Notes under the pieces: model-generated | What the model was told of the DNA's origin: nothing | Database searches by the model: none | What the model saw: only the letters and a program-made list of their open reading frames with translations | Position numbers and translations under genes: made by a program | Shown here: positions 1 to 54,663 of the stretch, one piece after another | Layout: each line of letters starts with the position of its first letter | Numbering within the stretch: position 1 is the stretch's first letter | DNA from: Prevotella sp. | GTDB taxonomy: Bacteria; Bacteroidota; Bacteroidia; Bacteroidales; Bacteroidaceae | DNA: 54,663 nt | Direction of reading: 5' to 3' | NCBI GenBank assembly: GCA_017474925.1 | Contig: JAFVGN010000048.1 | Coordinates: 1 to 54,663 of the forward strand

Positions 1-1052
1 GGCACACCATTGAGCATGAAATAGAACTGGCGGTTGCCGTCAGCATCAGGATCCATCACTAATTTCACAGAGCGCAAGCCTATGCGTTTCTCTTGATGGG
101 CCAACTGTCGACCAGCGGCAGTAACCTTTGTAGATATGGTATATAACTCAGGCTTGCCTAAGCCATTGCACCACCATAGGCGTGGGTTCTTGATGGAGAA
201 TTCCACAGGGATTGTGTTGATGCCTTTGTGCAGCGAGCACTTCTTGGTAGCCACTGTGTGACCATTGTTCTTATCGGTGACGGTAATAACAACATTCTCA
301 ATATCCTCAGCAGCTTCCACTTCCACGACATCGGTGAGCAGCGCCTTCTTGGCAGTCACTTCTTTCTGACGCAGATGAACGTCGGTAATCCTCGCCTTGC
401 TCCACGACTCCAGATATACACTACGCCAGATGCCGGAGGTGACCAGTCGTGGTCCCCAGTCCCAACCATAGTGATAGCCGGCCTTACGGGCAAACACACT
501 GAGCTTACAGTCCAGCAGTCCGCCATTCTCAGATTGGTCGTTGGCAGCCTGATATAGGTAAGGATGGTTCGCCCATTTTGGCAAATCCACCTTGACGGGA
601 GAGTGGAAATAGACGCGCAGCACATTATTACCTGGTTTCAACAAAGATTTGACGCTGATGCGCCAGCGGCGGAACATGTTATCTGCCTCCAATATCTTTG
701 AGTCGTTCAAGAATACATCAGCATAAGTGTCCAGTCCATCGAAGCATAGGTCGATATGCTCGTCGGCAAGGATAGTCTCATCAGCACAGAATGTCGTCTC
801 ATAGACCCAGTCCTCCTTGTCCACCCATTGCACCTTTCGTTCGTTCAACCCGATATAAGGGTCGTCGATGAGTCCCTGACGCTGCAAATCGGTATGCACT
901 ACACCTGGCACCTGAGCAGGATAGCGGTTAGAAAAACGCGCCTCACTGAATGTCCATCCCTCATGCAGATACTGTCGTTTCTGAGCGGACAACTGCATGA
1001 CTGTTGCGAACAATAGCATGATGACTACAGCATAAAAGTTCCTATTCTTCAT
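1..1052 (-). CDS. GH2 beta-mannosidase-like, partial (3' end off window)
   Basis: This is the first 350 residues of a secreted glycoside hydrolase family 2 enzyme, probably a beta-mannosidase. The catalytic barrel lies beyond the left edge, so activity cannot be checked. The start at 1052 gives a signal peptide (hydrophobic VVIMLLFATVM, then LSAQ at about 21-24). A sugar-binding jelly-roll domain follows (about 30-200) and ends in YHYGWDWGPRLVTSGIW (about 193-209), typical of MANBA-type beta-mannosidases rather than LacZ. The start of an immunoglobulin-like domain is then visible. Only 6 bases separate it from the GH115 stop, so the two genes are almost certainly co-transcribed and work on the same hemicellulose-type substrate. 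Another GH2 specificity is possible. Confidence 0.85.
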   Translation of the reverse strand, partial: MKNRNFYAVVIMLLFATVMQLSAQKRQYLHEGWTFSEARFSNRYPAQVPGVVHTDLQRQGLIDDPYIGLNERKVQWVDKEDWVYETTFCADETILADEHIDLCFDGLDTYADVFLNDSKILEADNMFRRWRISVKSLLKPGNNVLRVYFHSPVKVDLPKWANHPYLYQAANDQSENGGLLDCKLSVFARKAGYHYGWDWGPRLVTSGIWRSVYLESWSKARITDVHLRQKEVTAKKALLTDVVEVEAAEDIENVVITVTDKNNGHTVATKKCSLHKGINTIPVEFSIKNPRLWWCNGLGKPELYTISTKVTAAGRQLAHQEKRIGLRSVKLVMDPDADGNRQFYFMLNGV

Positions 1053-1058
1053 GAGTTC

Positions 1059-3881
1059 TTATTTTGGGGAGTGAATCAATACTTCTTGTAATACGACGCC
1101 AGGGTCAAGGAGGTAGATACGTAGCCGCTGATGACCAGTCACAGTGACGGGGAAGCTGCGCGAGGCATAGCCGCGAAGCGCATTCCAGCGCCATTCGGCA
1201 GTGAAGTCGTTGGCGTGGATAGAGAAGATGGTGGGAGCCGAATCACTTAACTGAACGGCATAGCGGATGTCCCTGCCGTCATACACATGCAGCGTAGGCA
1301 GCGTGCGAATCTCTATGGTAGTATCGCCAGACTGCAAGTCTATCTCATATTCTGTGTATGGAGCAGCCTTTATGTTTTCCAGCAGATACGACGGTGTATC
1401 GAATGGCTGAACCATTACACCATCGGTATAGCCCAAGCCTTCTATGCGCTGTATGCCACCTTGCTTGTTCTGATAGTTCGAAGCTGGGATTCGCAGACGT
1501 GGTTCATTGACGAATGGGGGATAGAGTCCTACGAAAATCTGGTCGATACGGGCATTGGCTTTCAGGTCGGTGATGCGTAGATGATTCTCGCCCTTCTTCA
1601 GGTGTATCGTTCCTACACGGCTCCACATCGGACCGACGTAGGGCGCATGCCATACATTATTAATAGGTGTAGCCGAAGCCACGAAACTGTCACTCTCTGT
1701 TTTTACCTGGCAGAACTCGTTATCCTTGGCCTCCTTCGAGAAATTGCGGATTGGTGTCAGCGCCTCTATCCATAAAGGCATTTCGACATCGGCATCACTA
1801 TTAATAATGACACCCTTGCTTGATAAGGTTTCGCTGACAGGTAGGAAACGTGCCTGAGGACAGTTTCTTGCATGTGCTATCAGTTCAGGTGTGGCCACAG
1901 GCTGCTCTATCTTCTCAGAGCGGAACCAATGGTAGGGTTGCCAGTTGAAGAATTGCAGCCATTTACCATCCAGGATATCCTCATTATAGTGACGAGTCAA
2001 CTCATTCAGACTGTCGAACATCTGCCTGACTTTGTTGGCATCTGTCATCGCTCCGATGCTGTCGCCAGCCGTAGCTCTTACCATACTGCGACGTGCCAAG
2101 AGCTGGTATTCGTTGATCATCGCAGCTCCACAGACGGGATAGCTGACGAGTTCGAAGTAGGCATCTTTTAGCGATTCTGGGATGCGTGAGGCCAGTTCGG
2201 TAACATGTGCCTTCAGGGCCCGCCACTCCGCAATACGCTGTTCAATCTGCTCTGCACTGTAATTGATGAACCACACGTGTGCATCCTTTCCTGCCGCCTG
2301 CAAGCGATAGTAGCCTGCCTGAATGTCGGCAAACTCCTGCGCCACCTCGTTGCCGAAGGTCTTTGCGGCCCAATACTTGATATAGTTGTGAGCCTCGGAG
2401 GGTTTCCAGCGATTGATATCCCAAGCCAGATCCATCACAAACGAGATTTCCTTCTCGGCAGGTTTGATGTCACCCACATTGAACACCCAGATCTTGCGGG
2501 CACCATAGGTATAGGCCTTGGTCAGTTCCGTGCTCAGAAAGGCTGTTGAGAGCGGACTGAGCCAAATCCAACTGGCGGGGTCGCCGTGATAGGAGAGGTG
2601 ATAGTAGATGCCTGCGCCGCCTTTGCGCTTCATCTCTTCTGGATTGCAGAGGTTGCGGCAGTAGCCGTGCTTGTCGTCACTCCAGAGTAGTGTAACATCC
2701 TCTGGCACTTTCAGCCCATTATGATAGGCCTCAAGCACCTCTTCATAGGTGCAGAGCACCTGCGGAATCTCCTCGATAGGCTTCTTGATGTTGCGACGCA
2801 GCATATCCCGTTGGTCATCAATGGCCTGTTGCATCAGCGCCACGCGCTCGGCTGTAGTATTGGCACCTTCCATCGGGTAGTCGTGGATGCCGCGCAGACC
2901 GAGTGTATAGGTGTTCTCGTATCGTCCGTTGGTCTTGACACGTGTCTCCCAATAGTTCTGCATCGTCTTGCGGTTGGTGATGTAGTTGAAGTCGCCTAAA
3001 GTGCCAGGATGCTTCTGTTCCACAGCTTTCCACTCACCTTCATTATTACGCAGCATCTGCTCGCAGTGCGACGAGCCCATCACGATGGCATAGTCATCAG
3101 CGAGTCGTGCATTCTCTGGATTATCATTGAATGCCTGAGTGCCTGGATGCATGGCAGGCCAGAGATAGTTGGCCTTCAGGCGCAACAGCAGTTCAAACAC
3201 ACGCTTGTAGGTTTCAGGCCCAACCTTGCCGTGTTTCAGTTCTGCCCATCGTGCCCAGCCTCCAAAGCGCTCATCATTGATGAAGATGCCTCGATACTGC
3301 ACAGAAGGCTCCCCCTGGACGAATGTGCCAGGTTCTAAATAGAGTGCTTTTTTCTTGGTAGGCGTAACGTCAGCCCACCAGTACCAGGGCGACACACCAA
3401 TTGCCTCGCTCAATGTCGTCAGACCGAAAGCCGTTCCTCGCCGGTCGCTGCCTGCAATGACAAGAAGTTGCCCTTGTCCGGGACAGTTGATGGTGGAGAT
3501 GATATACGACTCCCATTTGCCTTTGACGGCTGACACATCGATAGTGTTCTGTCTGATCAACTCGTCAATCAGACGGCATTTCCCTACAGTTCCCACTACG
3601 ACAGCCACTCCTTTCGGAATACTCTTGACTGATGCGGTAACAGCTACGTGAGGGCGCTTGCCTGTGACGCGCTCTACATCATCGGCTAACATGTTCGCAG
3701 TAATGCCGACCACATGATAGTCTTTTGAGTCGGTATATATATCAGCGTCGCTTAAAGGGAAATAGCCGGGCCTATTAGCCTCAGACGATACGTTGGGAGT
3801 CACAGATGTCTGGGCTTCCAGCGGAGTGGTGGCTAAGGTTATTAATAGTAAAATGACTATCGGTTTTAGTTTCATACGCAA
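1059..3881 (-). CDS. GH115 family xylan alpha-1,2-glucuronidase
   Basis: The 940-residue product is a secreted glycoside hydrolase of family 115, whose members remove (4-O-methyl)glucuronic acid from xylan side chains. It has a signal peptide (hydrophobic stretch about 7-20, LEAQ at about 21-24). An N-terminal alpha/beta domain (about 45-165) includes SDRRGTAFGL. The catalytic barrel carries NYLWPAMHPG (about 238-247) and GSSHCEQMLRNNEGEW (about 269-284), both strongly typical of GH115. A C-terminal beta-sandwich is likely after about 790 (RIPASNYQNKQGG). The length fits the family. An internal ATG two codons in (MKLKPIV) is an equally good start. It is the first gene of a pair with the downstream GH2 gene. 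No SusC/SusD genes are in view. Confidence 0.93.
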   Translation of the reverse strand: MRMKLKPIVILLLITLATTPLEAQTSVTPNVSSEANRPGYFPLSDADIYTDSKDYHVVGITANMLADDVERVTGKRPHVAVTASVKSIPKGVAVVVGTVGKCRLIDELIRQNTIDVSAVKGKWESYIISTINCPGQGQLLVIAGSDRRGTAFGLTTLSEAIGVSPWYWWADVTPTKKKALYLEPGTFVQGEPSVQYRGIFINDERFGGWARWAELKHGKVGPETYKRVFELLLRLKANYLWPAMHPGTQAFNDNPENARLADDYAIVMGSSHCEQMLRNNEGEWKAVEQKHPGTLGDFNYITNRKTMQNYWETRVKTNGRYENTYTLGLRGIHDYPMEGANTTAERVALMQQAIDDQRDMLRRNIKKPIEEIPQVLCTYEEVLEAYHNGLKVPEDVTLLWSDDKHGYCRNLCNPEEMKRKGGAGIYYHLSYHGDPASWIWLSPLSTAFLSTELTKAYTYGARKIWVFNVGDIKPAEKEISFVMDLAWDINRWKPSEAHNYIKYWAAKTFGNEVAQEFADIQAGYYRLQAAGKDAHVWFINYSAEQIEQRIAEWRALKAHVTELASRIPESLKDAYFELVSYPVCGAAMINEYQLLARRSMVRATAGDSIGAMTDANKVRQMFDSLNELTRHYNEDILDGKWLQFFNWQPYHWFRSEKIEQPVATPELIAHARNCPQARFLPVSETLSSKGVIINSDADVEMPLWIEALTPIRNFSKEAKDNEFCQVKTESDSFVASATPINNVWHAPYVGPMWSRVGTIHLKKGENHLRITDLKANARIDQIFVGLYPPFVNEPRLRIPASNYQNKQGGIQRIEGLGYTDGVMVQPFDTPSYLLENIKAAPYTEYEIDLQSGDTTIEIRTLPTLHVYDGRDIRYAVQLSDSAPTIFSIHANDFTAEWRWNALRGYASRSFPVTVTGHQRLRIYLLDPGVVLQEVLIHSPK

Positions 3882-3909
3882 GAATGATTATAGTTCTGTA
3901 AATCCGTTG

Positions 3910-3917
3910 CAAATATA
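3910..3917 (-). promoter_or_regulatory. -7 promoter element (TATATTTG) for the GH115-GH2 operon
   Basis: Read on the minus strand, TATATTTG matches the Bacteroidetes -7 consensus TAnnTTTG and ends 28 bases before the GH115 start. No clear TTTG -33 element is present at the usual 19-21 base spacing. Confidence 0.5.
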
Positions 3918-4119
3918 ACTATTTTTATTGAACTGAAAAAGGAATATACGATAAAGTGTCATACTCTGCAAACCATAGTATCTAGTTGCTTCTCGCATGC
4001 CAATTCATTACTTTAAAAAATCCTTTGCCGCAACGCTGATGGGTAGCAGCATCTGGGCAAAGGATCGTATTTGGAAAGGGATTCTCTCTTTAACTCCCAC
4101 CTTTAAAGTTCCATGCGGT

Positions 4120-4507
4120 TTATGCTTTATTGAACTTTGTCTTCGGTTGCTTGCAGCGCGGACAACGCCAGTCGTCTGGCAGGTCCTCGAAAGCTACACC
4201 GTCGTGTTCAGCAGGATCGTACAGATAGCCACAGACAGAGCAAACATACTTGCCGGAATCTTCTTTTTGGGAGAAATCTATCTCTGCCAATACAGTCGGC
4301 ACGGGATTGTCCAGATCCATCACGCGCTTGGCCTCCAGGTTCTCATAGCCTTGCGGCGTATGGGTGCCGCAATATACGGTAGGTTGATGGCGAATGAACT
4401 CACGTACGCGGTCCATCGTTTCGCGGGCTGCAGCCTTCCTCACCACCAAATGCGAATGGCTGAGAATAGAATCCGTCTTTGCGGAATTTTACTGCTTTGA
4501 TGTCCAT
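4120..4507 (-). pseudogene. Metallo-hydrolase/rubredoxin fusion, internally deleted and frameshifted
   Basis: The intact 3' part encodes an acidic stretch like the C-terminus of MBL-fold lactonase-type hydrolases ([27 protein letters not shown]). A rubredoxin domain follows with the two iron-binding pairs YVCSVCGY and WRCPRCKQ. This frame has no ATG at its 5' end. A plausible start lies at 4507 ([13 protein letters not shown]), 13 bases after the upstream ferredoxin stop, but it is in another frame and ends after about 35 codons. The simplest reading is one gene that lost most of its MBL domain, with a frame change at about 4440-4460. The rubredoxin part might still be made from a TTG or GTG at about 4449. 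The MBL assignment is tentative; the rubredoxin one is firm. Confidence 0.6.
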
Positions 4508-4520
4508 AGTCTCTAAATTT

Positions 4521-5354
4521 TTATAAAATGATTGTAGGCTCTAAGCGTTTGCTGCCTAACCTTTTGGCAAAGTCACGGTTGACAGCATTGATTATGCCGC
4601 TGGTGACTGTGATGGCCTTTCGCGGACAACGATTAACACAGCGATAGCAAGCTACGCAACGTGAGAGATCAAATTGGCGGGAATCGAGGTCAATGGCTTC
4701 GGTAGGACAATTCTTTTCGCAAGTGTGGCATTGTATACAACGATCGGCATCTATTTCCTTTTTCTTCATAAAAGGCGGTAATTCATAGTCGCTGCCAAGC
4801 ATGAACAGACGGGAAAAGACCACGGTATTATAAAGAAGGGATGACGACCATCCTGTGCTGATAGGACTGTGAAGAGTAAAGTCACTACATTCTGCCTTTG
4901 CAGCAATGTCACGCCCGAATTGTGATGCAATAGTAGCATCATGTTGGTCGGGACGCCCCGTAGCCATCTCACTATTGCCAGAATGCTGTCCGATAAATGC
5001 GCCAAGACCTATGACTCTGAACCCTTGGCGCGTTGCACGTTTCTGCAGCTGACGAAGCGTAACACCATAATAGCCGCCACCAAACAGAGCCACACCAACA
5101 AACAATGCTCCATTGCCTTGCAAAGAAGCAAAAATCTCCTTGTTTGGCGCAAATAGCAAAGCGCCTGTGCTGGTGCCATATAGTACGACATCGTCTGAGC
5201 AGAACTCATGTTTACGTCTGCGCTCTTCTGGTTTAGACATATCTATGTGTTCTACTGCCGTACAGCCCATACCTTGAGCAATAAGGTTAAGCGTCTTGAG
5301 TGTCGTACCACACGGACTGAAATAAACGAGTATGACTTTCTGCTGATGTAACAC
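4521..5354 (-). CDS. EFR1-type flavodoxin plus 2[4Fe-4S] ferredoxin
   Basis: The 277-residue product combines a flavodoxin-like FMN domain (about 5-150; phosphate loop YFSPCGTT at about 11-18) with a C-terminal bacterial ferredoxin domain. That domain has two cysteine clusters, CIQCHTCEKNCP (about 206-217) and CVACYRCVNRCP (about 233-244). This is the layout of the EFR1 family of anaerobic electron-transfer proteins. The start chosen is a GTG at 5354, because no ATG precedes the flavodoxin motif in this frame. It lies 31 bases after the pyridoxamine-oxidase-like gene and 13 bases before the damaged rubredoxin gene, forming a three-gene redox operon. The electron partner is unknown. Confidence 0.88.
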   Translation of the reverse strand: MLHQQKVILVYFSPCGTTLKTLNLIAQGMGCTAVEHIDMSKPEERRRKHEFCSDDVVLYGTSTGALLFAPNKEIFASLQGNGALFVGVALFGGGYYGVTLRQLQKRATRQGFRVIGLGAFIGQHSGNSEMATGRPDQHDATIASQFGRDIAAKAECSDFTLHSPISTGWSSSLLYNTVVFSRLFMLGSDYELPPFMKKKEIDADRCIQCHTCEKNCPTEAIDLDSRQFDLSRCVACYRCVNRCPRKAITVTSGIINAVNRDFAKRLGSKRLEPTIIL

Positions 5355-5385
5355 CTTTTCTTTTTATAGTTCGTCTGAGTTTGTT

Positions 5386-5784
5386 TTAAAATGTAACAGA
5401 TTCCACCAGTTCCATCATCTTGAAGAAGTCGGCCTTGGCATCTTTCAGATAGTACATCACGCCATTCTCACCATTTTCGCCAAGAGCGGGTTTCAGTATG
5501 GGCATCTTATCTACCAATGCCTTGCCCACTTCTGGGCGGTTGTCCTCTATGAGTTTGCACTCAATGCGGAGTGTCTGACCCTTGAAGGCGCAAATCTCTG
5601 CCTTTTGGTTCTGGGCAATCTGGCGGGTGGCGTTGGTCTTACCAAAGGCCATGATATAGATCTTGTCCTCAAAATAAAGCATGGCTCCATAAGGACGTAC
5701 ACGGGGCTGATCGCCTTCTACTGTTGCGAGATAAAATGTTCCGGCATTCTGCAGGAAATCGAAAACTTTCTTTGTTGCTTCCAT
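5386..5784 (-). CDS. Pyridoxamine 5'-phosphate oxidase-like flavin-binding protein
   Basis: The 132-residue protein has the split-barrel fold of the pyridoxamine 5'-phosphate oxidase family. Visible marks are FYLATVEGDQPRVRPYGA (about 17-34) and the following strand YIMAFGKTNATRQIAQNQKAE. Short proteins of this type usually bind FMN or F420-like cofactors and are not true PdxH enzymes. It is first in a transcript with the flavodoxin/ferredoxin gene, which suggests flavin-dependent reduction under anaerobic conditions. The substrate is unknown. Codon use and length look normal. Confidence 0.85.
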   Translation of the reverse strand: MEATKKVFDFLQNAGTFYLATVEGDQPRVRPYGAMLYFEDKIYIMAFGKTNATRQIAQNQKAEICAFKGQTLRIECKLIEDNRPEVGKALVDKMPILKPALGENGENGVMYYLKDAKADFFKMMELVESVTF

Positions 5785-5820
5785 TGTCTAATTGTTTTAT
5801 GTTATAATTTAGTTACTTGC

Positions 5821-5877
5821 TTACATCATTGCCGTGAGGAAATTCTCGTAGCCCAGCTTCTCGATGTAGTTCAGGTA
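5821..5877 (-). pseudogene. 18-codon C-terminal remnant in the 5' leader
   Basis: The leader upstream of the pyridoxamine-oxidase-like gene reads YLNYIEKLGYENFLTAMM followed by a stop codon. An in-frame stop lies seven codons upstream and there is no start. It looks like the last residues of a lost gene, but it is too short to assign to a family and could be chance. Confidence 0.25.
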
Positions 5878-5885
5878 CAAAGTTA
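5878..5885 (-). promoter_or_regulatory. -7 promoter element (TAACTTTG) for the redox operon
   Basis: On the minus strand TAACTTTG matches TAnnTTTG about 94 bases before the start at 5784. The nearest TTG upstream is at 16 bases, shorter than usual, so the -33 element is weak. Confidence 0.45.
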
Positions 5886-5962
5886 CACATATTTACTCAT
5901 TCAATTGTAAACCTAAACGGAATAAAAATTGATTGAAACGGAAATAACTCGAATTTTCTTCG

Positions 5963-5970
5963 TATATTTG
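5963..5970 (+). promoter_or_regulatory. -7 promoter element (TATATTTG) for the AraC gene
   Basis: TATATTTG matches the Bacteroidetes -7 consensus and ends 27 bases before the ATG at 5998. It therefore supports that start over an upstream non-ATG start at 5929, which would lie before the promoter. Confidence 0.55.
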
Positions 5971-5997
5971 CACCCTGAAACCATTATTTATTGTGAT

Positions 5998-6882
5998 ATG
6001 TTCAGATTAGAAGCCACCTGGATGTGGCAGTACGGCCATGCTACCATCCCTGACTGGGACGGAAAGCTGCTGATTGTTGATACCGATGCGCACAACTCCT
6101 TGGTAGAAACCAATGCGCTGCCGGGAACCGTTGCTGCCTACGGCTACACCATCGTGCTGCAAGGGTGGATAACGATGCTGTACAATGGTCGCGAGGTTCA
6201 CTACACCAAGGATGACCTTATCATATATGGCCCAGGAATGGTGGTAAGCGTCATCGATATCTCCGATGACTATCGCGGAATCTGCCTGGTAGCCGACAAA
6301 GACTTTGCTTTCGAGTCACCGACGATGCGCGATGCCATCCGTGCCGCCTACTTACCTGTGGTGGAGCTGAAAGAACCGCGCTTGACTCTTGCGGAAGACG
6401 ACAACCTCCACCTCATGGAACTGATGGGCATCATCCGCCGTTATCTCTTCTCGGCCGACCATCCCTTCCGTAGCGAGTGCCTCCGCACCACCTATGGTCT
6501 CTTTCTGCTTGAGCTGAACGCCATCCAGGAACGCACCATCCGCGAGCGCAGGTTCCCCAAGCGTATAGAGGAGCTGTTCTTCGATTTCCTTCGTCTCGTG
6601 CCCATCCACTTCGTCGAGCACCACGATGTGGGATTCTATGCCTCACAGCTCTGCATCACACCGCGCTATCTCTCACAGATTGTCCGTAACGTTTCAGGCC
6701 GCACAGTTGTCGACTACATTAACCAGATGCTTCTGATGGAGACCTCATACCTGTTGCAGCAGACCTCACTCCCCATCGCAGATATAGCCGTCCGCCTACA
6801 CTTTTCTGAGACAGCTTCGCTCACTCGTTTCTTCACAAGGATGAAGGGTATTAATCCAAGTATGTATAGGAAGGGGAGATAG
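5998..6882 (+). CDS. AraC-family transcriptional regulator
   Basis: The 294-residue protein has a C-terminal AraC DNA-binding domain. The first helix-turn-helix is around DVGFYASQLCITPRYLSQIV (about 208-227) and the second around LPIADIAVRLHFSETASLTR (about 256-275), followed by the family tail GINPSMYRKGR. The N-terminal 180 residues form a cupin-like sensing region (GWITMLYNGREVHYTKDDLI). The ATG at 5998 is chosen because the promoter lies just upstream. It is divergent from the redox operon, which is its most likely target; this is inference from position only. Confidence 0.9.
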   Translation: MFRLEATWMWQYGHATIPDWDGKLLIVDTDAHNSLVETNALPGTVAAYGYTIVLQGWITMLYNGREVHYTKDDLIIYGPGMVVSVIDISDDYRGICLVADKDFAFESPTMRDAIRAAYLPVVELKEPRLTLAEDDNLHLMELMGIIRRYLFSADHPFRSECLRTTYGLFLLELNAIQERTIRERRFPKRIEELFFDFLRLVPIHFVEHHDVGFYASQLCITPRYLSQIVRNVSGRTVVDYINQMLLMETSYLLQQTSLPIADIAVRLHFSETASLTRFFTRMKGINPSMYRKGR

Positions 6883-6914
6883 GTTAGACATCTTTATCTC
6901 TAGAGTGCAAAAAA

Positions 6915-6938
6915 GGACCTGCCCAAACGGACAGGTCC
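6915..6938. terminator. Hairpin terminator between araC-type gene and ppdK
   Basis: GGACCTG (6915-6921) pairs with CAGGTCC (6932-6938). An A-rich run precedes it and a T-rich run follows, so it can end transcription from both of the converging genes. Confidence 0.8.
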
Positions 6939-6962
6939 CTTCTCTTTATATCAGTGTGATAA

Positions 6963-9683
6963 TTACTCTTCAACAGCAGCCTGCGCGGCAGCGAGACGTG
7001 CAATAGGCACACGGAAGGGAGAGCAAGATGCGTAGTTCATGCCAATCTTAGCACAGAACTTCACACTGCTGGGCTCACCACCATGCTCACCACAAATACC
7101 ACAACGCAGGTCGGGACGTACCTCACGGCCTTCCTTGACAGCAAACTTGATGAGACGGCCAACACCCTTCTGATCGAGGACCTGGAACGGGTCGACCTTC
7201 AGAATCTTCTTATCAAGGTATACAGGCAAGAACGATGCGATATCGTCACGGCTGTAACCGAAGGTCATCTGCGTCAGGTCGTTAGTACCGAAGGAGAAGT
7301 ACTGAGCCTCCTCGGCAATACGGTCGGCGGTTAGAGCAGCACGAGGAATCTCAATCATCGTACCAATCTCGAACTCAACCTCAATGCCATACTCAGCGAA
7401 GACTTCCTTCGCAGCATACTGGATGACTTCCTTCTGTTGCTTCAGCTCGTACATTGTACCAATGAGCGGAACCATGATTTCAGGCATGGGGTTCTTACCC
7501 TCCTTCTTCAACTCACATGCAGCGCTGAGGATAGCGCGAGTCTGCATGGCGGTAATCTCGGGGAAGGTGATGCCCAGACGGCAGCCACGGTGTCCCAGCA
7601 TGGGGTTGTTCTCAGCAAGAGAAGCCACACGGCGCTGGATGTCCTCGAGAGACACACCCATCTCCTTGGCCATGGTCTCCTGACCAGCCAGATCGTGGGG
7701 TACGAACTCGTGGAGAGGGGGATCGAGCAGACGAATGTTGACAGGCAGACCATCCATAGCCTCGAGAATTCCCTTGAAGTCGGCCTTCTGATAAGGGAGC
7801 AGCTTGGCGAGTGCCTTCTCACGTCCGGCAACACTGTCGGAGAGAATCATCTCGCGCATAGCGATAATCTTCTTATCATCGAAGAACATGTGCTCGGTAC
7901 GAGTCAAACCGATACCCTTTGCACCGAAGTTACGGGCAACCTGTGCATCGTGCGGTGTATCGGCATTGGTGCGAACCTGAAGCTTAGTGTACTTGTCGCA
8001 GAGGTCCATGAGCTCCTTGAAGTCGCCGCTCAGTTCTGCAGCCTTGGTGGGAACCTCGCCAGCATATACCTGACCGGTTGTACCGTTGAGTGAGATGTAG
8101 TCGCCTTCCTTATAGATGGTGCCATCAATCTCGACGGTCTTGTCCTTATAGCTAACATTCAGTGAGCCAACACCCGACACGCAGCACTTACCCATACCAC
8201 GAGCCACAACAGCAGCGTGAGAGGTCATGCCACCACGGGCTGTGAGAATACCCTCAGCAGCAGACATACCTGCGAGGTCCTCAGGAGAGGTCTCAATACG
8301 AACGAGTACGACCTTATGACCGTCATTGTGCCAAACCTGAGCATCGTCAGCGTGGAATACAATCTGACCGCAGGCAGCACCGGGAGAAGCGGGCAGACCC
8401 TGAGCAATAACTTTTGCCTGTGTCAGGGCCTTCTTGTCGAATACGGGGTGCAATAGTTCGTCGAGCTTCTGGGGCTCGCAACGCATAATGGCGGTCTTCT
8501 CATCAATCTTACCCTCATGGAGCAGGTCGATGGCAATCTTCACCATAGCAGCGCCAGTGCGCTTACCGTTACGGGTCTGCAGGAACCACAATTTGCCCTC
8601 CTGAACGGTGAACTCCATGTCCTGCATGTCGTGATAGTGTTCCTCAAGCTTATTCTGAATGCCGTCGAGTTCCTTGTAAATCTCAGGCATAGCTTCCTCC
8701 ATAGAAGGATATTTGGCAACACGCTCAGCCTCAGAGATACCTGCGCGCTCAGCCCAGCGCTGGGAACCAATCTTCGTAATCTGTTGTGGGGTACGGATAC
8801 CAGCCACAACGTCCTCACCCTGTGCGTTAACCAGATACTCGCCATTGAACAGGTTCTCACCATTGGCAGCATCGCGACTGAAGCATACACCAGTAGCAGA
8901 AGTGTCACCCATGTTACCGAATACCATAGCCATCACAGATACAGCAGTTCCCCACTCGTCGGGTATGCCTTCCATCTTACGATAAAGAATGGCACGCTCG
9001 TTCATCCAGCTACGGAATACTGCGCAAATAGCACCCCACAACTGCTCGATGGGATCGCTGGGGAAATCCTTGCCAGTACGTTCCTTGATGGCGCTCTTGA
9101 ACAGCTGAACCAACTTCTTCAATTCGTCGACGGACAAATCCTTGTCGAGCTTCACACCACGCTCTGCCTTCACTTTCTCGATAATCTCCTCGAACGGATC
9201 AATATCTTCCTTGTTGACGGGCTTCATCTCAAGCACCACGTCACCGTACATCTGAACGAAACGACGATAGGAGTCGTATACGAAATGAGGATTGTTGGTC
9301 TTCTTAACCATACCCTCGGCAACCTCGTCGTTCAGACCCAGGTTAAGGATGGTATCCATCATACCAGGCATAGAAGCGCGTGCTCCAGAACGTACAGAAA
9401 CCAGCAGAGGATTCTCCTTGTCACCGAACTTAGAATTCATCAAGTCCTCGATGTGCTTAACGGCCTTCATCACGTCGTCGTTGAGGAGCTCCATAATCTT
9501 CTCCTGACCAACCTGATAGTACTCGTTACAGCAGTCTGTAGTGATTGTGAAACCAGGAGGAACAGGTACGCCGATAAGATTCATTTCGGCAAGGTTTGCA
9601 CCCTTGCCACCCAATTCCTCGCGCATTTTTGCGTTACCTTCAGCCTTACCATTACCAAAGGTATAAACTCTTTTTTGGCTCAT
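6963..9683 (-). CDS. ppdK: Pyruvate, phosphate dikinase
   Basis: This 906-residue enzyme interconverts pyruvate, ATP and phosphate with PEP, AMP and pyrophosphate in the cytoplasm. In anaerobic Bacteroidales it links glycolysis and gluconeogenesis. The N-terminal ATP-grasp domain shows GGKGANLAEMN (about 25-35) and VSVRSGARASMPGMMDT. The phosphohistidine domain has GGMTSHAAVVARGMGKCCVS (about 450-470). The C-terminal PEP-binding barrel ends with the catalytic cysteine region LRCGICGEHGG (about 858-868). The length is as expected for full-length PPDK. It is a single-gene transcript with its own promoter at 9733-9763 and a shared hairpin terminator downstream. The long plus-strand reading frame at 8517-9746 is an antisense shadow. 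Confidence 0.98.
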   Translation of the reverse strand: MSQKRVYTFGNGKAEGNAKMREELGGKGANLAEMNLIGVPVPPGFTITTDCCNEYYQVGQEKIMELLNDDVMKAVKHIEDLMNSKFGDKENPLLVSVRSGARASMPGMMDTILNLGLNDEVAEGMVKKTNNPHFVYDSYRRFVQMYGDVVLEMKPVNKEDIDPFEEIIEKVKAERGVKLDKDLSVDELKKLVQLFKSAIKERTGKDFPSDPIEQLWGAICAVFRSWMNERAILYRKMEGIPDEWGTAVSVMAMVFGNMGDTSATGVCFSRDAANGENLFNGEYLVNAQGEDVVAGIRTPQQITKIGSQRWAERAGISEAERVAKYPSMEEAMPEIYKELDGIQNKLEEHYHDMQDMEFTVQEGKLWFLQTRNGKRTGAAMVKIAIDLLHEGKIDEKTAIMRCEPQKLDELLHPVFDKKALTQAKVIAQGLPASPGAACGQIVFHADDAQVWHNDGHKVVLVRIETSPEDLAGMSAAEGILTARGGMTSHAAVVARGMGKCCVSGVGSLNVSYKDKTVEIDGTIYKEGDYISLNGTTGQVYAGEVPTKAAELSGDFKELMDLCDKYTKLQVRTNADTPHDAQVARNFGAKGIGLTRTEHMFFDDKKIIAMREMILSDSVAGREKALAKLLPYQKADFKGILEAMDGLPVNIRLLDPPLHEFVPHDLAGQETMAKEMGVSLEDIQRRVASLAENNPMLGHRGCRLGITFPEITAMQTRAILSAACELKKEGKNPMPEIMVPLIGTMYELKQQKEVIQYAAKEVFAEYGIEVEFEIGTMIEIPRAALTADRIAEEAQYFSFGTNDLTQMTFGYSRDDIASFLPVYLDKKILKVDPFQVLDQKGVGRLIKFAVKEGREVRPDLRCGICGEHGGEPSSVKFCAKIGMNYASCSPFRVPIARLAAAQAAVEE

Positions 9684-9732
9684 AAATTAGCTAGTTGTTA
9701 TTATAAAATTAAAAAAATGTCTTCTATTCGTG

Positions 9733-9763
9733 CAAAGTTACAATAAAATTCTCAACCCTGCAA
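9733..9763 (-). promoter_or_regulatory. ppdK promoter (TTG, 20 bases, TAACTTTG)
   Basis: On the minus strand TTG (9763-9761) and TAACTTTG (9740-9733) are separated by 20 bases, the Bacteroidetes sigma-factor spacing. The -7 box ends 49 bases before the ppdK start. A perfect 12-base palindrome GCAAAATTTTGC lies just upstream at 9771-9782 and could be an operator. Confidence 0.65.
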
Positions 9764-9791
9764 GCATTTAGCAAAATTTTGCATTATTGTG

Positions 9792-10712
9792 TCAGAAACG
9801 GAAACGGGCAACAAGGGGCAGATGGTCGCTGAAACCCCGCTGATAACGCATACCATTGTAAGTACGGAAGGGCTTGACACCACCGAAACGAAGGTCGTCC
9901 TCCAAGAGAAATGGGGCGTCGTTAATGTAGGCATTGTCCACAGCACTGAGCAATGACTCGCTGACAAAGACATGATCAATGCTCTCCCAAAAACCCTGAT
10001 AGCGATAAGTGGCCTTTGCCATACCATATCGCCCGTCGGCATGGCGCGTGATGTTGTGCAGTCCACTGGACTCAAGATACCGTAGTGCCGGACTATCTGC
10101 ATCATCATTGAAGTCGCCACAAACAATGACACGTGCTCCCGCAGGCAACTGACGGATGGCACCGACGAGACAGTCGGCGACCAACTGACGGTTAGGACGT
10201 GTGGCACGCTCACCACCATATCGGCTGGGAGCATGAACCACAAAAACATGGAGGGTATCTCCGAAGAGAGTCTCGCCCTGGACATATAGAATGTCACGTG
10301 TGGGTCGCATACCTTCCAAGGGACTGACGGTAAGACAATCGTAGCACAGAGGACGGAAGGCATGGGGTTGGTAAAGCAGTGCCACATCGATACCACGGAG
10401 GTCGGGCGACTGGGTCATGAGGTAATGGTATCCTGCATGGCGTAGCAAGGAACGACAAGTGAGGTCGTGGAGACATGAGTCGTTTTCAACCTCGACAAGA
10501 GCTATCAGGTCGGGAATGTCATCGTCGACGCACGAGAGCAGCTCACGAGCGACATCATTCTGCTTGCGCCAGTAACGCGACGGTGTCCAATGACGCACTG
10601 AAGCAGGCAACCATTCGGTGTCCTGCTTCAGTGTATCGTGACGACAGTCGAAAAGATTCTCGCAGTTGAGCTCCACCAACGTCAACCAGGAAGCGAGCAG
10701 CAGTGTCAACAT
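9792..10712 (-). CDS. Endonuclease/exonuclease/phosphatase (EEP) family hydrolase
   Basis: The 306-residue protein carries the metal-dependent EEP catalytic motifs in order: VELNCENLFD (about 13-22), LIALVEVEN (metal-binding Glu, about 70), VVHAPSRYGG (about 159), VIVCGDFND (about 194) and the final FSDHLPLV (about 294). Members cleave phosphodiester or phosphate ester bonds in nucleic acids, lipids or sugars, so the substrate cannot be named. The hydrophobic start MLTLLLASWL may be a short signal peptide. The start overlaps the peptide transporter stop by 7 bases, making it the last gene of the envelope operon. Confidence 0.88.
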   Translation of the reverse strand: MLTLLLASWLTLVELNCENLFDCRHDTLKQDTEWLPASVRHWTPSRYWRKQNDVARELLSCVDDDIPDLIALVEVENDSCLHDLTCRSLLRHAGYHYLMTQSPDLRGIDVALLYQPHAFRPLCYDCLTVSPLEGMRPTRDILYVQGETLFGDTLHVFVVHAPSRYGGERATRPNRQLVADCLVGAIRQLPAGARVIVCGDFNDDADSPALRYLESSGLHNITRHADGRYGMAKATYRYQGFWESIDHVFVSESLLSAVDNAYINDAPFLLEDDLRFGGVKPFRTYNGMRYQRGFSDHLPLVARFRF

Positions 10713-12238
10713 ACTTTCTCAAGGCGTTTCATCATGGCAAACATGAAGGCGGCTGCAATGACGCACACGGCAATAAAGACAGCCCAGACGACGGTTAGTG
10801 AGATGTCGCCCCAGAGATACCCACCAACACCAACGAGCTTGTTACCAATGGCAGTAGACACGAACCAGCCGCCCATCATCAGGCCCTTATATTTGGGAGG
10901 AGCAACTTTAGACACGAACGAGATGCCCATTGGCGAGAGTAGCAATTCGCCAAAAGTCAGTATGAGATATGTACCGATGAGCCAGTAAGGCGACACAAAC
11001 GAGGCTGAATCGCCAGCGACTTTCTGGGCATTGGGCGTAAGCAGGCCTTGTGAAGCAACAGCCATCACAACAAAGGCCGCCGCCGCAACCAGCATGCCAT
11101 AAGCAATCTTACGCGGCGGCGTGGGTTCCTTACCCTTGGATGCCAAAGCACCGAAAATAGCCATGGACACTGGAGTCAGAGCAACGACATAGAAGGGATT
11201 GAACTGCTGGAAAATAGGAGCTGAAATTGCGATTTCACCCGTGGCCTGCGTGTACTTGTAACACAAAACAACGACAGCAGCCACAATGATGACAGCAGAG
11301 ATGCCACGACCCTTGGAGGTCTTGCTCTGGAAGAGCGAGAAAGAAGCATAGACAATGAAGATGATCATCACCAAGTTAATGACGTCGAACGGCATGGTGT
11401 CTACACCGATAGCAGACTTTGCCGTGAACTCGTCGGCAAAGTAGGTCAATGAGAGACCATTCTGGTGGAAGGCCATCCAAAAGAAGATTACCACAGCAAA
11501 AACAAGGCATAGTGCGACGATGCGCTGCTTAGTTTCCTCCTTGGTGAGTTCAGCTACCACCGATTTGTCGGAGATACTAGCCGAAACGGCTGCACTAATC
11601 TTTTTGCCACCTTCTACATGACGGAAGGTGCTGCGGAACACATAGTAGATAGCGATCGAGAGTATCAGCGAAGCGCAGGCCACAGCAAAGGCGAAATGAT
11701 AAGAGTCGTTGACACTGGTGCCAAGGTTCTGCTGAGCCCACTCCATAATACGCACGGCAGCAGTTGGAGCAAAGAGCGCTCCGATATTGATGGCCATGTA
11801 AAACAGAGAGAAGCCGGCATCGCGCTTATTGGCATACTGCGGGTCATTGTAAAGGTCACCAACCATTACTTGGAGGTTTCCCTTAAAGAGTCCCGTACCG
11901 AAACCGATAAGAACGAGAGCTATCAACATGACGATGAGGGCAAATGTGTCGCCCCCCAGAGGTACAGAGAGCAGTAGATAGCCGGCAAACATGATGAGGA
12001 TGCCGATGGTTACCATACGGCCGAAGCCATAGCGGTCAGCCAGCCAGCCACCAACAATGGGGAGAAAATACACGAGCATGAGGAAATCGCTATAAATCTC
12101 CCCAGCCCACCCAGCATCGAGTCCGTAGTTAGCACGGAGGAACAAGGCGAAAACGGCCAACATGGTATAGTAGCCAAAACGTTCGCCAGTGTTGGCCAGT
12201 GCCAACGCAAAAAGTCCTTTAGGTTGTCCTTCAAACAT
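10706..12238 (-). CDS. POT/PTR2-family proton-coupled oligopeptide transporter
   Basis: This 510-residue inner-membrane protein has at least twelve hydrophobic segments and the POT family opening ALANTGERFGYYTMLAVFAL (about 12-31), then FLPIVGGWLADRYGFGR (about 54-70). It should import di- and tripeptides with protons. The usual ExxER motif of helix 1 reads NTGER here, so the first glutamate is replaced. This may alter proton coupling. It is third in the transcript after the LysM protein and the PorT-like barrel, and its stop overlaps the EEP gene. Confidence 0.9.
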   Translation of the reverse strand: MFEGQPKGLFALALANTGERFGYYTMLAVFALFLRANYGLDAGWAGEIYSDFLMLVYFLPIVGGWLADRYGFGRMVTIGILIMFAGYLLLSVPLGGDTFALIVMLIALVLIGFGTGLFKGNLQVMVGDLYNDPQYANKRDAGFSLFYMAINIGALFAPTAAVRIMEWAQQNLGTSVNDSYHFAFAVACASLILSIAIYYVFRSTFRHVEGGKKISAAVSASISDKSVVAELTKEETKQRIVALCLVFAVVIFFWMAFHQNGLSLTYFADEFTAKSAIGVDTMPFDVINLVMIIFIVYASFSLFQSKTSKGRGISAVIIVAAVVVLCYKYTQATGEIAISAPIFQQFNPFYVVALTPVSMAIFGALASKGKEPTPPRKIAYGMLVAAAAFVVMAVASQGLLTPNAQKVAGDSASFVSPYWLIGTYLILTFGELLLSPMGISFVSKVAPPKYKGLMMGGWFVSTAIGNKLVGVGGYLWGDISLTVVWAVFIAVCVIAAAFMFAMMKRLEKVC

Positions 12239-12253
12239 AGTTATTATTTTTAG

Positions 12254-13054
12254 TTATTTGATTTGATCGTTCTTGGTGCGTAGTATATCGAAAAGATAGC
12301 TCATCTTAATGATGATTGCCCCGTTGTTGGATTTGCCGAAGTAGTCCTGCTTGGTATTACCAAAAATGTTACCCAGACCAAAGTAGTAGCGAGCCTCGAC
12401 GAGGAAATGGCCTATCTTGGGATGGGAATACTCGAGTCCCACGCCACCGATGATGCCATAGTCGAACTTTTTCTCGACAGGCATGTCCTCCTGAGCCACA
12501 ATGCCCGAGGCACGCTTGTTCTGGGTGGCTTTACCCTTGATAACATTGGTATTGGTTGACTCGTTTTGGTAGAAGGCAATCTGGGGACCCAGCTGCAGGA
12601 ACCCCTGAAAACCGCGACGTTCCCTACCCCAGCCCATGCGAGCCATAATAGGTATCTGAATATAGTTGATGCGACGTTCATAGTAGAGAGGATCGGTCTT
12701 GTCGGGGTCATCGGAATAGTAGACGGGATTATCGCTGAGATCGAGGATGTTTTCCTTCCAACCCATCTGTGCGTAGTTGACCTCGGCCGTAATAGCACAA
12801 ATACTACTGAACAATTTTTCGGAAGTATAGCGCAATGTGAGACCGCCAGTAATGCCACCCTGATAAAGTTGTGGTACCTCAGGGGTAAAGGAAACCTTGT
12901 TCATAACGTATCCCCCATTGACTCCTACCGCTAATTCGGAACGGTACTGGCCCACCTGGGCATACATGGTGATCAGTGAGAAATGGAAGACAACGAGCAG
13001 CAATGCCCGCACTAAAAAATGCCCTTCCCTTACCTTTATTATATTATATTCCAT
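12254..13054 (-). CDS. PorT-family outer membrane beta-barrel protein
   Basis: The 266-residue protein starts with a membrane-like signal (VRALLLVVFHFSLITMYAQ). It continues as alternating strands ending in a short aromatic barrel strand (GAIIIKMSYLFDIL), as in the PorT/outer-membrane beta-barrel family. The central region (LQLGPQIAFYQNEST) is characteristic. PorT is a helper of type IX secretion, but many paralogs have unknown roles. The ATG at 13054 is preferred over a TTG at 13066. It follows the LysM gene by 13 bases and precedes the peptide transporter by 15. Confidence 0.75.
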   Translation of the reverse strand: MEYNIIKVREGHFLVRALLLVVFHFSLITMYAQVGQYRSELAVGVNGGYVMNKVSFTPEVPQLYQGGITGGLTLRYTSEKLFSSICAITAEVNYAQMGWKENILDLSDNPVYYSDDPDKTDPLYYERRINYIQIPIMARMGWGRERRGFQGFLQLGPQIAFYQNESTNTNVIKGKATQNKRASGIVAQEDMPVEKKFDYGIIGGVGLEYSHPKIGHFLVEARYYFGLGNIFGNTKQDYFGKSNNGAIIIKMSYLFDILRTKNDQIK

Positions 13055-13067
13055 GTGCGACGGCAAT

Positions 13068-14426
13068 CTAATAATTCATGGTTTCAATGCGCTGGTCGCG
13101 AGTGTAGTGAACCAGCATGATAGCACGATTCTGCATGCCACCATTGCCTATTCGCTCGAAATTGAGCGGAGTCTGAACGGGAGTATAGCCTACAACTTTA
13201 GAAGAGCCGAGGAAATTCTTGCCGTAGAGATGAAGTCCCTTAACGAAGAAGCAAGCATGATCGAAGCCCGTAGCAGCAAAACGCTGAGGATAAGGCTGCA
13301 TGTCCTGATGGAAATTGGAACGATATTGCTGTTTGAAGTGTTCTGTACGCGTTGCCAAGGGATTCATGTAGTAGGTAGAGGGCACGTATGTGTCGAACTT
13401 ATAGAAATTATCAAGGTGATTGCGGGTGTACTGAAGCCACTCAGGATAGCCAAACATACTAATCTGTAGGTTAGGATTGTTCATCTTAAGACCGCTGAGT
13501 TTGGCAAAGGCTACATTGAGCTCGGCAGAACGGCTAGTGTTAAGAACAACCACATTGCGCTGGGTTGTGGAGAAGCACTTCTGAAACATACCCTCTGAAG
13601 AACGCAGATTGGTGATGGAATAGACAATGCCAAGCTGTTCAAGTTTGCTACGCAGACTACTGGTGAAAGTACCCTTAGTACTGGTGGAATCGTTACAGTC
13701 GATAATGATGGGATGATAGTCCTTGAAAAGCTGACTGAAACGAAAAACATAAGCATCGTTAAGTACATTGCCGTTTTGGTAGGCCTGAAAAAGGCAACCA
13801 TTGTCGTACACCTCGGTAGTCTTCGTGGAGAATGGGATGAGCACCCGGATGTCATGAGACTTAGCAAAATCTCCCAAGGCCTTAACCTGTGTGTCATAAA
13901 GGGGGCCAATAATGATGTCGCGATTAGCTGCTGAGGGATCGTTAAGAGTCTGGCGGATGTCGGTATCCTCGGCTACGTTCCACGCCTGGATATCGGTAGA
14001 AATACCATTGGCACGCAGACTGTCGCAAGCCATCAGCACGCCACGATAATACTCTACCATCCGCTTGCCGTCACCATTCTGACTGTGCAAGGGCAGCATA
14101 ACACCGATACGGATTTCACGATGGCGCATATCGACATTGCCCGTAGGTACGGACTGTTGGGTAGAAGGTGTGATGGTCGGCTGCTTGCTTTTTGGAAAGG
14201 GAATCTTGATCGTATCGCCCTGTTTAAGCTCGTAGCCAGGCTGATTCATCTCCGGATTAGCATCCAACAGCTCTTGAACGGTGAGCCCATTGGCACGAGC
14301 TATGCCAAAGATAGTCTCCTTACGCTGTACCTCGTGTAGGTCCTTGAATACCTGCTGACTCCAAGCCGGAATGACCAGAAACATGAGGACGGAAAAGAGT
14401 AGAAAATATCTTAATAAGTGTTTCAT
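13068..14426 (-). CDS. LysM domain plus PBP1-like (type 1 periplasmic binding) protein
   Basis: The 452-residue secreted protein has a signal peptide (about 1-23, IPAWSQ). One LysM peptidoglycan-binding repeat follows (about 32-76; EVQRKETIFGIARANGLTVQ and YELKQGDTIKIP), then a proline/threonine linker. The rest resembles amino-acid-type periplasmic binding proteins (IRIGVMLPLHSQNGDGKRMV at about 105-124; DIIIGPLYDTQVKALGDFAK at about 174-193). Such fusions in Bacteroidetes probably bind a ligand while anchored to the cell wall. They resemble LpoA-like regulators more than transport proteins, because no ABC transporter genes are nearby. It is first in the envelope operon; the promoter lies at 14454-14461. 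Confidence 0.82.
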   Translation of the reverse strand: MKHLLRYFLLFSVLMFLVIPAWSQQVFKDLHEVQRKETIFGIARANGLTVQELLDANPEMNQPGYELKQGDTIKIPFPKSKQPTITPSTQQSVPTGNVDMRHREIRIGVMLPLHSQNGDGKRMVEYYRGVLMACDSLRANGISTDIQAWNVAEDTDIRQTLNDPSAANRDIIIGPLYDTQVKALGDFAKSHDIRVLIPFSTKTTEVYDNGCLFQAYQNGNVLNDAYVFRFSQLFKDYHPIIIDCNDSTSTKGTFTSSLRSKLEQLGIVYSITNLRSSEGMFQKCFSTTQRNVVVLNTSRSAELNVAFAKLSGLKMNNPNLQISMFGYPEWLQYTRNHLDNFYKFDTYVPSTYYMNPLATRTEHFKQQYRSNFHQDMQPYPQRFAATGFDHACFFVKGLHLYGKNFLGSSKVVGYTPVQTPLNFERIGNGGMQNRAIMLVHYTRDQRIETMNY

Positions 14427-14453
14427 AATCGACTTTTTTCTTTTTTTGCGCTA

Positions 14454-14461
14454 CAAAATTA
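14454..14461 (-). promoter_or_regulatory. -7 promoter element (TAATTTTG) for the LysM operon
   Basis: TAATTTTG on the minus strand matches TAnnTTTG and ends 27 bases before the start codon at 14426. No good -33 box is visible. Confidence 0.5.
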
Positions 14462-14494
14462 CAAAAAAAGATGCGGAAGTTCTACTTTTTTCGC

Positions 14495-14502
14495 TAATTT
14501 TG
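14495..14502 (+). promoter_or_regulatory. -7 promoter element (TAATTTTG) for the sorting-domain gene and uvrA
   Basis: TAATTTTG lies 15 bases before the ATG at 14518. It is back to back with the minus-strand element at 14454, giving a compact divergent promoter region with a very short 5' leader. Confidence 0.5.
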
Positions 14503-14517
14503 CACAAATTATTATTT

Positions 14518-15222
14518 ATGAAGATGAAAATAAGCAAAATTATTGTCCTTTTACTAGTTGCAGGGCTACCTTTGAGCTGTTTGGCAGACATTAAGCCCAC
14601 GGCCATCTATACGAAAGCTGAGGAGACTATCATAACCACTGAAGACTTCACCGAGGAGGCTCCTCTACATGTACGCTTCGAAGCTAACGCGTCATTCCTA
14701 GACGAAGGATCAACGCTGGAATGGCATTTCAGACATCAGGGGGCAACGGGTACCAACAACGTCACCCGATATGAGGAAAATACGGAGTACGACTTCATGG
14801 AGTCAGGCGTTACCGAGGTATCACTTTTGGTGAAGATCGACGACGAGACTGTGGACTCTGTATCAATCAAAGTAACCATCAGCGAGAGTCATCTGGAGAT
14901 GCCTAATGCTTTCTCACCCAACGGTGACTCAACCAACCAAATTTATGGTGCCAAAGGTGTCAACGACCCCAACTCGAACGGACACTGGAAGAGCATCGTC
15001 AGTTTCCATGCCGTCATATTCAACCGCTGGGGACAGAAACTCTATGAGTGGTCAGACATTACTAAGGGTTGGGATGGTACGTACCACGGTTCACCCGTGA
15101 AAGACGGAGTGTATTTCGTCGTAGTGCATGCCAAAGGGGCCGACGGCATTGAATATAACATCAGGAAAGATGTCAACCTGATTCGCAGGTTCAACGAGAT
15201 AAGCAACAACGGAGGCGAATAA
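14518..15222 (+). CDS. Secreted protein with T9SS type B (gliding-motility) C-terminal domain
   Basis: The 234-residue protein has a signal peptide ([16 protein letters not shown], about 8-23) and a PKD-like beta-sandwich (about 40-125). It ends in the CHU_C/gliding-motility C-terminal domain: [18 protein letters not shown] (about 128-145), [20 protein letters not shown] (about 167-186) and a final strand NIRKDVNLI. This domain sends proteins through type IX secretion in Bacteroidetes. The ATG at 14518 follows the promoter at 14495-14502. The stop codon overlaps the uvrA start (TAATG), so they are translationally coupled, an odd partner for a DNA-repair gene. Confidence 0.85.
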
Positions 15223-18119
15223 TGAGCAGAGACAATACTATAAATATATTTGGCGCGCGCGTACATAATTTAAAAAATATAGACGTTGAGATACCACGCC
15301 ATTCCCTAACCGTCATTACAGGACTGAGCGGCAGCGGCAAATCAAGTCTGGCCTTTGATACAATCTTTGCCGAAGGTCAGCGACGATACATAGAGACCTT
15401 CTCGGCCTATGCCCGCAACTTCTTAGGGGGCATGGAGCGTCCTGACGTGGATAAGATTACAGGTTTATCGCCAGTTATCAGCATAGAACAGAAAACCACC
15501 AACAAGAACCCCCGTTCGACGGTAGGAACTACTACGGAAATCTACGACTACATGCGCCTTCTGTATGCCCGAGCTGGCAAGGCGTATAGCTACATGACCG
15601 GTGAGCCGATGGTGAAATATACAGAAGAGAAGGTCATGAACATGATACAGCACGATTATGCTGGGCGCAGGATACTGGTATTGGCTCCCTTAGTACGCAA
15701 CCGTAAAGGCCACTATCGCGAACTGTTTGACAGTATGCGACGCAAGGGTTACCTGCACGTTCGCGTAGACGGAGAAGTGAAGGAGGTCACTCAAGGAATG
15801 AAGGTGGATCGGTATAAGACCCACGACATAGAAGTGGTTGTAGACAAGCTGAAGGTGGAAAGCCAAAGTGCTATGGGACATCCCAGCGAACGACTGAAGA
15901 AGACCGTCCAAATAGCCATGAAACAAGGCGATGGCTTACTCATGATTATGGACTACGAAACGGGCGAAGTGAAGCATTTCTCAAAAAGACTTATGTGTCC
16001 AACAACAGGCATATCTTATAGTGATCCAGCACCTAACACATTTTCGTTCAACTCACCACAAGGGGCATGTCCACGATGTAAGGGGCTGGGATACATCAAC
16101 GAGATAGACCTGACGAAGGTCATTCCCAACCGCAAGCATAGCATCCATGAAGGAGGCATCGTTCCTCTGGGAAAATACAAGAGTCAAATGATCTTCTGGC
16201 AGATTGACGCTATCCTTCATAAGTATGAATGCGAGCTGAAAACACCCATTGAGGAGATTCCAGAGGAGGCACTGAACGAAATTCTCTACGGTTCATTGGA
16301 GAGTGTACGCATCAGCAAGGATTTGGTACACACATCAAGTGACTATTTCGTAGACTTCGACGGCGTAGTGAAATATCTGCGCGCGGTAATGGAAAACGAT
16401 GAGACTGGCAATGCGCAAACGACCCAAAATGCGATAAAGTTCAAGTCGGACAAATGGGCAGATCAGTTTTTGGCCGAGTGTCAATGTCCAGAATGCCGAG
16501 GGCAACGGCTGAACCGTGAAGCACTGTCATATAAAATCGGCGACAAGAACATCTCGGAACTGGCGGTTATGGATTTGTCGGAACTGCGCCAGTGGCTGGA
16601 AGAACTGGAGAACGATGAGGGTTACGGTCCGAAGCTGGACGAGCAGCAACGCCACATCGCCACTGAGATTCTGAAGGAGATACGAACCCGGCTGGATTTC
16701 CTGCTGGAAGTAGGACTAGATTACTTGGCACTGAACCGACAATCTGCGTCTTTGTCAGGCGGTGAGAGCCAACGAATAAGGTTAGCCACACAGATAGGCT
16801 CGCAACTGGTCAACGTCCTATACATTCTGGACGAACCATCGATTGGGCTACACCAGAGAGATAACGACCGGCTGATACAGTCGCTAAAAGCTCTGCGCGA
16901 CCTAGGTAACACCGTCATCGTGGTGGAGCATGACAAAGACATGATGCTGGCAGCAGACTATATCGTAGACATTGGCCCCAAGGCCGGGCGTAAAGGCGGC
17001 GAAGTTGTTTTCCAAGGAACCATTGAAAAAATGTTGAAGACAGACACCATCACGGCAAAGTACCTGAACGGTCAGGAAAAAATAGCGCTGCCCACAAAAC
17101 GCCGTAAAGGCAACGGACATATACTGGCGCTCCACGGATGCCGTGGCAACAATCTGAAGAATGTCGATGTGACATTCCCGCTGGGCAAGCTCATCCTCGT
17201 AACTGGCGTCTCAGGCTCAGGAAAGTCAACGCTTATCAACGAGACACTCTACCCTATTCTATCGAAACACTTCTACCGTTCATTGCAGGCCCCCATGGCC
17301 TACGACTCGATAGAGGGGCTGGAGTATATCGACAAGGTGGTGAATGTTGACCAAAGTCCCATCGGAAGAACACCAAGGTCGAACCCCGCGACGTACACGG
17401 GAGTGTTTTCAGACATACGCACGCTGTTTGTCAATCTGCCGGAGGCACAAATAAGAGGCTATAAGCCCGGACGCTTTTCGTTCAACGTTAAAGGTGGTCG
17501 CTGTGAGACCTGTGGCGGCAACGGCTACAAGACCATCGAGATGAACTTCCTGCCAGACATCCAGGTTCCCTGCGAGACTTGCCACGGCAAACGCTACAAC
17601 CGAGAGACCTTGGAGGTAAGATACAAGGGCAAATCAATAGCCGATGTGTTGGACATGACCATTAACCAAGCTGTGGAGTTCTTTGAGAATGTACCCGACA
17701 TCCTACGAAAGATCAAGACCATACAGGACGTTGGACTGGGTTATATCAAGCTTGGACAACCTTCGACGACGCTCAGCGGCGGCGAGAGCCAGCGTGTAAA
17801 GCTGGCAACAGAACTCTCGAAGAAAGACACGGGTAAGACACTGTACATTCTAGACGAGCCCACTACGGGACTACATTTTGAGGACATCCGCATTTTGATG
17901 GAGGTTCTACAGAAACTGGTGGACCGCGGCAACACGGTAATTGTCATTGAGCACAATCTGGATGTCATCAAACTAGCCGACCATATCATCGACATGGGGC
18001 CAGAAGGCGGACGCAATGGTGGTATGGTTCTGTCTACCGGAACCCCTGAGCAGGTGGCTAGAAGCAAAAAAGGCTTTACTCCCAAGTTCCTAAAAGAAGA
18101 GCTGAAGCGCAGCAAATGA
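15222..18119 (+). CDS. uvrA: Excinuclease ABC subunit A
   Basis: The 965-residue protein is the damage-recognition ATPase of nucleotide excision repair. It has two ABC ATPase modules: Walker [13 protein letters not shown] (about 32-43) with signature [14 protein letters not shown], and Walker [15 protein letters not shown] (about 660-673) with signature [14 protein letters not shown]. Zinc-binding cysteine pairs appear in the insertion region CPRCKGLGY and in CETCGGNGY with [10 protein letters not shown]. The length is normal. It starts on the overlapping TAATG of the sorting-domain gene. UvrB and UvrC genes are not in the window. Confidence 0.98.
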
Positions 18120-18171
18120 AAATAAAGATTAATTATGCACTAGAAGGTTAAGATAATTGGCATTATTTTCG

Positions 18172-18179
18172 TAATTTTG
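18172..18179 (+). promoter_or_regulatory. -7 promoter element (TAATTTTG) for the peptidase operon
   Basis: TAATTTTG ends 30 bases before the ATG at 18210. It favours that ATG over a non-ATG start at 18177, which would lie inside the promoter. Confidence 0.5.
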
Positions 18180-18209
18180 CAAACAAATTGCAAAATACAA
18201 CAGAATACT

Positions 18210-19607
18210 ATGTTCAATAAAGAAACTTACATCCGTCGCAGGGCAGAACTAAAGCAGTTGGTGGGCAACGGCATCGTCGTGCTTTTCGGTAATAACGAAA
18301 TGCCGTTCAACTACCCAGCTAACACATATGCTCCTATGCGGCAGGACTCATCATTCCTCTATTATTTCGGACAACACCGGGACGGACTGACGGGCATCAT
18401 TGACATTGACAACGACGAAGAGTGGATTTACGGTGACGACATCGATGTTGAAGACATCGTATGGATGGGCTTTACACCATCGGTAGCAGACATGGCAGCA
18501 CAGGTAGGCGTGACCAAAACTGCACCGACAGCTCTGCTGGAGGAGGCGTTCCACAACGCACAGGACAGGCACCAAGCAATCCACTTTCTGCCACCATACC
18601 GCCACGACACGCAGATACAGCTCATGGACCTACTGGACATCCACCCGTCGAAACAGCGTGAAGCAGCATCGATATCTCTCATCAAAGCCGTAGTTAAGAT
18701 GCGTGCCACTAAGGAACCCCAGGAGATAGAAGCCATTGACAGAGCCTGCGATGTGGGCTATGTCATGCATACTACAGCACAGCGCCTCATCAGACCCGGC
18801 ATCACCGAACGCTACATAGCCGGACAGGTAGATGGTATAAGTCGTTCACTGGCCAGCTGTAGGAGCTTTGGCACCATCTTTAGCCAACATGGTGAAATCA
18901 TGCACGGCTGTCCATCTGACGCACCGTTGGAGGAAGGTCGACTGGTGCTATGCGATGCCGGCTGCGAGCTAGATGACTATTGTTCTGACCACACGCGCAC
19001 CATGCCAGTAAACGGCAGATTCACACAGCAACAGCTGGAGATTTACTCCATCGTGGAAGCTTGTCATGACTATGTGCTGGAGGTGGCCAAGCCTGGCATC
19101 AGATACGTGGACGTCCACTTTGCCGTCTGCCGGATGATGACTGAACGACTAAAAGAGCTGGGACTGATGAAAGGCGATACTGATGAGGCTGTACGAGCCG
19201 GTGCCCATGCCATGTTTCTGCCTCACGGACTGGGACACATGATGGGTATGGACGTGCACGACATGGAGGGACTGGGACAAATCTACGTGGGTTTCGATGA
19301 AGAGACTCGTCCCAATCTAGAACAATTCGGTACAAACTGCCTACGCATGGGACGGCGATTGGAAGAAGGTTTTGTGGTGACCGACGAGCCGGGCATCTAT
19401 TTTATACCCGCACTCATAGATGAGTGGAAGGCCAAAGGACATTGCAAGGAGTGGCTAAACTTCGACAAGCTGGAGACATACAAAGACTTTGGCGGCATCC
19501 GCATCGAGGATGACGTGCTGATAACAAAAAACGGATGCCGCTTCTTGGGCGAAAAACGTATACCATACCATCCTAATGAATTGGAAAAATTTATGAACGA
19601 ACAATAA
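18210..19607 (+). CDS. M24B-family Xaa-Pro aminopeptidase (aminopeptidase P type)
   Basis: The 465-residue cytoplasmic metallopeptidase removes N-terminal residues that precede proline. An aminopeptidase P N-terminal domain (about 5-140) is followed by the pita-bread catalytic domain. Its dinuclear metal ligands are visible: CDAGCELDDYCSDHTRTMP (two Asp, about 248-266), the His in FLPHGLGHMMGMDVHDMEG (about 336-354), the Glu in VTDEPGIYF (about 391) and the Glu in GIRIEDDVL (about 432). The ATG at 18210 is chosen because the promoter is just upstream. It is first in a transcript with a C1 peptidase and a YhcH-like protein, suggesting a peptide-use operon. Confidence 0.93.
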   Translation: MFNKETYIRRRAELKQLVGNGIVVLFGNNEMPFNYPANTYAPMRQDSSFLYYFGQHRDGLTGIIDIDNDEEWIYGDDIDVEDIVWMGFTPSVADMAAQVGVTKTAPTALLEEAFHNAQDRHQAIHFLPPYRHDTQIQLMDLLDIHPSKQREAASISLIKAVVKMRATKEPQEIEAIDRACDVGYVMHTTAQRLIRPGITERYIAGQVDGISRSLASCRSFGTIFSQHGEIMHGCPSDAPLEEGRLVLCDAGCELDDYCSDHTRTMPVNGRFTQQQLEIYSIVEACHDYVLEVAKPGIRYVDVHFAVCRMMTERLKELGLMKGDTDEAVRAGAHAMFLPHGLGHMMGMDVHDMEGLGQIYVGFDEETRPNLEQFGTNCLRMGRRLEEGFVVTDEPGIYFIPALIDEWKAKGHCKEWLNFDKLETYKDFGGIRIEDDVLITKNGCRFLGEKRIPYHPNELEKFMNEQ

Positions 19608-19619
19608 TAATTACCAAGT

Positions 19620-20816
19620 ATGAAGAAACTTTTGACAATTGCGCTACTAGCCTTTGTAGCCATTGGCGCGCAGGCAGAGGAAAAAGACTCTGTCAACAAA
19701 AACAAGCCAGTTTTCACCGTCATCAAGGAGAACCCTATCACCAGTATCAAGGATCAGAACCGCAGCGGTACATGCTGGGACTACTCAACACTATCGTTCT
19801 TCGAGTCGGAAATCCTGAAAAAAACAGGCAAGACCTATGACCTCTGCGAGAGTTTCGTAGCCAATAAGACCTATATGGACCGAGCCATACAGGTGGTACG
19901 CTTGCATGGCGACTGTCAGTTTGCACAGGGCGGTTCGGCAGAAGACCCGCTTTACTGCCTGAAACACTACGGCATCTGCCCTGAACAGGCCATGCCATTC
20001 CCTGGTTCGCTGTATGGCGACTCATTAAACAACTTCAACGAGTTCTTCTCGCTGTTAGAGCCATATGTGAACGCCATTGCCACAAATAAGGCCAAGAAAA
20101 TCTCCTCACAGTGGAAGGTTGGGCTGCAGGGTATCTTAGATGCCTATCTAGGCAAGTGTCCTGAGACCTTCACCTACGAGGGTAAAACCTATAACCCACA
20201 GTCGTTTGCCGCATCGTTGGGACTTAACTTCGATGACTATGTCAGCATTACCAGTTATACTCACCACCCGTTCTATACGGCCTTTGCCGTTGAGGTGCAG
20301 GACAACTGGCGCAACCCGCTGAGCTATAACGTACCCATTGAGGATCTGCAACGCATCTTCGATTATGCCGTAGACCAGGGTTATACCGTAGCCTGGGGCG
20401 GCGATGTCTCGGAGGACGGCTTCACAAGAAAGGGGCTGGCTTATTCCATCGATGCCAAAGCACAGTCACTACAGGGCAGTGATATGGCAAAATGGTTGAA
20501 AATGACACCTGCTAAGAAGCGTGACATCATTGACTCTCTTGGCTGCAACGTTCCTGAGATTGTTCCCACTCAGGAAATGCGACAGGAGCGTTTCGACAAC
20601 TGGGAGTTGACCGACGACCACGGCATGCAGATTTATGGTATTGCCAAAGACCAGAACGGCAAAGAGTACTACATGGTGAAGAACTCATGGGGCGAAAGCG
20701 GTGACTACAAGGGTATCTGGTACATGACCAAGGCCTTCATCGTTGCCAACACAATGGACTTCCTCATCAACAAAAACGCCATTCCCAAGGATATCCGCAA
20801 GAAGTTGGGACTGTAG
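19620..20816 (+). CDS. C1-family cysteine peptidase (bleomycin hydrolase/PepC-like), secreted
   Basis: The 398-residue protein has a signal peptide (KKLLTIALLAFVAIGAQA, 1-19). The papain-like catalytic residues are in the expected order: Cys in DQNRSGTCWDYSTLSFFE (about 43-60), His in DDHGMQIYGIAK (about 338-349) and Asn in YYMVKNSWGESGDYKG (about 356-371). This matches the aminopeptidase C/bleomycin hydrolase branch, although the signal peptide places it outside the cytoplasm, as is common in Bacteroidetes. It lies 12 bases after the M24 peptidase gene. Confidence 0.9.
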   Translation: MKKLLTIALLAFVAIGAQAEEKDSVNKNKPVFTVIKENPITSIKDQNRSGTCWDYSTLSFFESEILKKTGKTYDLCESFVANKTYMDRAIQVVRLHGDCQFAQGGSAEDPLYCLKHYGICPEQAMPFPGSLYGDSLNNFNEFFSLLEPYVNAIATNKAKKISSQWKVGLQGILDAYLGKCPETFTYEGKTYNPQSFAASLGLNFDDYVSITSYTHHPFYTAFAVEVQDNWRNPLSYNVPIEDLQRIFDYAVDQGYTVAWGGDVSEDGFTRKGLAYSIDAKAQSLQGSDMAKWLKMTPAKKRDIIDSLGCNVPEIVPTQEMRQERFDNWELTDDHGMQIYGIAKDQNGKEYYMVKNSWGESGDYKGIWYMTKAFIVANTMDFLINKNAIPKDIRKKLGL

Positions 20817-20831
20817 TGCCTGTTCATTGAT

Positions 20832-21431
20832 ATGAAAAGACTTATAGTAATGATGGTGCTAGCTGTAATGACGATGAGCATAGCAGCACAAACGGAAAAG
20901 GAGGCCAGACAATGGTTGAAACAGGGAGAATGGCGTAATGGCTTTACAAAAGCAAAACCTCATAAAACGCTTAACACCAAAGAGTTTCAAGAACAATACA
21001 AGAAGAATACGGCCCAGTGGCAGGCCTTATTCCGCTGGTTGGAAGAAACTGACTTACAAATCATTGCAAAGGGAAAACATCCTATACCGAACTCGACACT
21101 GACAGCCAGTGTAGAAGACTCAAGCAACCAACCATTGGAAGAGCGAAACACTGAGAGCCACAAACGGAAGGCAGACTTCCAACTAGTGGTCAGTGGCACC
21201 GAAGGCTTTGCCTTGCTGGATCACGAGACAAGTACCGTCAGCGTACCATATGATGAGAAAAAAGACGTGATGCGCTATACTTACGATAAAGAGAGAACCC
21301 ATTTCTTTGAAGTGAAAGGTGGGCAGTTCGTTATTTTCTTTCCATCCGACTGGCATATTGCTAAAATACAAACCAAGAAGAAAGACCAGAACATCCGTGT
21401 GATTGTTGTCAAGATGGACTATATTGAGTAA
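20832..21431 (+). CDS. YhcH/YjgK/YiaL (DUF386)-family protein, secreted
   Basis: The 199-residue protein has a signal peptide (LIVMMVLAVMTMSIAAQ, about 3-19). Its C-terminal cupin-like region ends in FVIFFPSDWHIAKIQ (about 174-188), the metal-binding signature of the YhcH/YjgK/YiaL family. Members are linked to sugar or sialic acid metabolism but their reaction is unclear. Here it is last in an operon with two peptidases, 15 bases after the C1 peptidase, so its substrate may differ from the usual sugars. Confidence 0.75.
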   Translation: MKRLIVMMVLAVMTMSIAAQTEKEARQWLKQGEWRNGFTKAKPHKTLNTKEFQEQYKKNTAQWQALFRWLEETDLQIIAKGKHPIPNSTLTASVEDSSNQPLEERNTESHKRKADFQLVVSGTEGFALLDHETSTVSVPYDEKKDVMRYTYDKERTHFFEVKGGQFVIFFPSDWHIAKIQTKKKDQNIRVIVVKMDYIE

Positions 21432-21453
21432 AGTATTCACCCTTTTTGTGGTA

Positions 21454-21501
21454 AAAAAAACGGAATATCTGTTAATTTTTTAGCAGATATTCCGTTTTTT
21501 T
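21454..21501. terminator. Strong bidirectional hairpin terminator upstream of recJ
   Basis: An 18-base perfect stem (21454-21471 with 21484-21501) encloses a 12-base loop. It ends in seven A on one side and seven T on the other. It closes the peptidase operon and sits just before the recJ promoter. Confidence 0.92.
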
Positions 21502-21513
21502 GAATTTTATTCG

Positions 21514-21521
21514 TAACTTTG
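21514..21521 (+). promoter_or_regulatory. -7 promoter element (TAACTTTG) for recJ-recQ
   Basis: TAACTTTG lies 63 bases before the recJ start and 12 bases after the terminator stem. The -33 region overlaps the right arm of that hairpin. Confidence 0.5.
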
Positions 21522-21584
21522 GCACGTATTATATGCTAACGCCTACCAATACACCAAAGCGAAAGAAAATAAAAACAAATATAA

Positions 21585-23315
21585 ATGCAATTTAAATGGA
21601 ATTACGAACCACCAACATCAGAGAGACAGCAAGCGGCTAAGGAACTAGCCGAGAAAATCGGCATGAGCCCAACCCTCGCCTCCTTGCTTATTCAACGCGG
21701 CATTCGTACAGAGAGTGCAGCAAAACGGTTCTTCCGCCCCATGCTCAATGAGCTGATAGACCCGTTCCTCATGAATGACATGGATTTGGCAGTAGACCGT
21801 TTGAACGATGCCATGGGCCGCAAAGAGCGCATCATGGTGTATGGCGACTACGACGTTGATGGTTGTACGGCAGTAGCTTTGGTGTATAAGTTTCTGCAGC
21901 AGTTCTATTCTAATATGGAATACTATATCCCAGACCGCTATGAAGAGGGATATGGTGTCAGTTACAAGGGAATAGACTACGCAGCAGAAGCAGGTGTGAA
22001 ACTTATTATTGTACTCGATTGCGGTATTAAGGCAATCGATGAAATTACGTATGCGAAGGAGCGTGGCATAGACTTCATCATATGTGACCACCATGTCCCT
22101 GACGATGTGATGCCGCCAGCGGTTGCCATACTCAATCCGAAGCGCGAGAACTCATCGTATCCCTACCACCATCTCTCGGGATGCGGTGTAGGTTTCAAGT
22201 TTATGCAGGCATTTGCCAAAAACAACGGCATACCGTTTTCTCGGCTCATTCCGCTGCTTGACTTTTGTGCCTTAAGTATAGCCGCAGACTTGGTACCCAT
22301 AGATGGTGAGAATCGTACGCTGGCTTTCCATGGACTGAAACAACTTAACCAGGCACCATCGGTTGGACTGAAAGCCATTATCGAGATTTGCGGACTGACC
22401 AACCGTGAACTGACCATGAGCGATATTATGTTCAAAATAGGTCCCCGAATTAATGCCTCGGGACGTATGCAGAACGGTACGGAGACTGTGACATTATTGG
22501 TGGAGAAGGACTTAAAAAAGGCACTCATGGAAGCTACCCGTATCAACGAGTATAACGACCAACGACGTGACGTGGACAAGCAAATGACCGAAGAAGCCAA
22601 CGAGATTGTAGAACGGCTAGAAAGCCAAAGCCACCAGAAAAGCATTGTTTTGTACGACGAGGGGTGGAAGAAAGGCGTGGTGGGCATTGTGGCCTCACGA
22701 CTGACGGAACTCTACTTCCGACCAACGGTGGTATTGACAATCATCAACGGCGTGGCATCGGGTTCTGCACGCTCCGTAGCAGGATTTGACATCTATGAAG
22801 CCATTAAGTCTTGCCGTGACTTGCTGGAGAATTTCGGAGGTCACACCTATGCTGTTGGATTAACCATGAAGCAGGAGAACATCTCGGAGTTCAGACGCCG
22901 CTTCCAAGAGTATGTTGCCAACCACATTATGCCCGAGCAGACCCAACAGACGTTGGACATAGACATGGAGCTGGACTTTCAACATATCAACAAGCGACTG
23001 CTGAATGAGCTGAAGAAACTGGCTCCACACGGTCCGGGCAACGAAAAACCGCTGTTCATCACCCGTAACGTCTACGACTACGGAACGTCAAAGGTTGTCG
23101 GACGGCATCAGGAACATATCAAGCTGGAACTAGTAGACTCCAAGTCGGCTGTAGTCATGAATGGCATAGCCTTCGGACAGAGTGCCGCTGCGCGATATAT
23201 CAAATCAAAACGCTCATTCGATATTGTATATACCATTGAGGAGAACAGTTACAAGCGTGGCGAAATACAGTTGCAGATAGAGGATATCCGTCCCTCGGAA
23301 GATGAGCAGCTATAA
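21585..23315 (+). CDS. recJ: Single-stranded-DNA-specific 5'-3' exonuclease RecJ
   Basis: The 576-residue enzyme degrades single-stranded DNA 5' to 3' in recombination and mismatch repair. The DHH-family metal motifs are present: VYGDYDVDGCTAVALVYKF (about 85-103), VLDCGIKAIDEI (about 144) and FIICDHHVPDDV (about 164-175). The DHHA1 part shows ARSVAGFDIYEAIKSC and FGGHTYAVGLTMK (about 418-430). An OB-fold region ends the protein. Its stop lies inside the recQ gene (14-base overlap), so RecJ and RecQ are translationally coupled, which fits their shared role in end resection. Confidence 0.97.
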   Translation: MQFKWNYEPPTSERQQAAKELAEKIGMSPTLASLLIQRGIRTESAAKRFFRPMLNELIDPFLMNDMDLAVDRLNDAMGRKERIMVYGDYDVDGCTAVALVYKFLQQFYSNMEYYIPDRYEEGYGVSYKGIDYAAEAGVKLIIVLDCGIKAIDEITYAKERGIDFIICDHHVPDDVMPPAVAILNPKRENSSYPYHHLSGCGVGFKFMQAFAKNNGIPFSRLIPLLDFCALSIAADLVPIDGENRTLAFHGLKQLNQAPSVGLKAIIEICGLTNRELTMSDIMFKIGPRINASGRMQNGTETVTLLVEKDLKKALMEATRINEYNDQRRDVDKQMTEEANEIVERLESQSHQKSIVLYDEGWKKGVVGIVASRLTELYFRPTVVLTIINGVASGSARSVAGFDIYEAIKSCRDLLENFGGHTYAVGLTMKQENISEFRRRFQEYVANHIMPEQTQQTLDIDMELDFQHINKRLLNELKKLAPHGPGNEKPLFITRNVYDYGTSKVVGRHQEHIKLELVDSKSAVVMNGIAFGQSAAARYIKSKRSFDIVYTIEENSYKRGEIQLQIEDIRPSEDEQL

Positions 23316-25218
23316 GGAGATTCTGAAACACTATTGGGGCTACGATGATTTCCGCGGTATTCAGCGCGAAATCATTGAGTCGATAGGTAGTGGTCACGAC
23401 ACCCTAGGGTTAATGCCTACGGGTGGCGGAAAATCGATAACGTTTCAAGTGCCTGCTATGGCAAGAGAGGGAGTATGCATCGTTATCACCCCCCTCATTG
23501 CCCTAATGAAAGACCAAGTGAACCATCTTCACCGTATCGGCATACGAGCTGATGCCATCTACAGCGGTATGCAACACAATGACATACTGCGTGTACTCGA
23601 GAACTGCATCCTAGGAAGCACCAAACTACTCTATGTTTCACCAGAGAGGCTTGCGTCACAACTATTTCAGAAGAAACTATCACACATGCAAGTGTCGTTC
23701 ATTACCGTGGACGAGGCTCACTGCATTTCTCAGTGGGGCTACGACTTCCGTCCCAGCTATCTAGAGATAGCAAACATACGCCACCTGATGCCTGATATCC
23801 CAGTGCTTGCACTCACGGCTACAGCCACTCCGCATGTAGTAGATGACATTTGTGAAAAACTTTCTATCAGGAAGAATCCCAAAGAGCACGGCTTTGCCGT
23901 CTTCCGCATGTCATTCGAACGCAAGAACCTGGCCTATATTGTTCGCAATACACCAGACAAGCACTATGAACTGATTCACATTCTGGAAGAACAGGATGGT
24001 GCTGCCATTGTCTATGTGCGCAGTCGACGACATGCCCGCGAAATTGCCGAACATCTAACAGAGGCTGGACTTCGTGCCACATTCTACCATGCTGGACTGG
24101 ACCACGCTGAGAAAGACAGCCGTCAGCGTGACTGGCAGCACGACCGCGTGCGCATTATGGTAGCGACCAATGCCTTCGGCATGGGCATAGACAAACCCGA
24201 CGTCCGCAACGTAATACATTACGACTGTCCAGACTCGCTGGAGTCATACTTCCAAGAAGCCGGCCGCGCAGGTCGTGACGGCCAGCCTGCGAAAGCAATC
24301 CTTCTGTACAACAAAAGTGACAATGGCAAGCTGAAGAAGCGCATCGACGACACTTTTCCCGCGCGCGAATATATAAAAGAGGTATATGAACATCTGGCCT
24401 TTTACTACCAGATAGCCACAGGCGACGGCTATGGAGTATCACACGAATTCAATATTGACGAGTTCTGCCAGCGCTTCCGCCACTTCCCCATACGCGTACA
24501 TGCAGCACTACAGATTCTGCAACGTGCTGGCTACATAGACTACGACGAAGAGGCTGATCATCAGGCACGAGTGCGCTTTGTGGTAAGGCGCGAGGAACTA
24601 TACCGACTGGAACAGGTGTCGCCACAGGAAGACCGCGTAATCATTGCGCTGCTACGCAACTACGGTGGACTATTTGCCGACTACGGTTATATTGACGAGA
24701 GCGTTGTGGCACAGCAGGCCGGACTAACGCAGCCACAAACATACGACGTGCTGAAAGCACTAGCCCAGCGGCATCTCATAGACTTCATCCCCCGCAAGCA
24801 GGTACCCTTCATCCGCTACCTTCAGCGCCGCGAGGACAAAGAGCACATACTGCTGCCCCGTACAATCTACGAAGACCGATTAGAGCAGTACCGCCAGCGC
24901 ATTGAAGCAATGCTCAGCTATGCCCAGGACAATAGCCGGTGTCGTTCACGGCAACTACTGGCATACTTTGGAGAAACGACTACTCAGAACTGTCATCAGT
25001 GTGATGTCTGTCTGGCGAATGAGGGCCGGCTAGTCACTCAGAAGGGACTAACAAAAGCCCGACAGAAAATCTTAGCCATGCTAGCCGACAAGCAGCAACA
25101 CTACCTGATAGAACTCTTCCGTCTCAAACTGTCTACGGAAGAGCTGAATGCTGCACTGACTTACTTAGTACAAGAAGAATTTGTTTACCAAGAAGACGGA
25201 ATGTTATGGGTCAAGTGA
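23302..25218 (+). CDS. recQ: ATP-dependent DNA helicase RecQ
   Basis: The 638-residue superfamily 2 helicase has motif I MPTGGGKSITFQ (about 36-47), the DEAH box with the RecQ aromatic loop VDEAHCISQWGYDFRPSYLE (about 137-156) and motif VI YFQEAGRAGRDGQP (about 315-328). After the helicase core come a winged-helix-like region and a cysteine cluster (CRSRQLLAYFGE and CHQCDVC, about 550-575) that binds zinc, then a short C-terminal domain in place of a clear HRDC. The start overlaps recJ by 14 bases. Only 13 bases separate its stop from the converging inositol monophosphatase gene, and no hairpin is visible there. Confidence 0.96.
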   Translation: MSSYKEILKHYWGYDDFRGIQREIIESIGSGHDTLGLMPTGGGKSITFQVPAMAREGVCIVITPLIALMKDQVNHLHRIGIRADAIYSGMQHNDILRVLENCILGSTKLLYVSPERLASQLFQKKLSHMQVSFITVDEAHCISQWGYDFRPSYLEIANIRHLMPDIPVLALTATATPHVVDDICEKLSIRKNPKEHGFAVFRMSFERKNLAYIVRNTPDKHYELIHILEEQDGAAIVYVRSRRHAREIAEHLTEAGLRATFYHAGLDHAEKDSRQRDWQHDRVRIMVATNAFGMGIDKPDVRNVIHYDCPDSLESYFQEAGRAGRDGQPAKAILLYNKSDNGKLKKRIDDTFPAREYIKEVYEHLAFYYQIATGDGYGVSHEFNIDEFCQRFRHFPIRVHAALQILQRAGYIDYDEEADHQARVRFVVRREELYRLEQVSPQEDRVIIALLRNYGGLFADYGYIDESVVAQQAGLTQPQTYDVLKALAQRHLIDFIPRKQVPFIRYLQRREDKEHILLPRTIYEDRLEQYRQRIEAMLSYAQDNSRCRSRQLLAYFGETTTQNCHQCDVCLANEGRLVTQKGLTKARQKILAMLADKQQHYLIELFRLKLSTEELNAALTYLVQEEFVYQEDGMLWVK

Positions 25219-25231
25219 CCAACAATGCACA

Positions 25232-26032
25232 TCAGACACTCAAGGCGATGCCTTGCAATAGATCTGCATGTACCACACCATTAGTTGCCACCACGCTGTC
25301 GCCCTCGACGAAATATTCATCACCGTCGTAGTTGGTTACCCGTCCACCGGCTTCGCGAACGATGAGTGCACCTGCCATATAGTCCCACTGACCAATATAC
25401 CTCTCGGCATAAGCATCCAGTCTTCCGGCAGCTACAAAACAGAGGGCGATGGCAGCAGAGCCAATCATGCGAATACTACCAACATGGCCATAAAAGTGTT
25501 GTATAAGATGCTGTATTATAGGGAGATAAGCAGTACTGTTATAGGGAAGTTGAAGACATACCAAGGCATCGCTAATGGCATTATGACCCACGCTGATAGG
25601 ACAACCATTCAGATAAGCACCACCACCCTGCCAGGCATAGAAGCACTCATCGGCACATACCTCATAGACAACTCCGACCACAATCTCCTTATCACGCATA
25701 AGTGCTATGGAAACGGCATAAGGGACAAAGCCATGAATGAAGTTAGTAGTACCGTCCAGCGGATCGACCACCCAAGTAAAGTCAGAATACTGAGTACTGA
25801 CATCAGCAATTGCAGTCCCTTCCTCGGTGATAAAGCCTGCCTCGGGCAACACCTCGCGCAAGGCCTGGACAATACGTCTTTCGGATCCCTTATCTACATA
25901 AGAAACATAATCATGAGCATGTTTGCACTCAACTGCCTCAAACGAGAAGCCCTGGCGCTCCTCTCGAATATAAGAACCCGCCTCGCGGGCTATCTCACAC
26001 ACGAGGCGGGTTATAGTTTCAAGATTCTCCAT
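25232..26032 (-). CDS. Inositol monophosphatase family protein
   Basis: The 266-residue enzyme has both family signatures: the metal-binding WVVDPLDGTTNFIHGFVP (about 89-106) and the C-terminal WDYMAGALIVREAGGRV (about 213-229), plus FITEEG (about 66-71). These Mg-dependent phosphatases act on inositol phosphate, sugar phosphates or 3'-phosphoadenosine 5'-phosphate, so the substrate is open. It lies 31 bases downstream of ilvC on the same strand and could be read from the ilvC promoter. Confidence 0.93.
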   Translation of the reverse strand: MENLETITRLVCEIAREAGSYIREERQGFSFEAVECKHAHDYVSYVDKGSERRIVQALREVLPEAGFITEEGTAIADVSTQYSDFTWVVDPLDGTTNFIHGFVPYAVSIALMRDKEIVVGVVYEVCADECFYAWQGGGAYLNGCPISVGHNAISDALVCLQLPYNSTAYLPIIQHLIQHFYGHVGSIRMIGSAAIALCFVAAGRLDAYAERYIGQWDYMAGALIVREAGGRVTNYDGDEYFVEGDSVVATNGVVHADLLQGIALSV

Positions 26033-26063
26033 TAAAATCTTATTTCCTTACATCAGACATCAA

Positions 26064-27113
26064 TTAATCTTCCTGATACTCAGGACGCAGTTTGCGGACA
26101 GTCTCGCCAGCACGCCACATCTCCTGATTGCGCATAGCCTCCAACTCCTTCTCCAAACCGGCACGATAGTCAGGTTTCGAGTTGGCATCAATAGTAATCT
26201 GAGCTTCGTTTCCAGTCTTCACCGAATAGTAGAGCCACTCCATGACAGGTTTGATGGCATCATGGAAACGCGGAGCCCAATCGAGTGCACCACGCTGTGC
26301 AGTGGTCGAACAATTGGCATACATCCAGTCCATACCTTTTGCACCAAAAAGCGGACCAAGACTCTGAGTAAGTTCCTCGACAGTCTCGTTGAAAGCCTCA
26401 GAGGGTGTATGTCCGTTCTCGCGCAACACCTCGTACTGTGCCAGCAGCAGACCCTGAATGGCACCCATCAGTGAACCACGCTCGCCTGTGAGGTCAGAAG
26501 TAGCCTCACGTTGGAATGTTGTCTCAAACAGGTAGCCAGCACCGATACCAATACCGAAGGCCAGCGTTTTCTCTTTGGCTTTACCTGTTGCATCCTGATA
26601 AATGGCGTAGGAGCAATTCAGACCGCGACCCTCGCAGAACATCGTGCGAAGGGAAGTTCCGCTTCCCTTAGGAGCAACCATAATGACATCAACATCCTTG
26701 GGAGGTACCACACCAGTACGGTCGCTCCAGTTGATTGCAAAACCATGGCTATAGTAGAGTGTCTTACCTGGTTTCAGATATTTCTTGATGGTTGGCCATT
26801 GCTGCATTTGGCCAGCATCAGAAAGCAACATACACAAGATGGTTCCCTTCTCAGCAGCCTCTTCTATAGAGAACAGTGTCTTTCCGGGTACCCATCCGTC
26901 AGCCACAGCCTTGTCATAGGTCTTACCCTGACGTTGGCCAACGATAACATTGAATCCATTATCGCGCAAGTTACAAGCCTGACCAGGTCCCTGCACACCG
27001 TAACCAATAACAGCGATAACCTCATCCTTTAATACTTCACGTGCTTTCTCGAGTGAGAACTCCTTGCTGGTGACTACAGTTTCAATAACGCCACCAAAAT
27101 TCATTTCTGCCAT
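26064..27113 (-). CDS. ilvC: Ketol-acid reductoisomerase (NADP+)
   Basis: The 349-residue enzyme converts 2-acetolactate to 2,3-dihydroxyisovalerate, the second common step of branched-chain amino acid synthesis. The Rossmann nucleotide loop GYGVQGPGQACNLRDNG (about 37-53) and VGQRQG are present. The all-helical C-terminal domain holds the metal-binding DLTGERGSLMGAIQGL (about 216-231). It is separated from the upstream ilv genes by 200 bases that carry a hairpin and a good promoter, so it can be expressed on its own. Confidence 0.97.
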   Translation of the reverse strand: MAEMNFGGVIETVVTSKEFSLEKAREVLKDEVIAVIGYGVQGPGQACNLRDNGFNVIVGQRQGKTYDKAVADGWVPGKTLFSIEEAAEKGTILCMLLSDAGQMQQWPTIKKYLKPGKTLYYSHGFAINWSDRTGVVPPKDVDVIMVAPKGSGTSLRTMFCEGRGLNCSYAIYQDATGKAKEKTLAFGIGIGAGYLFETTFQREATSDLTGERGSLMGAIQGLLLAQYEVLRENGHTPSEAFNETVEELTQSLGPLFGAKGMDWMYANCSTTAQRGALDWAPRFHDAIKPVMEWLYYSVKTGNEAQITIDANSKPDYRAGLEKELEAMRNQEMWRAGETVRKLRPEYQED

Positions 27114-27245
27114 AATTTTATCTTTAATATTTTAATATACTATCCCTGCAGACCATGCCAGCCCTAACCCGAGAGCCGTCGTCTTGTCAGTCCGCTCACA
27201 CCCTACACGAGGATACGACAAGGGGTTAACAAAAAAAATCGACCG

Positions 27246-27277
27246 CAAAGATACAAATAAGTGCGCAAAGAACCAAA
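27246..27277 (-). promoter_or_regulatory. ilvC promoter (TTTG, 20 bases, TATCTTTG)
   Basis: On the minus strand TTTG (27277-27274) and TATCTTTG (27253-27246) are 20 bases apart, a full match to the Bacteroidetes consensus. This gives ilvC about 132 bases between -7 box and start. The -33 box lies inside the left arm of the adjacent hairpin. Confidence 0.7.
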
Positions 27278-27298
27278 GAAAAAATGGATTTTCTTTGG
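27273..27298. terminator. Hairpin between the B3/4 gene and ilvC
   Basis: CCAAAGAAAA (27273-27282) pairs perfectly with TTTTCTTTGG (27289-27298) around a 6-base loop, with T6 following on the plus strand and TTCTTTG following on the minus strand. It probably ends the ilvD-B3/4 transcript, yet it overlaps the ilvC -33 box. Confidence 0.6.
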
Positions 27299-27313
27299 TT
27301 TTTTGAAGCTCAG

Positions 27314-27976
27314 CTAATAGAGGAAGTAGTGTGCACTGACGCTTTGGCAATATTTTTGCAGCAAAGTGATAATGAAGCATGCATTTTCCTCTATACGCTC
27401 GCGACAGCCATCGTAACCATTGATGAGGACAAGCAGATGCGTGGTAGATAGGTCTATCTTAGTACGTTCATTGTCACTTGTAGGCGTACCTACGCCACCA
27501 TACTGGTCGCGATAGACCGGCAGCCCCTGTATGTTAATCATGCCACGGCCGATTCCTTCATAGGGTTCTCCTTCGCGACCAATACCCAGCGTCAGCGTAT
27601 CACCAACAAATTTAGAAGCATCAAAACCTCCGATACTGTAACCATAGGTGATGGAGGCAAGATTAATAAGATCGACCAGCGTATCAATCTGATAGAGGGG
27701 CTTGCCCTGCAGGATGCGCCGGATGAGCGCCTCGGAAGCAGGACGATAGCGAGAAGGATCCTTGCCACAGGCCTTGTAGACGCGGCGCGTTGCAGCGATG
27801 GAAGTTATTTCCTTCAGCGACTCTGTAGTCAGCGTGGCACGGAAATGGGACTCCTGCTGGTGAATTTCTTCCCAAAGGCATTCTGCATAAGGTGTGTTGA
27901 CAACATCGGCCTCAACGCAGGCACCCACGAACTCTGGGCAAATAGAGGATATTTCTGGAGATACAACAATTTTCAT
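27314..27976 (-). CDS. B3/4 (phenylalanyl-tRNA synthetase beta-like editing) domain protein
   Basis: The 220-residue protein resembles free-standing B3/4 domains, the editing module of phenylalanyl-tRNA synthetase beta. It shows ATRRVYKACGKDPSRYRPAS (about 78-97), then LYQIDTLVDLINLASITYGY (about 110-129) and GGFD. Such proteins are thought to edit mischarged tRNA or bind amino acids, but most are untested. The ATG at 27976 (MKIVVSPEIS) is preferred because it follows the thioesterase stop by 5 bases. As the last gene of the ilv transcript it could act on tRNAs carrying branched-chain analogues; this is inference. Confidence 0.8.
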   Translation of the reverse strand: MKIVVSPEISSICPEFVGACVEADVVNTPYAECLWEEIHQQESHFRATLTTESLKEITSIAATRRVYKACGKDPSRYRPASEALIRRILQGKPLYQIDTLVDLINLASITYGYSIGGFDASKFVGDTLTLGIGREGEPYEGIGRGMINIQGLPVYRDQYGGVGTPTSDNERTKIDLSTTHLLVLINGYDGCRERIEENACFIITLLQKYCQSVSAHYFLY

Positions 27977-27981
27977 AGCGG

Positions 27982-28737
27982 TTATAGCTTGATAAACGAT
28001 ACCTTGCTGCGACAACATTCACAAACCTCATTATCAGTGTTCCGAAGGATGCGGATGCAATATTCGTCCTCGGCAGTCTGCTCACGACAAAACGAGAGTC
28101 GGTCACCGCCATGAGCCTCTGCAACATATGCTATTTCAAAGCGACGTATTTGATGGTCGCGATACCAGTCGAGCGGCCAGAGGTCAAGAACATGTTCTAT
28201 ATACTTGACGGAATTGATGTGGCCATTGATGTCAACATCATTATAAAAAGTATCAATGGTACGTACCAGTTCTGCATCATCACTCATCTTGACACGACCT
28301 CCCTTATCAATAGGGCAATCCTTCTCCTTGACAATCCACTGGTCAATGGCACCATTGTCAATGTCGTAGATATCAGTAGGTTGGCGAGTCTCCGTGTCTA
28401 TCATAGCCCAAATGCTGCGCCCATAGCCATAGACATTTCCGTCAGCACCCACCACGGCAAAATTGCGTGAGGTGAAATAGCGCATAGCACTCTCCACCCA
28501 TGTCTCAACCCTAAAACGCGTATACTGTACCGGCATTTCTGTCATCTCGATGGCTAGACGCGACAACACCCATGAGCGGTGGATGCCCATAAGATATTTC
28601 ATGCCAAAGCCACGTGCCGAGGAATGGAAATCTGCAGCATTGAGCATATGATTGCCTAAATGCCCCATGAAAAGCCGTCCGCTGAAGTCGCAATGAAACG
28701 GTTCTGCCAGAAATTCATATGTTCCTATCTTATCCAT
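27982..28737 (-). CDS. Acyl-ACP thioesterase (FatA-like)
   Basis: The 251-residue double hot-dog enzyme releases fatty acids from acyl carrier protein. The N-terminal half has the FatA-type RGFGMKYLMGIHRSWVLSRL (about 42-61) and YTRFRVETWV (about 72-81). The second half has the catalytic region NDVDINGHINSVKYIEHVLD (about 168-187), with the typical NGHxN. It lies 3 bases after ilvN inside the ilv operon. That placement suggests a link between branched-chain precursors and fatty acid release, because Bacteroidetes make iso- and anteiso-fatty acids from the same pathway. Confidence 0.88.
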   Translation of the reverse strand: MDKIGTYEFLAEPFHCDFSGRLFMGHLGNHMLNAADFHSSARGFGMKYLMGIHRSWVLSRLAIEMTEMPVQYTRFRVETWVESAMRYFTSRNFAVVGADGNVYGYGRSIWAMIDTETRQPTDIYDIDNGAIDQWIVKEKDCPIDKGGRVKMSDDAELVRTIDTFYNDVDINGHINSVKYIEHVLDLWPLDWYRDHQIRRFEIAYVAEAHGGDRLSFCREQTAEDEYCIRILRNTDNEVCECCRSKVSFIKL

Positions 28738-28740
28738 CGC

Positions 28741-29283
28741 CTATCGATTCTTTTCTCTTTCTTCGAGGAAATCACTGACCTGTTCCTGCTTGGCACGGGT
28801 GACCGCGATACGTCCGGAACGGGTGTACTGAAACACGCAGTTGAACTCATTGAGGGCATAGAACAACGAGAGAATATCCTCCGTCTTTCCACTTTTCATC
28901 ACAATGACATAGGTTGGGTTTACCTCGGTGATAGAAGCGTCATGGCGACGGATTGTACGCGAAATATCAGGATTCTCAAGCACTTTCTTGGTAGAAAGCT
29001 TATAAAGTCCCGTCTCGCGGATAAACAACTGGTCGTCAGTAAAATAGTTGGCCTTAACAACGTCAATTTTCTTCTCAATCTGGCGTGTAATCTTAATGAT
29101 TTGGTCCTCATCGCTCCATGCAGTGATGGTGTATTTATGTACACCCTCTATGGAGGATGCTGACACATTCAAACTCTCGATATTAACCTGACGCCGGGTA
29201 AACACGGCGGTAATCTGGTTCAGGATACCAGCAATATTCTCAGAATAGACCAACAGAGTGTATAGTTTCTTCTTTTCTTCCAT
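28741..29283 (-). CDS. ilvN: Acetolactate synthase small (regulatory) subunit
   Basis: The 180-residue protein begins with an ACT domain (LYTLLVYSENIAGILNQITA at about 7-26; VNIESLNVSASSIEGVHKYT at about 34-53). These correspond to the valine-binding feedback site of acetohydroxyacid synthase small subunits. A C-terminal domain follows (GRIAVTRAKQEQVSDFLEER). It directly follows ilvB by 28 bases and should form the regulatory part of that enzyme. Confidence 0.93.
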   Translation of the reverse strand: MEEKKKLYTLLVYSENIAGILNQITAVFTRRQVNIESLNVSASSIEGVHKYTITAWSDEDQIIKITRQIEKKIDVVKANYFTDDQLFIRETGLYKLSTKKVLENPDISRTIRRHDASITEVNPTYVIVMKSGKTEDILSLFYALNEFNCVFQYTRSGRIAVTRAKQEQVSDFLEEREKNR

Positions 29284-29311
29284 TTCTTTACAGCAATAAC
29301 AAATTTGTCAG

Positions 29312-31015
29312 TTATATCTCAAGCATCATATCGTCCACGTTCATGCCCGGAGGAGTCATCGGCAACACATTATCTTCCTCAAGGATGGCACACTCCAAAA
29401 TATATGGCCCCTTGGTGTCAAACATGCGTCCAACAGCTGCGGCCAGGTTCTTACGGTCTGTCACAGCCTCGTAGGCAATACCATAGCCACGAGCTATGAA
29501 AGAATAGTCTGGATTCATCATTTTGGTGAACGACTTACGTTTCAGCCAAAACATATCCTGCCACTGGCGGACATTACCCAAATAATTGTTGTTGAGCAGA
29601 ATCATCTTTACCGGAGCCTGCTGTTCCATAATGGTTCCAAGTTCCTCAATGCACATTTGGAATCCTCCGTCACCCATAAAACAGCATATGGTACGGTCGG
29701 TGGCAAACGTAGCACCAATAGCTGCAGGCATACCATAGCCCATGGTGCCTAAGCCTCCACTGGTACAAATACTTCGCTTCAGGGGATATTTGAAATAACG
29801 GGTGGCAAAGAGCTGGTTTTGACCAACATCGGTAACCAGTACCGCACCTCGTGGTGCCTGTTCTGCCACAGCATTGACAACCTCGCCCATAAGTAAGGGA
29901 CCTTCCTGGGGATGAATGGCAGGCTCGATGACTCTTTCGCGTTCCATTTCGTCCAGTTCGCGGAATGACTCACGCCACTCGTGGTGGTCGTTCTGTCGGA
30001 GTAATGCTGTGATAGCGGGCAGCGACTCTTTGCAGTCGGCAACCACAGCGACATCGGTCTTAATATTCTTGTCAATCTCGCTCTTGTCAATATCCAGATG
30101 GATAATCTTAGCCTGCTTGGCATAGGTCTTGGTATTGCCTGTGACACGGTCGCTGAAGCGCATTCCTATGGCGACGAGTACGTCACATTGCTGTTCCTTC
30201 AGGTTGACAGCATAGTTGCCATGCATACCCAGCATACCCACATTGAGAGGATGGTCAGAGGGCAAAGCACTCAAGCCTAACATGGTACGTCCGGCAGGAA
30301 TGTCGGCCTTCTCCAAGAAAGCCTTCAATTCCTCCTGGGCATTACCCAGTTCGACACCTTGACCTACCAGTGCTAAAGGACATTTGGCATTATTGATAAG
30401 TTCAGCGGCCTCGCGAACTGCATCAGTATTCAGCTTTGGATAAGCAACGTATGATCGTACAAAGTCGACTTTCTTTGGTTCCCAATCAATCTCCTCAACT
30501 TGGGCATTACGAGGAAAATCGAGCACCACAGGACCTGGGCGGCCGCTACGGGCGATGTAGAATGCACGGCTGACAGCCCAAGCCACGTCCTCGGCATGGC
30601 GTATCTGGTACGACCATTTGGAGATGGGCTGTGCCAAACCCACAAGGTCAACCTCCTGAAAAGCATCGGTACCCAAGGAACCGATAGCCACCTGTCCGGC
30701 AATCACCACAATGGGTGTGGAATCGAGCATAGCATCAGCTACACCCGTCATTGTATTGGTCGCTCCTGGCCCACTGGTAACTAAGGCGACTCCCACTTCA
30801 CCACTAACACGGGCATAGCCCTCTGCTGCATGGACTGCTGCTTGTTCATGACGTACCAATATATGGTCAAAGCATTTCTTCTCGCCACGGGTATAGTCAA
30901 ACAGGGAATCGTAGGTGGGCATGATACTGCCTCCTGGATAGCCGAAAATTGTTTTTACTCCTTCAGCTTGTAAGGCTCGCATCAGCGCCTTCGAACCAGA
31001 AATTCTGTCTCTCAT
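29312..31015 (-). CDS. ilvB: Acetolactate synthase large (catalytic) subunit
   Basis: The 567-residue thiamin-diphosphate enzyme joins pyruvate to pyruvate or 2-oxobutyrate in the first committed step of valine, leucine and isoleucine synthesis. The catalytic glutamate region HILVRHEQAAVHAAEGYARV (about 51-70) is present. So is the diphosphate-binding motif GDGGFQMCIEELGTIMEQ ending in LLNNNYLG (about 442-475). The FAD-binding middle domain looks intact (GMLGMHGNYAVN). It sits between the SpoIIE-type phosphatase gene (17-base gap) and ilvN. Confidence 0.97.
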   Translation of the reverse strand: MRDRISGSKALMRALQAEGVKTIFGYPGGSIMPTYDSLFDYTRGEKKCFDHILVRHEQAAVHAAEGYARVSGEVGVALVTSGPGATNTMTGVADAMLDSTPIVVIAGQVAIGSLGTDAFQEVDLVGLAQPISKWSYQIRHAEDVAWAVSRAFYIARSGRPGPVVLDFPRNAQVEEIDWEPKKVDFVRSYVAYPKLNTDAVREAAELINNAKCPLALVGQGVELGNAQEELKAFLEKADIPAGRTMLGLSALPSDHPLNVGMLGMHGNYAVNLKEQQCDVLVAIGMRFSDRVTGNTKTYAKQAKIIHLDIDKSEIDKNIKTDVAVVADCKESLPAITALLRQNDHHEWRESFRELDEMERERVIEPAIHPQEGPLLMGEVVNAVAEQAPRGAVLVTDVGQNQLFATRYFKYPLKRSICTSGGLGTMGYGMPAAIGATFATDRTICCFMGDGGFQMCIEELGTIMEQQAPVKMILLNNNYLGNVRQWQDMFWLKRKSFTKMMNPDYSFIARGYGIAYEAVTDRKNLAAAVGRMFDTKGPYILECAILEEDNVLPMTPPGMNVDDMMLEI

Positions 31016-31032
31016 ATCAAGTGTGATTCTTA

Positions 31033-32979
31033 TTACTTTTTCTTTATATACTGTATGGCCATCATCGTCAAGTCATCACTTTGTTCGGCATTGCCCACAA
31101 ACTGATGAACAGAATCGGTCATCAGCTTAATAAGCTGTTTTGGATCATTTTGCTTTAAAGCCAGGGCTTGGGCAGCCACGTCGTTGACACGATCCATTTG
31201 GAACTGTGCGTGGGTAATATCCTCTGCTTCGGTCAGTCCGTCAGTGAAGAGGAAAATGGTCGTACCTGTATGGATGCAAGTCTGCTGCGTAGTGAAGTTC
31301 CAGTCAGTCATAAAGCCCACTGGGATATTAGAGTCAACAGGCAGTGTCTCCACGTTATCTCCTATGAGAAGAGGGGCATCGTGGCCGGCGTTACAGTAAT
31401 TCATCAATCCTGTAGGCAAATCGATAACACCAACAAATAGGGTGACAAACATGTTGGTTTCATTGACCTCCACCATCGCTTTGTTTAGCGTCGAAACGAT
31501 ACGATCAGGCATATACTCGTGGGAAGACACAGTGCGGAACATTGAACGAGTAACTGTCATGAACAGCGATGCCGGGACACCTTTTCCCGAGACGTCGCCA
31601 ATGCAGAAGAACAGCTTATCGTCATGGAAGTAGAAATCAAAGAGATCACCGCCCACCTCCTTGGCAGGAGTCAGCGAGGCATAAATCTGAATGTCATCGC
31701 GGTCGGGCCACATGGGAAAATCTTTGGGCAGCATGCCCATCTGAATGTCACTGGCTACATGGAGTTCGCTCTCAATCGATGCCTTTTGTGCTGTCGTTTT
31801 CTTCAGCTCATCTATATAGTTCACCAATGAGCGCTGCATGTTGCCGAACGACTGAGTCAGCTGGCCAATCTCATCAGATCGTTGGAAATCGGGCAGTTCG
31901 GCATCAAAATGTCCAGAAGCAATAGTCTCAGCCTCGGAGGCCAACCTTCGCAGGGGCATCAGTTCTCGGGTAATGATACGGATAAAGAAATAGAGCATCA
32001 GCAATAATCCTACGCTGACGAGTGCTGTTACCGTGCGGCTAAGACGGTCGAAACCGCCAAAAATGTCGCTTTTAGGACATACGATGGCCATACTCCAGCC
32101 TGTCGGTCCCAAAGGTTTATAAAACACATAACATTCTACACCGTCAAAGAGCATGTGCTTCATGCCCTCCTCACCACGCTGCATGGCATGACCCAGAGCG
32201 CTCATGGCTGTGTCAGGATGTTCCAGCGTCTCTGTGAAAATAGTCTGACATGTTATCTTGGTACTATCTGGATGCACAAAGTAAGTGCCTCCCTTTCCTA
32301 TCATAATGCTATAAGAATTAGGATAGGGCTTCACGGCAGAGATGGTTTGTGACAGCCAGCTCAATGAGAGACCTGTATTGACGACACCTATTTCCCTGCC
32401 CTGACGATCCTTGATGGGCAGACAATAGGAAGTCACCATCTCTTTGGTGCCAGTCTGCACGTCGAAGTCCATATAGGGTTCCGTCCAACACGGACGATCC
32501 AACAGGCTGGGTAATAAATACCAATCCATATAAAAATACTGATAGTTATCGCTACCTCCCTGCGTGGTGCGGATACTGTCGTTGACATATCTTGAGTAGG
32601 CCGAGAAATAACGGCCATATTTCTCAAAATAATAAGGTTCGAAAGCTATTGAACAACTGTAGAAATCAGGATTGTTCATAAGCATTCCCTTACTATAGAC
32701 AAACATGGAGTCAGCCACTTCTGGATGGCGGTTGACGAGCCATTCCGTAATGGATGTTGCCACCTCGACGCGATTCAGAATGCCCGTCACGCGCAGCGAA
32801 GTGTTGTCGAGAATCTGTGTAGCACGATTAATGGCTTCCTGCCGGATAGCCTCTCTTGACTGGTAGAACAAGAAACTGAGAGCAGCAATGAAAATAACAG
32901 TGGCAAAGAGTACAACCGACAGACTGACCCTGACAGAGAGTTTACGGCGGATAAAATCTAGCAATCCTTTCATAATCAA
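31033..32979 (-). CDS. Membrane sensor PP2C/SpoIIE-type serine phosphatase (Cache-HAMP-PPM)
   Basis: The 648-residue protein has two membrane helices: one near the N-terminus (LSVVLFATVIFIAALSFLFY, about 20-39) and one near 330 (LVSVGLLLMLYFFIRI). They enclose a periplasmic Cache-type sensing domain of about 270 residues. A HAMP domain (LMPLRRLASEAETIASGHF), a coiled linker and a C-terminal SpoIIE/RsbU-type phosphatase follow (KEVGGDLFDFYF, FFCIGDVSGKGVPASLFM and LTEAEDITHAQF). Such proteins dephosphorylate anti-sigma-factor antagonists in partner-switching pathways, but no partner gene is nearby. It lies in the ilv transcript between a periplasmic binding protein gene and ilvB, with 16- and 17-base gaps. 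MKGLLDF two codons in is an alternative start. Confidence 0.92.
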   Translation of the reverse strand: MIMKGLLDFIRRKLSVRVSLSVVLFATVIFIAALSFLFYQSREAIRQEAINRATQILDNTSLRVTGILNRVEVATSITEWLVNRHPEVADSMFVYSKGMLMNNPDFYSCSIAFEPYYFEKYGRYFSAYSRYVNDSIRTTQGGSDNYQYFYMDWYLLPSLLDRPCWTEPYMDFDVQTGTKEMVTSYCLPIKDRQGREIGVVNTGLSLSWLSQTISAVKPYPNSYSIMIGKGGTYFVHPDSTKITCQTIFTETLEHPDTAMSALGHAMQRGEEGMKHMLFDGVECYVFYKPLGPTGWSMAIVCPKSDIFGGFDRLSRTVTALVSVGLLLMLYFFIRIITRELMPLRRLASEAETIASGHFDAELPDFQRSDEIGQLTQSFGNMQRSLVNYIDELKKTTAQKASIESELHVASDIQMGMLPKDFPMWPDRDDIQIYASLTPAKEVGGDLFDFYFHDDKLFFCIGDVSGKGVPASLFMTVTRSMFRTVSSHEYMPDRIVSTLNKAMVEVNETNMFVTLFVGVIDLPTGLMNYCNAGHDAPLLIGDNVETLPVDSNIPVGFMTDWNFTTQQTCIHTGTTIFLFTDGLTEAEDITHAQFQMDRVNDVAAQALALKQNDPKQLIKLMTDSVHQFVGNAEQSDDLTMMAIQYIKKK

Positions 32980-32995
32980 TTCCTTCTTCTTTTAA

Positions 32996-33937
32996 CTATT
33001 TATCCATCAGTTGTTCATACGTCACCTCATGCTCCAGCATTTTATTCTCTACCATCAGGCGGCTGGCCAACTTCACCATATCGGGACGCAGACGAAATTC
33101 GCGTTTTTTGGATTCACGGTCAACTTGCAGACGCAGCACTTCGTGCAGCATAAGCCGCTGCATGGTGCGATTGGTGGCTATTCGCTCCTTATTTACATAG
33201 TCCATCACAATGTCCAGCGCCTCCTCAGGATGTGCAGCTGCCCACTCCCACCCTTTGCGCGATGCCTCAGCAAAACGGTGAGCCTGGTCGCGATGACTAA
33301 TGTAATATTCGCGAGTCATGTAGACACCGTCTTCCTGTACGTTATAGCCATGTTCGCAAAAGCGGTAGACACTCTTGTCAGACAATTGAATGCCAGCCTG
33401 TACCAACTGGTAGTACTCATTATAGCTCATAGCCAGTGTGGCATCGAGTGCACCAGAGACAAAGAGGTTGATATTTTGGGCAAAACGTACCCAATTGTAG
33501 TCAAGTCCCTCCTTGATGCTCATACAAAAGGCCAGTTGTCCGAAACCAACACTCCAAACACCTACACGCTCGCCTCGTTGGGTCAGTGGATCTTTTCCAC
33601 GGGCAGAGACAATAACCATCGCATTGTTCATGGATGTCTGCAAAATATTGACCAAGGGAATACCCTCATCGATAATTTCCATCGCCTGACAGAGTTGTAA
33701 CGTGGTAGCTTGACACCTATTGTTTCGCAAACGGCTCATAGCCGGCAGAGTGGATGACGGATGCTCTATTTTCACGTCAACCCCAGCATCACGATAGAAA
33801 CCTTTTGCCTCTGCCACGTAATATCCTGCAAACTGAGCCTGTGCAGTCCACTGGGGAGTGAAGACAAAGGCTTTCCCTTGTGCCCACACAAGCATGACAA
33901 GCATGTTCAAAAAAAGTACCAGAAATTCTCTTTTCAT
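32996..33937 (-). CDS. SsuA/THI5-like periplasmic substrate-binding protein
   Basis: The 313-residue protein has a signal peptide (LVLFLNMLVMLVWAQG, about 6-21). It then has the NMT1/THI5-type binding fold: TPQWTAQAQFAGYYVAEAKG (about 27-46), GFYRDAGVDVKIEHP, and the ligand-site region SVGFGQLAFCM. Relatives bind thiamin pyrimidines, sulfonates or nitrate for ABC importers. No permease or ATPase gene is present here. Instead it is followed 16 bases later by a membrane sensor phosphatase, so it may present a ligand to that sensor's Cache domain. Ligand identity cannot be read from sequence. Confidence 0.87.
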   Translation of the reverse strand: MKREFLVLFLNMLVMLVWAQGKAFVFTPQWTAQAQFAGYYVAEAKGFYRDAGVDVKIEHPSSTLPAMSRLRNNRCQATTLQLCQAMEIIDEGIPLVNILQTSMNNAMVIVSARGKDPLTQRGERVGVWSVGFGQLAFCMSIKEGLDYNWVRFAQNINLFVSGALDATLAMSYNEYYQLVQAGIQLSDKSVYRFCEHGYNVQEDGVYMTREYYISHRDQAHRFAEASRKGWEWAAAHPEEALDIVMDYVNKERIATNRTMQRLMLHEVLRLQVDRESKKREFRLRPDMVKLASRLMVENKMLEHEVTYEQLMDK

Positions 33938-33954
33938 TGGCTTATGATGCTACT

Positions 33955-35766
33955 TTAATCTATGATTCTTACACCTCCCTTATCAGCCGAACTAACACTT
34001 TGCGCATATGCACGCAAAGCATTGGTTACAGGACGATTACGCTTCATTGGCTGCTGGGGACGAGCAGCTAGTTCTTCTTCGGAAAGTTTAACGCTAATCC
34101 GACGGCTGGGAATATCGATGACGATGATGTCCCCATCCTTGATTTTCCCAATATTACCCCCTGAGGCTGCCTCTGGCGATATATGACCTATTGAAAGCCC
34201 ACTGGTACCACCCGAGAAACGGCCATCGGTAATCAAGGCACACTCCTTACCCATGTGCATCGATTTGATATAAGAGGTAGGATAGAGCATCTCCTGCATG
34301 CCAGGACCACCCTTTGGTCCTTCGTGAGTGATAACCACACAGTCGCCCTTTTTCACCTTGCCGCCAAGGATACCCTCGCAGGCATCTTCCTGAGAGTCGA
34401 AACAGACGGCAGGCCCCTCAAAGTGCCAAAGATCCTCGTCAACGCCAGCCGTCTTGACCACACAACCATCCTGGGCAATATTGCCAAAGAGCACAGCCAG
34501 TCCACCATCCTTCGTATAGGCATGTTCCAAATCGCGGATACAGCCATTGGTACGATCGGTATCCAGCTTATCATACAATTCGGACTGACTGCCCATCTTC
34601 GTCGAAAAGCGTCCTGCAGGTGCAGAAAAATAGATATGGGCAGGATGAGGAACATCAGGTGAGGTAGCGATGGGAGCAATGTCGTAGGTGTCGATAGCCT
34701 CCTGAAGAGTCATTCCGTCAACACGGGGCACAGAACCATCTATGAGTCCGCCCTTGGACAGCTCACGCATAATACCAAGGATGCCGCCGGCACGGTTGCA
34801 CTCCTGCACGCTGTACTTTTGCGTATTGGGAGCCAATTTGCAGAGACACGGGGTCTTGCGGCTCAATGCATCAATGTCATTGATAGTGAAATCGGCACCA
34901 GCCTCTTGAGCCACGGCTAGCAAGTGAAGAACGGTATTAGTTGAGCCACCCATTGCTATGTCGAGTGTCATCGCATTGAGAAATGCCTGACGCGTGGCGA
35001 TATTCTTGGGGAGCACATTTTCGTCGCCGTCCTCGTAATAAGCCAATGCATTTTTCACTATCTGTCGGGCTGCCTTCTTAAACAGCTCAACACGCTCAGT
35101 ATGCGTAGCCAGTATGGTTCCATTGCCCGGCAACGACAGGCCGATGGCTTCAGTTAGCGAATTCATCGAGTTTGCCGTGAACATGCCTGAACACGAGCCA
35201 CACCCCGGACAGGCACACTGCTCGATTTCTTTCATTTCGTCATCCGACACGGAGGGATCGGCCCCCTTTACCATTGCTGTAATCAGGTCGGCATTCTCGC
35301 CACGCCATCGTCCAGCCTCCATCGGTCCTCCCGAGCAGAATACTGTAGGTATGTTTAGACGCATAGATGCCATCAACATTCCTGGTGTTACCTTGTCGCA
35401 GTTGGAAATACAAATCATGGCATCGGCCTTGTGGGCATTGACCATATACTCGACAGAGTCGGCAATGATGTCACGGGAAGGCAGCGAGTAAAGCATACCG
35501 TCATGCCCCATGGCTATACCGTCATCGATAGCAATAGTATTGAACTCGGCCGCATAGCAACCCATTTTCTCTATCTCTTCGCGTACTATCTGGCCTATTT
35601 CGTGCAAATGTGTATGACCTGGCACAAACTGGGTAAAGGAATTGACGATGGCAATAATGGGCTTGCCAAACTGCTCGTGTTTCATTCCTGTTGCTACCCA
35701 CAATGCACGGGCACCGGCCATTCTCCTGCCTTCAGTACATACCGCACTACGTAATGGATTTTTCAT
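33955..35766 (-). CDS. ilvD: Dihydroxy-acid dehydratase
   Basis: The 603-residue iron-sulfur enzyme makes 2-oxo acids from dihydroxy acids, the third step of branched-chain amino acid synthesis. Cluster-binding cysteines are seen in [19 protein letters not shown] (Cys at about 124) and [20 protein letters not shown] (about 192-211). The C-terminal swivel domain has [20 protein letters not shown] (about 514-533). It is first in the ilv transcript, with a full promoter upstream, and precedes the binding-protein gene by 17 bases. Confidence 0.97.
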
Positions 35767-35797
35767 TTCGCTTTATTTTAAATGTCTTTTTAGCTTG

Positions 35798-35829
35798 CAA
35801 AATTACACTTTTTCCCTCGAACAGCCAAA
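35798..35829 (-). promoter_or_regulatory. ilvD operon promoter (TTTG, 20 bases, TAATTTTG)
   Basis: On the minus strand TTTG (35829-35826) and TAATTTTG (35805-35798) are 20 bases apart. The -7 box ends 31 bases before the ilvD start. This should drive the seven genes from ilvD to the B3/4 gene. Confidence 0.75.
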
Positions 35830-35918
35830 TTTTGAAGCAGCAAAACAAAAAAAAGCATGAATTTCATTGCTATGTGGCGACTAAAACGAGCTACATATTA
35901 ACTTTTTGGTCTTTTTTC

Positions 35919-35949
35919 TTGTGATTCAGCGAATAATGTGTTAATTTTG
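35919..35949 (+). promoter_or_regulatory. fhs promoter (TTG, 20 bases, TAATTTTG)
   Basis: TTG (35919-35921) and TAATTTTG (35942-35949) are 20 bases apart, and the -7 box ends 23 bases before the fhs start. It is divergent from the ilvD promoter with about 90 bases between the two -33 boxes. Confidence 0.7.
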
Positions 35950-35972
35950 CGCCCGACTAAAGACCAAAGAAA

Positions 35973-37649
35973 ATGAAGACAGACATACAAATTGCAAGGG
36001 AGTGCCAGTTGGAGCACATCAACGAAATAGCCACGCGCATGGGCATTGCTCCAGAAGATTTGGAGCCCTATGGACGCTATATGGCAAAGGTTCCCATTTC
36101 GCTCATCGATGAAGCGCGCATCAAGAAAAGCCGGCTTATTTTGGTAACAGCCATCAGTCCCACTAAAGCAGGCATTGGTAAGACCACGGTTAGCATCGGA
36201 TTGACACTGGGGCTGAACAAGTTGGGTAAGAAGGCTGCTGTGGCACTACGCGAACCTTCGCTCGGTCCATGCTTCGGCATCAAGGGCGGAGCTGCCGGTG
36301 GTGGTTATGCACAGGTGTTGCCAATGGAAAAGATCAACTTGCACTTTACAGGCGACTTCCATGCTGTAACTTCAGCCCACAATACCATCAGCGCCCTGCT
36401 GGACAACTACATGTACCAATACCGCAAGGACGGCTTCTCACTTCGCGAGGTTTACTGGAAACGCGTCCTCGACGTCAACGACCGTGCCCTGCGTAACGTG
36501 GTGACCGGCATGCGTGGTGACGGTGTGGTACAAGAAACTGGTTTCGACATCACACCTGCTTCGGAACTGATGGCCATCCTCTGCTTAGCTACCAGCGAGG
36601 AGGACTTGCAGCGGCGTATAGAAAACATCCTGCTGGGCATCACCTCGGACGGTAAGCCTTTCCGCATCCGCGATTTGGGGGTGGCAGGAGCTATCACGGT
36701 CCTGCTGCGCGATGCTTTGAGTCCTAACTTAGTACAAACCACGGAGCACACACCTGCCTTTATCCACGGAGGACCGTTTGCCAATATCGCCCACGGATGT
36801 AGCAGTGTGCTGGCCACGAAAATGGCCATGAGCTTCAGCGACTATGTAGTGACTGAGGCTGGTTTCGGTGCTGACCTGGGTGCCGAGAAGTTCTTTGACA
36901 TCAAGTGTCGCAAAGCCGGTCTCCAACCCCGCCTGGTAGTCATTGTAGCCACTACGCAGGGACTGAAGATGCATGGTGGCGTGGACCTTGCCCTGATTAA
37001 GGAGCCTAATATGAAAGGACTGAAAGAAGGTTTGAAGAATCTGAACCGACACATCAATAACATGCAGGGCTTCGGACAACCTGTCGTCGTGACTCTGAAC
37101 CGTTTCGAGGGGGATGTAGACGAGGAGGTAAACATGATACGCCAGAACTGTGAAGCCCAGGGGGTAGGTTTTGCCGTTAACGAAGCATTCCTGAAAGGAG
37201 GCGAAGGTGCCATAGAATTAGCCCAGACGGTCGTTGACACCATTGACCGCATCCAAGCACTACCCATCCACTACACATATACAGAAAACGATAGTATAGA
37301 AGACAAGATTGAGAAGGTGTGCAAGCGCATTTATGGTGCTGCTGCCGTTGAATACAGCAAGACGGCGCGTCGTAAGCTGGACAACATACGTGCCACATTT
37401 GCCGGCGACAAGGCCATTGACCGCTACCCTGTCTGCATAGCAAAGACACAGTTCTCGTTCACGGCGGACTCCACTCGCTATGGTTCGCCAGAAGGTTTTA
37501 CCATCCGCATACGCGACATCATCCTCAACTGTGGCAGCGAAATGATTGTTGCCATTGCAGGCGACATGCTCCGCATGCCAGGACTTCCCAAGAGTCCTCA
37601 GGCCGAACGCATCAGCATCGAGAACGGAGAAATAGAGGGACTGTCATAA
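35973..37649 (+). CDS. fhs: Formate-tetrahydrofolate ligase
   Basis: The 558-residue enzyme makes 10-formyltetrahydrofolate from formate, ATP and tetrahydrofolate for one-carbon metabolism. The P-loop [20 protein letters not shown] (about 64-83) and the conserved [20 protein letters not shown] (about 92-111) are intact. Length is as expected. It is a single-gene transcript with its own promoter and a hairpin terminator whose loop contains the stop codon. Confidence 0.98.
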
Positions 37650-37664
37650 GACAGTTCCTTTTTC
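37638..37664 (+). terminator. fhs terminator overlapping the stop codon
   Basis: GGGACTGTC (37638-37646) pairs with GACAGTTCC (37651-37659, one G-U pair) and is followed by TTTTT. The stop codon TAA (37647-37649) lies mostly in the four-base loop, so the stem uses the last coding bases. Confidence 0.85.
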
Positions 37665-37713
37665 ATTACACAGCTAATCCATCCTGGCATAAACAAAATA
37701 TAACTCGTTTTAT

Positions 37714-37744
37714 TTTGTATTGTTCTCACTTATTCGTACCTTTG
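37714..37744 (+). promoter_or_regulatory. prfA operon promoter (TTTG, 19 bases, TACCTTTG)
   Basis: TTTG (37714-37717) and TACCTTTG (37737-37744) are 19 bases apart, and the -7 box ends 26 bases before the prfA start. Confidence 0.75.
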
Positions 37745-37770
37745 CAGGCAAAAAGAAAACCGTGTAAGAA

Positions 37771-38886
37771 ATGGCAGAGACAACTAACAGTATATTAGAG
37801 AAACTCGACGGGCTGGAGGCTCGATTCGAAGAGGTATCGACCCTGATTACCGACCCTGATGTAATTACCGACCAAATACGCTTCGTTAAGCTAACCAAGG
37901 AATATAAAGACCTGGGTGACATCATGGATGCCCGCAAGCGTTATATTGCTTGCCTGAACAGCATCAAGGAGGCCAAGGATATCCTTGCCAACGAGACGGA
38001 TGCAGAAATGAAGGAAATGGCCCGTGAGGAACTGGCCGAGAACGAAGCCCTGCAACCAAAGCTTGAGGAAGAAATCAAGATAGCACTTATCCCCAAAGAC
38101 CCAGAGGACGCAAAGAATGTACAAATGGAAATCCGTGCCGGAACAGGTGGCGACGAAGCCTGTCTCTTTGCCGGCGACCTTTTTAAGATGTACAAAAGCT
38201 ACTGCGACTCGAAAGGCTGGCAACTCTCCATCACCAGTGTCTCTGAAGGTGCCGTAGGCGGATACAAGGAAATAGACTTTGCCGTCAGCGGTGTCGATGT
38301 CTATGGTACGCTAAAATACGAAAGCGGCGTGCATCGCGTGCAGCGTGTACCCGCCACGGAGACACAGGGCCGCATGCACACCTCAGCCGCAACTGTGGCC
38401 GTGCTGCCTGAGGCCGACAAGTTTGAAGTACACGTCAACGAAGGTGAAATCAAATGGGATACGTTCCGTTCCAGCGGTGCCGGTGGTCAGAACGTGAACA
38501 AGGTGGAATCGGGTGTCCGTCTGCGCTATATGTGGAAGAACCCCAACACTGGCGAGACGGAGGAAATCCTCATCGAGTGTACCGAGACCCGCGACCAGCC
38601 GAAGAACAAGGAGCGTGCTCTCTCGCGCCTGTACACTTTTATATATGACAAGGAACACCAGAAATACATGGACGACATTGCATCGCGTCGCAAGAGCCTT
38701 GTCTCTACGGGTGACCGTTCGGCAAAGATACGAACTTACAACTTCCCTCAGGGACGTGTGACCGACCATCGCATCGGCTACACTACTCATGACCTGCAGG
38801 GATTCCTCGGCGGCGATATCCAACCCATGATTGACGCGCTAACAGTTGCTGAGAATGCTGAACGCATGAAAGAAACGGAATTATAA
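37771..38886 (+). CDS. prfA: Peptide chain release factor 1
   Basis: The 371-residue factor ends translation at UAA and UAG codons. The stop-codon-recognising PAT tripeptide is in HRVQRVPATETQGRMHTSA (about 190-208). The catalytic GGQ loop is in FRSSGAGGQNVNKVESGVRL (about 232-251). PAT, not SPF, shows it is RF1 and not RF2. The length is normal. It leads a short transcript with a small membrane protein and pyrF. Confidence 0.97.
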   Translation: MAETTNSILEKLDGLEARFEEVSTLITDPDVITDQIRFVKLTKEYKDLGDIMDARKRYIACLNSIKEAKDILANETDAEMKEMAREELAENEALQPKLEEEIKIALIPKDPEDAKNVQMEIRAGTGGDEACLFAGDLFKMYKSYCDSKGWQLSITSVSEGAVGGYKEIDFAVSGVDVYGTLKYESGVHRVQRVPATETQGRMHTSAATVAVLPEADKFEVHVNEGEIKWDTFRSSGAGGQNVNKVESGVRLRYMWKNPNTGETEEILIECTETRDQPKNKERALSRLYTFIYDKEHQKYMDDIASRRKSLVSTGDRSAKIRTYNFPQGRVTDHRIGYTTHDLQGFLGGDIQPMIDALTVAENAERMKETEL

Positions 38887-38899
38887 GATAAACGAAAAG

Positions 38900-39103
38900 A
38901 TGAAAAAGTTTTTTGAACCCCTGACGGAGGAATTCACAAAAAAACAAATGGTTGTCAACATCATTGGCGCCTTAGGTGTTCTTCCTTGTATAATGCTTTT
39001 CCATAAGGGATATGGCCTCTGGATTGGTCTTGGAGCATTGCTGCTGTGGTGGCTTTTGGTCTTATTCGTTTATCTCACTTATCGCTATATTAAAAACAAG
39101 TAA
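38900..39103 (+). CDS. Small two-helix membrane protein of unknown function
   Basis: The 67-residue protein has a charged N-terminus (KKFFEPLTEEFTKKQ) and two hydrophobic helices (about 18-33 and 40-60), then a basic tail RYIKNK. I do not recognise a family. It is 13 bases after prfA and 3 bases before pyrF, so it is a real translated member of this operon, and its position suggests no specific role. Confidence 0.7.
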   Translation: MKKFFEPLTEEFTKKQMVVNIIGALGVLPCIMLFHKGYGLWIGLGALLLWWLLVLFVYLTYRYIKNK

Positions 39104-39106
39104 ATC

Positions 39107-39958
39107 ATGAATCGTAAAGAATTGATCCAGCAGATCCGTGAGAAGCAGAGTTTCCTCTGCGTTGGTCTCGATACGGACATCAACAAGATTCCACAGTGTA
39201 TCATCGACGAGGCTAAAGCCAAAGACGGCGAGGAATACATTTTCCGCGCCCTTTGCGAGTTCAATGCCCTCATCATCGACGCCACAGCCCCCTATTGTGT
39301 GGCATACAAGCCCAACCTGGCATTCTACGAAGCCTATGGCGTTGACGGCATCATGGCCTTCGAGGCTACCATCGACTATCTGAAGGAGGAATATCCTAAC
39401 CACTTCATCATCGCCGATGCCAAGCGCGGCGACATCGGAAACACATCGAAAATGTATGCCAAGACATTCTTCGAGGAGTACGATGTGGATGCGCTGACCG
39501 TTGCTCCCTATATGGGCGAGGACTCTGTCACCCCCTTCCTGGGATATCAGGACAAGTGGGTCGTCCTGCTGGCGTTGACCTCAAACAAGGGTTCACACGA
39601 TTTCCAACTGACTGAAGACAAAGAGGGTGAGCGCCTGTTCGAGAAAGTGCTGAAGGTTTCGCAGCAGTGGGGTAATGACGAAAACATGATGTACGTCGTG
39701 GGAGCTACCCAAGGACGCATGTTTGAGGACATTCGCAAGATAGCCCCCCGCCACTTCCTGTTGGTACCGGGTGTAGGAGCCCAGGGAGGAAGTCTGGAGG
39801 AAGTCTGCCAGTACGGTATGATTCCCGGTGACATTGGCCTGCTGGTCAACTCTTCTCGCGGCATCATCTATGCCTCTCAGGGTGAGGACTTTGCCGAAGT
39901 GGCTGGTCAGAAAGCCCATGAACTCCAACAGCAAATGGCAAAAATAATGAAACAATAA
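39107..39958 (+). CDS. pyrF: Orotidine 5'-phosphate decarboxylase (type 2)
   Basis: The 283-residue enzyme makes UMP from OMP, the last step of pyrimidine synthesis. The catalytic Lys/Asp motif [20 protein letters not shown] (about 102-121) is present, as are the start [13 protein letters not shown] (about 17-29) and the phosphate-binding VPGVGAQGG (about 222-230). The length, longer than the E. coli enzyme, fits the type 2 subgroup. It is the last gene of the prfA operon. Confidence 0.96.
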
Positions 39959-39959
39959 A

Positions 39960-39991
39960 TTTGGTTATTCGCTCACTTATTCGTACCTTTG
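39960..39991 (+). promoter_or_regulatory. pheS operon promoter (TTTG, 20 bases, TACCTTTG)
   Basis: TTTG (39960-39963) and TACCTTTG (39984-39991) are 20 bases apart, a full consensus match. It lies directly after the pyrF stop, 31 bases before pheS. Confidence 0.78.
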
Positions 39992-40022
39992 CACTCAAAA
40001 TAGAATTCCATATTATATAAAC

Positions 40023-41081
40023 ATGATACTTGACAAGATCGACGAACTTCTGAAAGAAGTACAGACACTCAGCGCACAAAATGCCGAGGAAGTAGAGCAG
40101 CTGCGCTTGAAATACCTAAGCAAGAAAGGAGAGATTACAGCCCTGATGAACGATTTCCGTACCGTAGCCTCAGACCAGAAGAAGACGGTGGGTATGAAGA
40201 TCAACGAACTGAAGCAGCTGGCAACAGAACGCATCAACAAGCTGCGCGAAGAATGTGCCACTCAGGAGACTACAGACGATTCCATCGACCTGACACGTAC
40301 CCCCTACCCCATTCAGCTGGGCACTCGTCATCCGCTGACTATCGTTACAAACGAAATCATTGATATCTTCAGTCGTATGGGCTTCGTGCTGGCCGACGGT
40401 CCTGAAGTGGAGGACGATTTGCATGTGTTCACCAAGATGAACTTCGCTGCCGACCATCCGGCTCGCGACATGCAGGACACCTTCTTTGTTTCGCAGCATC
40501 CCAACGATGTTACGAAGAACATCCTGCTCCGCTCTCACACTTCCAGTGTTCAGGCTCGTGTCATGGAAAACATGCATACTGAGGACGGAAAGCTTACCGC
40601 TCCCATCCGCGTTATCTGCCCAGGACGTGTCTACCGCAACGAGGCCATTACTGCCCGCGCACACTGTTTCTTCCATCAGGTGGAAGGTCTCTATATCGAC
40701 AAGAACGTGTCGTTCACCGACCTGAAGCAGGTCTTACTGTCATTTGCTCGCGAGATGTTTGGAGCCGACACACAGATACGCCTGCGTCCAAGCTATTTCC
40801 CCTTCACAGAGCCCAGTGCTGAGATGGATATCTCGTGCTTCATCTGTGGCGGCGAGGGCTGCGGCTTCTGCAAGCATACTGGATGGGTGGAAATCCTGGG
40901 TTGTGGTATGGTCGACCCCAATGTGCTGGAACAATGCGGCATTGACAGCAAGGAATACAGCGGCTATGCCTTTGGCATGGGTGTGGAACGTATCACCAAC
41001 CTGAAGTACCGCGTATCAGACCTCCGCATGTTCTCTGAGAACGACGTTCGTTTCCTCAAGGAATTCGAGGCTGCCAACTAG
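40023..41081 (+). CDS. pheS: Phenylalanyl-tRNA synthetase alpha subunit
   Basis: The 352-residue class II catalytic subunit charges tRNA-Phe as part of an alpha2-beta2 enzyme. An N-terminal coiled coil (about 1-80) precedes the core. The core carries motif 2 RVYRNEAITARAHCFFHQVE (about 204-223) and motif 3 GYAFGMGVERITNLKY (about 318-333). A cysteine pair set CFICGGEGCGFCKHTG (about 275-290) is also present. The partner pheT lies 4 kb away on the opposite strand, so the two are not one operon. It leads a transcript with a thiE-like gene, prs and two lipoprotein genes. Confidence 0.97.
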   Translation: MILDKIDELLKEVQTLSAQNAEEVEQLRLKYLSKKGEITALMNDFRTVASDQKKTVGMKINELKQLATERINKLREECATQETTDDSIDLTRTPYPIQLGTRHPLTIVTNEIIDIFSRMGFVLADGPEVEDDLHVFTKMNFAADHPARDMQDTFFVSQHPNDVTKNILLRSHTSSVQARVMENMHTEDGKLTAPIRVICPGRVYRNEAITARAHCFFHQVEGLYIDKNVSFTDLKQVLLSFAREMFGADTQIRLRPSYFPFTEPSAEMDISCFICGGEGCGFCKHTGWVEILGCGMVDPNVLEQCGIDSKEYSGYAFGMGVERITNLKYRVSDLRMFSENDVRFLKEFEAAN

Positions 41082-41111
41082 TTGTTCACCCAACCTTAAC
41101 ATACATCAGAC

Positions 41112-41720
41112 ATGAAACTCGCAGTGATGACACAACCCGCGTTCTTCGTCGAAGAGGACAAGATTCTGACGTCACTCTTTGACGAAGGGTTGGACAACCT
41201 GCATCTCTATAAGCTCGGATCGTCACCGATGTATTCCGAACGGTTGCTCACGCTGATTTCTAACGAATACTACAACAAGATTACCGTACATAATAACTTT
41301 TACCTGAAAGAAGAGTACAAGCTGCACGGTATTCACATTGACGATGCTACGACCCCAGTCCCCCAGGGCTATCGGGGCCATCTCAGCCGTACCTGTACCA
41401 ATCTGGAACAGCTGAAAGAAGCCAAAAAGAATGCAGACTACGTGTTCCTGAAATATATCTTCGACAGCCAGTCGGAACCCGACCAGAAGGCCTCGTTCAC
41501 GGAAAGCGAGCTGAAAGAAGCTGCCCGTCGCGGACTCATCGACCGTCATGTCTATGCCCTTGGCGGCATGAATCTTGACAACGTCCGCATGGCCAAGGAC
41601 CTGGGTTTTGGCGGTGTAGTCATTAGTGGCGACCTGTGGAATCGTTTCAATATCCATCAGGAGCTGGACTATCGGGAACTCATTGAACATTTCGTGAAAC
41701 TTCGTAAAGCAATAGGATAA
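41112..41720 (+). CDS. Thiamine-phosphate-synthase-like (ThiE/TenI-type) protein
   Basis: The 202-residue protein has the TIM-barrel pattern of the ThiE/TenI family: KITVHNNFYLKEEYKLHGIH (about 57-76), SRTCTNLEQLKEAKKNADYV (about 94-113) and YALGGMNLDNVRMAKDLGFG (about 153-172). The usual ThiE stretch GPIFPTxTK reads differently here (LKYIFDSQSEPDQK), so activity on thiamin precursors is doubtful and a TenI-like or other role is possible. It lies between pheS and prs, 4 bases before prs. No other thiamin gene is nearby. Confidence 0.75.
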   Translation: MKLAVMTQPAFFVEEDKILTSLFDEGLDNLHLYKLGSSPMYSERLLTLISNEYYNKITVHNNFYLKEEYKLHGIHIDDATTPVPQGYRGHLSRTCTNLEQLKEAKKNADYVFLKYIFDSQSEPDQKASFTESELKEAARRGLIDRHVYALGGMNLDNVRMAKDLGFGGVVISGDLWNRFNIHQELDYRELIEHFVKLRKAIG

Positions 41721-41724
41721 AAAT

Positions 41725-42660
41725 ATGTCTAACAAAAATTACATGGTGTTTTCTGGTACTGCCACGAAGTACCTCGCAGAGAAAATCTGCCAAAGCTTAG
41801 GATGTCCGCTCGGTGAACTGCTCATCACCAAGTTCTCGGATGGCGAGTTTGCCGTATCATACGAAGAAAGTATCCGCGGACGCGACGTTTTCCTCGTTCA
41901 GAGCACCTTCCCTAACAGCGACAATCTCATGGAGCTTCTGCTGATGATTGACGCTGCCAAGCGTGCTTCTGCCCGTACCATCAATGCCGTCATTCCCTAT
42001 TTCGGATGGGCTCGTCAGGACCGCAAGGACAAGCCTCGTGTCTCTATCGGTGCGAAACTCGTGGCTGACCTGCTCTCTGCAGCCGGCATCAATCGCGTCA
42101 TCACCATGGATCTGCATGCTGACCAGATTCAGGGATTCTTCGACGTTCCTGTCGACCATCTCTATGCATCCAACGTCATCATTCCCTATCTGAAGAGCCT
42201 GCAGCTCGACAATCTTGTCATTGCCTCACCCGATGTAGGCGGTTCGAAACGTGCCAACACTTATGCCAAGTATTTTGGCTGTCCCCTTGTATTGTGCAAC
42301 AAGACCCGTGCACGGGCCAATGTGGTTGCCTCGATGCAGATTATCGGCGACGTCGAGGGCAAGAATGTTGTCATCATTGACGATATGGTCGACACGGCAG
42401 GCACTATCACCAAGGCTGCCGACATCATGAAAGCAGCTGGTGCCAGCACGGTTCGCGCCTGTGCCTCCCACTGTGTCATGAGTGGTCCTGCAAGCGACCG
42501 TGTACAGGAGTCTGCCCTCGAGGAGATTGTCTTCACCGACTCCATTCCCTATACCCAGCGTTGTGCAAAGGTTAAACAGCTCAGCGTTGCCGACTTGTTT
42601 GCAGAAACCATCCGTAGAGTTATCGACAATGAAAGTATTTCGAGCCAGTATCTTATATAA
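41725..42660 (+). CDS. prs: Ribose-phosphate pyrophosphokinase
   Basis: The 311-residue enzyme makes PRPP from ribose 5-phosphate and ATP for nucleotide, histidine and tryptophan synthesis. ATP-site residues are in IPYFGWARQDRKDKPRVSIG (about 91-110), the metal site in ITMDLHADQIQGFFDVPVDH (about 128-147) and the PRPP loop in VVIIDDMVDTAGTITKAA (about 213-230). The length is normal. Its last 32 bases appear to overlap the next gene. Confidence 0.97.
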   Translation: MSNKNYMVFSGTATKYLAEKICQSLGCPLGELLITKFSDGEFAVSYEESIRGRDVFLVQSTFPNSDNLMELLLMIDAAKRASARTINAVIPYFGWARQDRKDKPRVSIGAKLVADLLSAAGINRVITMDLHADQIQGFFDVPVDHLYASNVIIPYLKSLQLDNLVIASPDVGGSKRANTYAKYFGCPLVLCNKTRARANVVASMQIIGDVEGKNVVIIDDMVDTAGTITKAADIMKAAGASTVRACASHCVMSGPASDRVQESALEEIVFTDSIPYTQRCAKVKQLSVADLFAETIRRVIDNESISSQYLI

Positions 42661-43762
42661 TAAGGTGAAAGGAATTGCGTCTCTCTCCCTTTTCTCGTTG
42701 TCACTGTTCCTGACGGCCTGTCAGGGCAACAGCTTCAAAGTCAGTGGCGACGTTGCAGGTTTGGAGGATGGCGATACGCTGTTCCTCACCCGCGACATGG
42801 AGACTGGAATGCCGAGCGACACTATCATCGTGAAGGACGGGAAATTCTCGTTCAGCGGCAAGACCGACTCCGTGGCACTGTGCATGATCTACAGCGCCAG
42901 CCAAAATGAGATTAACGCTCCTTTCTTCCTGGAATCAGGCAATATCACCATCCATCTAAGCAATCAGCCCGGTGGATCACGCGTCAGCGGAACAATGTGC
43001 AATGACCAATGGCAGGAGCTGAACGACTCTGTCATGGTCATCGGCAAAGAGATTAACCGTATTGCAGAGCACATCTATGGGAACAATCTCCCCGAGGAGG
43101 AACAGCAGAAGGGCATGGAAGCGATTGAGGGGCTCAACAAGCGTTTCGCGGCCTGTGTCATCAAGACCACTGAGAAGAACATTGACAACGAGTTCGGCTA
43201 TTTCCTGCTCACCTACTACCCTGAGGAATTGATTGACCACGATACTCGCTCGCGCCTTATCAAGCAGTTGCCTGCTGAGATGCAGCAGCGTCCTGCCATC
43301 AAGCAGATGGAAGAAGTGCTGGCACGCTATGCCAAGACAGCCACAGGAGCTACCATCAGCGATTTCACGCAAAAGGCTCTGGACGGTACGGACATGAGTC
43401 TGCTTGAGGAAGTCAAGAAGAACAAAGTGACCGTCATTGATTTCTGGGCCTCCTGGTGTGGTCCCTGCCGTCAGGAAATGCCATTCATGATTCAGCTCTA
43501 CGACGAGTATCAGCCCAAGGGCTTCGGCATTGTCGGTGTCTCGCTTGACCAGGAACTCGATGCATGGAAGAATGCTTCCCAGACGCTGGGTGTCAAGTGG
43601 CTCCAGATGAGCGACCTCAAGGGCTGGGACAATGAAATTGCCCAAGCTTTCAATATCACCAGCATCCCCCACACTATCGTGGTCGACCAGCAGGGTAAGA
43701 TACTCAGCCGCGGCCTTCGTGGCGAGAAGCTGAAGGAATTTGTAGCCGAGCAGCTGAAATGA
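42629..43762 (+). CDS. TlpA/ResA-like thioredoxin lipoprotein with DUF4369 N-terminus
   Basis: The 377-residue lipoprotein has a signal with lipobox LTAC (about 28-31). An N-terminal DUF4369-like beta domain (VSGDVAGLEDGDTLFL at about 37-52) and a helical middle lead to a C-terminal thioredoxin fold with active site DFWASWCGPCRQEMPF (about 270-285). Such proteins reduce disulfides at the outer side of the inner membrane. The ATG at 42629 overlaps prs by 32 bases. A GTG at 42665 is an alternative with no overlap that still keeps a full signal peptide. The next gene starts on an ATGA overlap at 43759. Confidence 0.88.
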   Translation: MKVFRASILYNKVKGIASLSLFSLSLFLTACQGNSFKVSGDVAGLEDGDTLFLTRDMETGMPSDTIIVKDGKFSFSGKTDSVALCMIYSASQNEINAPFFLESGNITIHLSNQPGGSRVSGTMCNDQWQELNDSVMVIGKEINRIAEHIYGNNLPEEEQQKGMEAIEGLNKRFAACVIKTTEKNIDNEFGYFLLTYYPEELIDHDTRSRLIKQLPAEMQQRPAIKQMEEVLARYAKTATGATISDFTQKALDGTDMSLLEEVKKNKVTVIDFWASWCGPCRQEMPFMIQLYDEYQPKGFGIVGVSLDQELDAWKNASQTLGVKWLQMSDLKGWDNEIAQAFNITSIPHTIVVDQQGKILSRGLRGEKLKEFVAEQLK

Positions 43763-44148
43763 AGAAGTTACTGTTTGTCATGATAACATTGCTGGCGTTG
43801 TCAGCTTGTCAGGAGAGCATGGACGAGCGCTGTGCCCGTGAAGCACGTGAGTACACGAAGAAGAAATGCCCGGTACTGATAACCCGAGGAGTGACCATTG
43901 ACAGCATGGTGTTCTATCCAGATACCAGGACCATCGCCTACTACTATACGGCCGAGGGTGTCATTGACGATGCCGAAGCGCTGAAAAAGCACGACCTGAG
44001 GGGTATTATGCTGAAGGAACTCAGAAACTCCGCCAATCTGAAAGACTACAAAGAAGCCGGATATAACTTCAGTTATATCTACTATTCCACCAAAAACAAA
44101 GGAACGCGGCTTTTCGAAGCTACGTTCCAAAAGAAAGACTACCAATAA
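43759..44148 (+). CDS. Small lipoprotein of unknown function
   Basis: The 129-residue protein has a lipoprotein signal (KKLLFVMITLLALSAC, lipobox LSAC at about 14-17). The mature part is charged, with the pattern VTIDSMVFYPDTRTIAYYYT and YNFSYIYYSTKNKGTRLFEA. I do not recognise a firm family; the beta-rich C-terminus ending in FEATF is like several Bacteroidetes envelope proteins. It starts on the ATGA overlap with the thioredoxin lipoprotein, so the two are translationally coupled and may act together. Confidence 0.75.
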   Translation: MKKLLFVMITLLALSACQESMDERCAREAREYTKKKCPVLITRGVTIDSMVFYPDTRTIAYYYTAEGVIDDAEALKKHDLRGIMLKELRNSANLKDYKEAGYNFSYIYYSTKNKGTRLFEATFQKKDYQ

Positions 44149-44162
44149 AATGGTGCCCCGGG

Positions 44163-44187
44163 ATTGAAGGATCGGTTATCCTTCAAT
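44163..44187. terminator. Hairpin between the lipoprotein operon and yebC
   Basis: ATTGAAGGAT (44163-44172) pairs perfectly with ATCCTTCAAT (44178-44187) around CGGTT. The yebC stop codon (44176-44178) is partly inside it. The two genes converge here. The T-runs are weak, so strength is uncertain. Confidence 0.6.
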
Positions 44188-44913
44188 CTCCTCGGGCTTC
44201 ATGTTGGTATATACCGTCTGGACGTCGTCAAAGTCCTCCAGTCTCTCCACCATCTTGTCTATCGTCTCACGCTCCTCGGCAGTAACGTCCTTCAGGTCGT
44301 TGGGGATGCGTGTAAACTCAGCACCCGTCACTTCGAAGCCGTTCTCCTCCAGATGCTTCTGGATGGCAGCAAACGACGAGGGGTCGCCGTAGATGGTGAT
44401 GCTGTTCTCTTCCTCGTCCTCGTCGTACTCGTCCTCAACACCAAAATCAATCAGGTCAAGAATCATCTCGTCCATATCCAGGCCATCCTTCTTCTTGAAG
44501 GTGAACACGGCCTTGTGATCGAAGAGGAACGACAGGGAGCCCTGGGTTCCCAGGTTACCGTTGAACTTGTTGAACACCGAACGTACGTCACCGACGGTAC
44601 GAGTCGTATTGTCGGTCAGAGTCTCAACAAAGATGGCAATACCATGAGGGCCGTATCCTTCGTAAGTCACCTCCTTGTAGTCTGCATGGTCCTTACCCAT
44701 GGCATTCTTGATGGCACGCTCAATGTTGTCCTTCGGCATGTTCTCGCGCTTGGCATTGGCTATGCAGGCGCGCAGCGCAGGGTTCATGTCTGGGTCTGGA
44801 CCGCCAGCCTTTACGGCAATGGCAATCTGCTTACCTATCTTGGTAAATGTCTTGGCCATGTGGCCCCATCTCTTCAGCTTTGTAGCTTTACGATATTCAA
44901 ATGCTCTTCCCAT
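44176..44913 (-). CDS. YebC/PmpR-family regulatory protein
   Basis: The 245-residue protein matches the YebC/TACO1 family: N-terminal RWGHMAKTFTKIGKQIAIAV (about 15-34) and ACIANAKRENMPKDNIERAI (about 49-68), and the central EGYGPHGIAIFVETLTDN (about 84-101). The family is known both as DNA-binding regulators and, from newer work, as ribosome-associated factors that help translate difficult proline stretches. It lies 37 bases downstream of pheT on the same strand. An acidic run DEYDEDEEE sits at about 157-165. Confidence 0.95.
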   Translation of the reverse strand: MGRAFEYRKATKLKRWGHMAKTFTKIGKQIAIAVKAGGPDPDMNPALRACIANAKRENMPKDNIERAIKNAMGKDHADYKEVTYEGYGPHGIAIFVETLTDNTTRTVGDVRSVFNKFNGNLGTQGSLSFLFDHKAVFTFKKKDGLDMDEMILDLIDFGVEDEYDEDEEENSITIYGDPSSFAAIQKHLEENGFEVTGAEFTRIPNDLKDVTAEERETIDKMVERLEDFDDVQTVYTNMKPEEIEG

Positions 44914-44950
44914 TTTGTTAACTTATTTACTGTTATTACTTACTGTCTTC

Positions 44951-47404
44951 TTAACGCAACTCAACGCCAAGCTTCTGCTTCAGGTTGTTGATGAGTTTCT
45001 GCATGATGGCGTCAATCTGCTTGTCGCCCATGGTCTTCTCGGCATCCTGCAGTATGAAGTTCACCGCGTAGCTCTTCTTGCCGGCAGGCAGTTTCTCACC
45101 TTCATAGACGTCAAACAGCTCCACTTTCTTCAGCAGTTTCTTCTCCGTCTGACGGGCAATCTCCTCAATCTGGGCAAACTCCACATGCTTGTCAATGAGC
45201 AAGGCCAGGTCACGGCTCACTGCCGGATACTTGGCAATCTCGCTGAACTCAACCTTCTGCTTGCGGATAACCTTCATCAGGGCTGTCCAGTTCAGTTCTG
45301 CATAGTAGACCGTCATGTCGATGCCTGCCTGCTTCTGCACCTTCTTCGACAGGATGCCCAGCTCGGCCAGCAGCTTGCCACCACGGTTCTCGATGGTCAG
45401 TCCCGATACAAAGACGGGATTCTCCGACTTCTTTCTCACCAGCATGCCTGGTTGCACTCCGATACGTGCCAGGATATTGTCCACATAGGCATCCAACTCG
45501 GCAAACGAGGTCTGCTCGTCAGGATGCGCCCAAGAGCCCTCCACGCGCTTGCCTGTCAGCCACAGTCCCATGTGATACTGCTCCTGATAGGCCTGCATGG
45601 GGTCGTCGTCGTTCTGCTTCTCAGGCGAGAAGCGGTATACGTTGCCAAACTCGAAGAAGCGGCAGTTTCCGTTCTTGCGGTTGGCATTATAGGCTATGCT
45701 CTCCAGTCCGCCATACAGCAGCGTACCACGCATCACGTTCAGGTCGCTCGACAGGGGGTTCATGATGTGTACCAGCTGCTTGTCCTGTTCCTCGTCGTAG
45801 TAGGCAGCCTTTGTCAGCGAGTTGTTCAGTATCTCGTTGAAGCCGGCACCAACCAGCTGCTCACTCACCAGATTGGCCAGCTTATGCTTCTGGTCCTCCT
45901 CGCCCTTGATCACCAGACTGGATTTCAGCTGCGAGGGAATCTCCACATTATTATATCCATAGATACGCAGGATGTCCTCCACCACGTCGCACGGACGGGT
46001 CACGTCCACGCGATAGCCCGGAACCTCTATCTGCAGGCCGGAAGCACTTTCTTCCAGCACCTTCATCTCCAGCGATTCCAGGATGCTCTTGATGGTCTCG
46101 GCAGGAATCTCCTTGCCTATCAGCTGGTTGACATAGGCATAGTCCAGTGTCACCTTCTGATTCTCCATCTTCTCAGGATACACATCCTTGATGTCCATCG
46201 ACACCTTGCCGCCAGCCAGTTCCTTGCACAGCAAGGCGGCATACTTCAGCGCCTCAATGGTGCCGTTGGGATCAACGCCACGCTCGAATCGGAACGAAGC
46301 ATCGGTGCTCAATCCATGACGGCGTGCCGACTTACGTATCCATGTCGGATGGAAGTAAGCACTCTCCAGCACAACGTTCCTGGTGGTCTCATAGGTACCA
46401 CTACCCTTTCCACCGAAGACACCGGCAATACACATGGCCTCCTCTGCGTTGCAGATGGCCAAGTCGCGGTCAGAGAGTTTGTGCTCCACACCGTCCAGCG
46501 TCTGGAAGGGGGTACCCTCCGGCAAGGTCTTCACCACAATCTTGTGACCCTTCACCATGTCCGCATCGAAACAGTGCAAAGGTTGTCCCAGCGCCATCAT
46601 GACGTAGTTCGTAATGTCCACGATATTGTTGATGGGGCGTAATCCTATCACGGTCAGTTTTTCCTTCAGCCATTCTGGCGACTCCTTCACCTCGCAGTCG
46701 GTGATGCTCACACAGGCATAGCGGCGGCAAGCCTCCGTATTCTCAATCACCACGTCGATGGGCAGCGAGTGGTCGTCAACGGCAAACGCCGATACACTTG
46801 GCTTGTGGGTAGCCGTCTTGTAGCCGTTCTGCTTCAACCAGGCATACAAGTCGCGTGCCACTCCCCAGTGCGACAGGGCGTCGGCACGGTTGGCCGTAAT
46901 GTCCACCTCGATAAGCCAGTCGCTCTCCAGATGATAGTATTCAGCGGCAGGCGTACCCACCACAGCATCCTCAGGCAGGACAATGATGCCCGAGTGGTCG
47001 TTGCCGATGCCTATCTCGTCTTCGGCACATATCATGCCCAGCGACTCCACACCACGCAACTTAGACTTCTTGATAACAAACTCCTTGTCACCATCATAGA
47101 GCACACACCCCAGGTCGGCAACGATAACCTTCTGACCGGCAGCAACGTTGGGCGCACCGCATACAATCTGCTGAGCATCGCCCTTGCCAAGGTCCACGGT
47201 GGTTACATGCAGGTGATCTGAGTCCGGGTGGTTCTCACAAGTCAGCACCTTACCCACGTAAAGTCCCTTCAGACCGCCCTTGATACTCTGTACTTCCTCG
47301 AGTGCGTCAACCTCCAGACCTGTCGACGTCAGCGCGTCGCATACCTGTTGCGGTGTCAGGTCGAAATCCACGTACTCCTTTAGCCATTTATACGATATAT
47401 TCAT
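44951..47404 (-). CDS. pheT: Phenylalanyl-tRNA synthetase beta subunit
   Basis: The 817-residue subunit has an N-terminal tRNA-binding domain (VLTCENHPDSDHLHVTTVDL at about 46-65), B1/B5 modules and a B3/4 editing domain (VDITNYVMMALGQPLHCFDA at about 260-279). A catalytic-like core follows, then a C-terminal ferredoxin-fold anticodon-binding domain (KYPAVSRDLALLIDKHVEFA at about 720-739). The ATG at 47404 is used because the promoter lies at 47438-47468, downstream of an earlier in-frame start at 47467. A 647-codon plus-strand frame (44699-46642) is an antisense shadow. Confidence 0.97.
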   Translation of the reverse strand: MNISYKWLKEYVDFDLTPQQVCDALTSTGLEVDALEEVQSIKGGLKGLYVGKVLTCENHPDSDHLHVTTVDLGKGDAQQIVCGAPNVAAGQKVIVADLGCVLYDGDKEFVIKKSKLRGVESLGMICAEDEIGIGNDHSGIIVLPEDAVVGTPAAEYYHLESDWLIEVDITANRADALSHWGVARDLYAWLKQNGYKTATHKPSVSAFAVDDHSLPIDVVIENTEACRRYACVSITDCEVKESPEWLKEKLTVIGLRPINNIVDITNYVMMALGQPLHCFDADMVKGHKIVVKTLPEGTPFQTLDGVEHKLSDRDLAICNAEEAMCIAGVFGGKGSGTYETTRNVVLESAYFHPTWIRKSARRHGLSTDASFRFERGVDPNGTIEALKYAALLCKELAGGKVSMDIKDVYPEKMENQKVTLDYAYVNQLIGKEIPAETIKSILESLEMKVLEESASGLQIEVPGYRVDVTRPCDVVEDILRIYGYNNVEIPSQLKSSLVIKGEEDQKHKLANLVSEQLVGAGFNEILNNSLTKAAYYDEEQDKQLVHIMNPLSSDLNVMRGTLLYGGLESIAYNANRKNGNCRFFEFGNVYRFSPEKQNDDDPMQAYQEQYHMGLWLTGKRVEGSWAHPDEQTSFAELDAYVDNILARIGVQPGMLVRKKSENPVFVSGLTIENRGGKLLAELGILSKKVQKQAGIDMTVYYAELNWTALMKVIRKQKVEFSEIAKYPAVSRDLALLIDKHVEFAQIEEIARQTEKKLLKKVELFDVYEGEKLPAGKKSYAVNFILQDAEKTMGDKQIDAIMQKLINNLKQKLGVELR

Positions 47405-47437
47405 TGCAATGATTTTATTAATTTCCGAAAATCCGTG

Positions 47438-47468
47438 CAAAGGTACGAAAAAGTGAGCACAATACAAA
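47438..47468 (-). promoter_or_regulatory. pheT-yebC promoter (TTTG, 19 bases, TACCTTTG)
   Basis: On the minus strand TTTG (47468-47465) and TACCTTTG (47445-47438) are 19 bases apart, and the -7 box ends 33 bases before the ATG at 47404. Confidence 0.75.
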
Positions 47469-47564
47469 ATAAAAACACCTTTTTATATTCTTTTGGCTGA
47501 CTAACGCCCACTTCCGAATCACTTCGCTATCCACTCCGATGGTGTCTGTCACCTAAAAAGGAAA

Positions 47565-47598
47565 AAGCACCCTCATGTTGTATGGCATGAGAGTGCTT
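47565..47598. terminator. Hairpin downstream of the DUF3987 gene, next to a TAGGAAAG repeat
   Basis: AAGCACCCTCATG (47565-47577) pairs with CATGAGAGTGCTT (47586-47598) with one mismatch. An A-run lies on the left side, so it can end leftward transcription of the accessory operon. Its right arm runs into repeat copy A. Confidence 0.7.
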
Positions 47599-47628
47599 AA
47601 TGTCCACTTTCCTACTTTCCTACTTTCC
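47594..47628 (+). repeat. TAGGAAAG-type repeat, copy A (single arm)
   Basis: The 35 bases start TGCTTAATGTCCAC and continue with tandem TTTCCTAC units. They are identical to the start of copy C at 53808 and are in the same orientation. The DUF3987 stop codon lies 5 bases to the right. Copies A and C thus bracket the whole accessory module. Confidence 0.85.
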
Positions 47629-47632
47629 GCAT

Positions 47633-49576
47633 TTATATGGTCGGAAGTTCGGAAACCAGTTTCTTGTAGTGACCGCGCATGGTACGCTCAATGGCTTTGT
47701 CATCCTCCAGACGTTGCAGCGTCTTCTGTCCTGCGCGAGTGTTTGCATAGCCGAATACCTGTGCAAACTTCTCGGTGGTGAATTCGTCTGGCAACAGACG
47801 GAAACAGTCTTGGTACTTCGTCGTGCGGCGACGCTGCTGTGCGGCATCACGCAGTTGGTCATCGTAGTATTTACGGTGCAGTTCGTAATACCAGAAGATT
47901 TGTGTGCGGTACTGGATGTCAAGTACTAAATCGCAAAGCGCAAGGTCTTGAGCGTCAATGGTATAGGTGCCGGTCTGCTCGCGCTCTTCCCAATGTCGCA
48001 TGTCGATATAGGGTACGCTGATTGAGATACCATAGTATGGAACGCGCTTGATAAGCAGCCAGTCGGCCTTGTCCCTATCGTTGAACTCGGCAATGGCACG
48101 GCGGTCGTCACACCACTGGTGAACGTGCTCCACAAGAGGCCAGATGGGTAATTCGCCACGACGCTGATCCAGGCGGTATGCCCACTGTTTGAGCGTCTCA
48201 TTATACTCAGCAGTCTTAGAGTCCTCCTTGCGGCGCAACGGCATCATCTTGAAATCGTCCTCACCCATTGGGATGGTTGCAGTACGTGTGTCAAGACCAG
48301 AATTGACCGAGCGCTCGTTCACAAGTTTGGTGAGTGTGGGCGGTGTAAAGGTCTCCACCATGTTCCAAAAGACGCGATAACGGCCACTTACCGACTGTTT
48401 GTTGGAATAGTGCTGATCATCGTACTCCCCGTGGAAACTAAGAAGCAGCATATTACTGCGTGATATCCAGCTGCCAGCCTTGCCTATTTCGAGGTCTTTC
48501 TCAGACGACACGGTTACCATGTGGCGTCCCATCATCTCACCATCCACTTCCTCCTTGCAGTTGATCATGCTACGTATGAACTCAGAGTTTGACGAGCGAT
48601 AGCCAAACAAGCGGTTAAAAATCGCTGGTCTAAGATCTTTCTCCTTGTTGGCACCCTTGGCATCAGTACTCTCTTTCCAAGTGTTGGTGCTCTCGTCGGC
48701 TATCTCGCCCTCGGCAATGATGGGAGCCAGCAGCAGGTTCATCAAACGCTCTAACGAGTGTTTGCCCGACGTCGGGTCACCCACGCCCCAGATGATGTAA
48801 TTCAAGCGCATGCGCTCACTTTCAGAGGCATAGAAATAATAATACGTCAAATCCATGCACGTGCCCATCATGGCTGCCGATGCAAAGAGCAGGAAAGGCC
48901 ACAAACGGCGTGGATGGGGTTCGCATACCTCACGAAGACAGGGGTGCACATCGAAGAAACCTTCTATCTGCTCGCACCAACGGTCAAAAGGCAGAACAGA
49001 CAGCGGATTGGCATTCTTCGTAGTTGCCGTAGACTGTTCCAAGTTGATGCCAGCCTTATCCATCAGCTCTTTCAGCGCCTTGGGATAGCGCGTCAGCAGT
49101 TTCTTCTTGGCAGCCGACTGGCACAGGTCTTCCACTTCGCCTGGGTTGGGGTTCCAATCCTTCACCCAGTCAAGGCGACGGGCCATAGCGATGGCTTTCT
49201 GCGGGTCGTTGTCGTTGTAGTAGCACAGCCAGTGAGAAGTCTCAGTCTGCATGCGGTCGTGCTTCGTGTGAGGAGGCAGACTTGGTCCATAGTGCTCGTT
49301 GAGCACCTTGATAAATGCCTCGTCCTCTGGCGAGAACTCCACTGGCGTTTCTACCTGTGGTGTAACTGCAGGCATAATAGTAGCAGGCATAGTCGATTCA
49401 GAGGTAGCGTCGGTAGAAGCCTTTGCTTTAGCCTTCTCCTCGCGCTTTTTCGCTTTCAGCTGTTTGTCATACGCATCCCACTTGGGGTCTGTGGGCGTAG
49501 AGTCGCCCTTGGGCAGCTGGCGATAACGGTCGCCCTGCTGCAAGTCATAATCGGTTCTTATAATACTTTCTTCCAT
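47633..49576 (-). CDS. DUF3987-type (VirE-like) helicase/primase-associated protein
   Basis: The 647-residue protein resembles the DUF3987 ATPases that accompany primase-like proteins on Bacteroidales mobile elements. An N-terminal charged linker (about 35-60, lysine and alanine rich) and a small helical domain (about 80-180) precede the ATPase. A Walker A-like loop GVGDPTSGKHSLERLM is at about 264-279; the residue after the lysine is His, where Ser or Thr is usual, though Ser follows. The ATG at 49576 is used in preference to a TTG one codon upstream. It follows the BT4734-like gene by 12 bases, so the two form a primase-helicase pair. It may have a replication or defence role; this is inference. 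Confidence 0.8.
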   Translation of the reverse strand: MEESIIRTDYDLQQGDRYRQLPKGDSTPTDPKWDAYDKQLKAKKREEKAKAKASTDATSESTMPATIMPAVTPQVETPVEFSPEDEAFIKVLNEHYGPSLPPHTKHDRMQTETSHWLCYYNDNDPQKAIAMARRLDWVKDWNPNPGEVEDLCQSAAKKKLLTRYPKALKELMDKAGINLEQSTATTKNANPLSVLPFDRWCEQIEGFFDVHPCLREVCEPHPRRLWPFLLFASAAMMGTCMDLTYYYFYASESERMRLNYIIWGVGDPTSGKHSLERLMNLLLAPIIAEGEIADESTNTWKESTDAKGANKEKDLRPAIFNRLFGYRSSNSEFIRSMINCKEEVDGEMMGRHMVTVSSEKDLEIGKAGSWISRSNMLLLSFHGEYDDQHYSNKQSVSGRYRVFWNMVETFTPPTLTKLVNERSVNSGLDTRTATIPMGEDDFKMMPLRRKEDSKTAEYNETLKQWAYRLDQRRGELPIWPLVEHVHQWCDDRRAIAEFNDRDKADWLLIKRVPYYGISISVPYIDMRHWEEREQTGTYTIDAQDLALCDLVLDIQYRTQIFWYYELHRKYYDDQLRDAAQQRRRTTKYQDCFRLLPDEFTTEKFAQVFGYANTRAGQKTLQRLEDDKAIERTMRGHYKKLVSELPTI

Positions 49577-49588
49577 CAATGATACGTT

Positions 49589-50218
49589 TTAGCGGTTAAA
49601 CAATTCTTTCTCATCGCAATAGAGCACGTCGTCTGGTGTGGTCAAAAAGCTCAGGCGATTTGAGTCACGGCAGCCATCGTCTACCCACTGCAACACACCC
49701 AGACGCTCGGCCATCTGCCACTGCTGGCAAATCAGGTTGTGAGGATATTCAGGGTCTGCCTTGAACACAATCTTCATGCCGTCTTCCGATGCCGACACAT
49801 AAACCAGCAGAATGCCCAGAGCCTTGAAGTCGTGTTCCTGCTGCAGGCGCACAAACAATTCACGTGGGTCACCGCAATGGTCCACATCGATGACAACAAG
49901 CCCGGAGAGGTAGGCATAGCGCATGTCGCGCCAACGACCAGCCTTTCCGTAGTTGTACTTCTTCTTCGGGTCGTCGCCTATGCTCACGGCAAAGTCGGAG
50001 GCTTGAAAGCAGGCACCAGGCAGCGTACGCTTCACGGCATCAGCAGCCTGTTTGGCTTTCTTACGGGCTGCCTCGTCGGTCTGCAGCTTAGCATTAGCCA
50101 GCATCTGGCGGTACTTCATCACGATATCCTTGGCTGTCTGCATGGCTTGCTGCCACTCTTCCCAGCCCATCTGCTGCATTTCGTAGAAGGTACGAACTTG
50201 ATAGGTGATCTTAAACAT
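49589..50218 (-). CDS. BT4734/VirE N-terminal-like primase-fold protein
   Basis: The 209-residue protein matches the BT4734/BF3469 type: an N-terminal helical region rich in Lys and Gln (about 15-65), then a core that recalls archaeo-eukaryotic primases. That core has an acidic pair LVVIDVDHCGDP (Asp about 111 and 113), YVSASEDGMKIVFKA (about 140-154) and DSNRLSFLTTPDDVLY (about 185-200). The ATG at 50218 overlaps the upstream stop (TGATG). Whether it primes DNA is unproven, because the usual catalytic histidine is replaced here (SEDGMK). It works with the DUF3987 protein encoded 12 bases downstream. Confidence 0.75.
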   Translation of the reverse strand: MFKITYQVRTFYEMQQMGWEEWQQAMQTAKDIVMKYRQMLANAKLQTDEAARKKAKQAADAVKRTLPGACFQASDFAVSIGDDPKKKYNYGKAGRWRDMRYAYLSGLVVIDVDHCGDPRELFVRLQQEHDFKALGILLVYVSASEDGMKIVFKADPEYPHNLICQQWQMAERLGVLQWVDDGCRDSNRLSFLTTPDDVLYCDEKELFNR

Positions 50219-50724
50219 CACTTGGTTCCTCCATTTTTAAAGTGGTTGATAACTTTGTTGAAGCGCTCACTCGCGGGCAGACGGCGCACTACCAGCTGCA
50301 CCTGACGCAACACCTCGGCTTGCCAGTCGCGGCTGTGACGTGAGAGGTCGATTTTGCCTGTGAAGGTCACCTCGTTCTTCTCCTCGTCGAGCCAGCACTC
50401 CAGTCCCTGTTCCTTCACCACGCGCAAGCTGTCGGGCTGCGTTATGGGTTTCTTGGGTTTCAGGTCTTTGGTCAATGCGTTAAACTGACTGACGAAGTCG
50501 GCATACTGGTCGGCAGAACTCTCCTTGCTTTTCAGACTGATCATCTTCGAAGGGTCAGAGCCTATTGTCACCCAGCGCTTGCCACCTCCGGCACAAGTCT
50601 TGACTGCCGATTGCGTGCTTGGTGCGTCGTTGAACGGCGTGAAGCCGAACTCGTTGGTCGCGGGGTCTATCGTTGCCGTGCCGCGAACCTTGATTTTCTT
50701 GGTTTTCGTATTCTTATAATCCAT
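50218..50724 (-). CDS. Hypothetical protein upstream of the primase-like gene
   Basis: The 168-residue protein is basic at its start (MDYKNTKTKKIKVRG). It has a short beta-rich N-terminal half (GTATIDPATNEFGFTPFND; RWVTIGSDPSKMISLK) and an amphipathic C-terminal half (FTGKIDLSRHSRDWQAEVLR; LVVRRLPASERFNKVINHFK). I do not recognise its family. Its stop overlaps the start of the primase-like gene (TGATG), so it belongs to that transcript. A start at 50820 in the same frame would add 32 residues of atypical sequence and is less likely. Confidence 0.65.
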   Translation of the reverse strand: MDYKNTKTKKIKVRGTATIDPATNEFGFTPFNDAPSTQSAVKTCAGGGKRWVTIGSDPSKMISLKSKESSADQYADFVSQFNALTKDLKPKKPITQPDSLRVVKEQGLECWLDEEKNEVTFTGKIDLSRHSRDWQAEVLRQVQLVVRRLPASERFNKVINHFKNGGTK

Positions 50725-50929
50725 TTTGTAAATCTTTGATGAATGAATAAGGAGAAGCCTGCCTTGGCGCCTTACGGCAGACCCCGTTTCCTTTGTAATA
50801 CCGTCGTCCTTTAGCGACATTAGAGGGTTAATGAATGAATGAAGAATGTGAGACGCGTCTCGATGCTCATGTCCTTATAGTGCACATAGAACAAAAAGCA
50901 CCGCCTCGGGATTAAATCCTTTGACAGTG

Positions 50930-50937
50930 CAAAGATA
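50930..50937 (-). promoter_or_regulatory. -7 promoter element (TATCTTTG) for the primase-like operon
   Basis: TATCTTTG on the minus strand fits the consensus and lies about 205 bases before the start at 50724. No -33 box is seen at the right distance. The leader between is long for this genome. Confidence 0.35.
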
Positions 50938-50963
50938 CTCAGAATTTGAGTGGTATTTTTAGG

Positions 50964-51023
50964 TCATTGGGGATTGGCCTATGAATTGGGGAAACGTTTG
51001 GGATTTTCCCCAATCCCCAATGA
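50964..51023. repeat. 60-base nested palindrome after the unknown gene
   Basis: A perfect 14-base inverted repeat, TCATTGGGGATTGG (50964-50977) and CCAATCCCCAATGA (51010-51023), encloses a second left arm ATTGGGGAAA (about 50984-50993) that can pair with TTTCCCCAAT. Two hairpins therefore compete for the same right arm. No T-run follows on either strand, so it is not a standard terminator. Confidence 0.8.
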
Positions 51024-51025
51024 AA

Positions 51026-52186
51026 CTATCTGTTGGGGCCTTTAACGATAATATCACCAAATTTAAAAATATTCTCCATCCGCTTACAATGAAGATGGAT
51101 ACGTATAAAGCCTTCTTTCTTTTGATTTTTGTTGTTAGGCGTCCAATTAGAAGGCAGTTTACCATCACTCGAGACCCACTGAACATAATCAAATTTGTCG
51201 TTGCGGAAGAAACCTGTCTGATAGGTTGCTACCTGGTCATAGCTGCATGTCTGTCTGGTGTATTCTTCACCAAACCACCCTAACATTTGCCCACAGAACT
51301 TATTGGTTGCTTGTTCCTTTAGCAAACGGTGAGCTGTAGCAAACAGCAGCAATGCTAGCCATTCATATTTTGCAGAAAGATGACAAACGAGATTTTCATA
51401 TATCCAATACCAAAATTTCTCCAAATCTATGGTGTCGCCATAGTCATTGGTTTCACGAAAGATTTTATTGGATAGACCTTGAGGGCATACAATTTCCTTG
51501 GTTGGGGGATTATCGGTGTTGTGGTTTCCTTCATTCTCCCCTGTTAGAGGCTCTATGGTCTTTGTTGCCTTGCTCTTTACAAACTCTATGTAGGCATCTG
51601 CCGTACTGATGATTTGTGCATGTTCACTTTCTTCCAAAAAAGGTAGTAAATGCTGTAGGGAGAACTCGATTTTCTCCAGTTCTTGGCGAAGGTGGACACC
51701 GTTGGCAAATTCATCCTCAAGATTGACATTAAATGTGTATGCATCTCTCATCTTTCGTTCTTTGGCATAGAAAACCTTTTCCATTTCATAGTATGCCTCG
51801 AACATGGCAGGATAGTCTCTGTCTGCGAGGTCTACCTTTACAAAGCGTGCAATGATACCTTTTGCCACCAAGGGGCATCGCATCCACAATTCCGATAAAC
51901 CAGGATAACACTCTGACTCTCGAACCATGTCTATTTCGCTACTAACAAAATACAAGGAATCACGGTGTCCTAAATCGCGACCTCCTTCTTTTACGAATAA
52001 CGAATTACCCTCGCTGTCTACATCGTCTGACAACTCATACAAATCAACAATTGCTCCTTTGACTCCGTTTTTCCACTCGCGTACACTATACATATACAAA
52101 TTGGTGCCATTGACACAGCGTCCAATATCGGATATACTTGCATCCGATAGCAATTCGTCATCTATGGGGGATAGTACTCTTCTCAC
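51026..52186 (-). CDS. Unrecognised 386-residue protein next to the RAYT
   Basis: I do not recognise a family. The protein is soluble, acidic at the N-terminus (LSPIDDELLSDASISDIGR), and has a helical, charged middle (DYPAMFEAYYEMEKVFYAKE; VHLRQELEKIEFSLQHLLPF). A linker with NHNTDNPPTKE follows, and then a compact C-terminal part rich in aromatics (LEKFWYWIYENLVCHLSAKY; FCGQMLGWFGEEYTRQTCSY). No signal peptide or membrane helix is seen. It starts at a GTG 5 bases after the transposase stop, so it is probably translated from the same message. The first ATG is only at residue 32. Its position between a transposase and a primase/helicase pair suggests a role in that module, but no function can be read. 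Confidence 0.7.
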   Translation of the reverse strand: MRRVLSPIDDELLSDASISDIGRCVNGTNLYMYSVREWKNGVKGAIVDLYELSDDVDSEGNSLFVKEGGRDLGHRDSLYFVSSEIDMVRESECYPGLSELWMRCPLVAKGIIARFVKVDLADRDYPAMFEAYYEMEKVFYAKERKMRDAYTFNVNLEDEFANGVHLRQELEKIEFSLQHLLPFLEESEHAQIISTADAYIEFVKSKATKTIEPLTGENEGNHNTDNPPTKEIVCPQGLSNKIFRETNDYGDTIDLEKFWYWIYENLVCHLSAKYEWLALLLFATAHRLLKEQATNKFCGQMLGWFGEEYTRQTCSYDQVATYQTGFFRNDKFDYVQWVSSDGKLPSNWTPNNKNQKKEGFIRIHLHCKRMENIFKFGDIIVKGPNR

Positions 52187-52191
52187 AATAA

Positions 52192-53463
52192 TTATCTTGT
52201 TGCGTTAATTATCTTTGCTTCACCATTGAAAGTACATATCTCAGCTGCCAGCGTGTTGAGATTGTGAAAGCGACTGTAGTCACTGTCAGACGGTACATTG
52301 CCGACATCACCCATCGTGTCGAGATCCCAAGGAGCCAATATGAGCAAAGCTCCCTTTACACAAGCCTCAAAACGCTTTTTCTCGGGCTTCCAGTACAGGC
52401 CTATGGGTGTCGCCTGCAGATGTATCAGCGGATAGCCCCGCTCTATGCACTCATTTTTCATCAGTTGTTCACCGCGAGATATACCTGGCGTGACTATGAC
52501 GGTAGCGCCCTCCATGACGGCTGCCGCCCACTGGCTTCGCTCACGGTCGTAGTCGTCAGTTTCCTCATAAGGACGGTGACTCACCGGGTGGCTACGGTGG
52601 CACATCACCTGCAGCTTACGAGGCCACCTCAGAAGGAATAGGTTTCCGAATGCGCCATAGCTACGACCACCTATCTGTACATGCAGACATCTGCGCAAGT
52701 AGTCGGGCAGAAGCCGCCTCAACAGAGCACGGCGAGGGTTGTCATGCACATAAGCTATCATCGCTTGGCGGTGGCGCTCGTCAAGGCACACCGTGTCGTC
52801 GTAGTTGTCATCGAAGAGAGGGCGCTGCTGGCGTCCCACGAATGTGTAGTACTCTTGTCGCTGCTTCTTTGACATGCTACGTATCAGGGCCCCTTCGTTA
52901 TAGTGAAGGGCAGCCTTCTCGCGCAGCCAGGCAGGTGCACCATCGCTCATGCAATCGGCCGATATCGGTCGATTGGTGGAGGACGGAAGCCCCTGTTGCT
53001 GCTGCCAACTACTGGTACAGGAAGCCTTGAAGGCCTGGATGATATCGCCCAAACTCCACTGCATGGGTTCCAGTACTTCGATAACACCGTGGAAATGGTC
53101 AGGCATACATACGCACGCATGGACCACTACTTTGTTGCCATGAGTTTGCGAGCGGATGGGCGTCTGTAGCCATACTTCTTGCACCGCCTCGCCAAGAGGT
53201 GTGAGGGCAAGTGTGGCGGTGGCTTTGTGGCCGGTCTCACCTTTCTGGCCGGTCTCACCTTTGTGACCGGTCTCACCTTTGTGGCCGGTCTCACCTTTGT
53301 GGCCAGTCTCGCTTTTGTGGCCGGTCTCGCTTTTGTGACCGTTCTCGGTCGCAAAATGCGCTAGCAGCTGTTCACGGCCACTCACCACAAGGGTGATGAG
53401 ATACGTACCGCGACCGTAGTAGTCGTGGCCTGCATTACGTGGACGATAGGATAATACCTCCAT
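52192..53463 (-). CDS. REP-associated tyrosine transposase (RAYT, Y1/HUH) with repeat insert and Rossmann-like tail
   Basis: The 423-residue protein is a Y1_Tnp transposase. The first strand is GTYLITLVVSGREQLLAHF (about 19-37) and the HUH motif is in CMPDHFHGVIEV (His at about 123 and 125). The candidate nucleophile tyrosine is near NYDDTVCLDE (about 220-229), before AMIAYVHDNPRRALLRRLLP. Between strand 1 and the HUH strand lies a run of six to seven GHK(S/G)ET hexapeptides (about 41-81), encoded by 18-base tandem repeats. The C-terminal 110 residues (GATVIVTPGISRGEQLMKNE; GALLILAPWD; FHNLNTLAAEIC) look like a DprA/SLOG-type Rossmann domain. ATG 53463 is chosen because a full promoter lies just upstream. 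Confidence 0.85.
   Translation of the reverse strand: MEVLSYRPRNAGHDYYGRGTYLITLVVSGREQLLAHFATENGHKSETGHKSETGHKGETGHKGETGHKGETGQKGETGHKATATLALTPLGEAVQEVWLQTPIRSQTHGNKVVVHACVCMPDHFHGVIEVLEPMQWSLGDIIQAFKASCTSSWQQQQGLPSSTNRPISADCMSDGAPAWLREKAALHYNEGALIRSMSKKQRQEYYTFVGRQQRPLFDDNYDDTVCLDERHRQAMIAYVHDNPRRALLRRLLPDYLRRCLHVQIGGRSYGAFGNLFLLRWPRKLQVMCHRSHPVSHRPYEETDDYDRERSQWAAAVMEGATVIVTPGISRGEQLMKNECIERGYPLIHLQATPIGLYWKPEKKRFEACVKGALLILAPWDLDTMGDVGNVPSDSDYSRFHNLNTLAAEICTFNGEAKIINATR
53227..53352 (-). repeat. Seven 18-base tandem repeats inside the transposase gene
   Basis: Seven 18-base units, GTGGCCGGTCTCACCTTT on the plus strand with small changes, start at 53227, 53245, 53263, 53281, 53299, 53317 and 53335. 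They are in frame and encode the hexapeptide GHK(S/G)ET. The last unit is the most diverged. The number of units can change without shifting the frame. Confidence 0.95.
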
Positions 53464-53500
53464 ATTTTTTACGATTCCATTCTCCCCCCCAAACCGAGGG

Positions 53501-53532
53501 CAAATATACAAAGAATAATTGAAGAACCCAAA
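53501..53532 (-). promoter_or_regulatory. RAYT promoter (TTTG, 20 bases, TATATTTG)
   Basis: On the minus strand TTTG (53532-53529) and TATATTTG (53508-53501) are 20 bases apart, a full match. The -7 box ends 37 bases before the ATG at 53463. Repeat copy B begins 12 bases upstream of the -33 box. Confidence 0.75.
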
Positions 53533-53544
53533 TAAAAAGGGCAA

Positions 53545-53583
53545 AAAGTAGGAAAGTAGGAAAGTAGGAAAGTGGACATTAAG
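53545..53583 (-). repeat. TAGGAAAG-type repeat, copy B (left arm of 39-base inverted repeat)
   Basis: The 39 bases are tandem AAAGTAGG units followed by AAAGTGGACATTAAG. They are the exact reverse complement of 53810-53848, with 226 bases between the arms. GTAG, the tetranucleotide known to be read by the E. coli RAYT at the foot of REP hairpins, occurs three times. Confidence 0.95.
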
Positions 53584-53809
53584 GTATTTCTAAGGGAGAT
53601 AATATAGCGTAGAATATAAATTGAGTAAGATTATTTATATAGAGTAGAATTTAAATAGATCAAGATAATAATGGTAGTAATAAAAATATTGATAAAGATT
53701 ATAATGGCAGTAATAATAATATTAATAATTGTATAATAATAGTATAATAATAAGTATTTTTAAAAAAACTTCTACTTATAATGTCTCTCTTCCGCACTCC
53801 GGGAAAATG
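53584..53809. other. AT-rich core between the inverted repeats, no gene
   Basis: The core is almost entirely A and T. It holds degenerate direct repeats of about 45 bases (GTAGAATATAAAT..AAGAT, GTAGAATTTAAATAGATCAAG, AAGATTATAATGGCAGTAAT). No convincing gene lies in it. The short plus-strand frame from 53729 runs through the repeat and is not supported. It is the kind of DNA that unwinds easily. Confidence 0.8.
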
Positions 53810-53862
53810 CTTAATGTCCACTTTCCTACTTTCCTACTTTCCTACTTTCCTACTTTCCGTCT
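53808..53862 (+). repeat. TAGGAAAG-type repeat, copy C (right arm, longest)
   Basis: TGCTTAATGTCCAC is followed by five CTTTCCTA-type units and ends TTTCCGTC. Bases 53810-53848 are the exact reverse complement of copy B. The first 35 bases equal copy A, 6.2 kb to the left and in the same direction. Unit number differs between copies (three in A, about four in B, five in C). Confidence 0.95.
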
Positions 53863-53922
53863 TTCTATTACCATGAATCTCCGACCGGCAAATCTGGGTC
53901 TTTCAACACAGGGGGGAAAAAC

Positions 53923-54010
53923 GAGCCGTAATGTCGTGGAGCGCGAGCCGTAATCTCATCGATGGTGAGCCATAATCTCACTATCGACGAGCCGTAATCT
54001 CGCCAAAAAC
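53923..54010 (+). repeat. Four 22-base direct repeats (iteron-like)
   Basis: Four units start at 53923, 53945, 53967 and 53989, exactly 22 bases apart. The conserved half is GAGCCGTAATCTC (with GTC in unit 1 and CATAA in unit 3) and the other 9 bases vary. The conserved part has GAG and CTC ends. In unit 3 the flanks extend this to a 27-base hairpin (53960-53986) with 10-base arms and one G-T pair. Two helical turns per unit would place bound proteins on one face of the DNA. Confidence 0.9.
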
Positions 54011-54102
54011 GGGGTGTCAGGAGGGTGGACTCCGTAGTGGATTCTATCTTTAACTTTTACTTTAACGATTAACATTTATTAGCCTAAAAAACAGGGAAAT
54101 AA

Positions 54103-54134
54103 TTTGCATAGTTCGAAAATATTTCGTACCTTTG
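54103..54134 (+). promoter_or_regulatory. HU-like gene promoter (TTTG, 20 bases, TACCTTTG)
   Basis: TTTG (54103-54106) and TACCTTTG (54127-54134) are 20 bases apart. The leader to the ATG is 61 bases and holds a small hairpin CAGGA-GGG-TCCTG (54148-54160). The 22-base repeats end about 93 bases upstream of the -33 box. Confidence 0.78.
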
Positions 54135-54195
54135 TATCGTTAAAAGGCAGGAGGGTCCTGACCTGGATTAAGTGTAACTTTAATAAACTAAAATC

Positions 54196-54663
54196 ATGAG
54201 TAAGATTCTTTACGAAGTTTACCAGAACGACATCAAGGACTCGGAGTCCGTGATGTATGGGAAGTGGTACGCACGACTGAAGAGCATCGAGACGCTGAGT
54301 ATCGAAAAGCTGGCCAAGCACATCGCTGAGCACGGAAGTGTCTTCACGGCAGATGTCGTGGAGGGTGTGATGAAGAAGTTCAAGAGCTGTCTGCTCGAGA
54401 TGCTGCTGGAGTCGAAGAAGGTCAAGGTGGCCGGCCTGGGTACGTTCTACCTGACCTGCGAGTGCACCAAGGGCGGTGCCGACAAGGAGTCGGAGTTCAA
54501 CGTGAACCAGCACCTGAAGGCACTGCACATCCGCTTCCTGCCCGACCAGACGGCAGAGGACAACATCTCAAGCCGTGAGTTCATCAAGAAGGCCGAGTTC
54601 GTCAACATCAAGAGCCTGCTGTCAGGCAAGGACGACGAGGAAAACGGCACTGAGAACGAGGAT
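54196..54663 (+). CDS. HU-like DNA-binding protein, partial (3' end off window)
   Basis: The first 156 residues of a Bacteroidetes HU-like protein are present: YEVYQNDIKDSESVMYGKWY (about 6-25) is the family's N-terminal extension. The HU fold follows (IEKLAKHIAEHGSVFTADVV at about 37-56; KVKVAGLGTFYLTCECTKGG at about 79-98) and then HIRFLPDQT. The last part is a charged tail (SGKDDEENGTENED) and the stop lies beyond the window. Such proteins bind DNA with little sequence preference and often sit beside BT4734/DUF3987 genes. It may or may not recognise the 22-base repeats upstream. Confidence 0.88.
   Translation, partial: MSKILYEVYQNDIKDSESVMYGKWYARLKSIETLSIEKLAKHIAEHGSVFTADVVEGVMKKFKSCLLEMLLESKKVKVAGLGTFYLTCECTKGGADKESEFNVNQHLKALHIRFLPDQTAEDNISSREFIKKAEFVNIKSLLSGKDDEENGTENED

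Follow-up and report, generated by a model that had tools for sequence, protein, structure and literature searches.

An inverted pair of 8-base arrays in Prevotella looks more like a site for a nearby-encoded DNA-copying enzyme than a target of the neighbouring transposase

Which enzyme, if any, is served by a long perfect inverted repeat that lies directly in front of a transposase gene? We pursued this question in a 54,663-nucleotide stretch of Prevotella DNA (hereafter the window), in which an inverted pair of short tandem arrays turns its R end towards a RAYT-like Y1 transposase gene and its L end towards the gene for an HU-HIG DNA-binding protein (Table 1). The initial annotation had taken the pair for a non-autonomous mobile element or the substrate of the neighbouring transposase; based on sequence comparisons across the genus, the repeat family looks to us more like a site for C0, the putative primase-helicase encoded in the same module.

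The two arms of the pair are exact reverse complements over 39 of 39 nucleotides, with 226 nucleotides between them, and the match extends beyond this perfect stretch to give 46-nucleotide arms at 93%. Among inverted repeats with arms at most 600 bases apart, the pair (53545-53848) is the longest perfect one in the window, the next unrelated one measuring 18 nucleotides, and as the best perfect repeat in 40 dinucleotide shuffles reached only 14 nucleotides, the perfect 39-base repeat around an AT-rich core, as first reported, is confirmed and lies beyond chance. Each arm is built of 8-base tandem units (GGAAAGTA, read on the arm strand) with GGACATTAAG at its end, and contains GTAG three times. 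The core has a GC content of 21.7%, against 49.6% for the whole window, and tandem direct repeats are found beside an AT-rich tract, the arrangement by which iteron-type origins are recognized. Folded alone, the two arms and the one single array that we checked gave no stable fold, in keeping with the earlier remark that the structure is unlike known REP hairpins, and an Rfam scan of 47000-54663 returned no match at gathering thresholds. Two further elements had been overlooked in the initial annotation: directly past the C0 stop codon lies an array of the same kind, and contig C65 of the same genome carries a second full pair (77% identity over a 401-base query), which adjoins a DUF4160 gene and no RAYT. 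The copy number in the source genome is two pairs and one single array, in an assembly that is 63.65% complete.

Table 1. Features of the C0 module and the adjoining inverted pair, in window coordinates
Positions	Strand	Feature	Evidence or remark
47565..47598	-	Terminator-like hairpin behind the terminal array	13 pairs, then a T run
47594..47628	-	Single terminal array, immediately past the C0 stop codon	
47633..49579	-	C0, second part: P-loop ATPase, presumed helicase	GDPTSGK at residue 267
49589..50221	-	C0, first part: BT4734-like_N primase domain	Pfam E 5e-8; VVIDVDH at residue 109
50218..50820	-	C1, recurring partner gene of C0	No convincing family
51026..52186	-	Cargo gene, cluster C14	No assigned function
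52192..53463	-	RAYT-like Y1 transposase gene, read as cargo	DHFH, YVHDNP; listed ORF extends to 53544
53501..53532	-	Promoter before the RAYT gene, taken to be of Bacteroidetes type	TTTG-N20-TATATTTG; 12 bases outside the R arm
53545..53583	+	R-end arm, tandem GGAAAGTA units then GGACATTAAG	Inverted-repeat and array searches
53584..53809	.	AT-rich core, candidate melting region	21.7% GC; L-side subterminal block AGAGAGACATTATAAGTAGAAG
53810..53848	-	L-end arm, exact reverse complement of the R-end arm	Array continues to about 53859
53922..54009	.	22-base tandem repeats, L side of the pair	GAGCCGTAATCTC
54103..54134	+	Promoter before the HU gene, taken to be of Bacteroidetes type	TTTG-N20-TACCTTTG; about 250 bases outside the L arm
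54196..54663	+	HU-HIG DNA-binding protein gene, recurring neighbour	E 5e-17; runs off the window

Searches beyond the window indicated that the arm is not confined to this locus. A 20-base arm pattern allowing one mismatch is present in 36 of 299 genomes of the same genus, as against 3 for the reversed control pattern; these counts overlook variant arms (those of G034, G295, G145 and G287) and are not independent, the genomes being mostly drafts with short contigs from related species. In a collection with named entries, an exact 25-base pattern occurs in 17 stretches titled Prevotella or Prevotellaceae and, in one case, Bacteroidaceae, whose isolate names include RUG (which we take to denote rumen), Goat_Abomasum, Sheep_Abomasum and Red_deer. 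Forty genomes from 40 other families, with at most six candidates scored in each, yielded no arm match, the AT-rich core being at most what matched. In IMG/VR one contig (L152) carries the arm, by eye as a pair, adjoining an HU gene. In searches of the literature accessible to us, largely without subscription journals, we recognized no description of this repeat. The suggestion of a non-autonomous mobile element, made on the window alone, is accordingly upheld in the sense of a dispersed, non-coding and probably mobile repeat.

The 50 loci that we fetched contain 33 inward pairs and 29 single arrays, often as 8-base tandem arrays around an AT-rich core that measures 5 and 20 bases in two of the pairs and 98 to 392 in the remainder; the pair at L126 stands outside the 33, as one arm missed the pattern, and was recovered by a sequence-blind inverted-repeat search. 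After removal of pairs with cores under 60 bases (L059, L119) and of ambiguous ones (L062, L117), the 29 oriented pairs display a subterminal block around AGAGACATTATAAGTAGAAG at the L end and GGTATTTT at the R end, where the L consensus arises partly by construction because the fit to the L motif had served to set the orientation (8 of 27 pairs differ by just one or two mismatches). Just outside the L end, the window, L097, L109 and L152 additionally display tandem repeats of 21-22 bases with differing sequences (GAGCCGTAATCTC and others). In the set of 27 pairs left for flank periodicity, from which L124 and L134 were also removed for short flanks, a score of at least 27 for 22-base repeats was reached by 9 of 27 L sides and 5 of 27 R sides, against 0 of 135 L-side shuffles; we regard these periodic repeats next to the pairs as suggestive only.

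The gene that recurs with the arrays is C0 (47633-50221), which combines a BT4734-like primase with a P-loop ATPase and is split into two ORFs in the window, and likewise in L108 and L126. Pfam returned nothing for the ATPase part, even with E allowed to reach 10; ATPases of the DUF3987 type joined to primases are predicted helicases according to PMC5862659. A structure search found no solved relative of the family. The relatives at L111 and L250 gave a weak signal for a winged helix at the C-terminus (AbiEi- and MarR-like), which was not seen in the window protein. C0-like genes were detected in 97 of the 299 genomes (E up to 1e-30; with three candidates scored per genome, misses are likely), while no relative was matched in phage and plasmid collections or recovered from IMG/VR by a two-motif scan. 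In the portion of the literature accessible to us, we noticed no DNA site named for BT4734 or VirE N-terminal proteins.

Clustering of ORFs brought out a recurring layout, in which the pair is followed by cargo, C1, C0 and a single array immediately after the C0 stop, with a terminator hairpin next in the window; here an initiator candidate with a primase and a predicted helicase activity is encoded in the module with an array at its 3' end. The cargo varies and includes a RAYT (window, G287), an M15 peptidase, HepT-like and nucleotidyltransferase genes, and a DndB/DpdB-like gene. At L109 the same layout surrounds a single gene that matches a zinc ribbon and, weakly, 23S-IVP. HU was considered as a constant partner and set aside as a neighbour, as it lies near the L end at some loci and behind C0 at others.

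Homologues of C0 scoring above 1000 bits have a recognizable array within 60 bases past the stop in 15 of 15 cases, a count biased by the arm having led us to 11 of these loci; at the four close loci not reached via a nearby arm (G122, G295, G145, G287) the array is present in all, clear in three and weaker in G295. The homologue next in score (G213) has an array 54 bases after the stop, behind a hairpin, and the C0 of G123 has none after its stop. Strong 8-base periodicity was observed in 17 of 32 distinct C0 tails (42 loci less ten whose tail was unusable or a duplicate) as against 9 of 389 tails of other genes (p 1.5e-15), two of the latter nine holding GGAAAGTA arms. Among distant C0 tails, none of them reached via the arm, 8 of 17 are strongly periodic against the same 9 of 389 (p 3e-8, the rows being related), and their units differ in sequence, ACTTACCC, TATTTCAT and CGCCGTAT among them, from which it appears that the period is kept rather than the sequence. 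Strongly 8-base periodic tails without a GGAAAGTA arm were observed behind seven genes outside the C0 cluster (in L049, L095, L104, L109, L118, L123 and L133).

A sequence-blind search for inverted repeats with arms 80-450 apart and a core under 36% GC recovered a pair in 8 of 11 close C0 loci having at least 7 kb before the stop, at 5.0 to 7.8 kb before it; among the close loci with room that were not reached via the arm (L244, L245, L246) only L246 has one, L098 likewise has none, and a matching pair was found in 0 of 7 distant C0 loci, one of which offers only 5.8 kb. The search also returned unrelated low-score repeats in L098 and L253. The independently found L246 module (G287) uses a private AGAAATGC-type unit in the array behind C0 and again in the pair. 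Across eight modules the terminal array matches its own pair better than in shuffled assignments (p 0.0017), the matching being partial in that the own array is best or tied in just 4 of the 8. C0 falls within the fetched stretch for only 6 of the 33 pairs, many stretches being short. At the level of genomes, C0 is present in 32 of 36 arm carriers and 65 of 263 others, and with the close-C0 genomes left out it is still present in 21 of 25 arm genomes against 61 of 259 others; the link then runs via distant C0 genes whose arrays differ, and is therefore due at least in part to lineage.

Based on this anatomy and recurrence we propose that the arms are iteron-like binding arrays for C0, and that the inverted pair around its AT-rich core is an origin-like site, a reading to which we give a probability of about 0.42, held at reduced odds because most close loci were reached through the arm itself. 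Along the direction of C0, the module would read L arm, AT-rich core, R arm, promoter, cargo (RAYT and C14), C1, C0, single array and terminator. C0 would bind the 8-base units on both sides of the core, melt the core and then prime there, and we infer that replication might start at the pair in this way; stand-alone pairs without C0 would be origin-only copies that have spread or persisted. A wider version, which we hold to be doubtful, is that each Prevotella BT4734-type primase-helicase gene might carry a private 8-base array past its stop, its sequence replaced between lineages and its period kept, and that in one clade the iterons might also form an inverted, AT-cored origin several kilobases away, which would since have detached itself and be spreading as a parasite that consists of the origin alone and is copied in trans.

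The nearest parallels are found among initiators with downstream origins. SaPI and SCCmec elements share with the present family short tandem units immediately 3' of the gene for the initiator helicase, and the joint encoding of a primase and a helicase (here a predicted one); in SCCmec the repeats are bound by the C-terminal domain of the helicase (PMC7581432). The present family is set apart by a further copy of the array, inverted and with an AT core, 5-8 kb upstream of the C0 stop, by a primase of the BT4734 family, and by the occurrence of copies without the initiator. The pRN1-type origin similarly lies just downstream of its primase-helicase gene, which encodes a C-terminal winged helix (PMC4234260), but it is a stem-loop without iterons, whereas here there are arrays and the winged helix is weakly detected, in relatives. 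If the arrays are C0 origins, a little-studied gene family would gain a testable substrate, and the pairs would offer Prevotella a candidate replicon small enough to clone; with its constant 8-base period and shifting sequence, the system would also be a tractable case of an initiator and its site evolving together.

The alternative that fares best, which we nevertheless consider unlikely, is that the pairs are MITEs, i.e. short non-autonomous transposons whose terminal inverted repeats are cut by some transposase, with the C0 modules merely carrying copies. The pairs are indeed short, non-coding and AT-rich, have inverted ends and are found at several unrelated sites; those at L120 and L123 are about 90% alike over some 210-220 bases, the likeness ending near the arm edges in loci that otherwise differ. 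When the flanks of seven pair loci were compared with the 299 genomes (two candidates scored per genome, so that misses are likely) and 42 loci were then compared, both flanks were recovered in another genome in three cases, with the pair in one (L120 in G289) and without it in two (L122 in G140, L123 in G289), the latter being the kind of site for which the initial annotation had proposed to look. In G140 about 95 bases are left unaligned between the flanks, where L122 has about 520, and there is no clean duplication; in G289 the filler between the flanks of L123 differs. We conclude that the pairs likely arose at their sites by insertion. Against a MITE stand the fact that no target duplication was seen, although at the single close empty site the edges could not be aligned with base precision, the failure to notice a parental transposon among the clustered neighbours, the low copy number of two pairs in this incomplete genome, and the array after the C0 stop, which a MITE would leave unexplained. 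BrickBuilt of Porphyromonas gingivalis is comparable as an intergenic Bacteroidales repeat with tandem units and inverted ends, but it has a 23-base central minisatellite and IS5-like ends (PMC4596501), whereas here the ends are 8-base arrays and the core is AT-rich. We also considered the single array and the pair as ends of one 6-kb transposon (47594 to 53848), and rejected this, since in the proteins that we scanned we noticed neither an integrase nor a transposase that would match.

Could the arrays instead be operators, placed in the divergent region that separates the HU gene from a RAYT-C0 operon, with one more where that operon ends? Promoters, which we take to be of Bacteroidetes type, do lie outside both arms and face away from the pair; yet stand-alone pairs also occur between convergent genes (L122, L123), and we deem such a regulatory role quite unlikely.

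We likewise regard it as very unlikely that the pair is a REPIN-like unit acted upon by the RAYT, although we raised these odds slightly because of the arm-based selection bias and the enrichment of the close RAYT type described below. The features that the initial annotation had pointed to, GTAG in the arms and an adjacent RAYT, are both real: a RAYT faces the arm in the window, at L246 (G287) and at L054, where a more distant RAYT faces an array; the C65 pair beside its DUF4160 gene departs from this pattern. The proposal that the pair is the substrate of its neighbour is not supported. Of ten close RAYT orthologues, only those of the window and G287 have a pair within 520 bases in front; among the eight without it, one (L257) has a lone two-mismatch arm fragment in front, and the remaining seven have no arm within the fetched 12-13 kb. 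The RAYT is read here as cargo of the module, mainly because of these orthologues.

Co-occurrence across genomes, from lists compiled by hand on two occasions with identical counts, gives a mixed picture. RAYT-like genes, defined by matches to the model NF047646 in 198 of the 299 genomes, occur in 35 of 36 arm genomes as against 163 of 263 others (p 3e-6, a crude co-occurrence), and the 36th, G006, has a weaker match to the window RAYT protein. Among C0 genomes, RAYT is not associated with the arm (31 of 32 arm genomes against 56 of 65 others, p 0.16), while among RAYT genomes C0 is (31 of 35 against 56 of 163, p 2.5e-9). Close orthologues of the window RAYT, at 580 bits or more, are present in 17 genomes, 6 of which carry the arm as against 30 of 282 others (p 0.009); including the variant arms of G145 and G287 raises the number to 8 of 17 (p 0.0003). 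Hence the anticipated link between arm and RAYT type is present as an enrichment of the close type, but RAYT adds nothing among C0 genomes. The closest RAYT-linked parallel, compared by description, is subclass 2.6 of Bacteroidetes, in which a RAYT lies beside an atypical repeat copied elsewhere in the genome and whose REPs are also said to lack the GT[AG]G-at-hairpin-foot feature (PMC6006769); unlike REPs and REPINs, the arms studied here contain GTAG without folding alone, are of low copy number, and are absent before most of the orthologous RAYT genes. That the pair is an invertible promoter flanked by recombination sites, as perfect inverted repeats around a short non-coding core might suggest, is scarcely credible given a single orientation at each of the two loci common to several genomes (L120/L133; L101/L134/L114).

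The RAYT gene itself shows several features of its own. The ORF 52192-53544 matches NF047646 at E 2e-11 and 44 bits, where the curated cut-off is 80; judging by its orthologues, the gene seems to begin at the ATG at 53463. Six tandem 18-base repeats at 53205-53348, in the RAYT reading frame, encode a GETGHK-type collagen-like stretch (Pfam Collagen E 1e-5, under the cut-off), and a long C-terminal extension (52192-52600), common to the close orthologues and with no family match, is by eye reminiscent of a nucleotide-binding fold. Elsewhere, around positions 7800-8450 of L132, copies of a ACAGGGGGACAGGCACGGTGTGAGG repeat in both orientations surround a stretch that resembles by eye a Y1-transposase gene, an arrangement that to the eye is of the more usual REP-like kind.
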